Origin: a bacterium | GTDB lineage: Bacteria > Pseudomonadota > Gammaproteobacteria > Pseudomonadales > Moraxellaceae | Direction of reading: 5' to 3' | Length of the DNA: 64,000 nt | Assembly (NCBI GenBank): GCA_029945725.1 | Contig: JAQSDB010000008.1 | Coordinates: 124,001 to 188,000 of the forward strand | In this document: piece after piece, positions 1 to 64,000 of the stretch | Layout of the letters: every line of letters begins with the position of its first letter | How positions within the stretch are numbered: the stretch's first letter is position 1 | The notes under the pieces: generated by a model | Told to the model about the DNA's origin: nothing | What the model saw: the letters and a program-made list of their open reading frames with translations, nothing else | Databases searched by the model: none | Made by a program: the position numbers and the translations under genes

Positions 1-358
1 CCAGCGATTCGGCGCCGACTTGAACGCCGGGAGATCGCGCCGCAGATCAAAAAGATGAAACATGAAACGCTCCGCACACACGCCCGCCCGGGCCGGCGCC
101 GTGTTGGTGACGATACAGGAGATCATCAAAAACCGTGGACCCTGCCGGGTCAGAAACAGCCAGCGGCGAGGCCGGCAGCAACAGGGGATAAACCAGCGAG
201 GGCATCCATCGCAAGCGGACCAGAATCACAGCCTGCTCCGTGCACCGGCCCGAAGCAGATTCCTGCCCCCTGAAAACGCGCCGACTTTAACAAAGTATCC
301 CGGCAACGTGCCCCGATGGAGATATTAAATTTTGGTCATATCAGGCGGCTGCCGGCAC

Positions 359-1579
359 TCAGTCGCGCCGCAGTTTTTCTGATACCGCAATCGGGTTGGG
401 GTAATTGAACACCACGATATAAGAGGAAATCACAAAGGTCAGGATCGCCGTGGCCTCAATCACGTGCGCCGCCTCGCGCCCGATGAGGCCGCTGGCCAGC
501 GCCATGAAGGCAATCAGCAGGGAAAACTCGCTGATCTGGCCGAGACGAAAACCGACATCCCAGGCCAGCCCCGGACCTTCACTGAAGCGCGCCAGCAACA
601 GGCGGAACACCACCGGCTTCACCGCCACCACCAGCAGCGCCAGCACCAGCGAGGGCAGCCAGATACTGTGCAGCAGACGGGAATCAAAACCGGCGCCGAG
701 CGCAAAGAAAAACAGGATGAGAAAGAAATCACGCAGGGGCCGCAGATTGAGGGCGAGGTATTGCGAAACAGGGTGACTGGCCAGGGTGATGCCGGCGATG
801 AAAGCCCCGGTTTCCGCAGACAGTCCGAACACATGGGCCAGCTGCGCCACGCCGAGACACCAGCCGATGGTCATCAGGAACAGGTATTCGTGAAAGCGGT
901 CAAAGCGCGAGTACAGCGGGATCATCAGATAACGCACGGCCAGCCAGGCGCCCAGCACCAGCAACGGCAGGCCGCCGACGATGCGCAGCAGCATGAGGCC
1001 GCTGGCACCGCCACTGGCCATGGCGGCCAGCGCAATCAGGATGAAGAGTGCAATAAAGTCCTGCAGCAGGAGCAGGCCTATCATCAGCTCGCCCATGTGC
1101 TTGTGATGCAGCACGGTGGTCGGCAGCAGCTTGAGCCCGATGATGGTGCTGGAGTTGATCAGGGCGAGGCCGACCACCAGGCATTCGCGCCCGCTAAAAC
1201 CGAACAGTGCCGCCACGCCATAACCGAGAGCAAAAAACAGCAGGCTGGAAAGCAGCGTCACCCACGAGGCCTTGCGCAATACCGCCAGCAGGGCGGCAGG
1301 CTGCATGTCCAGCCCCAGCAGGAAAAGCAGGAACATGATGCCGACCGAGGCCATTTGCTGCAGGGCTCCCACATCCGTGACCAGGGCGAAACCGTAGGGA
1401 CCGATCAGTGCACCGAGGACGATATAGGCCATCAGCAGCGGCTGACGCGTATAGAGCGCCAGCGTGGCGAGCACCGCCGCGCCGGCAAAGATCAGGAAAA
1501 AGGCAAAAGACAGTGATTCCACAACAAGCTCCTGCACCAGACGACGGATGCCCTGGCTCAAACAATCACGGTAAAACAT
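359..1579 (-). CDS. Kef-type cation:proton antiporter (CPA2 family membrane domain, no RCK/TrkA-N domain visible)
   Basis: 406-aa hydrophobic ORF; LGALIGPYGFALV, GLDMQ and ALINSSTIIGLKLL motifs typical of CPA2 exchangers. Confidence 0.85.
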   Translation of the reverse strand: MFYRDCLSQGIRRLVQELVVESLSFAFFLIFAGAAVLATLALYTRQPLLMAYIVLGALIGPYGFALVTDVGALQQMASVGIMFLLFLLGLDMQPAALLAVLRKASWVTLLSSLLFFALGYGVAALFGFSGRECLVVGLALINSSTIIGLKLLPTTVLHHKHMGELMIGLLLLQDFIALFILIALAAMASGGASGLMLLRIVGGLPLLVLGAWLAVRYLMIPLYSRFDRFHEYLFLMTIGWCLGVAQLAHVFGLSAETGAFIAGITLASHPVSQYLALNLRPLRDFFLILFFFALGAGFDSRLLHSIWLPSLVLALLVVAVKPVVFRLLLARFSEGPGLAWDVGFRLGQISEFSLLIAFMALASGLIGREAAHVIEATAILTFVISSYIVVFNYPNPIAVSEKLRRD

Positions 1580-1810
1580 CCCTGATCATGCCATCCGGAC
1601 CAGACAAGCCGGACCGGATCATCCTGCCCGGATGGCCTCCCGTTTCCAACGTCTTTGTAGCGCCGCCGGACCGGTCCGCGGGTACCCGCACCGGTCTTGC
1701 CTGCAAGCATGGCCGGCTTCCGACAAACACGGCATAATCGGCCGGCCGCAATGCCGGCAAGTACTGAAGAAAACCGGATATAACAACGAGAATAAAAAAG
1801 AGGACTCACC

Positions 1811-2314
1811 ATGCGCCTTCAGGGATCGACACTTGCCGCACTGCTTGTCAGCCTCCTTGCAACCCTGCTCCCCGCTCATGCTGCCGCCGGCCCCCTGGAT
1901 CCGAAGATCATACCGGCCCTGCTCTTCTCGGCCGGCCGCGTCGACAGTCGCAATGACGCCTCGGGGGTTGGCAACGGCTTCTTCCTGGATGCCAACTACA
2001 CGCGCACCTTTCTCAACGGGGGGGTGAGCTACAAGAATTTCGGCCTCAAGGATGATCTCGCCAACGTCTATGTCGGTGTGGGCATCTCCAACATCCTGCA
2101 ATTGCAGGCGGGCCTGAGCACCCAGGGCGGCCTGGTCACGCGCGTACGCCATGACCTCAACCTGCCCTCCCTGTATGACTTTTTCACCGGCACCAAACGC
2201 AACCGTTACAACACCAGTCTGGGTACGCGCATGACGCTGACCTTCGCCCTTGAGCACTACCAGAACGATGATCGCCAGGACAACTTCCATATCGGCGCGG
2301 GCCTGCTTTATTAA
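1811..2314 (+). CDS. Hypothetical secreted/outer-membrane protein
   Basis: Signal peptide (LVSLLATLLPAHAAA) and alternating aromatic beta-strand-like pattern; no family recognised. Confidence 0.6.
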   Translation: MRLQGSTLAALLVSLLATLLPAHAAAGPLDPKIIPALLFSAGRVDSRNDASGVGNGFFLDANYTRTFLNGGVSYKNFGLKDDLANVYVGVGISNILQLQAGLSTQGGLVTRVRHDLNLPSLYDFFTGTKRNRYNTSLGTRMTLTFALEHYQNDDRQDNFHIGAGLLY

Positions 2315-2333
2315 ACCGGCCTGAAAAAGACTT

Positions 2334-3467
2334 GTGAACCCGGGGGCGCCTTGCCCCCGGCCTGTTGCACCGCCCTGTCACTCCCCCGTCATCAAACTGT
2401 CGTCCAATTGCCGCTCGGGTCTTTCCCGGGACCGAGAGGATGACATCCTGAACACCACCAGCTTTCCTGAACTGCTCGCCCTCGAGGCGCTGCTCAAGCG
2501 CGGTCGTCCGCACCTGCGCGCCGAGGTTGTCACCTGCATCAACGTCAATGGCAGTGAGTTGCCCATCTGGTGCCTGGAGGCTGGCACCACGGACATTCGT
2601 GCGCCTGCGATCGGTTTTTTCGGCGGCGTGCACGGCATGGAGCGCATCGGCACCCAGGTACTGATTGCCTATCTGCACACCCTGATCGAGCGCCTGAAAT
2701 GGGACAGCAATTTTTCACGCCTGCTGGAAAATGTGCGGCTGGTGTTCATGCCCATGGTGAATCCGGGTGGCCTCATGCTCAGCACCCGCTCCAATCCGGA
2801 CGGCGTCGACCTGATGCGCAGTGCACCTGTCGATGCACAAGGCAGCGTACCGCTGCTCGCCGGCGGTCATCGCCTGAGCCGGCACATTCCCTGGTATCGC
2901 GGCCGTGTTGAAGACGATCTGCCGCCGGAGGCCGCCGCCCTGTTTGAAATCGTGCGCGCACGCCTGCATCCGCACCCCTTTTCCATCGCCATGGATTGCC
3001 ACTCCGGCTTTGGTTTCCGCGACCGCATCTGGTTTCCCTATGCGCGCAGCACGGAACCCGCACCCAACCTGCCGGAAGCCTTTGCCGTGCGTGCGCTGTT
3101 CAATCGCACCTACCCCAATCACAGCTTTTACCTGATGGAGCCGCAATCGCTGAGCTACACCACACATGGTGACCTCTGGGATTTCCTCTACGACGAATTC
3201 CAGCAGCGCCGGCCCGGTGTGTTCCTGCCGTTTACGCTGGAAATGGGATCATGGCTGTGGGTGAAAAAAAACCCGCGCCAGTTTTTTTCCTGGTTCGGGC
3301 ATTTCAATCCGATTCTGCCGCACCGCCTTGAACGCGTGCTGCGCCGTCATCTCACCCTGTTTGATTTCCTGATTGCCGCCACCGCGTCGTATCAGGAATG
3401 GATGCCCACCGGCATGACCCGGGAAGCCTACCGGCGCGAAGCCATGAAGCGCTGGTTCGGGGCATGA
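2334..3467 (+). CDS. M14-like zinc carboxypeptidase family protein
   Basis: GGVHGMERIG, MVNPGG and MDCHSGFG motifs; start codon uncertain (GTG 2334 or a non-canonical start near 2448). Confidence 0.72.
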   Translation: MNPGAPCPRPVAPPCHSPVIKLSSNCRSGLSRDREDDILNTTSFPELLALEALLKRGRPHLRAEVVTCINVNGSELPIWCLEAGTTDIRAPAIGFFGGVHGMERIGTQVLIAYLHTLIERLKWDSNFSRLLENVRLVFMPMVNPGGLMLSTRSNPDGVDLMRSAPVDAQGSVPLLAGGHRLSRHIPWYRGRVEDDLPPEAAALFEIVRARLHPHPFSIAMDCHSGFGFRDRIWFPYARSTEPAPNLPEAFAVRALFNRTYPNHSFYLMEPQSLSYTTHGDLWDFLYDEFQQRRPGVFLPFTLEMGSWLWVKKNPRQFFSWFGHFNPILPHRLERVLRRHLTLFDFLIAATASYQEWMPTGMTREAYRREAMKRWFGA

Positions 3468-3501
3468 GCCAGCGCCGGAAATAACCGGCAGAACGACAAA
3501 T

Positions 3502-3528
3502 AAAAAGGCCGCTTTCGCGGCCTTTTTT
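3502..3528. terminator. Bidirectional intrinsic terminator between convergent genes
   Basis: AAAAAGGCCGC-TTTC-GCGGCCTTTTTT. Confidence 0.85.
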
Positions 3529-3529
3529 C

Positions 3530-5749
3530 TCAGGGGCAGCCCGCATCGACCGGCAGTGGATTGCTGCCACAGACCGCGCCTGTACGAATCCAGTTGACGA
3601 TGGTGCTGTAATCCGCCAGACCGGATGGTGTGCTGGTATCTATCAGCAGACCGCCGCCGTGATTGAGGCTGCCGGGTTTGGTCAGCAAGCGGCTGTTTTC
3701 CGGATCCCGCAGGTCAACACGTGCCATGACCCGCTGATAAAGCTTCACGCCATTAGCATCCGTTTCATCCGACCAGTACACGGGAATACCGGCAATGCCC
3801 GTGCTCTTGTGGCAGGCAGTACAGCCGTAGGACGAAAACAAGGGCCTGACATCGTCGACAAACGTGAGCTCTGTCTGCAGTTTTGGCAGGCTGTTGTTCA
3901 CGGCGTAAACAACATGGGCGGTATTGCTGCCTTTGCTGTTGGTCACCGTCAGCGACAACTGCACGCTGCCGCTGGTAGGCGCGGTCAGTACCGGACGCGC
4001 AGTCCCGGCATTGGTCAGGGTGGCATCCAGTGGGCCACTGACAATGGCCCACGCATAGGTGCCGGCAAATGAACTGGCATTCCCGTCCAGCTGCACCGGA
4101 GATTTTACCGTACGGTCCGCACCCGGCCTTGCCACCGGCAATCCTGGCTGAATCACTTTGCCAGTGGCATCAAAAAGTGCCGGATCGGCAAGAAAAGCCG
4201 CCAGCAATGACGGCCCGCGTTCCGGTGCACTCCAGAAACTTTCAAAATTGCGCAGTGACATCGGCATGATGCCGCGCTGGTAGACATAGTCGATGATGCG
4301 ACTGCGGTTGCTGATGAATTTTTCGTAGGAAGAAAAATTAATGGCGTTGCCCAGGTTGCCCGTGCCGTCCACGCCCGGCTCATGACTGGCCGCCAGACCC
4401 TGCAGGGCGTGGCAGCCGGCACAATGCGGCCCTACCACTTCCCGGAACAGCTGGGACACGCCGGCAGGCCGGCCACTGCCTTCCTGCCAGCCGGCGGGCA
4501 CAAAATCATCCACAAAAGTTGCAGAGAGTCCGTTGTTGTAGCGCCCGGCCATCAGCTCGCGGGCAAAATCTGCCGACCACTTTCCCTGCGTGGTGGTGAT
4601 GTCGCGAGCCTTCATGGCCGTGAACGTGCCGGCGACATAGTCGTTGATGGTCCGCAGCCCCGGCTCCAGCTGCGCCCGGTGATAACCGTTCTGCAGGGAA
4701 TACTCGAGATGATCGACATCGATGAAATTAACTTTCGCCGAACGCAGGGACTGCGCCTGGAATTTCCTGTTTTCATCCAGCGGCAGCGTCTGGCCGCCAT
4801 GGCAGGCCCAGCACATGCCCGGCATGTGCTTGACGCCGCGACCATCCAGATCGGCCGAGGTAATGCGGTTCCCTTTCTTGTCGAAGGTGAAAAACTTGGC
4901 AATCATCATGCTGCCGTTCGGATCTGCCGGATCATCCTGGTTGGCAGGACTGAACTCGATGGCGTTACTCCCCTGGAAGTAGCGGGCATCGCCAGAAATC
5001 GCCGCATCCACATTCAACGGCCCGTAATTCGAACTGCTGCCCGGCTGCAGCGCCACCACATAATTATTGACGAAAACCGCAATTGAACCGTCGCCGTTCT
5101 TGCGTGCATACATGTCACGGCCGTAGCCGAGATCCTTGGCATCGCGGAAAGTGACGTGGCTGTCGACGCCGGCATCAAAACCGTTTTTCTGTTTCCAGGC
5201 AGCCAGCGTGGTGCGTGCACCGGCAGGATCGACAGCGGTGTAATACGCCGTTGCATAGTCTGCCGAACTGATACGGCTCACCGGCATGTCCAGCAGGGAA
5301 TGGCCGCTGCCGTCGGCGGTGCTTTGCGCCACCACCTGGTTACCCACCTGATTCTTGCGGCGCAGATAGACATAGCCCGTGGCCGGCAACACGGCCTGCA
5401 ACTCGATGCGCAGGCCACCGGCGTGCGCGAGCGTGACGGGGTACACCGGATTGCCGGCCGCCGTCGGGCTCGGGCCACCAGATGATGACCAGCTGCCATT
5501 CACGGTTTGCATGCTGCCGTCATCCCGCGTGATGACCAGCTTGTAAGTCCCCGACTGCGCAGGCGCGGGCGTGGCCACCACGACGTCATAATCACCGGCC
5601 GCCAGACTGGCCTGGGTATTCGGATAGGTCAGAAAGGAATCGGGGGAATCGGCAGGCACCGTTGCCCGCTCGACGACGGTGTCACCGTTGCCGACACAAC
5701 CCGCCAGCAATACAGCCATGCCCGCTGCAAGGAAAGTCCGGATAATCAT
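3530..5749 (-). CDS. Multi-c-heme (3x CXXCH) outer-membrane-type lipoprotein with PKD/Ig-like domain
   Basis: Lipobox LLAGC; CWACH, CAGCH and CTACH motifs; beta-sandwich region (ARPGADRTVKSPVQLDGNASS...) between hemes. Confidence 0.85.
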   Translation of the reverse strand: MIIRTFLAAGMAVLLAGCVGNGDTVVERATVPADSPDSFLTYPNTQASLAAGDYDVVVATPAPAQSGTYKLVITRDDGSMQTVNGSWSSSGGPSPTAAGNPVYPVTLAHAGGLRIELQAVLPATGYVYLRRKNQVGNQVVAQSTADGSGHSLLDMPVSRISSADYATAYYTAVDPAGARTTLAAWKQKNGFDAGVDSHVTFRDAKDLGYGRDMYARKNGDGSIAVFVNNYVVALQPGSSSNYGPLNVDAAISGDARYFQGSNAIEFSPANQDDPADPNGSMMIAKFFTFDKKGNRITSADLDGRGVKHMPGMCWACHGGQTLPLDENRKFQAQSLRSAKVNFIDVDHLEYSLQNGYHRAQLEPGLRTINDYVAGTFTAMKARDITTTQGKWSADFARELMAGRYNNGLSATFVDDFVPAGWQEGSGRPAGVSQLFREVVGPHCAGCHALQGLAASHEPGVDGTGNLGNAINFSSYEKFISNRSRIIDYVYQRGIMPMSLRNFESFWSAPERGPSLLAAFLADPALFDATGKVIQPGLPVARPGADRTVKSPVQLDGNASSFAGTYAWAIVSGPLDATLTNAGTARPVLTAPTSGSVQLSLTVTNSKGSNTAHVVYAVNNSLPKLQTELTFVDDVRPLFSSYGCTACHKSTGIAGIPVYWSDETDANGVKLYQRVMARVDLRDPENSRLLTKPGSLNHGGGLLIDTSTPSGLADYSTIVNWIRTGAVCGSNPLPVDAGCP

Positions 5750-5751
5750 GA

Positions 5752-6648
5752 TCAGAATCTCGCCAGCAGACCCAGACGCACAAGCAGGCGCTGGTAGTTG
5801 TTGTCACCCTTGGCATTCACATCGATACCCTGCACGGAAAAATCCGCCGAGAGCTTGTGACTGAAGGCATTATTAAGCCCGAGCGTTAACGCATGTGTGT
5901 CGGCCTTGAGACGGTACGCCAGCCAGCTGCCACAGAATTTTTCGTTAAAGGCCTCGTCGGTTTCCAGCGCATCGCTGGCCTTGATCAGGCCGAAAATATC
6001 GTTGGCCACGACGCCATTGCAAAACGAGACCTGGGCGGACGAAATGGTATCGCCATGCAGATAGCTGTAGGCGGCGTATGCACTCACATCATCGGTCAGC
6101 GCAAAATCGGCATTGATGAAAAGACGGGTGTGGGTGGTATCAAACACGGTGCCATCGGAACGTCGTTGCACACCTTCAATCCCGTAGGCCAGCGTGGTGC
6201 GGTCGTTGACGTGCTGTGAAGCAAATGCCTGCGCCGTGTAAACCATGCTGTCGCGCTGCTTAACGTCGTAATCATCAAGCTGGGCGGTGAGGTTGAGCTG
6301 GTAAACCGGCGCCGTGAATGTCACCACGGGTTGCCAGCGTCCCATGACCTGGCCACCGGCGCTGGCACGATTGAGCGTGGTGATTTCACGATAAGCTTCC
6401 CCCTCAACAAAACCGCGCACATTGAGGGCGGTGTTGAGGGTGGGCTCGGCGCTGAAAACCACCGCCAGACTGGCCAGCAGGCTTTCATCACTGAGGACAT
6501 CGCGGGTGCGCTCGGCACGACTGACATTACTGTCATAGGTCGTCGTTGCTTCCCCGTCGACCGCCCACTCTGCCCGCACATCAGTCGCCAGCACCAGCGC
6601 CAGCAACATGCCCCACGGGGCCCCTGGTTTCCTGAACAAAGACATCAT
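5752..6648 (-). CDS. Outer-membrane beta-barrel protein
   Basis: Signal peptide, alternating hydrophobic strands, C-terminal ...[10 protein letters not shown] ending in Phe as in OMPs; stop/start spacing indicates an operon. Confidence 0.72.
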
Positions 6649-9600
6649 TGCGCCTGCTCCTTGCGGCGAAGAACGAGAATGGCCACTGCCAGTAACAGCA
6701 GGGTGTAAAGATCCAGCGCACCCCCGCTCTGGCTTTCCGTGGGTGCGGTAGCAGCAGCCACACTGCGCGACACGGCCGGTGCGGCTGTCACACGCACAAC
6801 ACCATTCACCTGGCCATCGGCGTCATTGGCACCACCGTCAGTAATAGTGAGCTGTATGCAGTCGTTACCGGCGATGAGGCCGGGCAGATAAGCCGCATCC
6901 TGCGGTGCCGGACACTGGCCGTTCACGCGTTGCGCAGAACGTATGTCGTCACCACCGGTAAAGGCGAAACCGATCCAGCGGTTAGCCGCAGAAAGCTCCC
7001 GCCACTGTGCGCCGGCTGGCAGTGCCACCGGCAAGGGCAAAACCACATGCGCCGTTCCGTTGAGGGCGGACAAGCCGCTCACTTCGAAATCATAAATGGC
7101 ACCAATGGCAGCATCATCGGCGTCCACAATCACCGTACTGCCGATCGCCACCTGCGTCTCGAAAATCTGGATGCCGGCTTGCGGGGTTTGCGCCGATTGC
7201 GCAGCAATGGCGAAGCGGCCGGCGCTCATGTGCAGGCCACTGTCTGCCACTGCCATCAGCAAACGCGTACTGCCTGACCCCATGCGCAGCAAAATGGATT
7301 CGGGCGACTCGCCGCCAAACGCTTCGAGATAATCCAGCAAGCCGTTGCCGTTGCTGTCGACATTGCCCTCGGTACTGTCCGGCACGCCGTCACCGTCGGT
7401 ATCTGCGGCCGTGAGCACGGGCGCACTGCCGTCAAGCAGCGACAGGGTGATGTCACGAGTGATCTGGCGGCTGCCGTCCGACACCGTCACCGCCAGGGCA
7501 TAAACACCGGCGGCAAGCCCCGAAGGATCACTGATCACTACCTGGCAACCCGAGACCGTTACCGGTGTCAGCGCGCCGGTATTCCAGCCGCTGCACACTG
7601 GCGTGGTGCCATTGGGATCGCTCACCCACGCATTCACGCTGATGGCGCCATCCTGGCGATAAACTACCTGGCGGATTTCGCTGTTCTGGGATACCTGCAG
7701 CGAGACCACCACCGGTGCAGCGGCAAAGTGCGTGATCAGGATCCGGTGCGTGGTGCTGCTGCCGAGCGCGGCCGACCCCGTCAGGCCGGGAAGCAGCGCC
7801 AGCAGCATCGTCTTGTCTGCCGCCACGCCGGTGTTGGCCAGCGTCACCGGAATGTATTTCAGGGTTTCACCGTTGTTGAAAACAACCGCCGTGGAAGGCA
7901 CGGTGTAATCCGTCGCCGTGACGCCGCTGACACTGAAGTTCACGGTAACCGGATAGGTCGGCGACAGGCCGTTGAGACGCACCGGCACACTCACCAGTTG
8001 CCCGGGCCCGGCGACTTCACTGCCGCCCATGGTCACGAGCGGTCGCACGATGACGGTCTGGGTCGTGGTGGCGACATGGGCAACCATGTCGGCAGAAACC
8101 CACGGCGTGCTCCACGTCACCGTGTGCTGCCCCGGACGGAAGGGACTGCCCGGATCATGGCTCAGCGTCAGGGCTCCAGCGGGGCCGGTGGCTGATGCCG
8201 TCAGCGTCACGGGCGTGTAATAGCCCGTCGCCGTGGTGACGATATCGCCATTGGTGACAATGACCGGATTGCTCAGCGCATAGCAGGTGATCGAACCGCC
8301 ACAGGCAAGATACTCGTTCAGGTTCGTTATGCCGTTGCCATTGAGGTCGCCGCCGGCATCAGCCGCATCAAACGGATTCAGGCCATTGGCGATTTCCACC
8401 GTATCGGGAATGCCGTCGTTGTCGTCATCGCTGTCGCAGGCATCACCGAGACCATCCTTGTCGTTGTCAGCCTGTGCAAGCGCCGGAGGAATGATCGGAT
8501 TGGCAACGGTGGGGCAGTTGTCGTGATAATCGGCAATGCCGTCACCGTCCTGGTCAAGCTTCACCACCGTCAGCGTGAAGCTGGTTGATGCAGGCAGCGC
8601 GCCATTCTCGCCACCATCGTTAACGCGCACGGTAACGGGGTAACTGCCGCTCGAATCCTTTGGCGGTGCCATGTGCAGCAGGCCGGTGTTGCTGATCGTG
8701 ACCCAGGCCGGGCCGGTAGTGACCTTCCAGGCCAGCGCGGTACCGTCGTTGGCATCATCCGGATCGTTCACGTTCACCTGCAAGTCCTGGGTTTGCAGCT
8801 CGGTGATGGAACCGCTGCTGATGCTGCCGATAAGGGGCGCATCGTTCACCGGTGTGATGGCAATGGTGAAGGACTGGGTAGCCGTGAGCGCACCGGTGCC
8901 GTTGTCCTGCACCAGCACCACAACATTGACGGAAGCGTTCGAGTTCAGCGGCGGCGTCCAGCTGATCACGCCGGTAGACGAATTGATCGTCATGCCGCTG
9001 GGCCGTTGCGAAAATCCGTAGGTCAGTGTGTCGCCATCCACATCGGTGGCATTCACGTCATAGCTGTAGGCCGTGTCTTCCGTGAGCGTGGTCACGGGAG
9101 TCGATACAATCACGGGCGCATCGTTGACCGGCGTAATGCTGATCGTGAAAGACTGGTTGACCGTGTTGGTACCGTCGCTCACGGCCACCACCACATTCAC
9201 AGCGGCGTTGGAGTCCTGTGGCGGCATCCAGTTGATCACGCCGGTGCCGGCATTGATGGTCATGCCGGCAGGTTTGGTGGTCAGGCTGTAGGTCAGTGTC
9301 TGGCCTTCGGGATCACTGGCATTGACGTCGTAAACGTAGGCCGTGTCTTCCAGCAGGGTCGTCACGGCAGTGGTTGATATCACTGGCGCATCATTGTTGG
9401 CACTCACCGTAATGGTAAAGCTGTGCGGCACATTGTTGGTGCCGTCACTGACCTGCACCGTGACATTCGCGGTGTAGTTGCTCAGGGCTTCAGGCGGCAT
9501 CCAGCTGATCACGCCCGTCGTCGCATCAATCGTCATGCCGGCGGGACTGGCGGTCAGGCTGTAAGACAGCGCGCCGCCTTCAGGGTCGGTCGCGTTGACA

Positions 9601-11450
9601 TCGTAGGAGTAGGCAAGCGACTCCGCGGCGCTGGTGACATCAACCGAGGTGAACACGGGAGGATCATTGGAGCTGCTCACCGTGATCGTGAAACTGTGGG
9701 CGACATTGTTGGTGCCATCACTGACCTGCACCGTGACATTCGCGGTGTAATTGCTCCCGGCCTGGGGTGGCGACCAGCTGATCACGCCCGTCGTTGCGTC
9801 TATCGTCATGCCGGCGGGATTGGCAGTCAGGCTGTAAGTCAGCGCCTGGCTTTCCGGGTCGGTGGCATTCACGTCATAGCTGTAGGGCACCAGCTCGGCC
9901 GCCGTGGTGACATCCACGGAACTGAAACTCGGCGCATCATTATTGGCGCTCACCGTGATGGTGAAGCTTTGCGTGACCGTGTTGCTGCCATCGCTGATTT
10001 GTACCGTGACATTCGCGCTGTAGTTGCTCAGCGCTTCGGGAGGTGTCCAGTTGATCACGCCCGTCGTCGCATCAATCGTCATGCCCGCAGGATTGGCGGT
10101 CAGGCTGTAGGTAATGGCGGTGCCTTCCGGGTCGGTGGCATCAACGTCGTAGCTGTAGGCCACACTCTCCGTCGCCGTGGTATGGCCGACGGCAGAGGTC
10201 GTAAAAACGGGCGCATTGTTGCTCGCGGTCACGGTGACCGTGAACGACTGTGTGGCGGACTTGTTGTTGGGAACCCCGTTCTCGCTGCCGTTGTCCAGCA
10301 CCTGCACCGTGACATTGGCGGTGTAGTTGCCGGTGGCCTGCGGCGGTGTCCAGCTGATGACGCCGGTGCTGGGATCAATGCTCATGCCGGCAGGAAAAAC
10401 CGTCAGGCTGTACGTCAGGGTATCGCTTTCGATATCGCTGGCATTCACGTCATAGCTGTAGGCGACGGACTCCGTGGCGGTGGTGACAGCCGACGAAGAA
10501 ATAGCGGGCGCATCATTCACCGGCGTCACCGTGACGCTCATGGGATAGTCGCTGGTGGTGGTGCCGTCATCAACGCGCACCGTAAACGGATAAATCGTAT
10601 TGGACTTGGGCGAATCCGGCGTGCTTGCCGCCGTCCAGCCGATGATGCCCGAGTTGATGGCCATGCCCGTCGGCGCGCCTATCAGCTGGTAGGTCGTGAC
10701 ACCGCCCGTGGTGTTGACGGTGATGCTGAAGTCCAGTTTTTCGGAGCGCGTGGTGAAACCACTGGTGCCAGTGACCGCCGGACAGGCCGGTGTTGTGAAG
10801 GTATTGTCGCCACCGTTGGTGGTGTTGACGGAATTGGTGCCGCGAGCACGGAAATGATAGGTCGTCTCGCAGGAAAGGCCGCTGATACCGCTACTGATGC
10901 CGACCGCAGAAACACCGCCACCAGTACCCGTGGTGGTCAGCGTGCCGGTGGTCGAGCCATAGCCTGTTGTGGTGCCGTACTGGAAGACATAGCTGGCATC
11001 GGCACCGTTGTCGTTCACCGAGGCCGCGAGCGTGGCGGAATACTTGCCGACGGAAGATGCGCTGCCGGTGGTGACATCCGGAGCAGCGGAGTTCAGCTTG
11101 CCGCCGTCTATCCAGGATTGCAGCAGAGTCTTTTCCGTACTGTTGAGGGGAACAATGGCGTTCTGCGCATTGTTGTAGGGCATGGCATCGGCCTGGACAT
11201 AGGTGTTGGCGATGTCACCGCTGGTATTGGCCACGGCATAGGTATTGAAGTCATACCCCACCGGCGCGCTGTTGCGGCTGGCACCGCTCAGCGCCGTACT
11301 GTGACAGCTAGTGCACGCACGCACGGAGTTGCTATTGAAGATGTTGGCCTGCACGCCCCCCGTGCCGCTGTAGGTCACCGTCGCCAGTGCCGGCACCGCC
11401 ACACAAAGCCACAACACCCCCATGGCCTGCGTCAAAAAACGGAATGGCAT
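6645..11450 (-). CDS. Giant repeat surface protein: CXXCH N-terminal domain, cadherin/Ig-like tandem repeats, TSP3 Ca-binding repeats, choice-of-anchor-U-like region, C-terminal sorting-like tail
   Basis: Start ATG 11450 with GGAGGGAACCGTT upstream; signal peptide [32 protein letters not shown]...[14 protein letters not shown] repeats; [38 protein letters not shown] tail. Confidence 0.88.
8842..10513 (-). repeat. Tandem cadherin/Ig-like coding repeats, period ~270-297 bp
   Basis: Landmark (G)CATC(A/G)TT recurs at 8842, 9121, 9391, 9664, 9937, 10216 and 10513; two consecutive intervals are exactly 273 bp (91 codons). Confidence 0.9.
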
Positions 11451-11729
11451 AACGGTTCCCTCCAGAAAATGCGGCATCGCTGATGCCTGGCGGCTGATCC
11501 TTGGCACTGCCCGGAAAACCACCAGGGCCGGTTCCGTGACAAAATACCTACGGATGATATGGAGAGTCGCTACAAAAGCCCAGCCGCCTGATGACAAGAC
11601 GAAGGGTCCGGAAATTGGGACGATAGTCATGATAGTGCGCCTGCCACCACGCCTGCCGGTGCGATATAGTCACCCGGGTTCGCTGCCACGACGTGACAAG
11701 GCGTCCGGCATTACCAGGAGACACCCTTT

Positions 11730-12455
11730 ATGGACCGCGACGATCCGCTAGAAACCCGCCGCCACTTTTTGCGCATGCTCATGGCCACCAGCGGGGTTGC
11801 CGTGACCGGCAGCCTGCTCGCGCCTCTCGTTCATGCTTTCGGCAAGGTGCCGCGGCAACTCCCGCCGGGTCAGTCGGTTTACGACCTGCGCGGCAAGGTG
11901 CTGGTCGATGGCAAGCCGGCCAACCCGGGCACGCGCATCAAGACTGATTCGCTGATCGAAACCACCAGCAACAGCTATGTGATTTTTGCGGTCGGCCAGG
12001 ATGCGCACATCCTGCGCGAAAACAGCCGCATGCAACTGGCCGGCAAGGATGACTTGGCCGATGCCATGCGCCTGTTCACCGGCAAGGTATTGTCCGTCTT
12101 CGGTCACCGCAGTGGCGGCCAGAAGCTCGCCATCCATACCACCACCGCCACCATCGGTATCCGTGGCACCGGCGTCTACACCGAGTCGCACGCTGACAGC
12201 AGCTATGTCTGCACCTGTTACGGCCTTACCCAGATTGCGTCAAAGTCAGACCCCGGCGTCACCGAAGATGTGGTGTCGCATCATCACGATGCGCCGCGCT
12301 ACATCGTCAACAATCCGGAAGGCGGCAAACTCATCCTGCCGGCACCGATGAAAAACCATACCGATGAAGAACTGATGCTGGTGGAGACACTGGTCGGCCG
12401 TACGCCGCCCTTTTCTGCCGCCGGCGGTTACAGCGCGCCACGCCGCGGCTACTGA
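11730..12455 (+). CDS. FecR-domain protein with Tat-like signal
   Basis: RRHFLRMLMATSGVAVTGSLLAPLVHA signal; VYDLRGKVLVDGKPANPGTRIKTDSLIET...IRGTGVYTE FecR-like core. Confidence 0.8.
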   Translation: MDRDDPLETRRHFLRMLMATSGVAVTGSLLAPLVHAFGKVPRQLPPGQSVYDLRGKVLVDGKPANPGTRIKTDSLIETTSNSYVIFAVGQDAHILRENSRMQLAGKDDLADAMRLFTGKVLSVFGHRSGGQKLAIHTTTATIGIRGTGVYTESHADSSYVCTCYGLTQIASKSDPGVTEDVVSHHHDAPRYIVNNPEGGKLILPAPMKNHTDEELMLVETLVGRTPPFSAAGGYSAPRRGY

Positions 12456-12478
12456 AAGCCTTCTTTCAAGGAACAGAC

Positions 12479-14695
12479 ATGCAGGGAATGCTGCGCCGGC
12501 TGCGCTCACAGCCACGGTTTTTTCTCGGACTGCTGATTTTTTTTCTCTTTCTGCTGAATGCCGTATGGCAGCTGGGCGCCCTCGACGGCCTGGAGCGCAA
12601 GGCCTACGACATGCGCGTACGCGCCACCGTGCCCAACACCGTGGACGAACGCATTGTCATTGCCGACATTGATGAAAAAAGCCTGAAGGCACTGGGGCGC
12701 TGGCCCTGGAGCCGTGATGTCATGGCGCGCCTTGTCGACACCCTGTTCAGTCATTATCAAATCCGCGTCGCGGGTTTTGACGTGGTCTTTGCCGAGCCGG
12801 AAAAAAATTCCGGCCTCGCCCTGATGAACGAGCTGGCACGCGGCCCGCTGAAGAATGACGGCGGTTTTCTTGCCGAATACCAGAAACGCAGCAACAGCCT
12901 TGATAACGACGCCCTCTTTGCCAGGGCACTGGCTGGCAGGAACGTGGTCCTTGGCATGGTATTCAGTGCCGGCAATGGCACTGACACGAACACGGCGCCG
13001 GCTCCGTTCGCGACGCTGACGGCCGCCGGCGCCAGCGCCCTGCCTGATCTGCCGCATCCGCGCAGCTACACCGCGAATCTTGATGCCTTCAGCCGGAATG
13101 CGGCCAGCTCCGGCTTCTTCGATAACCCGCAGATTGATGCCGATGGCATTTTCCGGCGCGTGCCGCTGTTCCAGCTCTACCAGAACAGGCTTTATCCCTC
13201 GCTGGCCCTGGCCACGGTGCACATGGCACTGGGCGCACCGCAGGTGCAGCTGCACAAGGGCCGCTCCGGTGACTACGAAGCCTTTGAAGGCATCACGCTC
13301 GGTGATGTTTCCGTGCCCACCGATGCACACTCATCGGTGCTCGTCCCCTGGCGCGGCCGTCATGGCGACAGCTTCAATTATTATTCCATCAGCGACATCC
13401 TCGAGAAAAAAATCCCGCTGGAAACGCTGAAGAACCGCATTGTGCTGGTTGGCACCACGGCCCCCGGCCTGCTCGACTTACGCTCCACGCCGCTGGAAAA
13501 AACCTATCCCGGTGTTGAAGTTCACGCCAACATCATTTCCGGCATTCTTGACGACATGGTGCGGCAGGAGCCGGCCTGGGGCGTGGGCATGGAAATCCTC
13601 ATGCTGCTCGCCGTCACCCTGATCACGCTGCTGCTGACCACGCGCCTGGCGCCACACTGGCAGGTCGTGATCACGCTGCTGCTGGCGGGCGGCATTATCG
13701 GCATCAATTTTCTGGCCTGGAACAGGGGCCTGGTCATGCCCCTGGCCTCGCCGCTGTTGCTGCTGCTGATCCTGTTCACCTACACCATGGCCTTCGGATT
13801 TTTTGTCGAGACACAGGGCAAGCGCGCCATCACGCGCCTGTTCGGACAATACGTGCCGCCCGATCTCGTCGATGAAATGGCGAAGCATCCGGAAGCCATC
13901 TCCCTGGAAGGCGAATCGCGCGAAATGACCGTACTGTTCTCCGACGTGCGTGATTTCACCTCGATCTCCGAAGGCCTTTCGGCCACCGAGCTCTCCGCGC
14001 TCATGAACGTCTACCTCACCGCCATGACGCGCCTGATCCAGAAGCACCGTGGCACCATCGATAAATATATCGGCGATGCCATCATGGCGTTCTGGGGCGC
14101 CCCGCTGCGCGATGCCGATCACACCCGCCTCGCCCTGCTCACCGCCATGGACATGGAAGCCGAGCTGCTTGCCCTGGCGCAGGAATTCCGCGCGCGCGGC
14201 TGGCCCGTGCTCAAAATCGGCATCGGCCTCAATGCCGGCACCATGAACGTCGGCAATATGGGCTCCGAATTCCGCATGGCCTACACCGTCATGGGTGACG
14301 CCGTGAATCTCGGTGCGCGCCTCGAAAGCCTCTCCAAGAATTATGGCGTGACCATTGTGGTCAGTGAATCAGTACGCAGTGCCGTGCCTGACTTTGCTTA
14401 TCGCAGCCTTGATTGCGTACGCGTAAAAGGCAAACAGGAACCGGTACGCATCTACGAACCGCTGGGCCTGCAGGATGCGCTGAGTACCGCCAGCCGCGAA
14501 CAACTCGCGCGCTGGGAAAGCGCCATCAGCGCGTACTGCCAGCAGCACTGGGACGAAGCCGAAAATGCGCTGCGTGCTCTCGTCAACAGTGATGATCACC
14601 CGCTCTACCGCCTGTATCTCGAACGCATTGCGCAATTCCGCGAAACGCCACCACCGGCCGACTGGGATGGCGTTTACACCTACACCAGCAAATAA
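12479..14695 (+). CDS. CHASE2-domain class III adenylate/guanylate cyclase
   Basis: N-terminal CHASE2 (IVIADIDEKSLKALGRWPWSRDVMARL), TM segments, cyclase core VLFSDVRDFTSISE / IGDAIMAFWGAPL / YTVMGDAVNLGARLE. Confidence 0.93.
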   Translation: MQGMLRRLRSQPRFFLGLLIFFLFLLNAVWQLGALDGLERKAYDMRVRATVPNTVDERIVIADIDEKSLKALGRWPWSRDVMARLVDTLFSHYQIRVAGFDVVFAEPEKNSGLALMNELARGPLKNDGGFLAEYQKRSNSLDNDALFARALAGRNVVLGMVFSAGNGTDTNTAPAPFATLTAAGASALPDLPHPRSYTANLDAFSRNAASSGFFDNPQIDADGIFRRVPLFQLYQNRLYPSLALATVHMALGAPQVQLHKGRSGDYEAFEGITLGDVSVPTDAHSSVLVPWRGRHGDSFNYYSISDILEKKIPLETLKNRIVLVGTTAPGLLDLRSTPLEKTYPGVEVHANIISGILDDMVRQEPAWGVGMEILMLLAVTLITLLLTTRLAPHWQVVITLLLAGGIIGINFLAWNRGLVMPLASPLLLLLILFTYTMAFGFFVETQGKRAITRLFGQYVPPDLVDEMAKHPEAISLEGESREMTVLFSDVRDFTSISEGLSATELSALMNVYLTAMTRLIQKHRGTIDKYIGDAIMAFWGAPLRDADHTRLALLTAMDMEAELLALAQEFRARGWPVLKIGIGLNAGTMNVGNMGSEFRMAYTVMGDAVNLGARLESLSKNYGVTIVVSESVRSAVPDFAYRSLDCVRVKGKQEPVRIYEPLGLQDALSTASREQLARWESAISAYCQQHWDEAENALRALVNSDDHPLYRLYLERIAQFRETPPPADWDGVYTYTSK

Positions 14696-14769
14696 AAAAA
14701 CGGCGGCACCTGCCGCCGCCAGATTGATTGTCATATAGTCAGGTCATCACTCCGCAAAGGCAGCTTGCG

Positions 14770-15522
14770 ATGGCACAAACAACCTGGGTTTTTCTGCGCG
14801 GACTGATCCGCCAGCACCGCCACTGGGAAGACTTTCCCGCACGCTTTCAGTCCGCATTCCCGGATGCCCGCATCATTCTGCTTGACCTGCCCGGCAACGG
14901 CGATCTCTACCAGCACGAAAGCCCGGGCAGCATCAGCGGCATGGTCGAGTCGGTGCGCGAACAACTCGATCTCCGCAACGTACAGGGCCCCGTCAATGTG
15001 CTGGCACTCTCGCTGGGTGCCATGACCGCCATTGAGTGGATGGAGCGTTATCCTTTCGATATCGAACGCGCCGTACTGATGAATACTTCCTTGCGCGGCA
15101 TGAGCAGCTTCACCGAGCGCATGCGGCCGGAAAACTATCTCGACATCCTGAAAAGCCTGATCTTCAATTCCAAAGTCGAGCGTGAAAAACTCATCCTCGA
15201 CATCAGCACCAATCTTTATACGCACAAGGCCGAGCTGGCCGAGAAATGGGTGGGCTATGCCAGGGCGCAGCCCACTTCGCGCATGAACGGCCTGCGCCAG
15301 CTATTCGCCGCCGCCACTTACACCGCCCCCGAAGCACGCCCGCACGAACATGTCATGATGCTGCAAAGTCTGGGCGATCACCTGGTCAATCCTGTCTGCT
15401 CCACCCGCATTGCCGAGAGGTGGCGCTGGCCGCTGGTCTCGCACCCCGCCGCCGGCCATGACCTGACGCTGGATGATGGCGACTGGGTCATCCGGCAAAT
15501 CAAGCACTGGCTGCCGCACTGA
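14770..15522 (+). CDS. Alpha/beta hydrolase
   Basis: ILLDLPGNGDL, LALSLGAMTAIEW nucleophile elbow, terminal GHD. Confidence 0.82.
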   Translation: MAQTTWVFLRGLIRQHRHWEDFPARFQSAFPDARIILLDLPGNGDLYQHESPGSISGMVESVREQLDLRNVQGPVNVLALSLGAMTAIEWMERYPFDIERAVLMNTSLRGMSSFTERMRPENYLDILKSLIFNSKVEREKLILDISTNLYTHKAELAEKWVGYARAQPTSRMNGLRQLFAAATYTAPEARPHEHVMMLQSLGDHLVNPVCSTRIAERWRWPLVSHPAAGHDLTLDDGDWVIRQIKHWLPH

Positions 15523-15554
15523 AGCTTCATGCGGCCCGGAAACCGTTCGCCATG

Positions 15555-15587
15555 AAAAAAGGCGCTGTGAATGACAGCGCCTTTTTT
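15555..15587. terminator. Bidirectional intrinsic terminator
   Basis: AAAAAAGGCGCTGT-GAATG-ACAGCGCCTTTTTT between convergent genes. Confidence 0.9.
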
Positions 15588-15610
15588 CGTATTCACCTCA
15601 AGCCGTCGCT

Positions 15611-16216
15611 TCAGGCAAGCCCTTCTGCCTTCAGCGCAGCCTGCACGGCGGGACGCGCCATGATGCGCTCGACATAGCTGGCAAGCACCGGCCATTTACC
15701 GAGATCAATGCCGGTGTAACGGGTCCAGGTCAGGATGACAAAGAGATAACAGTCGGCCACCGTGAACTGCTCTCCCATGAGAAAGGGATTGCTGCCAAGC
15801 TGCTGCTGCACCCAGTCGAAGCGACTGCCAAGACTGGCGCGAATGGCATTCTTTTGCTCTTCCGTCGTCGCTGGCGAAAACAACGGGCCGAATGTTTTAT
15901 GCAGCTCGGAATTGATATAGCCCAGCCACTCCTGCAGGCGGTAACGCTCGAAGCTGCCGTTGGGCGGTGCCAGATGCTTTTCCGGAGCACGGTCGGCAAT
16001 GTACTGCACGATGGCCGGGCCTTCGGTCAGGCGCGCACCGTCAAACAGTTCCAGCACCGGCACATAGCCCTTGGCATTGATGGCGTAAAAATCACTGCCA
16101 TCCTCCGTCTTGTGGGTTTTCGTGCTGACTTTCACCAGCTCCGGATCAATCCCGATCTCGCGCAAGGCGATATGCGGCGAGAGCGAGCAGGCGCCCGGCG
16201 AATAATAAAGTTTCAT
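15611..16216 (-). CDS. Glutathione S-transferase
   Basis: MKLYYSPGACSLSPHIALREIG; AAGGAGACGATC-ATG start. Confidence 0.92.
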   Translation of the reverse strand: MKLYYSPGACSLSPHIALREIGIDPELVKVSTKTHKTEDGSDFYAINAKGYVPVLELFDGARLTEGPAIVQYIADRAPEKHLAPPNGSFERYRLQEWLGYINSELHKTFGPLFSPATTEEQKNAIRASLGSRFDWVQQQLGSNPFLMGEQFTVADCYLFVILTWTRYTGIDLGKWPVLASYVERIMARPAVQAALKAEGLA

Positions 16217-16245
16217 GATCGTCTCCTTGTTGAACTGTTCCGGCC

Positions 16246-17340
16246 TCATGCCAGTGCAGGGTAATCCGTATAGCCTTCGGCACCACCGCCATAGAGTGTA
16301 GCGGCGACCACCGTATTGAGCTCAGCCGCCGTGCGCAGGCGTTCCGGCAAATCGGGATTGGCAATAAAGGCACGGCCGAAAGCGGCGGCATCAATAAAGC
16401 CGTTTCCCAGCAAGGCGTCGGCTTTTTCCACCGTGTAATTGCCGGCACCGATGATGACGCCGGGGAATTTTTCGCGCAGGGCACGACGGAATTCATCCGT
16501 GTGTGCCGGGCCGCCGGCCCAGTCCGGCTCGGACAAATGCAGATAGGCAAGGCCGCGTTTGGCGAAGGCGTCGGCAAGATACAGCGCCATGTCCAGACCC
16601 TCGGCATCGTCGAGACCGTTGAAGATGCCCAGGGGCGAAATGCGGATGCCGACATGGCTGGCATCCCAGGCGCCAATCACGGCATCGAGCACTTCCAGCG
16701 TCAGGCGCGCACGGTTTTCCAGCGAGCCACCGTAATTGTCCGTGCGGTGGTTGCTGACCGCCGACTGGAACTGGTGCAGCAGGTAACCGTGGGCCGCGTG
16801 CAGCTCGACCATGTCAAAACCGGCGTCGCGCGAATTCACGGTAGCGCGGCGGTAATCCTCGATCAGCCCGGGAATTTCATGCAGCTCCAGCGCACGCGGC
16901 GTATCGCAGTCCACGCGTTTCGGCTTGCCGTTTTCATCGCGCACCGTGGTGCGGTTTTCATACGGCAGGGCCGATGCCGACACCGGCAATTGATTGTCCG
17001 GCTGCAGCGAATGATGCGAGACACGTCCAACATGCCAGAGCTGGAGACACATCAGGCCATGGGCTGCATGCACGGCCGCGGTGATTTTCTTCCAGCCGGC
17101 CACCTGCTCCGCGCTGTAGATGCCCGGCGTATCCATGTAACCCTTGCCCTGCGGTGAAATCTGCGTGGCTTCGGTAATGATGAGACCGGCACTGGCACGC
17201 TGCACGTAATAGGTTTGCATCAGGTCATTGGGCACATCACCGGGCGGCGTGGCACGCATGCGGGTCAGTGGCGCCATGATGACGCGGTTGCGCAGGCTCA
17301 GGGAACCGACACTGAGGGGCGTGAAAAGTTTTCCGGACAT
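16246..17340 (-). CDS. Old yellow enzyme family alkene reductase (NemA-like)
   Basis: [60 protein letters not shown]. Confidence 0.93.
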
Positions 17341-17405
17341 GGCTCTGTCTCCAGCAGGTGGGTATGAAGACGACGGTGGCATGGCTTATGTTTGAAAGGA
17401 AGTGA

Positions 17406-18443
17406 TCAAACGTTGCGCCCCTCACCTTCTTTCAGCACGCGGAAATCCGCCGCCGCCACTTCCAGTTTTTGCAGGGCAGCGTCCAGATCAATCACTGGCT
17501 GCCCGATGCTTTCATCAGTGAGCTGGAAAGTATTGAAATGGATCGCCAGTGATTCGCGTGCACCCAGATCACGGTGCGCGAGCACGGCGTCTTCGGGATT
17601 CATGTGCACCGGGCCCATGAACCAGCGCGGCTCATAGGCACCAATCGGCAGCAGCGCCAGGCGTGGCTGCCCGAGGCGCCGGGCAATTTCCTTGAAGTGC
17701 GGGCTGTAGCCGGTATCACCGGCAAAAAACAGGCTTCCCGCCGCGGTTTCAACAAAAAGCCCGCCCCACAAGGTCATGTCGCGATCACGTACACCACGGC
17801 CGGAAAAATGCTGGGCCGGGGTGAAATGGATTTTCAGGTCTTTGTGTTCAACCGACTGCCACCAGTCCAGCTCGCTGACGTGCTTGATGCCGTTGGCATG
17901 CAGCAGCGCGCCCACCCCCAGACCGGTGACGATGTGCGGATTGTCGCGCTTCTCCAGATATTTCAGGGTAGCGAGATCAAGATGGTCATAGTGGTTATGG
18001 CTGAGCAGCACGACATGGATCGGGGGCAAATCCTTCAGCGCCACACCGGCGGCGCGCACCCGGCGCGGCCCCAGATTCCTGAACGGGCTGACGCGCTCCG
18101 ACCACACCGGATCGGTAATCAGGTTGTAGGGACCGATCTGCAGCAGCACCGTGGCGTGATTGATAAAGGTCACGCGCCAGTCACGAACCTGGCTGGAGTG
18201 CTGAGCGGCGGGCAGCGGGAAGCTTTCGTTTTCCGCCCAGCCCGGCCAGCGTGAAGGCTTGCGCGTGCGCAGCCAGGTAAACACATCACGCAGGCCGCGG
18301 GCATTCCGGTGCAGATTGAAAAAATGCCGGCCATTGTGGTGATCCGACTCGGAATGACGCGCTGACGGACGCGCCACCAGCACTTCACGTATTTTTTCAT
18401 AACGCAGATGTGATTCATGCTGCCGGGACGGCTTGTCACTCAT
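17406..18443 (-). CDS. MBL-fold metallohydrolase (NAPE-PLD/UlaG-like)
   Basis: LLSHNHYDHLDLATLK, FAGDTGYSPHFKEIARRLG. Confidence 0.88.
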   Translation of the reverse strand: MSDKPSRQHESHLRYEKIREVLVARPSARHSESDHHNGRHFFNLHRNARGLRDVFTWLRTRKPSRWPGWAENESFPLPAAQHSSQVRDWRVTFINHATVLLQIGPYNLITDPVWSERVSPFRNLGPRRVRAAGVALKDLPPIHVVLLSHNHYDHLDLATLKYLEKRDNPHIVTGLGVGALLHANGIKHVSELDWWQSVEHKDLKIHFTPAQHFSGRGVRDRDMTLWGGLFVETAAGSLFFAGDTGYSPHFKEIARRLGQPRLALLPIGAYEPRWFMGPVHMNPEDAVLAHRDLGARESLAIHFNTFQLTDESIGQPVIDLDAALQKLEVAAADFRVLKEGEGRNV

Positions 18444-18999
18444 GGGGCGTTCCTGATCCGGTTTTGCCGCCAGACTTTCCGGCGGCCCTGACTTTATTTA
18501 CGACGGATTTACCCGCGACTTTCTCTACCGCACTTTTCTCTGCCGAGCTTTTCCCGGGGGCGCTTTTTCCGGCAGCGGATTGGCGTGCCGGCGGTTTTTC
18601 ACCGGTCGCTTTCTTCACCGGCCGGCGCGTGCGCAAGGCTGCTGCCAGCGCCAGCCGGCCCCACAGCAGCAACTCGTCTTCTTCATCAAAGATGGCCTCC
18701 GGTGGCCGGAAATAGTTCATGTGCACCGGTTTGCCTTCCTTCTCGTACACCCACTCCTCAAGACCAGCCGCCTCGAACTGCGGACGCGTGAGGGCATCAG
18801 TCTTGAAATAGAGCTGCCCGCCGATCACCAGCGCAAAGAAAAGCTCATCGGCATAAATGCCGTAACCACCAAACATGCGGCGCAGGCGAATGCGGCCGAG
18901 CGGCTGCAGGATGTCCTGCAGGTAATCCGTGTCTTCATCCCTGCCCTGCTTCTGCTTCACGCCACCTGCCCTGCCGTTTTTTTTCAGGAAATTCCGCAT
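18436..18999 (-). CDS. TfoX N-terminal-domain protein with Lys/Ala-rich C-terminal tail
   Basis: LGRIRLRRMFGGYGIYADELFFALV; tail KKATGEKPPARQSAAGKSAPGKSSAEK... Confidence 0.83.
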   Translation of the reverse strand: MRNFLKKNGRAGGVKQKQGRDEDTDYLQDILQPLGRIRLRRMFGGYGIYADELFFALVIGGQLYFKTDALTRPQFEAAGLEEWVYEKEGKPVHMNYFRPPEAIFDEEDELLLWGRLALAAALRTRRPVKKATGEKPPARQSAAGKSAPGKSSAEKSAVEKVAGKSVVNKVRAAGKSGGKTGSGTPHE

Positions 19000-19035
19000 G
19001 CCTGCACAACCTGGCCCTGGCCTGTCCGGCCCGGG

Positions 19036-20133
19036 TTACGGTTTGAGATACAGCACCAGCGCATCATGATCCGAGCTGCGCAAGGCACTTTTGTCGGTGT
19101 CATCCCCGCGCCCGCGCACACCGGCATTGCCACGGCTGACGGCCAGCGCGCGCACGGCCGGCTGCAGGGCCGCACTCACCAGCACATGATCCAGCGCTTC
19201 CGGACGGCAGTCATGCACATAGCTGTAACGCTCGGCCGCCGGCAAACGCCCCCACTGGTCCTGCAGGCCCTCGGCCTGCAGGATGCGCATCACATCCACA
19301 CCGCCCAGCACATCGGGTGACGCCTCGGCGGCAACCTCGGGAGCGAGATAAGCAGAGGCATTGAAATCCCCCAGCACCAGCAGTGCCTCCGGTGCCGGCC
19401 GGGCCAGATACAGCGCCACCCATTCTGCCAGCGCCTCGGCCTGGCGCTGGCGTTTGCGCGCGGTTCTTTTCGCCACCGCCGGATCATCGCTGCCATACAG
19501 TGATTTCAGATGCACATTGACCAGATCCAGCACACGCCCTTCGGGCGTTTGCAGGCGCAACCACAGGGGCGGCCGGTCAAACAGGACCGCCCTGTCCAGT
19601 CGCCGCGTTTTAAGCAGTTGTTCCTGGCTCAGCACCTTCAGGTCAGCCCGCACCAGAAAACCGGTATTGATACCGCCGCGATCATGCCCCTCCAGCAGAA
19701 TGCCCTGATAGGTCTTTCCGCCCTGTGCGGCAATTGCCACGGCCAGATCGTTGAGGGCTTTCATGCCTTCCACTTCCTGCACCGCCAGTACATCGGGACT
19801 GCGCAGCAGCTGCACAATCTGCCGCGAAAGTTTTTGCAGGCGCTGCTGGTATTCCTCCGTCGTCGCTACCGCGCCACGGCCATCGTCGACATCATCAAAC
19901 AGGCGGTGCAGGTTTTGCGTAGCGATGGTGAAGGTACCGGACTCCGCTACCGGCACCGGCCGCACGGCACTGACGCGTACGGCGCACGTTGCGGCAGAGG
20001 CTTGCGCCAGCGTGCTGACCGGCAGGGCGAACAGGCAGCACAGCCAGCACACCCGCAGATAGCCACGGCGCCGGGCAAGGGCTAGGCTGTAGCGATCGGC
20101 ATTTCCATGTAATTCAGTGCAGAGGTTCATCAT
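19036..20133 (-). CDS. Secreted endonuclease/exonuclease/phosphatase family protein
   Basis: TIATQNLHRLFDD, LAVQEVEG, LVLGDFNA, SDHDALVLYL; signal-like N-terminus; start codon overlaps divergent gene. Confidence 0.82.
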   Translation of the reverse strand: MMNLCTELHGNADRYSLALARRRGYLRVCWLCCLFALPVSTLAQASAATCAVRVSAVRPVPVAESGTFTIATQNLHRLFDDVDDGRGAVATTEEYQQRLQKLSRQIVQLLRSPDVLAVQEVEGMKALNDLAVAIAAQGGKTYQGILLEGHDRGGINTGFLVRADLKVLSQEQLLKTRRLDRAVLFDRPPLWLRLQTPEGRVLDLVNVHLKSLYGSDDPAVAKRTARKRQRQAEALAEWVALYLARPAPEALLVLGDFNASAYLAPEVAAEASPDVLGGVDVMRILQAEGLQDQWGRLPAAERYSYVHDCRPEALDHVLVSAALQPAVRALAVSRGNAGVRGRGDDTDKSALRSSDHDALVLYLKP

Positions 20134-20521
20134 GCGCCCTTCCTTGCTGTTTCCCTTGCCTGTCATCACCGGTCTTTTGCTCTCGTGTTGCCTGCTGGCG
20201 GCCTGCAAGACCACACCGCAGCAGCGTGTCGTGATCGACCCCAAGGGGATCGACCAGGTCACCTATGAAAGGGACCTGGCGGAATGTAACACCCTGGCCG
20301 AGAACGCCGGAAAAACCGGCTCCGCCGGCAAGGGCGCCCTTGGCGGTGCCGTTATCGGCGGCGCCATCGGCGGCATTCTGGGTAACCGCACCAGCGCCGC
20401 GCGCCTTGGCGGTGTCGGTGCCGTGGTTGGCGGCGCCAAAGGTGCCGGCAAGGAAGGCAGCAACAAGGACCAGATCCTGAAAAACTGCATGAGCGGCCGT
20501 GGTTACCGTGTCCTGAACTGA
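20132..20521 (+). CDS. Glycine-zipper lipoprotein
   Basis: Lipobox CLLAAC; GALGGAVIGGAIGGILG glycine zipper. Confidence 0.82.
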   Translation: MRPSLLFPLPVITGLLLSCCLLAACKTTPQQRVVIDPKGIDQVTYERDLAECNTLAENAGKTGSAGKGALGGAVIGGAIGGILGNRTSAARLGGVGAVVGGAKGAGKEGSNKDQILKNCMSGRGYRVLN

Positions 20522-20531
20522 ACTTCCTGCA

Positions 20532-20566
20532 CATGAAAAAGCCCGGAAATTCCGGGCTTTTTCATG
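20532..20566. terminator. Near-perfect palindromic bidirectional terminator
   Basis: CATGAAAAAGCCCGGAA-A-TTCCGGGCTTTTTCATG. Confidence 0.9.
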
Positions 20567-20571
20567 CCGGC

Positions 20572-23500
20572 TCAGGACGCCGGATCGTCCTTGTGTGCCT
20601 CGTCCTCTTTTTCAAACTCGTGCGTGTAGAGCTTGCGCTGACGCTCGCTGCCCGTGAAGACACTGCGCACCAGCATGAAGAACACGGGCACAAAGAAGAT
20701 GCCCAGCGCCACCGCCAGGATCATGCCGCCGATGACGCCGGTACCGATGGCACGCTGGCTGGCCGAGCCGGCACCAGAGGCCATCGCCAGCGGCAGGACG
20801 CCGAGGATGAAGGCCATGGAGGTCATCAGGATGGGGCGGAAACGCAGATGCACCGCTTCCAGAATCGAGTCGCGCACACTCTTGCCCTGCGCCTGCAGGT
20901 CCTTGGCAAACTCCACGATCAGGATCGCGTTCTTCGCCGAAAGACCGACGATGGCAATCAGGCCGACCTTGAAATACACATCATCCGGCATGCCGCGCAA
21001 GGTAACGCCAAGCACCGCACCGAGAATCCCCAGCGGTACCGCCAGAATCACCGTGAAGGGAATCGACCAGGATTCGTAGAGCGCTGCCAGCACCAGGAAC
21101 ACGATGAGAATGGACAGCGCATACAGCACGGGTGCCTGTGAACCGGAAATGCGCTCTTCATAGGACTGCCCCGACCACTCGAAACCGAAACCGGGCGGCA
21201 GCTGCCGGAACATGCGCTCCATTTCATTCATGGCCTCGCCCGTGCTCTGGCCGGGCGCAGCCGAGCCGGCCAGCTTGACTGCCGGAAAGCCGTTATAGCG
21301 TTCCAGACGCGGCGAACCCGTCACCCAGTGCGAGGACGCGAAGGTCGAGAACGGCACCATGGTGCCGGCGCTGTTGCGCACACGCAGCTGCATGACGTCT
21401 TCCGGCAACATGCGTTCCGGCGCATCGGCCTGCACCATCACCTTGAGCACGCGGCCTTCACGCACGAAGTCATTCACATACGCGGAACCGAACGCCACAC
21501 CAAGCGTGCTGTTGATGTCGCCAATCGCAATGCCGAGCGCACGCGCCTTTTCGCGATCCACATCCACCTGCAGCTGCGGCGTGTCTTCCTGGCCTTCCGG
21601 ACGCACACCGGCAACCACTTTGCTCTGCGCGGCCAGACCCAGCATCATGTTGCGCGCATCCATCAGCGCCGCATGGCCCTTGCCGCCGCGATCCTGCAAT
21701 CGGAAATCGAAGCCGGAGGAATTACCCAGCTCCGGAATCGGTGGCGGATTGAGCGGGAAGATGATGGCGTCCTTCACGCTCATGAAATAACCGAAGGCAC
21801 GACCGACCACCGCTGACACATGGCTGTCAGGTGTCTTGCGTTCGTCCCAGGGCTTGAGCGTGGTGAAGGCGATGCCGCCGTTCTGGCCGCGGCCAAAGAA
21901 ACTGAAACCGGCCACGGTCACTACCTGGTCCACATTCTTTTCGCTGCTGGTGTAGTAGTGCTCGAGCTTGCCCAGCACATCAAGCGTGCGCTCCTGGGTA
22001 GCGCCGGCCGGCAGCATGATCACGTTGAGGAAATAACCCTGGTCTTCTTCCGGCAGGAAGGAAGACGGCAGCCGTGCAAACAGCAGGCCCATGGCCACCA
22101 CGATCAGCACATAAACCACCATGAAGCGACCGGCACGACCGATGATGCGGCCGACCAGGCTCTGGTAGCTGCGCGAGGTGCGATTGAAGCTGCGGTTGAA
22201 CCAGCCGAAGAAACCAGTCTTTTCGTGATGATGGCCTGCTTGCACCGGCTTCAGCAGCGTCGCGCAAAGCGCCGGTGTCAGCGACAGCGCCAGGATGGCC
22301 GAGAAACCGATCGAGGCCACCAGCGCCAGCGAGAACTGGCGATAGATATTGCCCACCGAGCCGGCGAAAAACGCCATCGGAATAAACACGGCAATCAGCA
22401 CCAGCGTCATGCCGATGATGGCGCCTGTGATCTGGCCCATGGCCTTGCGCGTGGCATCACGCGGCGACAATCCCTCTTCGCTCATGATGCGCTCGACGTT
22501 TTCCACCACCACGATGGCATCGTCCACGAGAATGCCGATGGCAAGCACCATGCCGAACATTGTCAGCACATTGATGGAAAAGCCGAAGGCGAGCATCGCC
22601 GCCAGCGTGCCGAGCAGGGCAATCGGCACCACCACGGTGGGAATCAGGGTGGCGCGGAAATTCTGCAGGAAGAGATAGATCACCAGGAACACCAGGATCA
22701 TGGCTTCCACCAGGGTCTTGATCACTTCCTCGATGGAAATCTTCACGAACTTGGAGGTGTCGTAAGGCACCGCGTAATCCATGCCTTCGGGGAAGTAGGG
22801 CTTGAGTTCGGCCATCTTGGCCTTGACCGCATCCGCCGTCGCCAGCGCATTGGCGGTTGGCGTCAGCTTGATGCCGAGCCCTGCCACCGGCTTGCCGTTG
22901 AGGCGGGCCTCCACGGAATAATCGGAAGCGCCGAGCTCGACGCGCGCCACGTCATGCAGACGCACCGCCGAGCCATCGCTGTTGGCGCGCAGGATGATGT
23001 TGCCGAAGGCCTCCGGTGTGGACAGGCGCGAGCCCGGCACCACCACGGTGGCATTGATCTGCTGGTTTTTGGTGGCCGGCAGGCTGCCGAGGGCACCGCC
23101 GGCAATCTGCACGTTCTGGTCGGCAATCGCCTTCGTCACATCCGCCGGCGTCAGCTGCAGGCCGGTCAGGCGGGCCGGGTCCAGCCAGATGCGCATGGCG
23201 TATTCGGCACCGAAGAGGGTGACATCACCGACACCGGCCACACGCCGGACGGGGTCGAGCACGCTGGCCGTGGCATAGCTGGCCAGATCGGTACGCGACA
23301 TCTTGCCGTCGGTGGATTTCAGGATGACGAACATCAGGAAGTTGTTGGCGGCCTTGTCGACGCGCACGCCCTGGGCGCGCACTTCCGAGGGCAGGCGCGG
23401 CTCCACGCGCTTGAGGCGGTTCTGCACCTCGACGCTGGCCAGATCAATGTTGGTGCCGGGCTTGAACGACAGCGTAATCGCCGCCGCCCCCGAAGACTCC

Positions 23501-23745
23501 GACGTCGAATACATGTACTGCAGGCCTTCGGCTCCGTTCATTTCCTGTTCAATGACGGCGGTCACCGCATCTTCCAGGGTTTGTGCGGAGGCGCCCGGAT
23601 AGGTCGCGGTGACGGCAATCGAGGGCGGTGCAATCGAGGGGTACTGCGCAATCGGCAGGCTCTTGATGGAGAGCAGGCCGGCCAGCGCAATGATCAGCGC
23701 CAGCACCCACGCAAAAACGGGGCGATCTACGAAAAACTTGGCCAT
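20572..23745 (-). CDS. RND (HAE-1/AcrB-MexB type) multidrug efflux transporter permease
   Basis: MAKFFVDRPVFAWVLALIIALAGLLSI, GILVDDAIVVVENVERIM, LLPEEDQG-like FLPEEDQGYF; 1057 aa. Confidence 0.96.
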   Translation of the reverse strand: MAKFFVDRPVFAWVLALIIALAGLLSIKSLPIAQYPSIAPPSIAVTATYPGASAQTLEDAVTAVIEQEMNGAEGLQYMYSTSESSGAAAITLSFKPGTNIDLASVEVQNRLKRVEPRLPSEVRAQGVRVDKAANNFLMFVILKSTDGKMSRTDLASYATASVLDPVRRVAGVGDVTLFGAEYAMRIWLDPARLTGLQLTPADVTKAIADQNVQIAGGALGSLPATKNQQINATVVVPGSRLSTPEAFGNIILRANSDGSAVRLHDVARVELGASDYSVEARLNGKPVAGLGIKLTPTANALATADAVKAKMAELKPYFPEGMDYAVPYDTSKFVKISIEEVIKTLVEAMILVFLVIYLFLQNFRATLIPTVVVPIALLGTLAAMLAFGFSINVLTMFGMVLAIGILVDDAIVVVENVERIMSEEGLSPRDATRKAMGQITGAIIGMTLVLIAVFIPMAFFAGSVGNIYRQFSLALVASIGFSAILALSLTPALCATLLKPVQAGHHHEKTGFFGWFNRSFNRTSRSYQSLVGRIIGRAGRFMVVYVLIVVAMGLLFARLPSSFLPEEDQGYFLNVIMLPAGATQERTLDVLGKLEHYYTSSEKNVDQVVTVAGFSFFGRGQNGGIAFTTLKPWDERKTPDSHVSAVVGRAFGYFMSVKDAIIFPLNPPPIPELGNSSGFDFRLQDRGGKGHAALMDARNMMLGLAAQSKVVAGVRPEGQEDTPQLQVDVDREKARALGIAIGDINSTLGVAFGSAYVNDFVREGRVLKVMVQADAPERMLPEDVMQLRVRNSAGTMVPFSTFASSHWVTGSPRLERYNGFPAVKLAGSAAPGQSTGEAMNEMERMFRQLPPGFGFEWSGQSYEERISGSQAPVLYALSILIVFLVLAALYESWSIPFTVILAVPLGILGAVLGVTLRGMPDDVYFKVGLIAIVGLSAKNAILIVEFAKDLQAQGKSVRDSILEAVHLRFRPILMTSMAFILGVLPLAMASGAGSASQRAIGTGVIGGMILAVALGIFFVPVFFMLVRSVFTGSERQRKLYTHEFEKEDEAHKDDPAS

Positions 23746-23757
23746 GGGACAGGCTCC

Positions 23758-24993
23758 TTATTTGGCCGCAGGCGCTGGTTTGGCTGCAGCGGCTGGCTTG
23801 GCTGCCGCATCAGGCTTGAGCGCTGGCGCCGCTGCCGGATCGGCAGGCGCTGCCGCAAACGGCACGCCTTTGGCGTCGGCACCGGGCTTGATCTTCTGCA
23901 CGCCTTCGACGATGACCTGCTCGCCGCCGCTGAGTCCGCGGCTGACGACCCAGACATCGGCCTGGGCCGAGCTCACTTCCACCGGACGCACTGCCACCTT
24001 GCCGTTTTCGAGAATGAAGACAAAAGCGCCTTGCGGACCGCGCTGCAGGGCCCGCTGCGGCACCGTAATGGCGTTGTTGTTGATGGCCTGTTCCAGACGC
24101 ACGCGCACATACATGCCGGGCAGCAGCAGGCCGTTCGTGTTGGCGAACTCGGCACGCAGGTTGATGCTGCCGGTGTCCGGGTTCACGGCCAGATCGGTAA
24201 AGAGCAGCTTGCCCTTCTGCGGATACTCGCTGCCGTCTTCCATCAGCAGCGTCACCTCGGCCTGACCACCGACACTTTTCAGCTGGCCGCTGTCGAGCGC
24301 GCGCTTGAGCTTGAGCACTTCGACGCTGGACTGGGAGAAATTCACATAGACATGATCGAGCTGCTGGATCAGGGCCAGCTGCGTGGCTTCGCCCTGTCCC
24401 ACCAGCGCGCCTTCGGTAACGAGGGCGCGACCGATACGACCGGAAATCGGGGCCGTCACCGTGGCATAGCCAAGATTCAGGCGCGCCGAATCCTGCGCGG
24501 CCCTGGCGGCGGCCACCTCGGCCAGGGCCTGCCTGGCATTGGCGATGGCGAGATCGTAATCGGACTGGCTGATCATTTTCTTGCCGATCAGCGATTCGGC
24601 TCGACTGGCCTGCGCCCTTGTCTGGTCACGCACGGCTTCGGCACGGGACACCGCCGCTGCCGCACTGTCGGCGGCGGCCTTGAACGGTGCCGGATCAATG
24701 CGGAACAGCACATCGCCGGCATTCACATCACTGCCTTCGCGAAACACCCGCTGCTTGACGATGCCGGCAACACGGGCGCGCACCTCGGCAGTTCGCACGG
24801 CCTCAAGACGACCGGGCAATTCACTGGTCAGCGCCAGCTTGCCGGGAGTCACGGTGACAACACCGACTTCCGCCGGCGGCATGCCACCCGCACCGGCTGC
24901 CCCGCCTTTCTGGTCGCCACCACAGGCGCCCAGCGCCAGCATGGCCACGAGCGGCAAAACCGGGGAAGAAAAAACACGTTTGATGACACGCAT
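23758..24993 (-). CDS. RND efflux periplasmic adaptor (MFP) lipoprotein
   Basis: Lipobox LGACG; LPGRLEAVRTAEVRARVAGIV, YATVTAPISGRIGRALVTEGALVG; GGAGCACACC-ATG start. Confidence 0.95.
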   Translation of the reverse strand: MRVIKRVFSSPVLPLVAMLALGACGGDQKGGAAGAGGMPPAEVGVVTVTPGKLALTSELPGRLEAVRTAEVRARVAGIVKQRVFREGSDVNAGDVLFRIDPAPFKAAADSAAAAVSRAEAVRDQTRAQASRAESLIGKKMISQSDYDLAIANARQALAEVAAARAAQDSARLNLGYATVTAPISGRIGRALVTEGALVGQGEATQLALIQQLDHVYVNFSQSSVEVLKLKRALDSGQLKSVGGQAEVTLLMEDGSEYPQKGKLLFTDLAVNPDTGSINLRAEFANTNGLLLPGMYVRVRLEQAINNNAITVPQRALQRGPQGAFVFILENGKVAVRPVEVSSAQADVWVVSRGLSGGEQVIVEGVQKIKPGADAKGVPFAAAPADPAAAPALKPDAAAKPAAAAKPAPAAK

Positions 24994-25290
24994 GGTGTGC
25001 TCCAGGCATTCGAAATTCAGGAAAGCTTTTGACTGATGGCTCAGTGCTGGCCAGGCAACGAGTGCCGGCTTTTGCCCTGTGCGACACAGGACATGACAAC
25101 GCTTGAGTCCGGACATGGCCGGCAAGGGAGAGGACGCTAGCAGCATCCCCGTTTGAAACAAAGCGCACAAAACCAGCCCGGGGAAACCCCCGCGGCCTGC
25201 TCAGCGCAAGCCCGTCGACATGAAACGCGCCATGGATTGAAACGGCAGGCAGGTTTCCAGCATTTCGTCAGCACAAATGAACCGGCGCAA

Positions 25291-25827
25291 TCAGTGCGAA
25301 GCGTGACCGGCAGGAGCCGCGCCAACCTCCATTGCACGCACTTCGGCTTGCACGGTGATCAAGCCGGCATTGCGGAATTTCAGCGTCAGCGGCACCGTGT
25401 CGCCCGCCTTCAGGGGCTGCTTCATGTTGATCAGCATCATGTGACGGCCACCTGGCGCAAACGCCAGCACGGCATGCGGCGCGAGATTGATCACCGGCAG
25501 GTAAAGCATGCGCATGATGCCGCCGGCCATGCTCATTTGATGAAATTCGGCTGTTTCTGCCGCCGGCGTTTCCACCCCCAGCAAGACATCCTGACGGGCA
25601 CCGTTCTTCACCGTCACAAAAGCCGCATTGTTTCTGGCCACCGGAGGCGCCTCGCTGATCCAGGCATTGCTGATCACCGGCAGCAGGGTTGCCGCATCGG
25701 CCTTGTTTTTTGCCAGCTTCGTCGTGCCGGCGGGCATTGCACTTTTGCCCTCCTGACCGACGGCCGCATTAACCACCGCTGCCTCCAGGGCACCCGCCAC
25801 CAGCAAAACCGCCATCACCATCTTCAT
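25291..25827 (-). CDS. Copper chaperone PCu(A)C family protein
   Basis: Signal peptide; EFHQMSM...GGIMRMLYL, GGRHMMLINMKQPLKAGDTVPLTLKF Met/His motif. Confidence 0.9.
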   Translation of the reverse strand: MKMVMAVLLVAGALEAAVVNAAVGQEGKSAMPAGTTKLAKNKADAATLLPVISNAWISEAPPVARNNAAFVTVKNGARQDVLLGVETPAAETAEFHQMSMAGGIMRMLYLPVINLAPHAVLAFAPGGRHMMLINMKQPLKAGDTVPLTLKFRNAGLITVQAEVRAMEVGAAPAGHASH

Positions 25828-25844
25828 GAAAAAATTCCCGGATC

Positions 25845-26471
25845 TCAGAAAAGAATATTGTCGGCGCGCAGCAGCAACCGCACATCGGCGGCCATGTCCG
25901 CTGTTTTTGCATCACTGCTGTAGAGCTTGCGTACGCGTCCCTGACTGTCCAGCAGATAGATATAGTCGCTGTGCGCAAAATCATAGCCGGATGCCGAGCC
26001 GTTGTTTTCTTTCAGATACACCACGCCATAACGCGCCGCCACGGTGGCAATCTCGGCATCCGTGCCCGTGGCACCGATGATGTCGGGACTGAAATGCTGC
26101 ACATAGGCCGTCAATAACGGCAAGGTGTCGCGCGCAGGATCGAAGGAGACAAACACGACCTGCAGTTTTGCCGCATCCGGTCCCGCCTCCCTGAGCACCT
26201 GACGCAAACGCGCCAGCACCAGGGGACAGACATCCGGGCAGGAGGCAAAACCGAAATTCAGCAGCACCACCTTGCCGTGCAGGCTGGACAAATCCAGTGG
26301 CCGCCCCAGCGTGGAGGGGAGGACAAAATTGCCGCCCATTTTCGTGTTCACCGGCAGGCTTTCCAGCGCCCGCTTTTTGGCCAGCATCTGCAGGGTCGCG
26401 AGAACAGCGACGACCAGCACCAGCGCCGCCACGGAAAAGAAAGCCAGTCGTTTCAGCAAGGGTTTGTTCAT
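25845..26471 (-). CDS. SCO1/SenC family protein
   Basis: GKVVLLNFGFASCPDVCPLVLARL (CXXXC) and VFVSFDPARDT. Confidence 0.93.
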   Translation of the reverse strand: MNKPLLKRLAFFSVAALVLVVAVLATLQMLAKKRALESLPVNTKMGGNFVLPSTLGRPLDLSSLHGKVVLLNFGFASCPDVCPLVLARLRQVLREAGPDAAKLQVVFVSFDPARDTLPLLTAYVQHFSPDIIGATGTDAEIATVAARYGVVYLKENNGSASGYDFAHSDYIYLLDSQGRVRKLYSSDAKTADMAADVRLLLRADNILF

Positions 26472-26518
26472 GAATTCATCCGGACGTTAAAGACAGGGCT
26501 GCGATTTAATGCAGCCCG

Positions 26519-28480
26519 TCAGGGCCCTTCAATGGCTTGCGGATTGCGCGGCGGAATACTGCCGATACGCGCCGTGAATGACTGCCGGCCCTGGCCAAAC
26601 GCCATGGCGTAATGCGCGGCATTGGTCATCACTTTTTTCTCGTAGTCGCGCGTTTCACTGAAGGGAATGCTTTCAATATAAATGGCGGCTTCCATGGGCT
26701 TGCCGTCAGGCTGCCAGCTGCGCGCACGGTTGGGACCGGCGTTGTAGGCCGCCGTGGCCAGCACCGGCTGGTTACTCAGCACGTCCATGACGTGCTTGAG
26801 GTAAAAGGTGCCCAGCTTCACATTGGTGCCGGCATCACTGACCATGCTGGCGTGATACTTCAGGCCCATGCGGTTCGCCACCCACTGCGCCGTCGCCGGC
26901 ATCAGCTGCATCAGGCCGCCGGCTCCCACGCCGGAGCGTGCCGCCGACACAAAACGGCTTTCCTGACGCATCAGACCGAATACCCAGGCCTCGTCCAGGC
27001 CCATTTCCCTGGCATAACCCCGGGTCACCTCGCGATACGGGGCGACATAGCGCAACTCGTAATTGTGCAGGGCCTTCGTGCGTTCTGCGGCATAAATGGC
27101 GCGGTCATACCACATGGCCTGGTTCGCGGCCTCCGCCGCTGCCAGCAGGAAGCGGTCATCCATGCCGCGCAACGCCCAGTTCCACTCGCGCGTGGCTTCG
27201 GTGCGCAGCTCCATCTGGTTCAGCAGCAAGGCGCGCTGCAGGCCGGCACTGGCCGCCACGCGGCGGGCATCCTCGTCAGTGACCTTGTACACCGTCTTGC
27301 CGGGCCCGATGACAGGCCCCAGACGGTCACGTGCGAGCAGGCCGTAGAAATCATCGTCAATACTGAGGCCGGCAAACAGCTTGCTGGCCTCTGCGCTGGA
27401 TTTCTTCGCCTCAAGGGCACGCCCCAGCCAGTACTGCCAGCCGCGCTCGTTCTGCTTTTCATCGCTGAGCAGGCGGATCGAGGTACTGACGGCATCCCAG
27501 TCTTCGGCGCGCAGGGCCAGGCGGATCCGCCATTCCAGCGCGGTATCCGTCCAGGCCAGCTTGCTGTCGTCGGTATGCGCAAACCACTCGAGGGCGCGCA
27601 GGTCATGGCGGAAAGCCGCTATGGTGGCAAGACGGCGCAGGCCGTAAACCTGCACCTCGTCATCAAGGCGGGCACGCCAGTTCTGGAACTGCGCATAAGC
27701 GGCATCCACATCCGTACGGGCAAGACGGGCCATCGCAAAAACCGCCAGTTCCTGCTGCAGGCGCCCGCTGTTGCCGGGCTTTTTCAGCCAGGCGTCCGGC
27801 GTATTGACCATGCGCTGCAGGTCGGCCGCCTTCAGCTCCTGACCCAGCTGCCCGGCGAGAAACCGCGCCAGTCCCGGGGCATTGGCTTCCAGCGCCAGAC
27901 GCAGGCGCTCGCGGATATCGTCCTCGCTCACCACGCCGCTGCGGATGAGTTCGGCCATCAGGGGATCGCAGGCATCCGTAGGCAGGTCCTTGGCGGAAAA
28001 CCAGAGCTGGGCACGCGCCTGGCTCAGCGCTTTCGGGTCCTTGTTGTCGAGACGGGCGCGGAACTGGTAGCAATTGAGCTCGGCGCCCGGGTCTTCGCTC
28101 AGCTGCGCGTACTGCTCGCGAAAACGCAGCCAGTCACCACGACGGCCCAGGCTGCGCAGCCAGTCGCCGCGCAGTTTTTCTGCCAGCCAACTGCCCTGGT
28201 AGAAGGCCAGAAAAGGCTGGATCTGTTCAGGCGTCACCCGCTCGATCTGCTGCGACAGCAGCCAGTAGCGCGGATAAATCCCCAAAGGGTCCCGCGAAAG
28301 GGCCTCGGCCTTCGCCGCCACCATGTTGAGATCACCCTTCTGCAGCGCCTCGCGCGCCGCCAGAAAATCCGCCTTGTTGTCCGCCCAGGCTGTTGTTGAT
28401 AGTGCTGCTGCCAGCCACATCAGGGCGATTAACCATCCACTCCTCACACCGCTCTCCCTGGGACGTCGTACACCGGGCAC
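26519..28480 (-). CDS. slt: Soluble lytic murein transglycosylase
   Basis: C-terminal MRQESRFVSAARSGVGAGGLMQLMPATA and AYNAGPNRARSW; start codon uncertain. Confidence 0.92.
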   Translation of the reverse strand: MPGVRRPRESGVRSGWLIALMWLAAALSTTAWADNKADFLAAREALQKGDLNMVAAKAEALSRDPLGIYPRYWLLSQQIERVTPEQIQPFLAFYQGSWLAEKLRGDWLRSLGRRGDWLRFREQYAQLSEDPGAELNCYQFRARLDNKDPKALSQARAQLWFSAKDLPTDACDPLMAELIRSGVVSEDDIRERLRLALEANAPGLARFLAGQLGQELKAADLQRMVNTPDAWLKKPGNSGRLQQELAVFAMARLARTDVDAAYAQFQNWRARLDDEVQVYGLRRLATIAAFRHDLRALEWFAHTDDSKLAWTDTALEWRIRLALRAEDWDAVSTSIRLLSDEKQNERGWQYWLGRALEAKKSSAEASKLFAGLSIDDDFYGLLARDRLGPVIGPGKTVYKVTDEDARRVAASAGLQRALLLNQMELRTEATREWNWALRGMDDRFLLAAAEAANQAMWYDRAIYAAERTKALHNYELRYVAPYREVTRGYAREMGLDEAWVFGLMRQESRFVSAARSGVGAGGLMQLMPATAQWVANRMGLKYHASMVSDAGTNVKLGTFYLKHVMDVLSNQPVLATAAYNAGPNRARSWQPDGKPMEAAIYIESIPFSETRDYEKKVMTNAAHYAMAFGQGRQSFTARIGSIPPRNPQAIEGP

Positions 28481-28651
28481 ACGTCCGCTTGTCGAAGCGG
28501 CAAGGATACGGGCAGGCCCGCAGCGATGAAACCTTGTTTTTGCAGGCTGGAGGTATAAGCAATGTCAGCGCCAAACGAGCCTGTCACCCGCCTTGCGGCA
28601 TCGCTATAATCGCCGCCCTTCCTGATTGCCCGCGCACCGAGCGCCCAAACC

Positions 28652-29995
28652 ATGGCCAAAAAGCTTTATATCGAAACCCAGGGTTGCCAGATGAACGAGT
28701 ACGACAGCTCGCGCATGGCCGACCTGCTGGGCGATACGCATGGCATGGAGCTGACCACCAATCCCGAGGAGGCCGATGTGCTGCTCCTCAATACCTGCTC
28801 CATTCGCGAAAAGGCGCAGGAGAAGGTGTTCTCGCAGCTGGGCCGCTGGCGCAAGCTGAAAGCCGCCCGCCCGGAGGTGGTGATTGGTGTCGGTGGCTGC
28901 GTGGCCTCGCAGGAGGGCGCTGCCATCCAGAAGCGCGCGCCCTATGTGGATCTCGTTTTCGGCCCGCAAACCCTGCATCGCCTGCCACAGATGCTGAATG
29001 CGCGCGACAGCAAAAAAATCACCATGGTCGACGTCAGCTTTCCGGAAAACGAGAAATTCGATTTTCTGCCGGAGCCGCGCGTGGATGGCTACAAGGCCTT
29101 TGTCTCCATCATGGAAGGCTGCTCGAAATACTGCAGTTTCTGCGTGGTGCCTTACACGCGTGGCGAAGAAATATCGCGCCCCTTTGATGACGTGATTGCA
29201 GAAATTGCCGTGCTCGCCGGCAAGGGCGTGCGCGAAGTCACGCTGCTCGGCCAGAACGTCAATGGTTTTCGCGGCCCGCATCACGACGGCACGATCTGTT
29301 CCTTCGCCGAACTCCTGCGTCATGTTGCCGGCATTCCCGGCATCGACCGCATCCGCTACACCACCTCGCATCCGCTGGAATTCAACGACGACCTCATTGC
29401 CGTCTACGCCGACACGCCCAAGCTGGTCTCGCACCTGCACCTGCCCGTGCAGTCCGGCAGCAATGCCGTGCTCGCCGGCATGAAACGCAATCACACCGCC
29501 GCCGATTATCTGGAGCGTATCCGCAAGCTGAAAGCGGTGCGCCCGGACATCCATATCTCTTCCGATTTCATCATCGGCTTTCCCGGCGAAACCGAACAGG
29601 ATTTCATGGACACCATGCAGCTGATCAGCGACGTGGATTACGACCACTCCTACAGCTTCATCTATTCAAAACGCCCCGGCACGCCGGCCGCCGAACTGCC
29701 GGACGACACCCCGGACGAGGTAAAAAAACAGCGCCTGCAGATACTGAAAGACCAGATCGCGCGCAATACCGGCCGCAAGACCGACGCCATGATCGGCTCG
29801 CGGCAACGCCTGCTGGTGGATCGCAAATCCGAACGCATGCCGGGCCATCTGATCGGCATTGCCGAAAACACGCGCTGGGTGCATTTCCCCTGCGCGGATG
29901 AAAACCTGATCGGCAAGTTTGTCGATGTGGACATCACCAAAGCCATCAGCATCAATGCCCTCTGCGCCAGTGCCCCGCTGTGGATCGAAAGCTGA
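28652..29995 (+). CDS. miaB: tRNA-2-methylthio-N6-dimethylallyladenosine synthase MiaB
   Basis: [16 protein letters not shown], radical [22 protein letters not shown] domain; 447 aa. Confidence 0.97.
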
Positions 29996-30043
29996 CCGCC
30001 CGCCATCCCGCAGGCAAAACCATGACAGCCTCATGAGTTCGTC

Positions 30044-30073
30044 AAAAAGCCCCGGCAAAACCGGGGCTTTTTT
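30044..30073. terminator. Intrinsic terminator downstream of miaB
   Basis: AAAAAGCCCCGG-CAAAA-CCGGGGCTTTTTTT. Confidence 0.9.
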
Positions 30074-30190
30074 TATGCCAGCCGGCAGGGATTCCTGTCC
30101 ACCGGGTGGCGCTACGTGGCGTGATTCGTCAAGACGGTGCAGCCGGGCTGGCTAGACTGGAGCCTGTTTTTTCATCCGGATATTGTTCCC

Positions 30191-32119
30191 ATGCCCCTGG
30201 CTCGCCCTGCACTGGCCGGCTCATCGCGTCTCCAGGCCAGAAGCCTGATTGAAGCGCTGTTTCCTGCCGGCGACACCTTGCCTGCCGCCGACGTGGAGGA
30301 ATTGCTCGGCGCCGTCGACGCCATCGTGGGCGACAGCGTTCCCTTGCGACGTGCGCTTGCTGCCATGCTGTGGGGGCTGGAGTGGCGCTATCGCCTCAGC
30401 CATCGCCAGCGTTTCTCGCAAGCATCGCGCGAGGCGCGCAGTGCCTTCTTGCGCACGCAATCGCAACACCTTCTCGGCGGCGGCTTTCTGCGCCTGCTGT
30501 CGGCGCCGTTTCGCACCGCTTATTTACTGGACGCCTCCACGCAGGCGCCGCTGCAACTGGGTAACGGCATCCGTGTCCCGGCCGCCATCGAGCAGGCACG
30601 CTGGCGCCAGCAGGTCAGCACCGCCGCCAGCTTCAGCGACAACCAGGAAATCGAATGTGATGTGGTGGTAATTGGCACCGGTGCCGGCGGTGCCGCCGCC
30701 GCCTACGAGCTGGCCAGCCAGGGTCTGGCGGTAGTGCTGCTGGAAGAAGGCCATTACTACGATCGCCGTGATTTCAACGGCAAGCACACGGAAATGATTC
30801 CGCGTCTTTATCGCAACATGGGCACGACCACGGCCATCGGCAGCACACTGATTCCGATTCCGATCGGCCGCTCCGTGGGCGGCACCACCACGATCAATTC
30901 GGGCACCTGCCTGCGCACACCGGAAAGCACGCTGGCGGCATGGCGAGCCGAAGGCTTGAGCGAATTCACCAGCGAAAACCTGCAGCCCTATTTCGAGCAG
31001 GTGGAAGCCATACTGAAAGTGCAGCGCGCCGATCCCCGTTATGTGGGTGAAATCGGCGAGGTCATCGGCGCAGGAGCACGCCGCATCGGCATGGTCAATG
31101 CCATGCCGCTCACACGCAATGCCGAAGGTTGCGATGGCCAGGGCGTATGCCAGTTCGGTTGCCCGACCGATGCCAAGCAATCGACCAATGTCAGTTTTGT
31201 GCCCCGCGCACTCGAAGCAGGCGCCTTCCTGTTTACCGGCTTTCGTGCCGACACCCTGTTGCGTGACGGCGCTGCCGTCAGCGGCGTGGTGGCCGAAGGC
31301 CGCGGCAAAAACGGCAAGACCATTACCCTGACCGTGAAAGCGCGCGCCACGGTGGTGGCCATGGGCACGCTGATGACGCCGGTTTTCCTGCGCAGCAATG
31401 GCGTGCGCAATGCCTGGCTGGGCAACAACCTGTCGATCCATCCCGCAGGCGCGCTGACAGCGTATTTTCCGGACCGCGATTTCAATCACGCGCGCACGAT
31501 TCCGCAAGGCTATGGCGTCTATGACCTGAAGGAAGAGGGACTGATGTTCGAGGGCGGCACCATTCCCTTTATCGGGCACGGCATGATGAATCCGCTGCAG
31601 GCGGAAGACTTTGTGCGCTTTACCGAACGCTACCAGCAAACCGCCTATTTCGGCCTGATGGTGAAGGACAGCAGCCGTGGCAAGGTCAGGCGCGGCCCGA
31701 CGCGTGACATGCCGCTGATTACCTACAGCATGAATGACACCGATTTCCGCCTGTTCAAGAAAGGCATAGCCCTGCTCGCCCGAATGTATTTCGCCGCCGG
31801 TGCGGCCGAAGTCTGCATTCCGGGGCTGACGCGCATGACCGTGGTCAAAAACGAGGCGGAACTGGCCGCGTTTCTTGCCGGCAATCCCAAACCCCGCCAT
31901 TTCCTCATCACCGCCTATCACCCGCTGGGCACGGCGCGCATTGCCGACAGTGCCAGCCGGGGCGTGTGCGACCCCGACCATAAGGTGTGGGACGTTGACG
32001 GACTTTATGTCATGGATGGCGCCAGCGTGCCGTCCTCGCTGGGCGCCAATCCGCAAGTCACCATCATGACCATGGCCATGCGTGCCGCACGGCGTCTGGC
32101 AGAAAAACTAAATGCATAA
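30191..32119 (+). CDS. GMC family oxidoreductase with gluconate-dehydrogenase-subunit-3-like N-terminal extension
   Basis: CDVVVIGTGAGGAAAAYELASQG, CQFGCPTDAKQS, AYHPLGTARI, VMDGASVPSSLGANPQ. Confidence 0.9.
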   Translation: MPLARPALAGSSRLQARSLIEALFPAGDTLPAADVEELLGAVDAIVGDSVPLRRALAAMLWGLEWRYRLSHRQRFSQASREARSAFLRTQSQHLLGGGFLRLLSAPFRTAYLLDASTQAPLQLGNGIRVPAAIEQARWRQQVSTAASFSDNQEIECDVVVIGTGAGGAAAAYELASQGLAVVLLEEGHYYDRRDFNGKHTEMIPRLYRNMGTTTAIGSTLIPIPIGRSVGGTTTINSGTCLRTPESTLAAWRAEGLSEFTSENLQPYFEQVEAILKVQRADPRYVGEIGEVIGAGARRIGMVNAMPLTRNAEGCDGQGVCQFGCPTDAKQSTNVSFVPRALEAGAFLFTGFRADTLLRDGAAVSGVVAEGRGKNGKTITLTVKARATVVAMGTLMTPVFLRSNGVRNAWLGNNLSIHPAGALTAYFPDRDFNHARTIPQGYGVYDLKEEGLMFEGGTIPFIGHGMMNPLQAEDFVRFTERYQQTAYFGLMVKDSSRGKVRRGPTRDMPLITYSMNDTDFRLFKKGIALLARMYFAAGAAEVCIPGLTRMTVVKNEAELAAFLAGNPKPRHFLITAYHPLGTARIADSASRGVCDPDHKVWDVDGLYVMDGASVPSSLGANPQVTIMTMAMRAARRLAEKLNA

Positions 32120-32143
32120 CCCCACCGTTACACGGAGAGCACT

Positions 32144-32584
32144 ATGAGCATCGGCATGGTTCTGGAAGAAACAATGAGCGGCTGGATAAAAATCCAGGCA
32201 GGAGCAAGCAAGCAACCGTTCAGTTTTACGATTCGTGCGTTCAGCAAGAATCCGCTGGCGGTGACGGCGCCACGCGAGTTTCGCGGTGTCGCCACCATTG
32301 GAACTGACACAATGCCGGTGCGGGGCTCCCTCACCATTCTGCTGACAGGGCCGCGTTACGAGCTTGATCTCGATCATCCGGAACTGGGCACGCTACATAT
32401 TGCCGGCGAGAAAACCTACAGCCTGAGTGGTTTGCTGGCATCACTCACGACCTGTCCACTGACGGTTTACCGTGATGGCAAGGTGTGCGGCAGCGCCGAA
32501 GTGGCCTACCGCGACTCGATGCTGTCTTTTCCGTTCAAGGCCATAAAATTTGTAGGCCGTGACCGGGCCTTCGGCCCGTACTGA
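32144..32584 (+). CDS. Conserved-looking small protein downstream of GMC oxidoreductase
   Basis: 146 aa, GGAGAG RBS upstream of ATG 32144, beta-rich; operon position. Confidence 0.6.
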   Translation: MSIGMVLEETMSGWIKIQAGASKQPFSFTIRAFSKNPLAVTAPREFRGVATIGTDTMPVRGSLTILLTGPRYELDLDHPELGTLHIAGEKTYSLSGLLASLTTCPLTVYRDGKVCGSAEVAYRDSMLSFPFKAIKFVGRDRAFGPY

Positions 32585-32665
32585 GCAAAAACAGGGCGGT
32601 TTCTGCTTCGCCTCAATCACTGCCGCGGTCACACCCTCAAATACCGACCTGATCAGGAGTCATGC

Positions 32666-33658
32666 ATGCGCGACGTTTCAAGCTGGCAAGGCGCCCGCTA
32701 CCAGCCAGGCCTGTCGACAGGACATTACGAAAGCTGGTTCCTGCGCGCCAATCACCCCGTGCGCAAGCAGGCCTTCTGGATTCGCTACACGATTTTTTCG
32801 CCCAAGGATCATCCGGAAAAAACCATTGGTGAATTGTGGGCTGTGTATTCCGATGGCGAAACCGGCCGCATTCATGCCGCAAAATCCGAAGTACCGGTCA
32901 GGGACTGCAGTTTTTCCGCCGGGACACTGGCGGTAAAGATCGGCAACGCTTTTCTGCAGCCGGGCGTATTGCAGGGAGAGGCGCGCGGGCCGCAGAAAAT
33001 CTGCTGGAACCTGACATATGACGGCGGCGGTGCACCGCTGGTTTTTCTGCCGGAAAATCTTTACAGCACCGCCCTGCCCAAAGCCAAGGCGGTGACGCCG
33101 CGGCCGTTTGTGCGCTTTGCCGGCAGCCTCGACATCAATGGTGAAACCGTTGACGTCACGGACTGGATCGGCAGCGAAAACCACAACTGGGGCAGCAAGC
33201 ACACCGACACCTATGCCTGGGGCCAGGTCGCCGGTTTTGACAATGCACCGGATGCGTTTCTGGAAGCGGCAACGGCCAAACTGAAAGTGGGGCCGTTGTG
33301 GACGCCGCCCTTGACCGTGATGGTGCTGCGTGTGGGCGATGAGGAATATCGCCTGAATACCCTGGCGCGTTCCTTTCTGGCAAAAGGCCGGTGGCATTAT
33401 TTTGACTGGACGTTTGCCGCGGCCCATGAAGGCGTGCGCATCACGGGAAGAATGCATGCGGCCCGCGAGGATTTTGTCGGGCTCACCTATTACAACCCGC
33501 CCGGTGGCAGCCATACCTGCCTCAATTCAAAAGTGGCCGCCTGCGAAATCCGGCTGGAACGAAAAAACCGTCCCGTGTTTACCCTGCGCACGGCTCACCG
33601 TGCCGCCTTTGAAATCCTCACGGACGATCAGGATCATGGCGTGCCGGTTGTTGCATGA
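32666..33658 (+). CDS. CrtC/tocopherol-cyclase/lipocalin-like family protein
   Basis: GSENHNWGSKHTDTYAWGQVAGFDNAP motif; beta-rich 330 aa. Confidence 0.6.
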   Translation: MRDVSSWQGARYQPGLSTGHYESWFLRANHPVRKQAFWIRYTIFSPKDHPEKTIGELWAVYSDGETGRIHAAKSEVPVRDCSFSAGTLAVKIGNAFLQPGVLQGEARGPQKICWNLTYDGGGAPLVFLPENLYSTALPKAKAVTPRPFVRFAGSLDINGETVDVTDWIGSENHNWGSKHTDTYAWGQVAGFDNAPDAFLEAATAKLKVGPLWTPPLTVMVLRVGDEEYRLNTLARSFLAKGRWHYFDWTFAAAHEGVRITGRMHAAREDFVGLTYYNPPGGSHTCLNSKVAACEIRLERKNRPVFTLRTAHRAAFEILTDDQDHGVPVVA

Positions 33659-33748
33659 ACCGGTTGTTGCCCGAGAAAACCTGCATGAGTGCGGCATGAG
33701 TACCGCCTGAAATCCGCTGCCATCAACAGCGGATGGCCACCCCGCAAA

Positions 33749-33780
33749 CAGAAGGCCCGCTGCATGCAGCGGGCCTTCTG
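33749..33780. terminator. Bidirectional palindromic terminator
   Basis: CAGAAGGCCCGCTGCATGCAGCGGGCCTTCTG, fully palindromic, between convergent genes. Confidence 0.75.
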
Positions 33781-33810
33781 TTTCACACCATTCCCGGCAA
33801 CGGAAAAAAA

Positions 33811-34245
33811 TCAGTGATGGCCCTTGCCATGGCCTTTGCCGTTGTCATGCCCACGATCCCCGCCCTGGTCACCGCGGTCGCCGTAATCACCCCGGTCACC
33901 GTCGTCATGGCCATGGCGTTCGCGGTATTGCGGCGCATAGGTATTGTTGTACCAGTCATCGCGCACGAAATAGACCGGACGACCACAGGCGTTATAGGCG
34001 CCGCAGTGCTTTCTCCAGTTTTTCGCATGGCCGGGCGGAACGCGCAGATAGATCGGCTCCTGCACAACCCGGGCAGGCTGGATCACGACCGGCTGCGCGT
34101 AAATCACTTGCGGACGCGTGTTGCCGATATCGATGGTGCCGTAAAAACCGGGCTGGCCAATGCTGACGGAAACGCCGACATCGGCGGCGGCAAAGGCTGC
34201 CGGGGCGGCAAGGGCAAGAGCCGCTGCACAGAGAATGCGTTTCAT
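33811..34245 (-). CDS. Secreted protein with His/Gly/Asp-rich tail
   Basis: Signal peptide; PIYLRVPPGHAKNWRKHCGAYNACGRPVYFVRDDWYN core; HGHDDGDRGDYGDRGDQGGDRGHDNGKGHGKGHH tail. Confidence 0.8.
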   Translation of the reverse strand: MKRILCAAALALAAPAAFAAADVGVSVSIGQPGFYGTIDIGNTRPQVIYAQPVVIQPARVVQEPIYLRVPPGHAKNWRKHCGAYNACGRPVYFVRDDWYNNTYAPQYRERHGHDDGDRGDYGDRGDQGGDRGHDNGKGHGKGHH

Positions 34246-34581
34246 GGTGGGATACTCCTTGAGGGGATAGCTGTTTTAACGCACAGCATCCCGAATGGTT
34301 GACCGCTGTCGTGCTTTAACGCGGCGGTTTCGATACTGGCTTTTCCCGCAGGCAAAGAACAACGGTGTTGGTGTAGCGTTTTAACCACGAACAATGTCCA
34401 TGCCAAGGGCTGCCGGCAGGATCCCAGAATGGCTTGTTCCTGCAGGGCGGTCTGTGCGCTGGCGAACGCATGAACGCACTGCCGTTCAAACCAGGTCGAT
34501 GCAAGGTGCCTGACCGTGACACACGTGCCGGCACCGGCAGACAGGGTCGCCCGCACCCGCGGCGATAACGAAGACGCCTTT

Positions 34582-35481
34582 TCAGCGAGGCGAAGGTTTC
34601 TTTTCCCAGGGGGCGGGCAAGGCACCGGCATCGAATGCCTGCGGCGCCGGCCAGGGTGCTGCAGGCGACATGAACAGCTCTTCGCCGGCGTGCACCAGAA
34701 CGGCTTCACCCCCGGCACCGGGCGTTACCGCGACCACGCCGTCGAACACCTGAACGCGGTCACCGCCGGCGGCGGTCGCCACCGCAAAGTCGGTACCGCG
34801 TACCGAGGTCACGGCAGACGGCGTGCGCACCTCGAATTTCCTGCCCTTTGCGCGCACCCAGGCCCGCATGCGCATGAACCCGTTGTTGAGGAGGCCCTCA
34901 AAATCCGTGTCCGGCGCATCCTGGGTCACAACAAATTCCGTGCTCTCCGCCAGCGCCACCTCGGCATCGCCACCGGCCACAAAGAGGCGGGCCGTTGCTC
35001 CCTTGCCGGTCTCGACACGCTCGCCCGGGCGCAGCATGCCGCTGCCTTCGGTGATCGCCGTACCGTCTTTTGCATAGCGGCGAACATCCCCTTCAACCGG
35101 TACCAGCAGCGCACGCGGTGGCGTTTTGGCGTCCAGCCAGAAATGCATGTCGTCGGCCGTCTTGCTGCGCGCCGCCAGCAATGCCGTGGCGCGCTGCAGC
35201 AGCTGCCGGGCATCGCGCACGCCGGCGGCAGCCATTGTCACGGCTTCGCCGGCGACGGCCATTGCCTCGCGGTCACCGGCAAGCCGTGCGTCCGCATCCA
35301 CCCTTGACGCCAGCTGCACATCGGCCTCGGCAGCAGCCACGCGATCACGCGCGACTGCCACCATGGCGGCAGCGTCATCACGCACTTTCTGCGCATAAGC
35401 CACGGCCCTTTGTGCCACATCAGCCGCTTGCGCCTCCCCCGCCACCGCTACCAGCGCCAGCACCACCGCAAACATCCGCAT
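34582..35481 (-). CDS. FecR-domain periplasmic protein (orphan)
   Basis: Signal peptide; coiled Ala-rich N-terminus; VEGDVRRYAKDG...VRTPSAVTSVRGTDFAVATAAGGDRVQVFDGVVAV FecR core. Confidence 0.82.
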   Translation of the reverse strand: MRMFAVVLALVAVAGEAQAADVAQRAVAYAQKVRDDAAAMVAVARDRVAAAEADVQLASRVDADARLAGDREAMAVAGEAVTMAAAGVRDARQLLQRATALLAARSKTADDMHFWLDAKTPPRALLVPVEGDVRRYAKDGTAITEGSGMLRPGERVETGKGATARLFVAGGDAEVALAESTEFVVTQDAPDTDFEGLLNNGFMRMRAWVRAKGRKFEVRTPSAVTSVRGTDFAVATAAGGDRVQVFDGVVAVTPGAGGEAVLVHAGEELFMSPAAPWPAPQAFDAGALPAPWEKKPSPR

Positions 35482-35547
35482 GTCCTTCCCCTGTTCCCTT
35501 GTGCCGTCCGGCCATCATCACCGCACGTCAATGCGTGGCCGATCGTT

Positions 35548-36531
35548 TCAGGCCGCCCTTTTCGCCGGCACCTCGCCTCGCTCCACCATGCCCACAAACC
35601 GTGCCATATGGCGATACGCCATTTTTGCTTCCGGCAGCCACAGGGCAAACATCTGGAATACATGCGGCATGCCGCGCCATTCTTCATAGAGGACGTGCAC
35701 GCCCTGGTCATGCGCACGCTGGGCAACGCGGCGAGAATCATCACGCAACACTTCGGTCGAACCGGCCGTGATCATCAGCGGCGGCAAGCCGGAAAAATCA
35801 CCGTGCAGGGGCGAGATCAGCGGATGATAGGGATCACGTTCGCGCCGGTAATAACGCGCCAGATGCGCCACGGCACGCGCGGAAAACATGGGATCGCGGA
35901 ACCGGTTGCGCTGATAGGACGCACCTTCGCAGGACAAGTCAGTCCAGGGCGAGAAACACAGGCCGGCACGCGGCAGCGGCAGGCCGGCATCACGGATGGC
36001 CTGCAGGGTGATGAGCGTGAGATGGCCGCCGGCCGAGTCACCGCCGATCAGGATGTTTTCCGGCGGGTAGCCGAGTTCCAGCAAATGCCGGTAGGCCGTC
36101 AGGGCATCGTCACGGCAATGCTCGAAATCATGGTCAATGCCCTGACGGTAATTGATGGCCAGTACCGGACGCCGCGCCATGCGCGACAGGCGCCAGGTGA
36201 GGGGCCGGTGTGCCTGGGCCGAGCTGAAGCAGTAACCGCCACCATGCAGGTAGAGCATGGCGCGATCTTCATCCAGACCGCGGCCGGCGCGCAGCCACTC
36301 GCCATCAAAGTGTCCGAAATGCACCGCCTCCACGGCCACAAAACCGGGCAGGCGCTCCAGCAGCACGCCGGCGGCCTTGTAGAGGCGATCCATGATGCGC
36401 ATGGTGAAGGGGTTGACCGGCGCCAGCTCCAGCACCGGTTTGATGGAGACCATGAGAGCCAGGTTGAAAGCGCGGGCCTGCCAGCTCAGGGGATAGGCTG
36501 GCCGGGATACCTGGTGCAGGGCGGGATGCAT
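35548..36531 (-). CDS. Alpha/beta hydrolase, HSL-type esterase/lipase
   Basis: LYLHGGGYCF oxyanion motif and GGDSAGGHL nucleophile motif. Confidence 0.92.
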   Translation of the reverse strand: MHPALHQVSRPAYPLSWQARAFNLALMVSIKPVLELAPVNPFTMRIMDRLYKAAGVLLERLPGFVAVEAVHFGHFDGEWLRAGRGLDEDRAMLYLHGGGYCFSSAQAHRPLTWRLSRMARRPVLAINYRQGIDHDFEHCRDDALTAYRHLLELGYPPENILIGGDSAGGHLTLITLQAIRDAGLPLPRAGLCFSPWTDLSCEGASYQRNRFRDPMFSARAVAHLARYYRRERDPYHPLISPLHGDFSGLPPLMITAGSTEVLRDDSRRVAQRAHDQGVHVLYEEWRGMPHVFQMFALWLPEAKMAYRHMARFVGMVERGEVPAKRAA

Positions 36532-36719
36532 GCGGGCTCCTTCGCTGGAGTGACGTCCGTTGTCACACTTGTTCTTGTAATGGAGGGCCGGTATCCGGCC
36601 TGCTCGACACCTGCCGCAAGGACAAAACAGACCATGCGGTCATTGCTCTGCCCGACCAATAGCACATAGCCCCGCCAGCCGTCCCTAAACTGCCTGACAA
36701 TTCACGCGCCATCTCCCGG

Positions 36720-37865
36720 ATGGCCACTCCTGACGACCAAAGCCGGCCGCAGATGCTTCATGCTGACGCCCCTCCCCCTTTGGGGTATTCTGGCCGCCCG
36801 GATTTCCGAGCCACTTTCCGCTTGAACAGTAGCGCCGCCTCACGCCGCCAGCTCACGCTGGAACCCCACGATACCCGCCGCCTCAGCGAGCTTTGCGGGC
36901 AATTCCACGAGCACATCAAACTCATTGAGCAACACCTCGGCGTGACGATCCACAGCCGCGGCAACGGCTTTCGCGTGGAAGGCCCGGCCAGCGCCGTGAA
37001 CAGCGCAGTGAATGTGCTGGAAACGCTGTATGCGGAAACCGGCAGCCGCGACCATCTCGATAGCGAAGCCGTGCACCTGCTGCTCGCCACGCTGGAAGAG
37101 GCGTCACCATTGCACGAAGCTCCGGACGGCGATGCCGGCATGCTGACCCGGCGCGGTGCCGTCAAACCGCGCGGTGCCAACCAGAAAAACTACATCAAGG
37201 CCCTGCTCGGCAACGACATCAGTTTTGGCGTCGGCCCGGCCGGAACCGGCAAGACCTACCTCGCCGTGGCGGCCGCCGTGCACCTGCTGGAAAAAGACGA
37301 AATCCGCCGCATCATGCTGGTGCGCCCGGCCGTGGAAGCCGGCGAAAAACTCGGCTTCCTGCCCGGCGATCTCTCGGAAAAAATCAATCCCTACCTGCGT
37401 CCGCTCTACGATGCCCTGTACGAAATGCTGGGTTTTGAGCGGGTCGCCAAGCTGATTGAAAAACAGGTGATTGAAATCGCGCCGCTGGCCTATATGCGCG
37501 GCCGCACGCTGAACAATGCCTTCATCATTCTCGACGAAGGCCAGAACACCACGCCGGAACAGATGAAGATGTTTCTCACCCGTCTCGGCTTTGGCTCCAA
37601 GGCCGTGATTACCGGCGACCCGACGCAGGTGGATCTGCCACGCGGCCAGGAATCCGGCCTTGCCCACGCCCTGAACGTATTGAGCGACGTGAAAGGCATC
37701 CACATCACCCGCTTCACCTCGCGCGACGTGGTACGTCACCGTCTGGTGCAGGTCATCGTCGAGGCCTATGAGGCGTTTGACGCCAGGCAGCCCGCAAAAA
37801 AGACCGGCAAGCGCGCGGCCACCGACAACAGCATCAACATCGACAGCGACAGCGAAGCGGAGTAA
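36720..37865 (+). CDS. ybeZ: PhoH-like ATPase (YbeZ)
   Basis: GPAGTGKTYLAVAAAV Walker A, IILDEGQNTTPEQMKMFLTRLGFGSKAVITGDPTQVDLP; followed by ybeY. Confidence 0.95.
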   Translation: MATPDDQSRPQMLHADAPPPLGYSGRPDFRATFRLNSSAASRRQLTLEPHDTRRLSELCGQFHEHIKLIEQHLGVTIHSRGNGFRVEGPASAVNSAVNVLETLYAETGSRDHLDSEAVHLLLATLEEASPLHEAPDGDAGMLTRRGAVKPRGANQKNYIKALLGNDISFGVGPAGTGKTYLAVAAAVHLLEKDEIRRIMLVRPAVEAGEKLGFLPGDLSEKINPYLRPLYDALYEMLGFERVAKLIEKQVIEIAPLAYMRGRTLNNAFIILDEGQNTTPEQMKMFLTRLGFGSKAVITGDPTQVDLPRGQESGLAHALNVLSDVKGIHITRFTSRDVVRHRLVQVIVEAYEAFDARQPAKKTGKRAATDNSINIDSDSEAE

Positions 37866-37870
37866 CCGGC

Positions 37871-38413
37871 ATGCAATCTGCTTCCACTACCATCATTGAC
37901 CTCCAGATCGTGCTGGACGCCACCGGCATCCCCGGCGAAGCGGACTTCCGGCAATGGGCAGATGTGGCCCTGAGCCATGCCCGGGATCAGGAGCAGGACG
38001 GCAAGGGCCTGGCGCAGCCGGTGGAAATCACCGTGCGCGTGGTGGACGAAAATGAAAGCCGCCAGCTCAACCACGAATACCGGGACAAAGACAACGCCAC
38101 CAACGTGCTGTCCTTTCCCAATGAACTGCCGGATTTCCTGCGCGGGCAACTCGACACCCTGCCGCTCGGGGATCTGGTGATCTGTGCTCCCGTGGTCACT
38201 GCGGAGGCGGCTGCACAGCACAAGAACGTGCGCGAGCACTGGGCGCACCTCACCATACATGGCGTCCTGCACCTGCTCGGTTTTGATCATCTTGAGGATG
38301 ACGAAGCCGAAGCCATGGAAGCCATGGAAATTTCTGCCCTGCAGCAATTGGGCATCAGCAATCCGTATGAAGCGGATGAAGAAAAAGACAGACAAGGACA
38401 ACATCATGAGTGA
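37871..38413 (+). CDS. ybeY: rRNA maturation endonuclease YbeY
   Basis: HLTIHGVLHLLGFDH (H3XH5XH) metal site; RDKDNATNVLSFP. Confidence 0.96.
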   Translation: MQSASTTIIDLQIVLDATGIPGEADFRQWADVALSHARDQEQDGKGLAQPVEITVRVVDENESRQLNHEYRDKDNATNVLSFPNELPDFLRGQLDTLPLGDLVICAPVVTAEAAAQHKNVREHWAHLTIHGVLHLLGFDHLEDDEAEAMEAMEISALQQLGISNPYEADEEKDRQGQHHE

Positions 38414-39254
38414 CGAGCGATCGTCCGGCGACCACCACAAGTCGTGGTTGAGCCGGCTGACACAGGCATTGAGCGGCGAACCGCAAAGCCGCGAGGATCT
38501 GGCAGAACTCATCCAGAGCGCCGGCGAACGCGGCCTGCTTGATCCGGATGCCCTGCGCATTATCGAAGCCACGCTGCAGGTATCCGAGCGCCAGGTGCGG
38601 GAAATCATGATTCCGCGTGCGCAAATGGTCGCCGTGCGCGCCAACATGGAAACGCGCGAACTCCTGTCCGTGCTCGTCGAGTCCGCACACTCGCGCTTTC
38701 CCGTGCTTGATGCCGACAACTCCGATGAAGTCATCGGCATCATCTGCGCCAAGGACCTGCTCAAGCTGCTGCGCGATCCGCGCAATGACGGCTTTGACCT
38801 CAAGGACTACCTGCGCAAGGCGTTTTTTGTGCCGGAGTCCACGCATCTGGATCGCCTGCTGAAAGAGTTCCGCTCCAAGCGCAATCACATGGCCATTGTG
38901 GTGAATGAATACGGCGGCATCGCCGGCCTCGTCACCATGGAAGATGCGCTTGAGCAGATTGTTGGCGAGATTGATGACGAGCACGATCTGGAAAACGACG
39001 AAGACGTCCTCATACACGAAATTTCCCCGGGTGAATTCACCGTCAAGGCCATCACCCCGATTGCCGAATTCAACGAGCATTTCCACACCAGCTTCAGCAA
39101 TGATGACTTCGACACCATCGGCGGCATAATCATGAATGCTTTCGAGCACATGCCGGAGCGTGATGAAAACATCGTGGTCGGCGCCTGGAAGTTCACCGTG
39201 CTGGCCGCCGACTCGCGTGCGATTCGCCTGCTCAAGGTCGAAAAGAAAAACTGA
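38406..39254 (+). CDS. corC: HlyC/CorC family CBS-domain protein
   Basis: VREIMIPRAQMVAV, IIGIICAKDLL, MAIVVNEYGGIAGLVTMED; start overlaps ybeY stop. Confidence 0.93.
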   Translation: MSDERSSGDHHKSWLSRLTQALSGEPQSREDLAELIQSAGERGLLDPDALRIIEATLQVSERQVREIMIPRAQMVAVRANMETRELLSVLVESAHSRFPVLDADNSDEVIGIICAKDLLKLLRDPRNDGFDLKDYLRKAFFVPESTHLDRLLKEFRSKRNHMAIVVNEYGGIAGLVTMEDALEQIVGEIDDEHDLENDEDVLIHEISPGEFTVKAITPIAEFNEHFHTSFSNDDFDTIGGIIMNAFEHMPERDENIVVGAWKFTVLAADSRAIRLLKVEKKN

Positions 39255-39265
39255 TTCCGTTTCTG

Positions 39266-39293
39266 CTGCGGGAGCATCCGCTTGCTCCCGCAG
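39266..39293. repeat. Intergenic hairpin without U-tract
   Basis: CTGCGGGAGCA-TCCGCT-TGCTCCCGCAG between corC and lnt. Confidence 0.7.
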
Positions 39294-39316
39294 ATCACTC
39301 CTGACGCAAGCACGCC

Positions 39317-40831
39317 ATGCCCGCCATCAACAGCTTTCTTGAAAAAATCCGCAGTCACCGCCTGTTGCCGCTGCTCATGCTGGCACTCGGTGCACTGACG
39401 CCATTGTGTTTTGCGCCGTTTGGCCTGTGGCCGGTCGCCCTGTTCACCATCGGCCTCGCCGGTGAACTGCTGCGCGGACACTCGCCGGCGCGCACGGCCT
39501 GGCTGGGGTTTTGTCACGGCTTCGGACTCTGGGCCTACGGCGCCTCGTGGCTTTATGTCTCCATCCACGATTACGGTTACACGCCGCCCTGGCTGGCCAT
39601 TCCCATGGTGGGTCTTGTTGCCTCGGTAATGGGACTCTTTTTCGCGCTGGCGGGTTTTGTCTATGCACGTTTTCGTCTCGACCGTGCCGCCCTGCTGACA
39701 CTGCCCGCGCTCTGGATTGGCGGTGAATGGCTGCGCTCCTGGCTGCTGACCGGGTTTCCCTGGCTCTTTACCGGCTATGCCTTCATTGATACGCCGCTGG
39801 CCGCGTATGCACCGGTGCTCGGCGTTTTTGGTGTCAGCCTGATCGCCGTTTTTTCCGCACAGGCCGTTTTCCGCACGCTGGCCGACCGGAAATCCTGGCC
39901 CGCGCTTGCCGTTGCCGTAGCGCTCTGGATCACGGGTCTGGCACTGCAACAGGTGCCGTGGACGCAGCCCACGGGCGAGCATCTTTCCGTCAGCATTGTG
40001 CAGGGCAATATTCCGCAGGAATCAAAATGGCAGCTGGAGTGGCGCGACAAGACCGTTGATATCTATCGCGAACTGTCCAAAAGCGAATGGGGCCGCGACC
40101 TCGTGATCTGGCCGGAAGCGGCCATTCCCATGTTTTATCACGAAGCCATTCCGGCCCTCATGGAAATGCGGGAAAACGCCCTCGTCAGTCATTCCGCCTT
40201 TGTCACCGGCATTCCTTTCATGGAAGTGAACGAACGCGCGCAGGAATTCCATATCTACAACAGCATTCTTGCCGAAGGCGAAGGCAGCGGCCTGTATTTC
40301 AAACAGCGCCTCGTGCCTTTTGGTGAATACATTCCGCTGGAAGCCTGGCTGCGCGGCACCCTGCCGTTTTTTGACATGCCCATGACCAGCTTTACCGCCG
40401 GTGGCCCGGACCAGGCACCGCTGCAGGTACAGAAAATGAAACTGGGGCCGATGATCTGCTACGAAATCGCCTACCCGGATCTGGTGCGGAAGATTGCCGG
40501 GCAAAGTGATGTGCTGGCCACCATTTCCAATGACGGCTGGTTTGGCAACTCCATCGGGCCCTACCAGCATTTTGAAATGGTGCGCATGCGCGCGAAAGAA
40601 ACCGGCCGGGAAGTCATCCGCGCCACCAACAACGGCATTTCCGCCATTATCGACAGCCAGGGAAAGGTGCGTGAGCATGCGCCACAGTTCAAGCGACTGG
40701 TGCTGCGCGCCAGCGTGAATGGCTATCGCGGTCTGACGCCCTATGTGGTGCTGGGCAATGCGCCCGTGCTGCTGCTGTGTGCCTTGCTGCTGGCACTGGG
40801 ATGGCGGCGGCGCAAAACCGCCACGGTGTAA
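39317..40831 (+). CDS. lnt: Apolipoprotein N-acyltransferase
   Basis: LVIWPEAAIP, QRLVPFGEYIPLE, GPMICYEIAYPDLVR; downstream of corC. Confidence 0.96.
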   Translation: MPAINSFLEKIRSHRLLPLLMLALGALTPLCFAPFGLWPVALFTIGLAGELLRGHSPARTAWLGFCHGFGLWAYGASWLYVSIHDYGYTPPWLAIPMVGLVASVMGLFFALAGFVYARFRLDRAALLTLPALWIGGEWLRSWLLTGFPWLFTGYAFIDTPLAAYAPVLGVFGVSLIAVFSAQAVFRTLADRKSWPALAVAVALWITGLALQQVPWTQPTGEHLSVSIVQGNIPQESKWQLEWRDKTVDIYRELSKSEWGRDLVIWPEAAIPMFYHEAIPALMEMRENALVSHSAFVTGIPFMEVNERAQEFHIYNSILAEGEGSGLYFKQRLVPFGEYIPLEAWLRGTLPFFDMPMTSFTAGGPDQAPLQVQKMKLGPMICYEIAYPDLVRKIAGQSDVLATISNDGWFGNSIGPYQHFEMVRMRAKETGREVIRATNNGISAIIDSQGKVREHAPQFKRLVLRASVNGYRGLTPYVVLGNAPVLLLCALLLALGWRRRKTATV

Positions 40832-40870
40832 AACTCAGCATCTTTTTTATTTTCGTTTTTCTTTTCTTCT

Positions 40871-40935
40871 GCAGGAGCGGCTTCAGCCGCGAACATGATC
40901 AGGCACCAACGGTTCGCGGCTGAAGCCGCTCCTGC
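40871..40935. repeat. REP-like 23-bp perfect inverted repeat
   Basis: GCAGGAGCGGCTTCAGCCGCGAA (40871-40893) and exact reverse complement (40913-40935), 19-nt spacer. Confidence 0.93.
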
Positions 40936-40971
40936 GAAAATAAAACCTGCTCTCGACGCTCCCGCAAAAAC

Positions 40972-41982
40972 CTATACCGGCTCCTGCCGGCACGATAACA
41001 ACGCGGCTTCCAGCGCCGCCCAGTCCTGGGCCTGAGCCATGATCACTTCAAGACGGCTGTCGGCGCGCGAAGGCTCGCTGTTCACCGCCGTTTCATGGCG
41101 CGTGGCATTGAAGAATATCCAGCCCTTGTCGGTGTGAAACACGCCTTTCACGCGCATCGCCTCGCGAATGCCGAACAACACGCCGAGGAGGGCATCGTGG
41201 GCAAACACCCAGTCGCGCGGAAACACCCAGCCCGCCAGCGCCACGCCGGCCAGTACCTCGCTGTAGTGGTACGGTGGCTCGCGGTCTTCCGTCTCCACCG
41301 GAACACCCGCTGCGGGAGGCCGATGCAGCAGGGAACGGCGCAGTGCCTGTGATCGTGCCGGCAAGTCCAGCCACTCGCGCGGCAACTGCCCGCCGGCCAT
41401 GAAATGCACATGGGCTTTCGGCGGCACCAGGCCGGCAGAAAATTCCCGCGCACGCTCACGCTCGCTCTCGCCCAGCACATCATTCTTGCTGAAGACCAGC
41501 ACATCAGCGGCCTCGATCTGGGCGCGGAAGGTTTCATGGGTCAGCACGCGCGCATCGGCCAGTTCGCGGGCATCCACCAGCGTGATGGTGGCCCGCACCT
41601 CCAGTGCATCGCGCCAGTGCGCTTCGCGCAGCGCATCGAGCAAACGCGCCGGATGGCCAAGGCCGGTGGGCTCGATCAGCACGCGATCCGGCCGCACGCG
41701 GCTCAGCAACTGCGACAGCGCCACCTGCAGGGGGAGGTGATTGGTGCAGCAAAGACAGCCACCCGGCACTTCCCTGACCGTAATGCCGCCACTGTTTTCG
41801 GCATCGGCCAGCACCGCCTGATCAATGCCGATCTTGCCAAACTCGTTGACCAGCACCGCCCAGCGCTCGTCCTGCCGGCCATGTTCCAGCAGGTAACGGA
41901 TCGCCGTGGTTTTACCGGCACCGAGAAACCCCGTGACGACATTGAGGGGAACCGCACGAGACACTGCACGAACAACCGCCAT
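40972..41982 (-). CDS. CobW/G3E-family GTP-binding metallochaperone
   Basis: VVTGFLGAGKTTAIRYLL, GGCLCCTN (CXCC), CobW C-terminal region. Confidence 0.93.
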   Translation of the reverse strand: MAVVRAVSRAVPLNVVTGFLGAGKTTAIRYLLEHGRQDERWAVLVNEFGKIGIDQAVLADAENSGGITVREVPGGCLCCTNHLPLQVALSQLLSRVRPDRVLIEPTGLGHPARLLDALREAHWRDALEVRATITLVDARELADARVLTHETFRAQIEAADVLVFSKNDVLGESERERAREFSAGLVPPKAHVHFMAGGQLPREWLDLPARSQALRRSLLHRPPAAGVPVETEDREPPYHYSEVLAGVALAGWVFPRDWVFAHDALLGVLFGIREAMRVKGVFHTDKGWIFFNATRHETAVNSEPSRADSRLEVIMAQAQDWAALEAALLSCRQEPV

Positions 41983-42120
41983 CCAGAAAACACTCCGGTA
42001 AAGAAGCGCGCAGTGTAAGGGCTGCGCCTGTCACGGCGAAAGGCGACGCGGCACGGGCCTCTTCCGGGAGCGCGCCCGGCCTCATACACTCCAGCCACCT
42101 CCCATCGCTGCAGTGACCTC

Positions 42121-43038
42121 ATGCATATCCTGATTACCGGCGGCACCGGCTTTATCGGCAGCACGCTCTGCCCGCAACTGCTCATCGACGGGCACCGGCT
42201 CACCCTGCTCAGCCGTGATCCGGCCAAAGTGCTGCGCGCCTATGGCTCCCGCGTGAAGGTCATTCGCACACTGACCGAGTTCCCGCGTGACGAGCCTCTG
42301 GATGCCGTCATCAATCTGGCCGGTGCCGGCATCGCTGATCGCCCGTGGACGGTAAGCCGCAAACAGCAGCTGCATGCCAGCCGCATCACCCTGACCGAAG
42401 AGCTGGTGAATGTGCTGCGCCGGCGCGAACAGCGTCCGCGCGTGATGATTTCCGGATCGGCCACCGGCTGGTATGGCGATCAGGGCGACAGCGTGCTGGA
42501 GGAAACCAGCACGCTGCGGGCGCGAGACAGCAATGCCCACGAGGAATACATCCATACCCTGTGTCAGGACTGGGAAACGGCTGCCCGGGCCGTCGAATCC
42601 ATGGGCGTGCGCCTGTGCATCCTGCGCACCGGCGTCGTACTCGGGCAAAGCGGTGGCATGCTGAAGCGCCTGCTGCCGGTATTCGGTCTCGGCCTCGGCG
42701 GCAGACTGGGCTCGGGGCAGCAATGGCTGTCGTGGATTGCGCTCGGGGATTTCGTGAATATCGTGCGCGCCCTGCTCGTTGATGAAAGCCAGTCCGGCAT
42801 TTTCAACGCCACCGCGCCCAAGCCGGTGACCAATGCCGAATTCACCGCCGTCGTCGCGCATGCGCTGAACCGCCCCGCACTGCTGCCGATTCCCGGCGCC
42901 CTGCTCAGGCTCGCCATGGGCGAAATGAGCGTGCTGCTGCTGGGCAGCCAGCGCGTGCTGCCGAGCCGCATGCTGGAGGCCGGCTTCCGCTTCCGTTCGC
43001 GCACCCTGGAAGACTGTTTGCGCAACGAGCTGCACTGA
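42121..43038 (+). CDS. TIGR01777-type (YfcH) NAD-dependent epimerase
   Basis: ILITGGTGFIGSTLCPQL, AVINLAGAGIADRPWT, SGSATGWYGD. Confidence 0.93.
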   Translation: MHILITGGTGFIGSTLCPQLLIDGHRLTLLSRDPAKVLRAYGSRVKVIRTLTEFPRDEPLDAVINLAGAGIADRPWTVSRKQQLHASRITLTEELVNVLRRREQRPRVMISGSATGWYGDQGDSVLEETSTLRARDSNAHEEYIHTLCQDWETAARAVESMGVRLCILRTGVVLGQSGGMLKRLLPVFGLGLGGRLGSGQQWLSWIALGDFVNIVRALLVDESQSGIFNATAPKPVTNAEFTAVVAHALNRPALLPIPGALLRLAMGEMSVLLLGSQRVLPSRMLEAGFRFRSRTLEDCLRNELH

Positions 43039-43050
43039 ATTGCGTGCGCA

Positions 43051-43863
43051 TCAGTTCATCAGGGCACGCACCCGGTAAGCCAGCAGCCCTGCATATTCGT
43101 GACAGGCCTGCGCCGAAAACAGCAGGCGCTCCGCACGTGGCGCCAGCCGCAGCAGCCAGGGCAGGCGTGCATTATCCGTTTCAGCATCAATCGGCGCCGG
43201 CAGCACGGTAAAACCGGCCTGGCGGAAGGCCAGCAGCGCACGCGGCATGTGCAGTGCCTGCGTCACCAGCACAATGCGGTCCACGCCTTGCGGGTGCAGC
43301 AGCGCATACGTCTTCGCCGCATTTTCCCAGGTCGTGGCGCTGCCGCCTTCCTGCCAGCGCACATTCACCACGTAATCACGCTGCAGGCTGGCGGCCATGA
43401 TCGCCGCCTCGGCGACTACCGCCTGCCCCGTTGCACTCGCCTCGCCGGGCGCCGCGCCGCCACTGACGGCAATCGGCAAGCCGCTCTGCCGGTAAAGCAG
43501 GGCGGCATAGCGCAGGCGGCTGGCGGCCCAGACATTGGGAACATCGACGCCACCGTACTCCGGCGCCGCATAATCGCGGCCGGCACCCGGCACCACGATG
43601 GCCTGCCAGTGTCCGGCAGCGAGTGCTGCCGGCAGTGGCAGGGGCGGATACCCCTCGAGACCGCGCGCGAGCAGGGAGGCTCCCCATGGCGTGGCCATGA
43701 ACCAGAGGCTGGCGAGAGCAAGCGTGATCAGGCCGCGCCCCCACCAGCGGCGCTGACGGTGCAGGCAGGCGAGCCCCGCCAGCACGAGCAGGATCTGCAG
43801 GGCGGGCGGCGACAGCAGGCTGCGCAGGAATACATAAATCATCACGGGGAAGTCCCTGTCCAT
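43051..43863 (-). CDS. YdcF/ElyC-like DUF218 membrane protein
   Basis: AIVVPGAGRDYAAPEYGG, LPIAVSGGA, TWENAAKTYALL, IVLVTQALHMPRALLAFR. Confidence 0.87.
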   Translation of the reverse strand: MDRDFPVMIYVFLRSLLSPPALQILLVLAGLACLHRQRRWWGRGLITLALASLWFMATPWGASLLARGLEGYPPLPLPAALAAGHWQAIVVPGAGRDYAAPEYGGVDVPNVWAASRLRYAALLYRQSGLPIAVSGGAAPGEASATGQAVVAEAAIMAASLQRDYVVNVRWQEGGSATTWENAAKTYALLHPQGVDRIVLVTQALHMPRALLAFRQAGFTVLPAPIDAETDNARLPWLLRLAPRAERLLFSAQACHEYAGLLAYRVRALMN

Positions 43864-43903
43864 GGCCTCGTATCGGCCGGTAGGGTATGCTGGCGACCCT
43901 TGA

Positions 43904-46651
<2,748 letters not shown>

Positions 46652-46673
46652 GCTCAAACAAACAGGTGCAGCC

Positions 46674-47294
46674 GTGAGAAAAATGATGTCATTCAGGCAG
46701 ACTGAAAACCGGGCCATGCGGCGCGCGCCGCGCATCGCCGCCTTTGTGCTTGGCTGCCTGCTGCTCTCCGCCTGCGGCTTTCATTTGCGCGGCAACTATC
46801 ATCCGCCGGCCTTCCTGCACGAGGTGACCTTGCGCACGCCGGCCAACAGTCGCGACCTGAACACGGAGCTGCAACTGGCGCTGGCACGCAACAATATCGT
46901 TCCGGAAGGCGGCGAAGTGCTGCTGGAAGTGGTGCGGGAAAACCTGACACGACAGACATCAACGGTCGACAGCAGCGCCAAGGCGGCCGAATACACCCTG
47001 ACCTATACCGTTGATTTCCGCGTCAGCGACACGCAAGGCCTGGCCACCGGCATCACCCAGTCGCTGATACTGCGGCGCAGCTACCAGTACAGCACCACGA
47101 ATATTGTCGGTAAAAGCACGGAAGAAGACACCCTGGTGCATGAACTGCGCATTGATGCGGCGCAGCAGATCGTGCGTCAGCTCGCCGCCATGAAGGAGCC
47201 ACCCCGGCCGGCTCCTGCGGCAAACCAGAGCGCCATGCCGGTACCGGCTCCCGCCGCCACCCCGGCCGCTGAAAAAGCCGCCACCACGCCATGA
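46674..47294 (+). CDS. lptE: LPS-assembly lipoprotein LptE
   Basis: Lipobox LLLSACGFHLRG; between leuS and holA; exact start uncertain. Confidence 0.93.
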   Translation: MRKMMSFRQTENRAMRRAPRIAAFVLGCLLLSACGFHLRGNYHPPAFLHEVTLRTPANSRDLNTELQLALARNNIVPEGGEVLLEVVRENLTRQTSTVDSSAKAAEYTLTYTVDFRVSDTQGLATGITQSLILRRSYQYSTTNIVGKSTEEDTLVHELRIDAAQQIVRQLAAMKEPPRPAPAANQSAMPVPAPAATPAAEKAATTP

Positions 47295-48316
47295 AATTGC
47301 GCGCGGACCAGTTGCCACGCCATGTCAGCGAGCCGCTGCGCCCGCTCTATGTGGTCTTTGGCGATGAAATCCTGCTGCAGCAGGAAGCCGCCGACACACT
47401 GCGCAAGGCCGCACGTGCGCAAGGCTACAGCGAACGCGAACTGCACCATGCCGAACGCGGCTCCGACTGGAACGAACTGCTGGCCAGCGCCAACAACCTG
47501 TCGCTGTTCGGCGACAAAAAAATCCTGGAAATCCGTTTCAGCGGCAAACCGGATACAACGGCCGCGGCCACTCTGGAACGCTACGCCAGCGATCCGTCCC
47601 CCGACACCCTGCTGCTGTTGCTGTTGCCCAAGCTCGACGGCACGGCGCAAAAAGCAAAATGGTTTGTCGCCTGTGAAAATGCCGGCGCCTCCGTAGCCGT
47701 GCCGCAAATCGATGCCCACTCCCTGCCCGACTGGCTGCGCAATCGCCTGCAGCAGGCAGGCCTGCGTGGCGATGCCGAGGCATTTTCACTGCTGCTGGAA
47801 CGCGTGGAAGGCAATTTGCTGGCGGCGCAGCAGGAAGTCGAAAAACTGCGCCTGCTCGCCACCGATGGCCTGCTCACCGCCGAGCTTGTGCGTCATGCGG
47901 TCGGTGACAGCTCGCGCTACAACGTTTACGACCTCGCCGATTGCGCGCTCGCCGGCGATGCCGTGAAGGCAGCGCGCATGCTCGCCGGCCTGCGCGCCGA
48001 AGGACAGGCCGACTCCGTGGTGATGTGGGCGCTGGCAAAAGATGCCCGCGCGCTCGCCGCCTTGCGTGAAGGCCTTGATGCCGGCCAGCCCCTGAATGCC
48101 CTGCTGCAGCAAAACGGCATCTGGCAAAAGCGCCAGCCCCTGTTCCAGCGTGCCCTGCAACGCACCGGTACGGCACTGGCGCGCACACTGGTACAGGAAT
48201 CGCTGGCGCTGGATCAGGCCATCAAGGGACAAAGCCCTGAACGTGCCGGTGATGTCTTGTTGCGCCTGACCATGGCCATCGCCGGGCATCCCCTGTTTAT
48301 TCCTGCTGCCGGATAA
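47291..48316 (+). CDS. holA: DNA polymerase III subunit delta
   Basis: MKLRADQLPRHVSEPLRPLYVVFGDEILLQQEAADTLR; ATGA overlap with lptE. Confidence 0.96.
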   Translation: MKLRADQLPRHVSEPLRPLYVVFGDEILLQQEAADTLRKAARAQGYSERELHHAERGSDWNELLASANNLSLFGDKKILEIRFSGKPDTTAAATLERYASDPSPDTLLLLLLPKLDGTAQKAKWFVACENAGASVAVPQIDAHSLPDWLRNRLQQAGLRGDAEAFSLLLERVEGNLLAAQQEVEKLRLLATDGLLTAELVRHAVGDSSRYNVYDLADCALAGDAVKAARMLAGLRAEGQADSVVMWALAKDARALAALREGLDAGQPLNALLQQNGIWQKRQPLFQRALQRTGTALARTLVQESLALDQAIKGQSPERAGDVLLRLTMAIAGHPLFIPAAG

Positions 48317-48390
48317 TTTTCACCGCCGCCACAATCCTCTCCGCTCTGTCGCCATCCTGGCAGGCAGGCTGCAACAACCCGTGATCACTT

Positions 48391-48648
48391 ATGCGCAATG
48401 ACCAGCAGACTCCTGAACAGCTCGCGCTGCGTCGCCAGATTCGCCGTGACGTGATTATCGACACCCTGGGCAACACCGCACTCGCGCTCGGCCTCTGGGG
48501 CTGGCTGGGTGAGCCCGGCTACTGGAACCAGTTACTGAAAGAACCGGCCCTGTTTATCTGCCTGACGGCCAGCGGCATTCTCAATCTCGTGCACATGCCC
48601 AAACGCCTGATCCGTCTGCGGCAATGGCAGAAGCTCAAAAACAAATAA
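48391..48648 (+). CDS. Small membrane protein
   Basis: 85 aa with two hydrophobic segments; own ATG; downstream of holA. Confidence 0.55.
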   Translation: MRNDQQTPEQLALRRQIRRDVIIDTLGNTALALGLWGWLGEPGYWNQLLKEPALFICLTASGILNLVHMPKRLIRLRQWQKLKNK

Positions 48649-48811
48649 GCCACAGCGACAAACCGGTCGGGCGGCCTGCACCGGCAAATTTTTTCAGCAC
48701 GGACATTGCCGTGGCGGGGACGCGAATAACACCATCCCCTTTTCCGTATTTTTTTATTGGCCCGTAAATGAAACCTGCAGACCCTCGCGGGCCGCACAAC
48801 AAAACGGCCGC

Positions 48812-49450
48812 CTAGCTGCCGGCCATCAGGTCATTCCATTTCTGCATCAGGTCCGTGAGCATCCGGATCTGGCGATCCAGGCTTTGCAGCTCCTCAACCG
48901 TGTTTTTTTCACCCGTGAAGGTCTCCACCTGCTGCAGTATCTGCCAAAGCGGATTATCCGGTATCTGCATGCGGTAGACGCCCAGCTTCCAGCGCGTGTT
49001 GTGCGTCACCATGCGCCACAGGATCAGCTTGGTAGAAAGCTTGATCTTGCTGAAGTCGGTCAGCGCGCCAAAGGGAGTGAAGTCGGTACCAAACAACTGG
49101 GCACGGGAAGATTTCGGATCGGCCACAAGGGTCGCCGTACGCGGGGCGTCACACAACAGTGCCAGCACCCCGACTGCCTGGCCGGCCGACAGGTAATTCA
49201 GCGCCCGGCGCGATTTTTTTCCATCCGGATACACCACCAGCTGCCCGGTCAGCAGAAAGTAAAAAATCTTGTCGCGCGCGCCCTTCTCGATCACGACCTC
49301 TCCGGGAGCCGGCTCGTACACACTGGAGTGACGCAACAGGATGGCCATCTGTTCCGGATCACTGAATGACAGGTCCTTGTAGAAGGGAATGCCGGACAGC
49401 AGGACATCCAGGGTATCGGCCGGGTAAGTGCCAAGGGCAATGCATTTCAT
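48812..49450 (-). CDS. Cyclic-nucleotide-binding (cNMP) domain protein
   Basis: LLRHSSVYEPAPGEVVIEKGARDKIFYFLLTGQLVVY ... LSAGQAVGVLALLCDAPRTATLVA; no HTH evident. Confidence 0.83.
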   Translation of the reverse strand: MKCIALGTYPADTLDVLLSGIPFYKDLSFSDPEQMAILLRHSSVYEPAPGEVVIEKGARDKIFYFLLTGQLVVYPDGKKSRRALNYLSAGQAVGVLALLCDAPRTATLVADPKSSRAQLFGTDFTPFGALTDFSKIKLSTKLILWRMVTHNTRWKLGVYRMQIPDNPLWQILQQVETFTGEKNTVEELQSLDRQIRMLTDLMQKWNDLMAGS

Positions 49451-49667
49451 GAAAGAACCTCCGTGGTCGCCGAGTATAGGCATGACATGCTGCCGCATAC
49501 AAAGCAGCCGCCATGCCACTGCCGGTGTGCCGCAGGCACGGCTGTAACCGTCTCCGTCTGCCGTGAAGGGATCGGGCCGGCGACCAGTGCCCCTTCCCTG
49601 CCGCCAGCGCTTGCCGCATCATCGCCGCGCCCGCCCCGGGCCCATGACTGAGCCAAAGGAAACCCGC

Positions 49668-49832
49668 ATGAAAAGACGGCATCGCAGCGCCAAGGCGCTG
49701 GTCTTTGATCCCCTGTTTCGCTCCCGCCAGGAAAAAGCGAAAAAAGGCAAAGGCAGTTATAAGCGCAGGCCCCGCAATCCCCGCCAGGATTCGGGGCCTT
49801 CTCTTTTTCCGGCGCGGGCAACGGTTGCCTGA
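49668..49832 (+). CDS. arfA: Ribosome-rescue factor ArfA-like (54 aa)
   Basis: MKRRHRSAKALVFDPLFRSRQEKAKKGKGSYKRRPRN matches the ArfA core DPLFRxRxEKxKKGKGSYxRK; AAAGGA RBS. Confidence 0.85.
   Translation: MKRRHRSAKALVFDPLFRSRQEKAKKGKGSYKRRPRNPRQDSGPSLFPARATVA
49767..49807 (+). terminator. Intrinsic terminator/hairpin inside the arfA ORF
   Basis: AGGCCCCG(c)AATCC-CCGCC-AGGATTCGGGGCCT followed by TCTCTTTTT. Confidence 0.82.
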
Positions 49833-49877
49833 AAAGATCGACACCGGCATTATCGGCGCACGCTTTTGGATGCCCCC

Positions 49878-50750
49878 ATGAAAAACAACAATGACAGCTC
49901 CAGCATTTCCTTTACCGCGCATTACACCGGTTTTATCTGGCACCACTACGGTCTCTCCGAAGCCGCTTTCGCCACCACGCAGGGTCGCCTTTATTTTTCC
50001 CTGCTGCTGCCTTTCGAATGTCTGGCTCGACGGATAGTGGGCAGCGACATCAAGACCACCCTGCTGCAGCGTCATGCCCTGATTGATCGCGAACTCGAGA
50101 CAATGATTGCCCGCCACCCGGACCTGCAGGTACTGGAAATTGCCTGCGGCCTTTCACCTCGCGGGCATCGCTTCTCGCGCAAACACCCCGGCATCACCTA
50201 TGTGGAAGCGGATCTGCCGGGCATGGTGGCGCGCAAAAAACCCTTGCTCGAATCACTGCAGTCACTGAACCGCCGGCACCGGCTTGTCACCTGCAACATT
50301 CTCGACACGGGCAGTGCGGACAGCCTGGAAAACGTGATCGCGCGTGAATTCCGGCACGACAAGGCGCTCGTGGTCATCAGTGAAGGGCTGGTGAATTATT
50401 TTGAACTGCCGCTGATCAGTTCCGTATGGCAACGCCTGGCCACGACCCTGAAAACCTTTGTGCAGGGCAGCTATCTCACGGATGTTTATCCCGAGGTCGA
50501 GGGCCATCGCTTCTCCGGCATCATCCGTGCCGCCAATCGCAGCCTGCGCATCGCCTCACGCAGCGCTTTCTGCCTGCATTTTGGCAGCGATGACAGCATG
50601 CAGCAGCATTTTGAAAGCATGGGCTTTGCCCGTGTCCGTGTCTTCAATCCCGACCATGAGCCGGCGCTGGTACAGGCGCGCGGTGGCGCGCTGGTTCGCG
50701 TCATCAACGCGAACGCCGGCGAGCCGTCGCAAGAAACGCTGCCGGCATGA
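49878..50750 (+). CDS. Leucine-carboxyl-methyltransferase family SAM methyltransferase
   Basis: LLQRHALIDRELE, VLEIACGLSPRGHRF, YVEADLPGMVARK, VVISEGLVNYFE. Confidence 0.8.
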   Translation: MKNNNDSSSISFTAHYTGFIWHHYGLSEAAFATTQGRLYFSLLLPFECLARRIVGSDIKTTLLQRHALIDRELETMIARHPDLQVLEIACGLSPRGHRFSRKHPGITYVEADLPGMVARKKPLLESLQSLNRRHRLVTCNILDTGSADSLENVIAREFRHDKALVVISEGLVNYFELPLISSVWQRLATTLKTFVQGSYLTDVYPEVEGHRFSGIIRAANRSLRIASRSAFCLHFGSDDSMQQHFESMGFARVRVFNPDHEPALVQARGGALVRVINANAGEPSQETLPA

Positions 50751-50760
50751 CTGAAGCCAT

Positions 50761-50789
50761 AAAAAAACCCGCCTCAGGCGGGTTTTTTT
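50761..50789. terminator. Bidirectional intrinsic terminator
   Basis: AAAAAAACCCGCC-TCA-GGCGGGTTTTTTT between convergent genes. Confidence 0.93.
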
Positions 50790-50807
50790 ATGGCAGCGAG
50801 GCATCGC

Positions 50808-52112
50808 TCAGCGATAGATGGTCCAGAGCTTCTGCTCCCCGCTGTCGGCTTTAAGCGCAGCGGGACGGCGGAAAAAAAGCTCGTCATCCAGCAGCATCCT
50901 CAGCTCGTCGGCGACATCAAAACTGCCGTGCTTGAACAGGCAGCGCATGGTGCCGTCCTGCTGCTCGAACACCAGCATTTCAATACGCAGCGCCGTGCCT
51001 TCCGGACAGAGGATCAGGTCGCGCGCATGTTTTTCCAGTGGCGAGTCCGTGTGCTCGTATTCCAGCACGCAGCCAAAGAAATTCATGTCGCGGATTTTCA
51101 CTTTCATGTCGATGGAAAGCGCACCATCCACATGCGAGAAACTGATGATGCGGGCGTGCGGATTCACCGGCACCAGACGTGCCTCGCCACGGCGCTCCAT
51201 GGCTTCGCACTGCTGTTTGTCCAGTACCTCGATGCCCTTCAGGGCATGCAGGTCATCGCCGCGCAAAAAGGCCGCAAACATGGCCACGGACTCGTCACGC
51301 TTTTCCAGCTGCGCCACATGATCCGCACCCTTGATCAAGGCAAAGGTGGCGTTGGCACAGCGCGAGGCAAACAGGGCATTTTCAAACGGCAGCGTGAAGC
51401 TGTCGTACTCGCCGGTAGACACAAGGGTTTCACAGCCGGGGTAGCCGAGAATGGATTCCACTTCGAGCAGGCGGGCGACATTGATGCGGTAACGCTGCTG
51501 CTCATTGGCATGAAAGCTGCGCATCTGGCGATGAAAGAGGCGACGCGTGATGTCGGTGATTTCCGTTTCTTTCAGGCGCGCGTGATTAACAAGATACAGC
51601 ACCACCGCCTGACCGAACTCGTCAAGGCGGCCTTCATCCAGCACCTTCAGCGATTCTTCCAGCAGCATGCGCCAGGATTTGCGCGGGCGAATGACAATGC
51701 CGGTGACGATCAGTTTATGCGTGTGCTCCGGGCGCTTGTAGGCAAAGGTCGAAGCCACCACCGAACCCAGCGACAGTCCCATCAGGGAAACCTGCGGCAG
51801 GCCGGCACGCTGCGTCCACTGGAACAGCAGATCCGCCAGATCCTCCATGCCGAGCTCGGGCGCCAGCTGGTCGTTGTTCCCCAGCGACGGCAGGTCAATC
51901 AGGATGACGGGCACATCCAGCAGGATCTGCTCGACGCAGTATTTGTAGGAATTGAAATTCTGGAAGGCCCCGCCGAGCACAATCAGCGGCACCTTGTGCG
52001 CGTTCTCCGGCGTACTGAAAGCCAGATATTCCACGCGCCACTTGCCCACCAGATCCGTCCGGGGAGGCTGCTTGAGCGAAGAGCGGTTATAGACCTCATA
52101 CGAGATGGTCAT
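50808..52112 (-). CDS. Alpha/beta hydrolase with C-terminal PilZ-like region
   Basis: [42 protein letters not shown]-terminal ~140 aa beta-rich with RRGEARLVP...[13 protein letters not shown]. Confidence 0.75.
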
Positions 52113-52403
52113 GATTCCCCCTTTAGGGTGGATGGGTGGCTACAGCCACTTCTTGTTGTTGATCGCATTATTGCCCATGAGCGCATCGATGGCGCGGTGC
52201 CCTGCGGACGCGGCAGGCACTTTTCTGCTGGGAGGTCGATCGTACCACCGGTGTTTGCGACTGCCCACCCGACACCACTCGTCCTTAATCACCATCGGCG
52301 ACTGCAATCGACAACCGGTCGCCATCCTGCCAGCTTCGGGGAAGTAGGGCACCGGCACAGGCAGCAGGTATACTGCCCGCCTGATTCCTGCAGGACTTTG
52401 ACC

Positions 52404-53669
52404 GTGAACCGCCCGCTTGATGTTTCCGCCTACATGCAAACGCTGGGACGCAGTGCCCGCGAAGCCTCCCGTGCCACCGCCCGCGCCAGCACGAAGGAAA
52501 AGAACGCCGCCCTGTCGGCTATTTACGACACCCTCGCCGCCGCCAAATCCGATGTGCTGGCCGCCAATGCGAAGGATGTAGACGCCGGCCGTGCCAGTGG
52601 CCTGGATGCCGCCATGCTGGATCGCCTGACCATCAGCGAAAAAGGCTTTGCCGGCATGCTTGAAGGCCTGCGCCAGGTGATTGACCTGGCCGATCCCATC
52701 GGCGCCATCACCGACATGGTCTATCGCCCGAGCGGCATCCAGGTCGGCAAGATGCGCGTCCCGCTGGGCGTCATCGGCATCATCTACGAATCCCGTCCCA
52801 ATGTGACGCTGGAAGCGGCCTCGCTCTGCCTCAAGTCCGGCAACGCAACGATATTGCGTGGCGGCTCTGAAGCCATTCACTCCAACCGCGCCATCGCCGT
52901 CTGCATCCAGCAGGGTCTGGAACAGGCCGGCCTGCCACGCAACGCCGTACAGGTCGTGGAAACCACGGACCGGGCGGCGGTCGGCCAGCTCATCACCATG
53001 CCCGAGTTTGTCGATGTCATCGTGCCGCGCGGCGGCAAGAGCCTGATCGAACGTGTCTCCCGCGAAGCCCGGGTGCCGGTGATCAAGCATCTTGATGGCA
53101 ACTGCCATGTCTGGATTGACGACGAAGCCGATCTCGCCAAGGCCGTCCCGATTGCCCTCAACGCCAAGACGCATCGTTATGGCGTCTGCAATGCCATGGA
53201 AACCCTGCTGGTGCACAGCGCGGTTGCCGCCCGTGTGCTGCCGGAACTGGCCCGCCTTTACGCCGAAAAAGGCGTGGAGCTGCGCGGCTGCGAACGCACC
53301 CGCGCCATCATCGAGGCCAAAGTGGCGACCGAGGAAGACTGGTACGAAGAGTATCTGGCGCCGGTACTGGCCATCAGGGTCCTCGATGATCTGGACCAGG
53401 CCATCGCCCATATCAACCAGTACGGCTCGCACCACACCGACGCCATCATTACCGAGAACTACACAAAATCGCGCCGCTTCCTCAATGAAGTGGACTCGAG
53501 CTCGGTCATGGTGAATGCCTCCACGCGCTTTGCCGACGGCTTTGAATACGGCCTCGGTGCCGAGATCGGCATTTCCACCGACAAGATCCACGCCCGTGGT
53601 CCGGTCGGCCTGGAAGGCCTCACCTCGCAGAAGTGGGTCGTGCTCGGAGACGGCCAGATCCGTGGGTGA
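52404..53669 (+). CDS. proA: Gamma-glutamyl phosphate reductase
   Basis: GTG start 52404; [39 protein letters not shown]; 421 aa. Confidence 0.96.
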
Positions 53670-54366
53670 TCTCCCCCTCACCCCAACCCTCTCCCCGCCA
53701 GCGGGGAGAGGGAGCCACTCTCTAACAGGCCTCTTCGGCGGCTCCTTTGATCCCGTGCACCTCGGCCATGTGGCCACGGCCGAGGAGCTGTACCGCCGCT
53801 TTCCCTTCCGTGAAATCCGCTTCCTGCCGGCCGCCCGCTCTCCGCTCAAGGCCGGCGCCAGTGTCCGCACCGACAGACTGGCGCTCCTTCAGCTGGCTCT
53901 TGCCGGTAAGCAAGGACTTACGGTTGATGAAAGCGAACTGCGCCGGCCGGCGCCGTCCTACAGCATCGACACCCTGCGCGAGCAGCGCGCCGAACTCGGG
54001 CCGGCGGCGTCACTGGTGTTCATCCTCGGCATGGACAGCTTTCTCGACCTGCCGCGCTGGAAGGACTGGCCGCATCTGACCGATTACGCCCACCTGCTGG
54101 TGGTGAGCCGGCCGGGCAGCCAGCCGGTGTTTTCACCCGTGCTTTCGGCCTGGCTAGAAAAGCATCGAATTACCGACGCACAATCGCTAGAATCGCGCCC
54201 CCTTGGCGGGGTACTGCTGGTGGAAACCACGCCGCATGCCATCGCCAGCCGTGAGATTCGTGCGGCCATTGCCTCCGGGCAGGACACAAGCCACTGGCTG
54301 AATCCCGCGGTGCGGGACTATATTGAACAGCACCGCCTCTACTCTGGAGATGCAGACCCCGAATGA
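53662..54366 (+). CDS. nadD: Nicotinate-nucleotide adenylyltransferase
   Basis: [28 protein letters not shown]; likely GTG start overlapping the proA stop. Confidence 0.93.
53672..53713. repeat. Palindromic interspersed-type repeat within nadD 5' end
   Basis: CCCCTCACCCCAACCCTCTCCCCGC-CA-GCGGGGAGAGGG; 12-bp perfect arms. Confidence 0.88.
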
Positions 54367-54731
54367 ATGAGTTTGATAGCACCACCCAACAACTGCTCGA
54401 TGCCTCGCTTGCTGCCCTCGCCGACCTCAAAGCCAAAGATGTGCTGACCATTGATGTGCGCTCCCTCACCGGGCTCGCCGATGTCATGGTGATTGCCTCC
54501 GGCACCTCCAGCCGCCACGTCAAATCCCTGGCCGACAATGTCATGGTCAAGGTCAAGGAAGCCGGCTTCACGCCGCTGGGCCAGGAAGGCGAGCGCGATG
54601 GCGAATGGATCCTGATTGACCTGGCCGGCGTCATCGTCCATGTCATGCTGCCCTCCACCCGTGCCTTTTACGACCTGGAGCGCCTGTGGACACCGGGCGC
54701 CAGCGCCCACATCACGGCCCCCGGCGCCTGA
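54363..54731 (+). CDS. rsfS: Ribosome silencing factor RsfS
   Basis: [33 protein letters not shown]; after nadD. Confidence 0.96.
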
Positions 54732-54743
54732 GCGCCGCTGTTC

Positions 54744-55211
54744 ATGCGCCTGCGCCTGCTCGCTGTCGGCACCCGCATGCCGGGCTGGGTAGACGAAGGC
54801 TTTGGCGAATACGCCAAACGCCTCTCCGGCGACATCAGTCTTGAACTGGTGGAAATCAGCGCCGGCAAACGCACCAAGGGCGCCGATCTCGCCCGTCTCA
54901 AGGAACAGGAAGGCGAGGCCCTGCTCGCCGCGATCAAACCGCAGGAACGCGTCATTGCCCTTGATGTCCTGGGCCGCACCCTCTCCACCGGCGACATGGC
55001 CGATACCCTGAAAAACTGGCAGGTGGACGGCCGCCCGGCCGCCTTGCTGGTGGGTGGCCCGGAAGGGCTGAGTCGTGCCGTGCTGGAGCGCGCCGACGAG
55101 AAGTGGTCCTTGTCCCGTCTCACCCTGCCGCACCCGCTGGTGCGCATCGTCATTGCCGAGCAGGTCTATCGCGCCTGGAGCCTGCTCAAGGGCCACCCCT
55201 ACCATCGCTGA
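54744..55211 (+). CDS. rlmH: 23S rRNA m3Psi1915 methyltransferase
   Basis: MRLRLLAVGTRMPGWVDEGFGEYAKRL, LLVGGPEGLS, LTLPHPLVRIVIAEQVYRAWSLLKGHPYHR. Confidence 0.97.
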   Translation: MRLRLLAVGTRMPGWVDEGFGEYAKRLSGDISLELVEISAGKRTKGADLARLKEQEGEALLAAIKPQERVIALDVLGRTLSTGDMADTLKNWQVDGRPAALLVGGPEGLSRAVLERADEKWSLSRLTLPHPLVRIVIAEQVYRAWSLLKGHPYHR

Positions 55212-55350
55212 AGAAGCCTGGGCCGCCATCACGTCCGGAAAGACCCGCGCCGGCACGATCAGCGCACACTTCGCACGCGTCGTTACGATTTTCCCTAGTT
55301 TTGTCGGCGCGCTTACGTGAAAATCGCCCGTCACCGCGATCCCCAGAGCC

Positions 55351-57249
55351 ATGCGCAGAATCAAAAGCAATCCCTACACCCTCAAGGATAATCAGCTGGA
55401 AGCCGTGTTGTTCCGGCGCCGGGCGACTGTCGCCGGCATTTTCGTGCTGCTCATGTTTCTGCTGCTGATTGGCCGCTATTACTACCTGCAGGTCGTTGCC
55501 TACGACACCTACGCCACCCTCTCTGAAAACAACCGCGTGCATCTCGAAGCGATTTCGCCGCCGCGCGGTTTCATTTTTGACCGCAAGGGCCTGCTGCTCG
55601 CCGACAACCAGCCCACCTTTTCACTGACGATGAACCGCCAGCAGGTTCCGGATGTTGACGCCATGATCCAGCGTCTGGTGCCCATACTGGGCCTGACACC
55701 GGACGATGTACGGCGCTTTCGCACCCGCATGCGCGTGGCGCGGAAGTTTGAAGAAATTCCCGTCAAGCTGCGCCTGACCGAAGAGGATATTGCCCGTTTC
55801 TCCGAAGCCCGCTACGAGCTCACCGGCGTCAACATCAATGTCGAGCTGTCGCGCCACTATCCTTATGGCGACCTGTTCGCGCATGCGGTCGGTTATGTCT
55901 CGCGCATTTCCGAAAAAGAAGAAGAGCTGCTGGATCCGGTGGAATATGCCGGCACCAACCTGATCGGCAAGATCGGCATCGAAAAAACCTACGAAAAGAT
56001 CCTGCACGGAAAAGTCGGCTACCAGCATGTGGAAACCAATGCGCATGGCCGCCTCATTCGCGTCCTCAAGCGCACCCCGCCCACACGCGGCACCGATCTC
56101 ACCCTGTACCTTGATTACCAGCTGCAGAAAATTGCACGCGACCAGCTCGCCGGACGCCGCGGCGCCGTCGTCGCCATCGACCCCAATACCGGCGGCATCC
56201 TGGCCTTTGTCAGCACGCCGAGTTTTGACCCCAACGCCTTTGTCGGCGGCATTCCCTATCAGCTCTACGCACAATACCGCGACGACCCTGATCGCCCGCT
56301 TTACAACCGCGCGCTGCAGGGCACCTATCCTCCGGGCTCCACCATCAAGCCCTTTGAGGGCCTGGGCGGGCTCAATTACGGCCTCGTCGACTGGGACTTC
56401 CAGATTTCCGACCCCGGCTCCTACCACATTCCGGGCGACTCCCATATTTTCCGTGACTGGAAAAAAGAAGGTCATGGCATCGTTACCCTGCACAAGGCCA
56501 TCGAACAATCCTGTGATGTTTATTTCTACCAGCTCGCCGGTCGCATGGGCGTCGACAAGTTCCACGACTGGATGCAGAACTTCGGCTTTGGCACAAAAAC
56601 CGGTGTTGACCTGATCAATGAACTAAGCGGCACCCTGCCGTCCACGCAGTGGAAACGGGAAAAGCTGAAAGCGCCCTGGTATCCCGGTGAAATGATGTCC
56701 GTCGGCATTGGCCAGGGCTATTTCACCGTGACCCCGCTGCAGCTGGCCATGGCCACCGCCATCATGGCCAACAAGGGCAAACACATACGTCCGCATTTGC
56801 TGAAAAGCACCTCGGGCGCACAAACCGTCGACCCCGGCAACCATCCGGACGGACAAGTGCCGCTGCAGGGCGATCCGAACAACTGGGAGCTGATCAAGGA
56901 AGCCATGAAGGCCGTGGTGCACGGGCCTGGCGGCACTGCCAAGGCGCTGGCCAACGGCATTCTCAACTACACCATCGCCGGCAAGACCGGTACGGCACAG
57001 GTAAAGGGCATCAAGCAGGGCGAGAAATACGACGAATCAAAAATGGATGCGCGCCATTTCGACCATGCCTGGTTTATCGGATTCGCGCCGGCCGATGCGC
57101 CGCGGATTGCCGTCGCCGTACTGGTGGAAAACGGCAGGCACGGTGGCAGCGCCGCCGGCCCGATTGCGCGCGCCCTGTTCGATTATGAAATCAACGGCAT
57201 CATTCCCGCGCCGCCCAAAACCGACGGCACTACAGGCATCGACGAATGA
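55351..57249 (+). CDS. mrdA: Penicillin-binding protein 2
   Basis: PPRGFIFDRKGLLLADN, TYPPGSTIKP (SXXK), IEQSCDVYFY, GKTGTAQ. Confidence 0.97.
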   Translation: MRRIKSNPYTLKDNQLEAVLFRRRATVAGIFVLLMFLLLIGRYYYLQVVAYDTYATLSENNRVHLEAISPPRGFIFDRKGLLLADNQPTFSLTMNRQQVPDVDAMIQRLVPILGLTPDDVRRFRTRMRVARKFEEIPVKLRLTEEDIARFSEARYELTGVNINVELSRHYPYGDLFAHAVGYVSRISEKEEELLDPVEYAGTNLIGKIGIEKTYEKILHGKVGYQHVETNAHGRLIRVLKRTPPTRGTDLTLYLDYQLQKIARDQLAGRRGAVVAIDPNTGGILAFVSTPSFDPNAFVGGIPYQLYAQYRDDPDRPLYNRALQGTYPPGSTIKPFEGLGGLNYGLVDWDFQISDPGSYHIPGDSHIFRDWKKEGHGIVTLHKAIEQSCDVYFYQLAGRMGVDKFHDWMQNFGFGTKTGVDLINELSGTLPSTQWKREKLKAPWYPGEMMSVGIGQGYFTVTPLQLAMATAIMANKGKHIRPHLLKSTSGAQTVDPGNHPDGQVPLQGDPNNWELIKEAMKAVVHGPGGTAKALANGILNYTIAGKTGTAQVKGIKQGEKYDESKMDARHFDHAWFIGFAPADAPRIAVAVLVENGRHGGSAAGPIARALFDYEINGIIPAPPKTDGTTGIDE

Positions 57250-58391
57250 GTACCCAGGACAAGTTTCTGCGGCACATGCCGCACGACGGCACCCGCTTCG
57301 CACGCAAGTTCGACCTCTGGGGCTTCCTGCATCTTGACCCCATCCTGACCCTGGCCCTGATCATTACTGCCGGCATCGGTCTCGTCGAACTCTACTCGGC
57401 TTCCGGCAAACACTGGGACATGACGCTGAAACAGATCATGAGTTACGGCATCGGCCTCACCGTCATGTTTGTGCTGGCGCAAATTCCGCCGCGCACCTAC
57501 CAGTCCGTTTCACCGTGGTTTTATGCGGGCGGCCTTGTACTGCTGCTCGCCGTTACCGTCGCCGGCGATGTACGCATGGGGGCGCAACGCTGGCTCAGCA
57601 TTCCCGGCATCGGCAGCGTGCAGCCCTCGGAGTTCATGAAACTGGCGATGCCCATGATGCTGGCCTGGTTCCTCGCCGGCCGGGTGTTGCCGCCCTCCTT
57701 TGTCGCGGTGGTGCTGTCCATCGTGCTGATCGGCGTACCCGCCGCCCTGATTGCCAAACAACCGGATCTGGGCACCGCCATCCTGGTGTCGGCGAGCGGA
57801 CTCTTCGTGCTTTTTCTCGCCGGCCTGCCGTGGTGGATGATCACCAGTTTCGTGGCGCTGGTGAGTGCGATGGCACCGGTCGCCTGGAACTTCATGCACG
57901 ATTATCAGCGCCAGCGCATTCTCACGCTGTTCAATCCCGAGTCTGATCCGCTCGGCAATGGCTGGAACATCATCCAGTCAAAAACCGCCATTGGTTCGGG
58001 AGGCATTCTCGGTAAAGGCTGGCTGCACGGCTCGCAATCACATCTCGAGTTCCTGCCGGAAGGCCACACCGACTTCGTCATTGCCGCCTACTCGGAAGAG
58101 TTCGGACTGATCGGCGTATTCATTCTCCTCAGCCTGTATCTGGTGATTATCGCGCGCGGGCTTTTCATTGCGACAACCGCCCAGGACAGCTACAGCCGCC
58201 TGCTGGCGGGTGCCATTACCCTGTCCTTCTTTGTCTACGTTCTCGTCAATGCCGGCATGGTCAGCGGCTTGCTGCCCGTCGTCGGCGTGCCGCTGCCTTT
58301 TGTGAGCTATGGCGGCACCGCCATCATCACGCTGATGTCCGGCTTTGGTGTATTGATGTCGATACAGACTCACAAAAAACTGATTGGCTGA
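57246..58391 (+). CDS. rodA: Rod shape-determining SEDS protein RodA
   Basis: AQRWLSIPGIGSVQPSEFMKLA, GHTDFVIAAYSEEFG, VGVPLPFVSYGGTAIITLM. Confidence 0.97.
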   Translation: MSTQDKFLRHMPHDGTRFARKFDLWGFLHLDPILTLALIITAGIGLVELYSASGKHWDMTLKQIMSYGIGLTVMFVLAQIPPRTYQSVSPWFYAGGLVLLLAVTVAGDVRMGAQRWLSIPGIGSVQPSEFMKLAMPMMLAWFLAGRVLPPSFVAVVLSIVLIGVPAALIAKQPDLGTAILVSASGLFVLFLAGLPWWMITSFVALVSAMAPVAWNFMHDYQRQRILTLFNPESDPLGNGWNIIQSKTAIGSGGILGKGWLHGSQSHLEFLPEGHTDFVIAAYSEEFGLIGVFILLSLYLVIIARGLFIATTAQDSYSRLLAGAITLSFFVYVLVNAGMVSGLLPVVGVPLPFVSYGGTAIITLMSGFGVLMSIQTHKKLIG

Positions 58392-58435
58392 TGCTCGCGA
58401 AGCGCACGCCAAGCACTTTTCTGAAGGAAGCGTTC

Positions 58436-59458
58436 ATGCTGAAGTCACTGCTTTGCCTGCTCATCGGCAGCTACTGCGCCCACGCCCCCGCCGCTCATGC
58501 CATGGGCGAGTACCTGCAATATGAAGAACTCGGCGCCCTGATCACGCAACTCGAAAAAGAACAGGTCTATGCCCCCGGCGAACTCTCTGCCCTCTTCGCC
58601 CAGGTCACGCGCGACGACGGCGTGCTGAAGGCGATTGCCCGGCCGGCAGAAGGCACGAAAGAGTGGAAGGATTACCGCCCGCTGTTCCTGAGTGAGGAAC
58701 GCGTGCAAAAAGGCGTGGCGTTCTGGAACCAGCATGCCGACGTGCTGGCCCGCGCTGAAGCCACCTATGGCGTGCCGGCAGAAATGATCGTCGCGATTAT
58801 TGGCGTGGAAACCAAATACGGCGGCAACAAGGGCCGCAATCGTGTCATTGATGCGCTGACCACGCTCGGGCTCGACTACCCGCCGCGCGCGCCCTTTTTT
58901 CGCAAGGAGCTGCGCGAGTTCCTGATGCTGGCAAAGGAAAACGGGCTGGATCCGCTCACCACCTTCGGCTCCTATGCCGGCGCCATGGGCTATCCGCAAT
59001 TCATGCCCTCCAGCTGGCGCAGCCTCGCCGTGGATTTTGACGGCGACGGCAAGCGCGACCTCATCAACAATCCGGTCGATGCCATCGGTTCTGTCGCCCA
59101 TTATTTCCAGGCCAATGGCTGGAAAACCGGCGAGGCCGTGATCGTGCCCGCGCGCATCATCAGCCAGGATTACGACAGCGTCATCAACAAGGATCTCGGC
59201 ACCAGCAGCACCCTCGGCGAGATCGCCAAAAAAGGCCTGATCCCGCGCGAAGCCGGCACCTATCTCGCCGCCACGCCTGCCTCGGCCATTCGCCTGCAAG
59301 GCGATCATGGTGGCGAATTCTGGCTCGGCCTCACCAACTACTACGTCATCACCAAATACAATCGCAGCCTGCTCTATGCCATGGCGGCGTACCAGTTGAG
59401 CCAGGCGGTAAAAACCGCGCATGATGCGCAAGCAGCGGCCGCCCCGCCCGCTCCCTGA
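58436..59458 (+). CDS. mltB: Membrane-bound lytic murein transglycosylase B
   Basis: IVAIIGVETKYGGNKGRNRVIDALTTL, GAMGYPQFMPSSWR; start 58436 with GGAAGCGTTC upstream. Confidence 0.95.
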   Translation: MLKSLLCLLIGSYCAHAPAAHAMGEYLQYEELGALITQLEKEQVYAPGELSALFAQVTRDDGVLKAIARPAEGTKEWKDYRPLFLSEERVQKGVAFWNQHADVLARAEATYGVPAEMIVAIIGVETKYGGNKGRNRVIDALTTLGLDYPPRAPFFRKELREFLMLAKENGLDPLTTFGSYAGAMGYPQFMPSSWRSLAVDFDGDGKRDLINNPVDAIGSVAHYFQANGWKTGEAVIVPARIISQDYDSVINKDLGTSSTLGEIAKKGLIPREAGTYLAATPASAIRLQGDHGGEFWLGLTNYYVITKYNRSLLYAMAAYQLSQAVKTAHDAQAAAAPPAP

Positions 59459-59490
59459 GTTCGCCCGACAAAACAACAAGGAACTGCCCC

Positions 59491-60462
59491 ATGCGAGCGA
59501 CATCATCAGGACTGATGATTATTTTCACGAGTGCCCTGCTGGCCGCCTGCAGCAGCGCCCCCCTGAAAAAAACCGCAGCGCCGGCAGCGGCCAGCTCCGC
59601 AAAGAAAATCACCACCAAAGTAAATCCCATCAGCCGCCTGCCACCGCAAACCCTGCCCGTGCCCAAACTCTCGGACATGCCGGCGTTTGGCAGCGACGAG
59701 TTCAACCGCATCAAGGATGTCGCCCCCGACTCCCCCCCCGATGTCAGCCAGGTGCCGGATGCCGTCCCGGTCGATGAACCGCTTTCCGAATACGGCAACA
59801 AGAGTCCTTATCAGGCGCTCGGTGAAACCTACAAGGTGATGGAGGATGCCAGGGGTTTTACCCAGACCGGCAAGGCCTCGTGGTATGGCAAGAAATTTCA
59901 CGGCCTGAGAACGTCGAGCGGCGAAAAATACAATATGTACAAGATGACGGCCGCGCATACCACGCTGCCCATTCCCACCTATGTGCGCGTCACCAATCTG
60001 GCCAACGACAAAAGCGTGATTGTGAAAGTGAATGACCGCGGTCCCTTCCACTCCGAGCGCATCATGGATCTTTCCTATGCGGCCGCGGCACGGCTGGACT
60101 ATCTCAAGACCGGTACGGCCAATGTGCGCATTGAAGTCGTGACCGCCGACGAGTTCCGCGGCAAGCCGGCGAAGACCGATAAAAAAGAAAAGGCCGGCGC
60201 CGATGACAGCAGCGCCGGCGCGGCCGAGTCCCGGATTTTTGTCCAGGTGGGTGCCTTCAGTGCACGCGGCAACGCGACCGCCCTGCAAGGCAAGCTGGCG
60301 GACCTGATCAACTCCCCCATCGTCGTTATTCGCGATGAAAACAGCAGCAACGGCATCAGCCGCGTGCGCATCGGACCGTTCACCAGCGCGGAAGAGGCCG
60401 AAAAGGCCGCCAGCATTATCCGCGACAACAATCTCGGCAAGCCCATCATCCTCAAGCGCTGA
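59491..60462 (+). CDS. rlpA: Septal ring lytic transglycosylase RlpA with SPOR domain
   Basis: Lipobox LLAACSS; GKASWYGKKFHGLRTSSGEKYNMYKMTAAHTTLP; C-terminal SPOR FVQVGAFSARGNA...RVRIGPF. Confidence 0.96.
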   Translation: MRATSSGLMIIFTSALLAACSSAPLKKTAAPAAASSAKKITTKVNPISRLPPQTLPVPKLSDMPAFGSDEFNRIKDVAPDSPPDVSQVPDAVPVDEPLSEYGNKSPYQALGETYKVMEDARGFTQTGKASWYGKKFHGLRTSSGEKYNMYKMTAAHTTLPIPTYVRVTNLANDKSVIVKVNDRGPFHSERIMDLSYAAAARLDYLKTGTANVRIEVVTADEFRGKPAKTDKKEKAGADDSSAGAAESRIFVQVGAFSARGNATALQGKLADLINSPIVVIRDENSSNGISRVRIGPFTSAEEAEKAASIIRDNNLGKPIILKR

Positions 60463-60480
60463 GCAGCTCTCCAGCGGAAT

Positions 60481-60512
60481 ATAAAAAGGCCGCATTCATG
60501 CGGCCTTTTTAT
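60481..60512. terminator. Bidirectional intrinsic terminator rlpA/nirD
   Basis: ATAAAAAGGCCGCA-TTCA-TGCGGCCTTTTTAT. Confidence 0.92.
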
Positions 60513-60532
60513 CTCAACAGTGCCGCAGGCAT

Positions 60533-60883
60533 TCACGCCAGAATACTGACCTGGTCGCCCTCCACCTGCACGGCATAGACCGGAAGGCTGACACTGTCAT
60601 CCTCAAGGCACTGTCCCGTTGCCAGATTGAAGTGCTGCTTGTAGAGCGGCGAAGCCACCACCTTGACGCCCTTGAGATCTCCCGTGATGCCGCGCGACAT
60701 CACATTGGCGCCTGAAAAAGGATCGTGATTCCCGACGGCGTAAACATCGCCATTACGCAGGCGAAAAAGCGCGACCTGCTGGCCGTTCACCAGTGCCGCG
60801 ATGCCGATACCCGGCGTCAGGTCCTCCAGGGTGCATACCGCCACCGGCGCAATGGCCCGGGCAAGATTGTTGCGTGCATTCAT
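60533..60883 (-). CDS. nirD: Nitrite reductase (NADH) small subunit
   Basis: Rieske-like fold sequence; IALVNGQQVALFRL...VYAVGNHDPFSGANVMSRGI; downstream of nirB. Confidence 0.95.
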   Translation of the reverse strand: MNARNNLARAIAPVAVCTLEDLTPGIGIAALVNGQQVALFRLRNGDVYAVGNHDPFSGANVMSRGITGDLKGVKVVASPLYKQHFNLATGQCLEDDSVSLPVYAVQVEGDQVSILA

Positions 60884-60907
60884 GTCAGTTCTCCTTCAGC
60901 GACTGAT

Positions 60908-63466
60908 TCAGACAGCCACGGTTTCAATACGGCCCTTTTTCTCGGCCGGGCTTGCCGGGCGAATCTGGCCACGCTCCTCCACAAACACCACGTTCGCATC
61001 CCTGTCATCACTGTTGATGAAATGCCGGAAGCGTTTCATTTTTTCCGGGTCCTCGATGGTGGTTTTCCATTCGCACTGGTAGGTGTCCACCAGATGCTGC
61101 ATGTCGGTTTCCAGTTCAGCGGCCAGCCCCAGCGAATCATTGATGACCACATCCTGCAGGTAGGCGAGACCGCCTTCCAGATTGTCACGCCAGACGCTGG
61201 TGCGCTGCAGGCGATCGGCGGTGCGGATATAGAACATCAGGAAGCGGTCGACATACTTCACCAGTGTTTCCGTATCGATATCACCGGCCAGCAGTTCGGC
61301 ATGGCGCGGCTTCATGCCGCCATTACCGCAGACATACAGGTTCCAGCCTTTTTCGGTGGCGATGATGCCGACATCCTTGCTCTGGGCTTCGGCACATTCA
61401 CGCGTGCAGCCGCTGACACCGAACTTGAGCTTGTGCGGCGAGCGCACGCCGCGATAACGCTTTTCCAGATCAATCGCGGTAGCCACCGAATCCTGCACGC
61501 CATAACGGCACCACGTAGAACCGACACAGGACTTCACCGTGCGCAGTGATTTTCCGTAGGCATGGCCGGACTCAAAACCGGCCTCGATCAGCTCACGCCA
61601 TATCTCCGGCAGCTCGTGCACCTGTGCGCCAAAGAGATCGACACGCTGGCCACCGGTGAGCTTGGTGTAGAGACCGTATTTTTTGGCAACGGCACCCACC
61701 GCCATCAGGCCGTCCGGTGTCACCTCACCACCGGGCATGCGCGGCACCACCGAGTAGGTGCCGTCCTTCTGCATGTTGGCCATGAAATAATCATTGGTAT
61801 CCTGCAGACCGGCGTGGTCTTTTTTCAGGATGTGATCGTTCCAGGTGGAAGCGAGAATCGAGGCCGTGGTCGGCTTGCAGATATCGCAACCATCACCGCG
61901 ACCGTGCTTCTCCAGCATTTCCTCAAAGGTGCGGATCTTTTCAATTTTGATAAGGTGATACATTTCCTGGCGCGAGTAAGCGAAGTGTTCACAGAGATCC
62001 TTCTTGACCTCGACACCACGCTTGCCGAGTTCGCATTTCAGTATCTGCCCCACCAGTGCCGTGCAGCCGCCGCAACTGGTCGCGGCCCTGGTCGCCGACT
62101 TGATGTCACCGACTTCCATGGCGCCGGCATCAATCGCGGCACAGATATCGCCCTTGCTGACGTTGTTGCAGGAACAGATCTGTGCGGTTGCCGGCAGCGC
62201 ATCGGCACCAAAGGCGGCCGGGGCCGAGCCATCGCGCGACGGCAAAATCAGCGCATCCGGATGCTCCGGCAACTCCATCCTGTTCAGCATGAACTGCAGC
62301 AGCGTGCCGTAGGCATCGACATCGCCCACCATTACCGCACCGAGCAGGGTCTTGCCGTCAGACGAGACCACGATTTTCTTGTAAATCTCCTTCGGCTCGT
62401 CGATGTAGAAATAACTCTGCGCGCCGGGCGTGGTGCCCATGGCATCACCGATGGAGCCGACATCGACGCCCATCAGCTTGAGCTTGGTGGACATGTCGGC
62501 GCCCTTGAATTCACTGGCTGCACTCGCCGTCAAATGATCTGCCACCACAGCTGCCATCTGGTAACCCGGCGCCACCAGACCGTAAATGCGGCCGTTCCAC
62601 AGCGCCGATTCACCAATGGAATAAATATCGGCATCCGAAGTCTGGCAGAAATCATTGACGACAATGCCGCCGCGCGCACCCGTCTCCAGGCCAGACTGGC
62701 GGCCCAGTTCATCGCGCGGACGGATGCCGGCAGAAAACAGGATCAGGTCGGTTTCCAGCTCGGCGCCGCAGGCAAACTTCATGACATGGCGGTGCGTTGC
62801 ACCATCGACAATTTCCAGCGTGTTCTTTTCCGTGTGGACCTTCACGCCCAGCGCCTCGATCTTGCGCCGCAGCACTTTCGCACCGCCATCGTCGAGCTGC
62901 ACGGCCATGAGGCGCGGTGCAAATTCCACCACATGCGTTTCCAGTCCCAGATCGCGCAGCGCCTTGGCCGCTTCCAGACCGAGCAGGCCGCCACCGACCA
63001 CCACACCGACTTTCGACTGCGCGGCACCGGCACTGATGGCTTCAAGATCTTCAATGGTGCGATAGACCAGGCAATGCTCGCGGTCATGCCCCGGCACCGG
63101 CGGTACAAAAGGATAGGAGCCGGTAGCCAGCACCAGCTTGTCATAGGAAAGCATTTCACCGGCAGCCGTGGTGACCGTCTTCGCCACCCTGTCGATGGCC
63201 ACGGCTTTGGTATTGAGCCTGAGGGCAATGTTTTTCTCGGAAAAAAAATCGCCCTGCACGAGACTGAGATCGGCGGCCGTCTTGCCGGAAAAATACGAGG
63301 AGAGATAAACGCGGTCATAGGCGGCGCGTGGCTCTTCTGCCAGCACGATGACCTCGAATACGTCATGGCCGCCGCGATCACTCAGGGCTTCAAGAAACTT
63401 GTGGCCGACCATGCCGTTGCCGATCACGATGACGCGGGATTTTTTAACGACGGACTGCGTGCTCAT
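60908..63466 (-). CDS. nirB: Nitrite reductase (NADH) large subunit
   Basis: FAD/NAD domain VIVIGNGMVGHKFLE; BFD ICSCNNVSKGDICAAI; siroheme/4Fe-4S KFGVSGCTRECAEAQSKD, NGGMKPRHAELLA. Confidence 0.97.
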   Translation of the reverse strand: MSTQSVVKKSRVIVIGNGMVGHKFLEALSDRGGHDVFEVIVLAEEPRAAYDRVYLSSYFSGKTAADLSLVQGDFFSEKNIALRLNTKAVAIDRVAKTVTTAAGEMLSYDKLVLATGSYPFVPPVPGHDREHCLVYRTIEDLEAISAGAAQSKVGVVVGGGLLGLEAAKALRDLGLETHVVEFAPRLMAVQLDDGGAKVLRRKIEALGVKVHTEKNTLEIVDGATHRHVMKFACGAELETDLILFSAGIRPRDELGRQSGLETGARGGIVVNDFCQTSDADIYSIGESALWNGRIYGLVAPGYQMAAVVADHLTASAASEFKGADMSTKLKLMGVDVGSIGDAMGTTPGAQSYFYIDEPKEIYKKIVVSSDGKTLLGAVMVGDVDAYGTLLQFMLNRMELPEHPDALILPSRDGSAPAAFGADALPATAQICSCNNVSKGDICAAIDAGAMEVGDIKSATRAATSCGGCTALVGQILKCELGKRGVEVKKDLCEHFAYSRQEMYHLIKIEKIRTFEEMLEKHGRGDGCDICKPTTASILASTWNDHILKKDHAGLQDTNDYFMANMQKDGTYSVVPRMPGGEVTPDGLMAVGAVAKKYGLYTKLTGGQRVDLFGAQVHELPEIWRELIEAGFESGHAYGKSLRTVKSCVGSTWCRYGVQDSVATAIDLEKRYRGVRSPHKLKFGVSGCTRECAEAQSKDVGIIATEKGWNLYVCGNGGMKPRHAELLAGDIDTETLVKYVDRFLMFYIRTADRLQRTSVWRDNLEGGLAYLQDVVINDSLGLAAELETDMQHLVDTYQCEWKTTIEDPEKMKRFRHFINSDDRDANVVFVEERGQIRPASPAEKKGRIETVAV

Positions 63467-63583
63467 ACCAACCTCCGAAGGCGCCCGCTTGTGCATAGGG
63501 TTGCAGGCGGGGGTTTGCTTTCGGCCCGAGGGCATTTCCTCGCAGGAAACGGGGAAATACGCAGACAGGGGCCGTGCTTGTGT

Positions 63584-63604
63584 AAAAAGTGCCTGAAAGC
63601 ACTT
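63584..63604 (-). terminator. Short hairpin with U-tract in the nasA-nirB gap
   Basis: Minus strand AAGTGC-TTTCAG-GCACTTTTT. Confidence 0.5.
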
Positions 63605-63685
63605 GCAAGCCCCGTTGCCTGCGAATCAAAACAGCACCGACAACCACGTTGTCATCAGCACTTTCAAACGGTTCCGCAGCGGCCA

Positions 63686-64000
63686 TCAGGCCGGCGTTTT
63701 TTCCACTACCTGACAGCTCGCCAGAATCTGTTTCAGTTCCGGCTGGCAGGAACCGCAATTGCTTCCTGCCTTCAAACACGCACCGATGGCGGCCACCGAA
63801 TCGAGATTCTGCGTGGCAATCGCCCGGCGTATGGTTTTCTCACCCACCGCAAAACAGGCACAGATGATATTGCCCACGTCCGCCGCCGGATCGGCCGCAC
63901 GGCCGGAAAGCAGTGCCCGCCGGTCCAGTGCGGAAAGCGGACCACCGATCAGGCCAGCCAGCCAGCGCCGCTCCGGCAGCCCGGAGTCCGGACCGATGAA
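63686..64000 (-). CDS. nasA: Assimilatory nitrate reductase large subunit, C-terminal BFD-type [2Fe-2S] domain (partial at window edge)
   Basis: IICACFAVGEKTIRRAI...GACLKAGSNCGSCQPELKQIL; frame open to window end; upstream of nirB. Confidence 0.8.
   Translation of the reverse strand, partial: FIGPDSGLPERRWLAGLIGGPLSALDRRALLSGRAADPAADVGNIICACFAVGEKTIRRAIATQNLDSVAAIGACLKAGSNCGSCQPELKQILASCQVVEKTPA

Follow-up and report, generated by a model that had tools for sequence, protein, structure and literature searches.

An arfA Ribosome-Rescue Gene With a Hairpin Inside its Own Coding Region in an Undescribed Genus of Moraxellaceae

The DNA analysed here, hereafter the window, comprises 64,000 nucleotides from a member of the Moraxellaceae (GCA_029945725.1, contig JAQSDB010000008.1, positions 124,001 to 188,000, forward strand). 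It carries a genuine arfA, a gene that serves as a backup in the rescue of stalled ribosomes, with a hairpin inside the coding region; the message very probably ends before the stop codon is reached, and the protein then accumulates only if the principal rescue pathway has failed. We hold with high confidence that this is a functional arfA with an intragenic 3' end, a non-stop mRNA and control by trans-translation, where termination, tagging, degradation and rescue activity are presumed from work on Escherichia coli and Bacillus subtilis.

Identity and Distribution of the Gene

A preliminary description of the window had proposed a 54-aa open reading frame with an ArfA core, and this proposal is borne out by the core itself and by matches to both profile and structural entries (Table 1). 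The search with the Pfam profile for ArfA (PF03889), set beforehand as a possible refutation, returned the reading frame at E 3.8e-13, with 49.1 bits against a curated cut-off of 25.5. Six ArfA sequences from the PDB match the encoded product (MKRRHRSAKALVFDPLFRSRQEKAKKGKGSYKRRPRNPRQDSGPSLFPARATVA, with the C-terminal end ...PSLFPARATVA) over approximately residues 6-38 (E 4e-7 to 2e-6). The protein contains KKGKGSYKRR, a core of the KGKGSY type, with which ArfA binds in the empty mRNA channel; this core is invariant in the ArfA alignment and aligned with the PDB chains. We take the ATG of Table 1 as the start, rather than a GTG or ATG further upstream, because a Shine-Dalgarno-like element is suitably placed before it; the other genus members likewise show GGAGA, AGGA or a similar motif 5' of their arfA start. 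Three further searches returned nothing: no NCBIfam model matched the reading frame, no Rfam family matched positions 47000-52500, and a scan for the sigma-70 consensus near arfA found no promoter.

Table 1. Features of the arfA locus in window coordinates.
Feature	Position	Strand	Description
Shine-Dalgarno-like AAAGGA	49655..49660	+	7 nt upstream of the ATG
arfA ORF	49668..49832	+	54 codons / 54 aa; ATG 49668, TGA 49830-49832
ArfA core DPLFRSRQEKAKKGKGSYKRR	49707..49769	+	from sequence; alignment with Pfam and PDB ArfA
Intragenic hairpin	49767..49799	+	13 bp, one bulge, 6-nt loop; -22.5 kcal/mol; inside the ORF, 5' of the TGA
U tract TCTCTTTTT	49800..49808	+	7 T of 9, two C interruptions (TCTC before TTTTT); directly 3' of the hairpin
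Coding tail, codons 48-54 and stop	49809..49832	+	predicted in read-through transcripts only; ends -ATVA

The genome (3.34 Mb in 11 contigs, 99% complete) contains no other ArfA match. Within the genus, arfA was detectable in seven of nine genomes, the two without a match being 59% and 86% complete; none was found in the 190 genomes sampled outside the genus but within Moraxellaceae. The carriers of arfA thus now include an undescribed genus of this family. Vertical descent is suggested by the position of the gene, because holA lies about 1.35 kb before arfA in the window and many Pseudomonas loci have arfA directly after holA. Most simply, then, arfA would have come down from an ancestor, with losses in the rest of the family; given the same vicinity to holA here and in Pseudomonas, horizontal transfer is a less likely explanation for the patchy distribution. 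The divergent upstream neighbour in the window encodes a protein with a cyclic-nucleotide-binding domain (PF00027; 48812-49450, reverse strand), which lies near arfA in only some members of the genus.

A Hairpin Beyond Chance

The preliminary description had further placed a hairpin and a T tract within the arfA coding region, and both are indeed found there, before the TGA. The 5' arm is formed by AGGCCCCG (49767-49774), a bulged C at 49775 and AATCC (49776-49780); the loop CCGCCA follows, and the 3' arm consists of GGATT (49787-49791) and CGGGGCCT (49792-49799). The last 26 arfA codons were replaced by synonymous codons drawn at window usage, and only 4 of 3000 such recodings folded as well as the native hairpin. 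A scan of both strands of the window for folds no longer than 40 nt with a T-rich 9-mer directly after them gave its most stable segment at this site, a slightly longer stretch of 36 nt at -23.1 kcal/mol.

As a measure of termination we used a score of the d'Aubenton-Carafa type, in our own implementation, in place of an automatic longest-stem search, which often fused the hairpin with downstream sequence. The arfA site scores weakly positive (D 4.8), a value that none of 1500 synonymous recodings equalled; none even exceeded zero. A shuffle test on a 101-nt stretch that included unrelated flanks was unimpressive (z -1.45), and a search with a generic palindrome pattern, uninformative as such, gave no match. 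The hairpin is beyond chance.

Conservation Within the Genus

A hairpin is present at the equivalent codons in all seven genus copies of arfA, and its outer stem is kept in every one: four share AGGCCCCG/CGGGGCCT, and the other three have (A/C)AGCCCCG/CGGGG(C/T)TT. One pair has changed from G-C to A-U in a compensatory manner; this covariation is real but slight, as it concerns a single pair among seven related sequences.

In pairwise codon comparisons across the genus, 49 of 378 pairs (13%) are non-synonymous in the part that precedes the hairpin region. The share is 31% between GKGSY and the end of the hairpin, a segment with well-kept bases, and reaches 116 of 153 (76%) just after the hairpin. 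Because amino-acid constraint is lost exactly after the hairpin, the gene does not appear to be normally read to its stop codon.

An alternative is that arfA encodes an ordinary stop-terminated small protein, in which the hairpin is a transcript terminator that merely overlaps the gene end and the full-length 54-aa ArfA is what works. The stop codon is intact in the window copy, and a stop shortly past the hairpin is retained in many relatives as well; moreover, Pseudomonas-like copies and those of other Pseudomonadales have conserved -AA ends, so that the tail is sometimes translated. Against this, tails within the genus diverge freely in both length and sequence, one copy (L023) has no stop up to the end of its contig, and full-length ArfA of E. 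coli is unstable (PMC10107115). We consider the ordinary small protein very unlikely.

The next gene downstream, which encodes an LCM-type methyltransferase (PF04072; 49866-50750, forward strand), starts approximately 35-50 bp past the arfA stop and adjoins arfA across the genus, in a conserved arrangement. Its expression may require transcripts that pass the arfA hairpin.

Termination or RNase III Cleavage

The preliminary description had assigned this copy to the version in which a terminator ends the transcript, a claim that fits the window copy; it is not exclusive, given the modest score and the U tract, which in three of the seven genus copies is too poor for a positive terminator score. 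Terminator scores are positive in four of the seven (L027 28.5, L023 9.3, the window 4.8 and L025 3.0) and negative in L022, L024 and L026, and these negative values may make it doubtful that termination is the conserved mode in the genus. RNase III processing may accordingly take part. The two mechanisms can also coincide, as one stem-loop of E. coli arfA acts both as terminator and as RNase III site (PMC10107115).

In its stronger form, the alternative states that non-stop arfA mRNA derives mainly from RNase III cutting of the hairpin and that the U run is incidental, with the gene and its regulation unchanged. All seven genus copies retain the stem, but several have a weak U tract, and RNase III cuts arfA in E. 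coli (PMC3989581). Cleavage also finds a parallel in family f37 (L002, L004, L006, L144-L152, L165, L170-L172), where a long hairpin that has no U tract takes in the arfA stop codon, at its loop or close to it, a layout that suggests RNase III rather than termination. However, the window stem is short (13 bp), and the known substrates of RNase III are said to be longer than the similarly short arfA hairpin of Pseudomonas aeruginosa (PMC13159725); in addition, the window copy does have a U tract, and L023 and L027 clearly score as terminators. We regard cleavage as the main source of the message as a possibility of the less likely kind, and by our judgement termination is about twice as likely as RNase III for the window copy, which has a U tract and a short stem. 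The related arfA hairpins, whose U tracts range from strong through weak to absent, form a natural series for the comparison of terminator and RNase III control.

Predicted Non-stop Product and Proposed Regulation

The partners that such a circuit needs are encoded in the same genome: a tmRNA (C3:101965-102320) with the tag ANDENYALAA, and a gene for RF2 (L037) that keeps its programmed +1 frameshift site, CTTTGAC, at about position 890. RF1 and a GGQ protein of the ArfB type are also present.

By analogy with E. coli and B. subtilis, RNA polymerase would mostly terminate at the hairpin and U tract within the arfA reading frame, possibly helped by RNase III cutting of the stem. The mRNA would then lack a stop codon, and ribosomes would stall at its 3' end. 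Codon arithmetic from the predicted 3' ends (approximately 49805-49808) gives a non-stop peptide of 46-47 aa, whose last residues correspond to E. coli residues 54-55 (offset 8 in the PDB alignment); in E. coli, ArfA forms 53-55 residues long have full activity (PMC3989591). While trans-translation works, tmRNA would add ANDENYALAA to this product and thereby direct it to degradation. When trans-translation is absent or overloaded, ArfA, truncated yet complete, would be released, bring RF2 to stalled ribosomes and stand in for tmRNA. The earlier suggestion that the gene is controlled through its non-stop mRNA by tmRNA is thus supported by the position and conservation of the hairpin, by the coding constraint that is lost beyond it and by the tmRNA of the genome.

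Encoded -AA Endings

The C-terminal ends of ArfA reading frames were compared among loci L002-L020, L050-L123 and L144-L172. Among the Pseudomonas-like sequences, -AA is the ending of 63 of 70 distinct genes, written in twelve codon combinations and after tails of varied length, and the same ending occurs in family f37 in 27 of 28 reading frames of a later sample and 5/5 of the first. The ending is rare in the background, with 2 of 260 long ORFs in one genome of the Pseudomonadaceae family, and occurs in none of the 28 ArfA loci from a different order of Gammaproteobacteria (including Enterobacteriaceae-like ones), although Fisher values for these differences overstate the case, as the sequences are related. 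Within the window's genus, four of six reading frames end in -AA; the window copy ends in -ATVA (49821-49832) and another in -AAVV.

Selection on the amino acids of the ending is indicated because the whole tail is replaced and yet the ending is kept. ClpX binds the terminal LAA of the tmRNA tag (PMC13159725, PMC9382460), and the conserved -AA end suggests a ClpXP degron. We lean slightly towards the view that ArfA of Pseudomonadales has an encoded SsrA-like end in -AA, often -LAA, which would convey the same destruction signal whether the mRNA is truncated or read through, with -ATVA of the window as a derived variant. For the instability of full-length ArfA, the papers searched give only a hydrophobic C-terminus (PMC13159725, PMC10107115), and our literature search did not find a second, gene-encoded degradation layer for ArfA described. 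If the view is correct, the encoded degron would constitute such a second layer in Pseudomonadales.

Comparison With Known Systems

Intragenic terminators are already known from arfA of E. coli and brfA of Bacillus, and the window arfA is therefore of a known kind: we read it as the standard non-stop-mRNA type, whose wiring has been established in E. coli and other bacteria. With ArfA of E. coli (YhdL) it shares the protein family, a hairpin in the 3' part of the reading frame, a predicted truncation at the equivalent residue and tmRNA, whereas its N-terminus and stem are shorter and the long hydrophobic C-terminal tail is missing. The E. coli stem-loop serves as an RNase III site and as a rho-independent terminator, and E. 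coli relies mainly on RNase III.

In Neisseria gonorrhoeae, the arfA hairpin is reported to be an intrinsic terminator that yields non-stop mRNA (Schaub et al. 2012); its sequence differs from that of the window hairpin. A far stronger terminator than that of the window was scored at L040 (D 29.8 versus 4.8), a locus that may be Neisseria-like.

BrfA of B. subtilis has a terminator within the coding region, a non-stop mRNA and RF2-dependent rescue (PMC6881298), traits that are proposed for the window arfA as well, but it is a Gram-positive factor that its describers assumed to be unrelated to ArfA, whereas the window protein matches the ArfA profile. With ArfA of P. aeruginosa (PA3990) the window copy shares the GTDB order, a short hairpin and the holA neighbourhood seen in Pseudomonas; the hairpin sequence differs, and Pseudomonas-like reading frames mostly end in -(L/M/F)AA.
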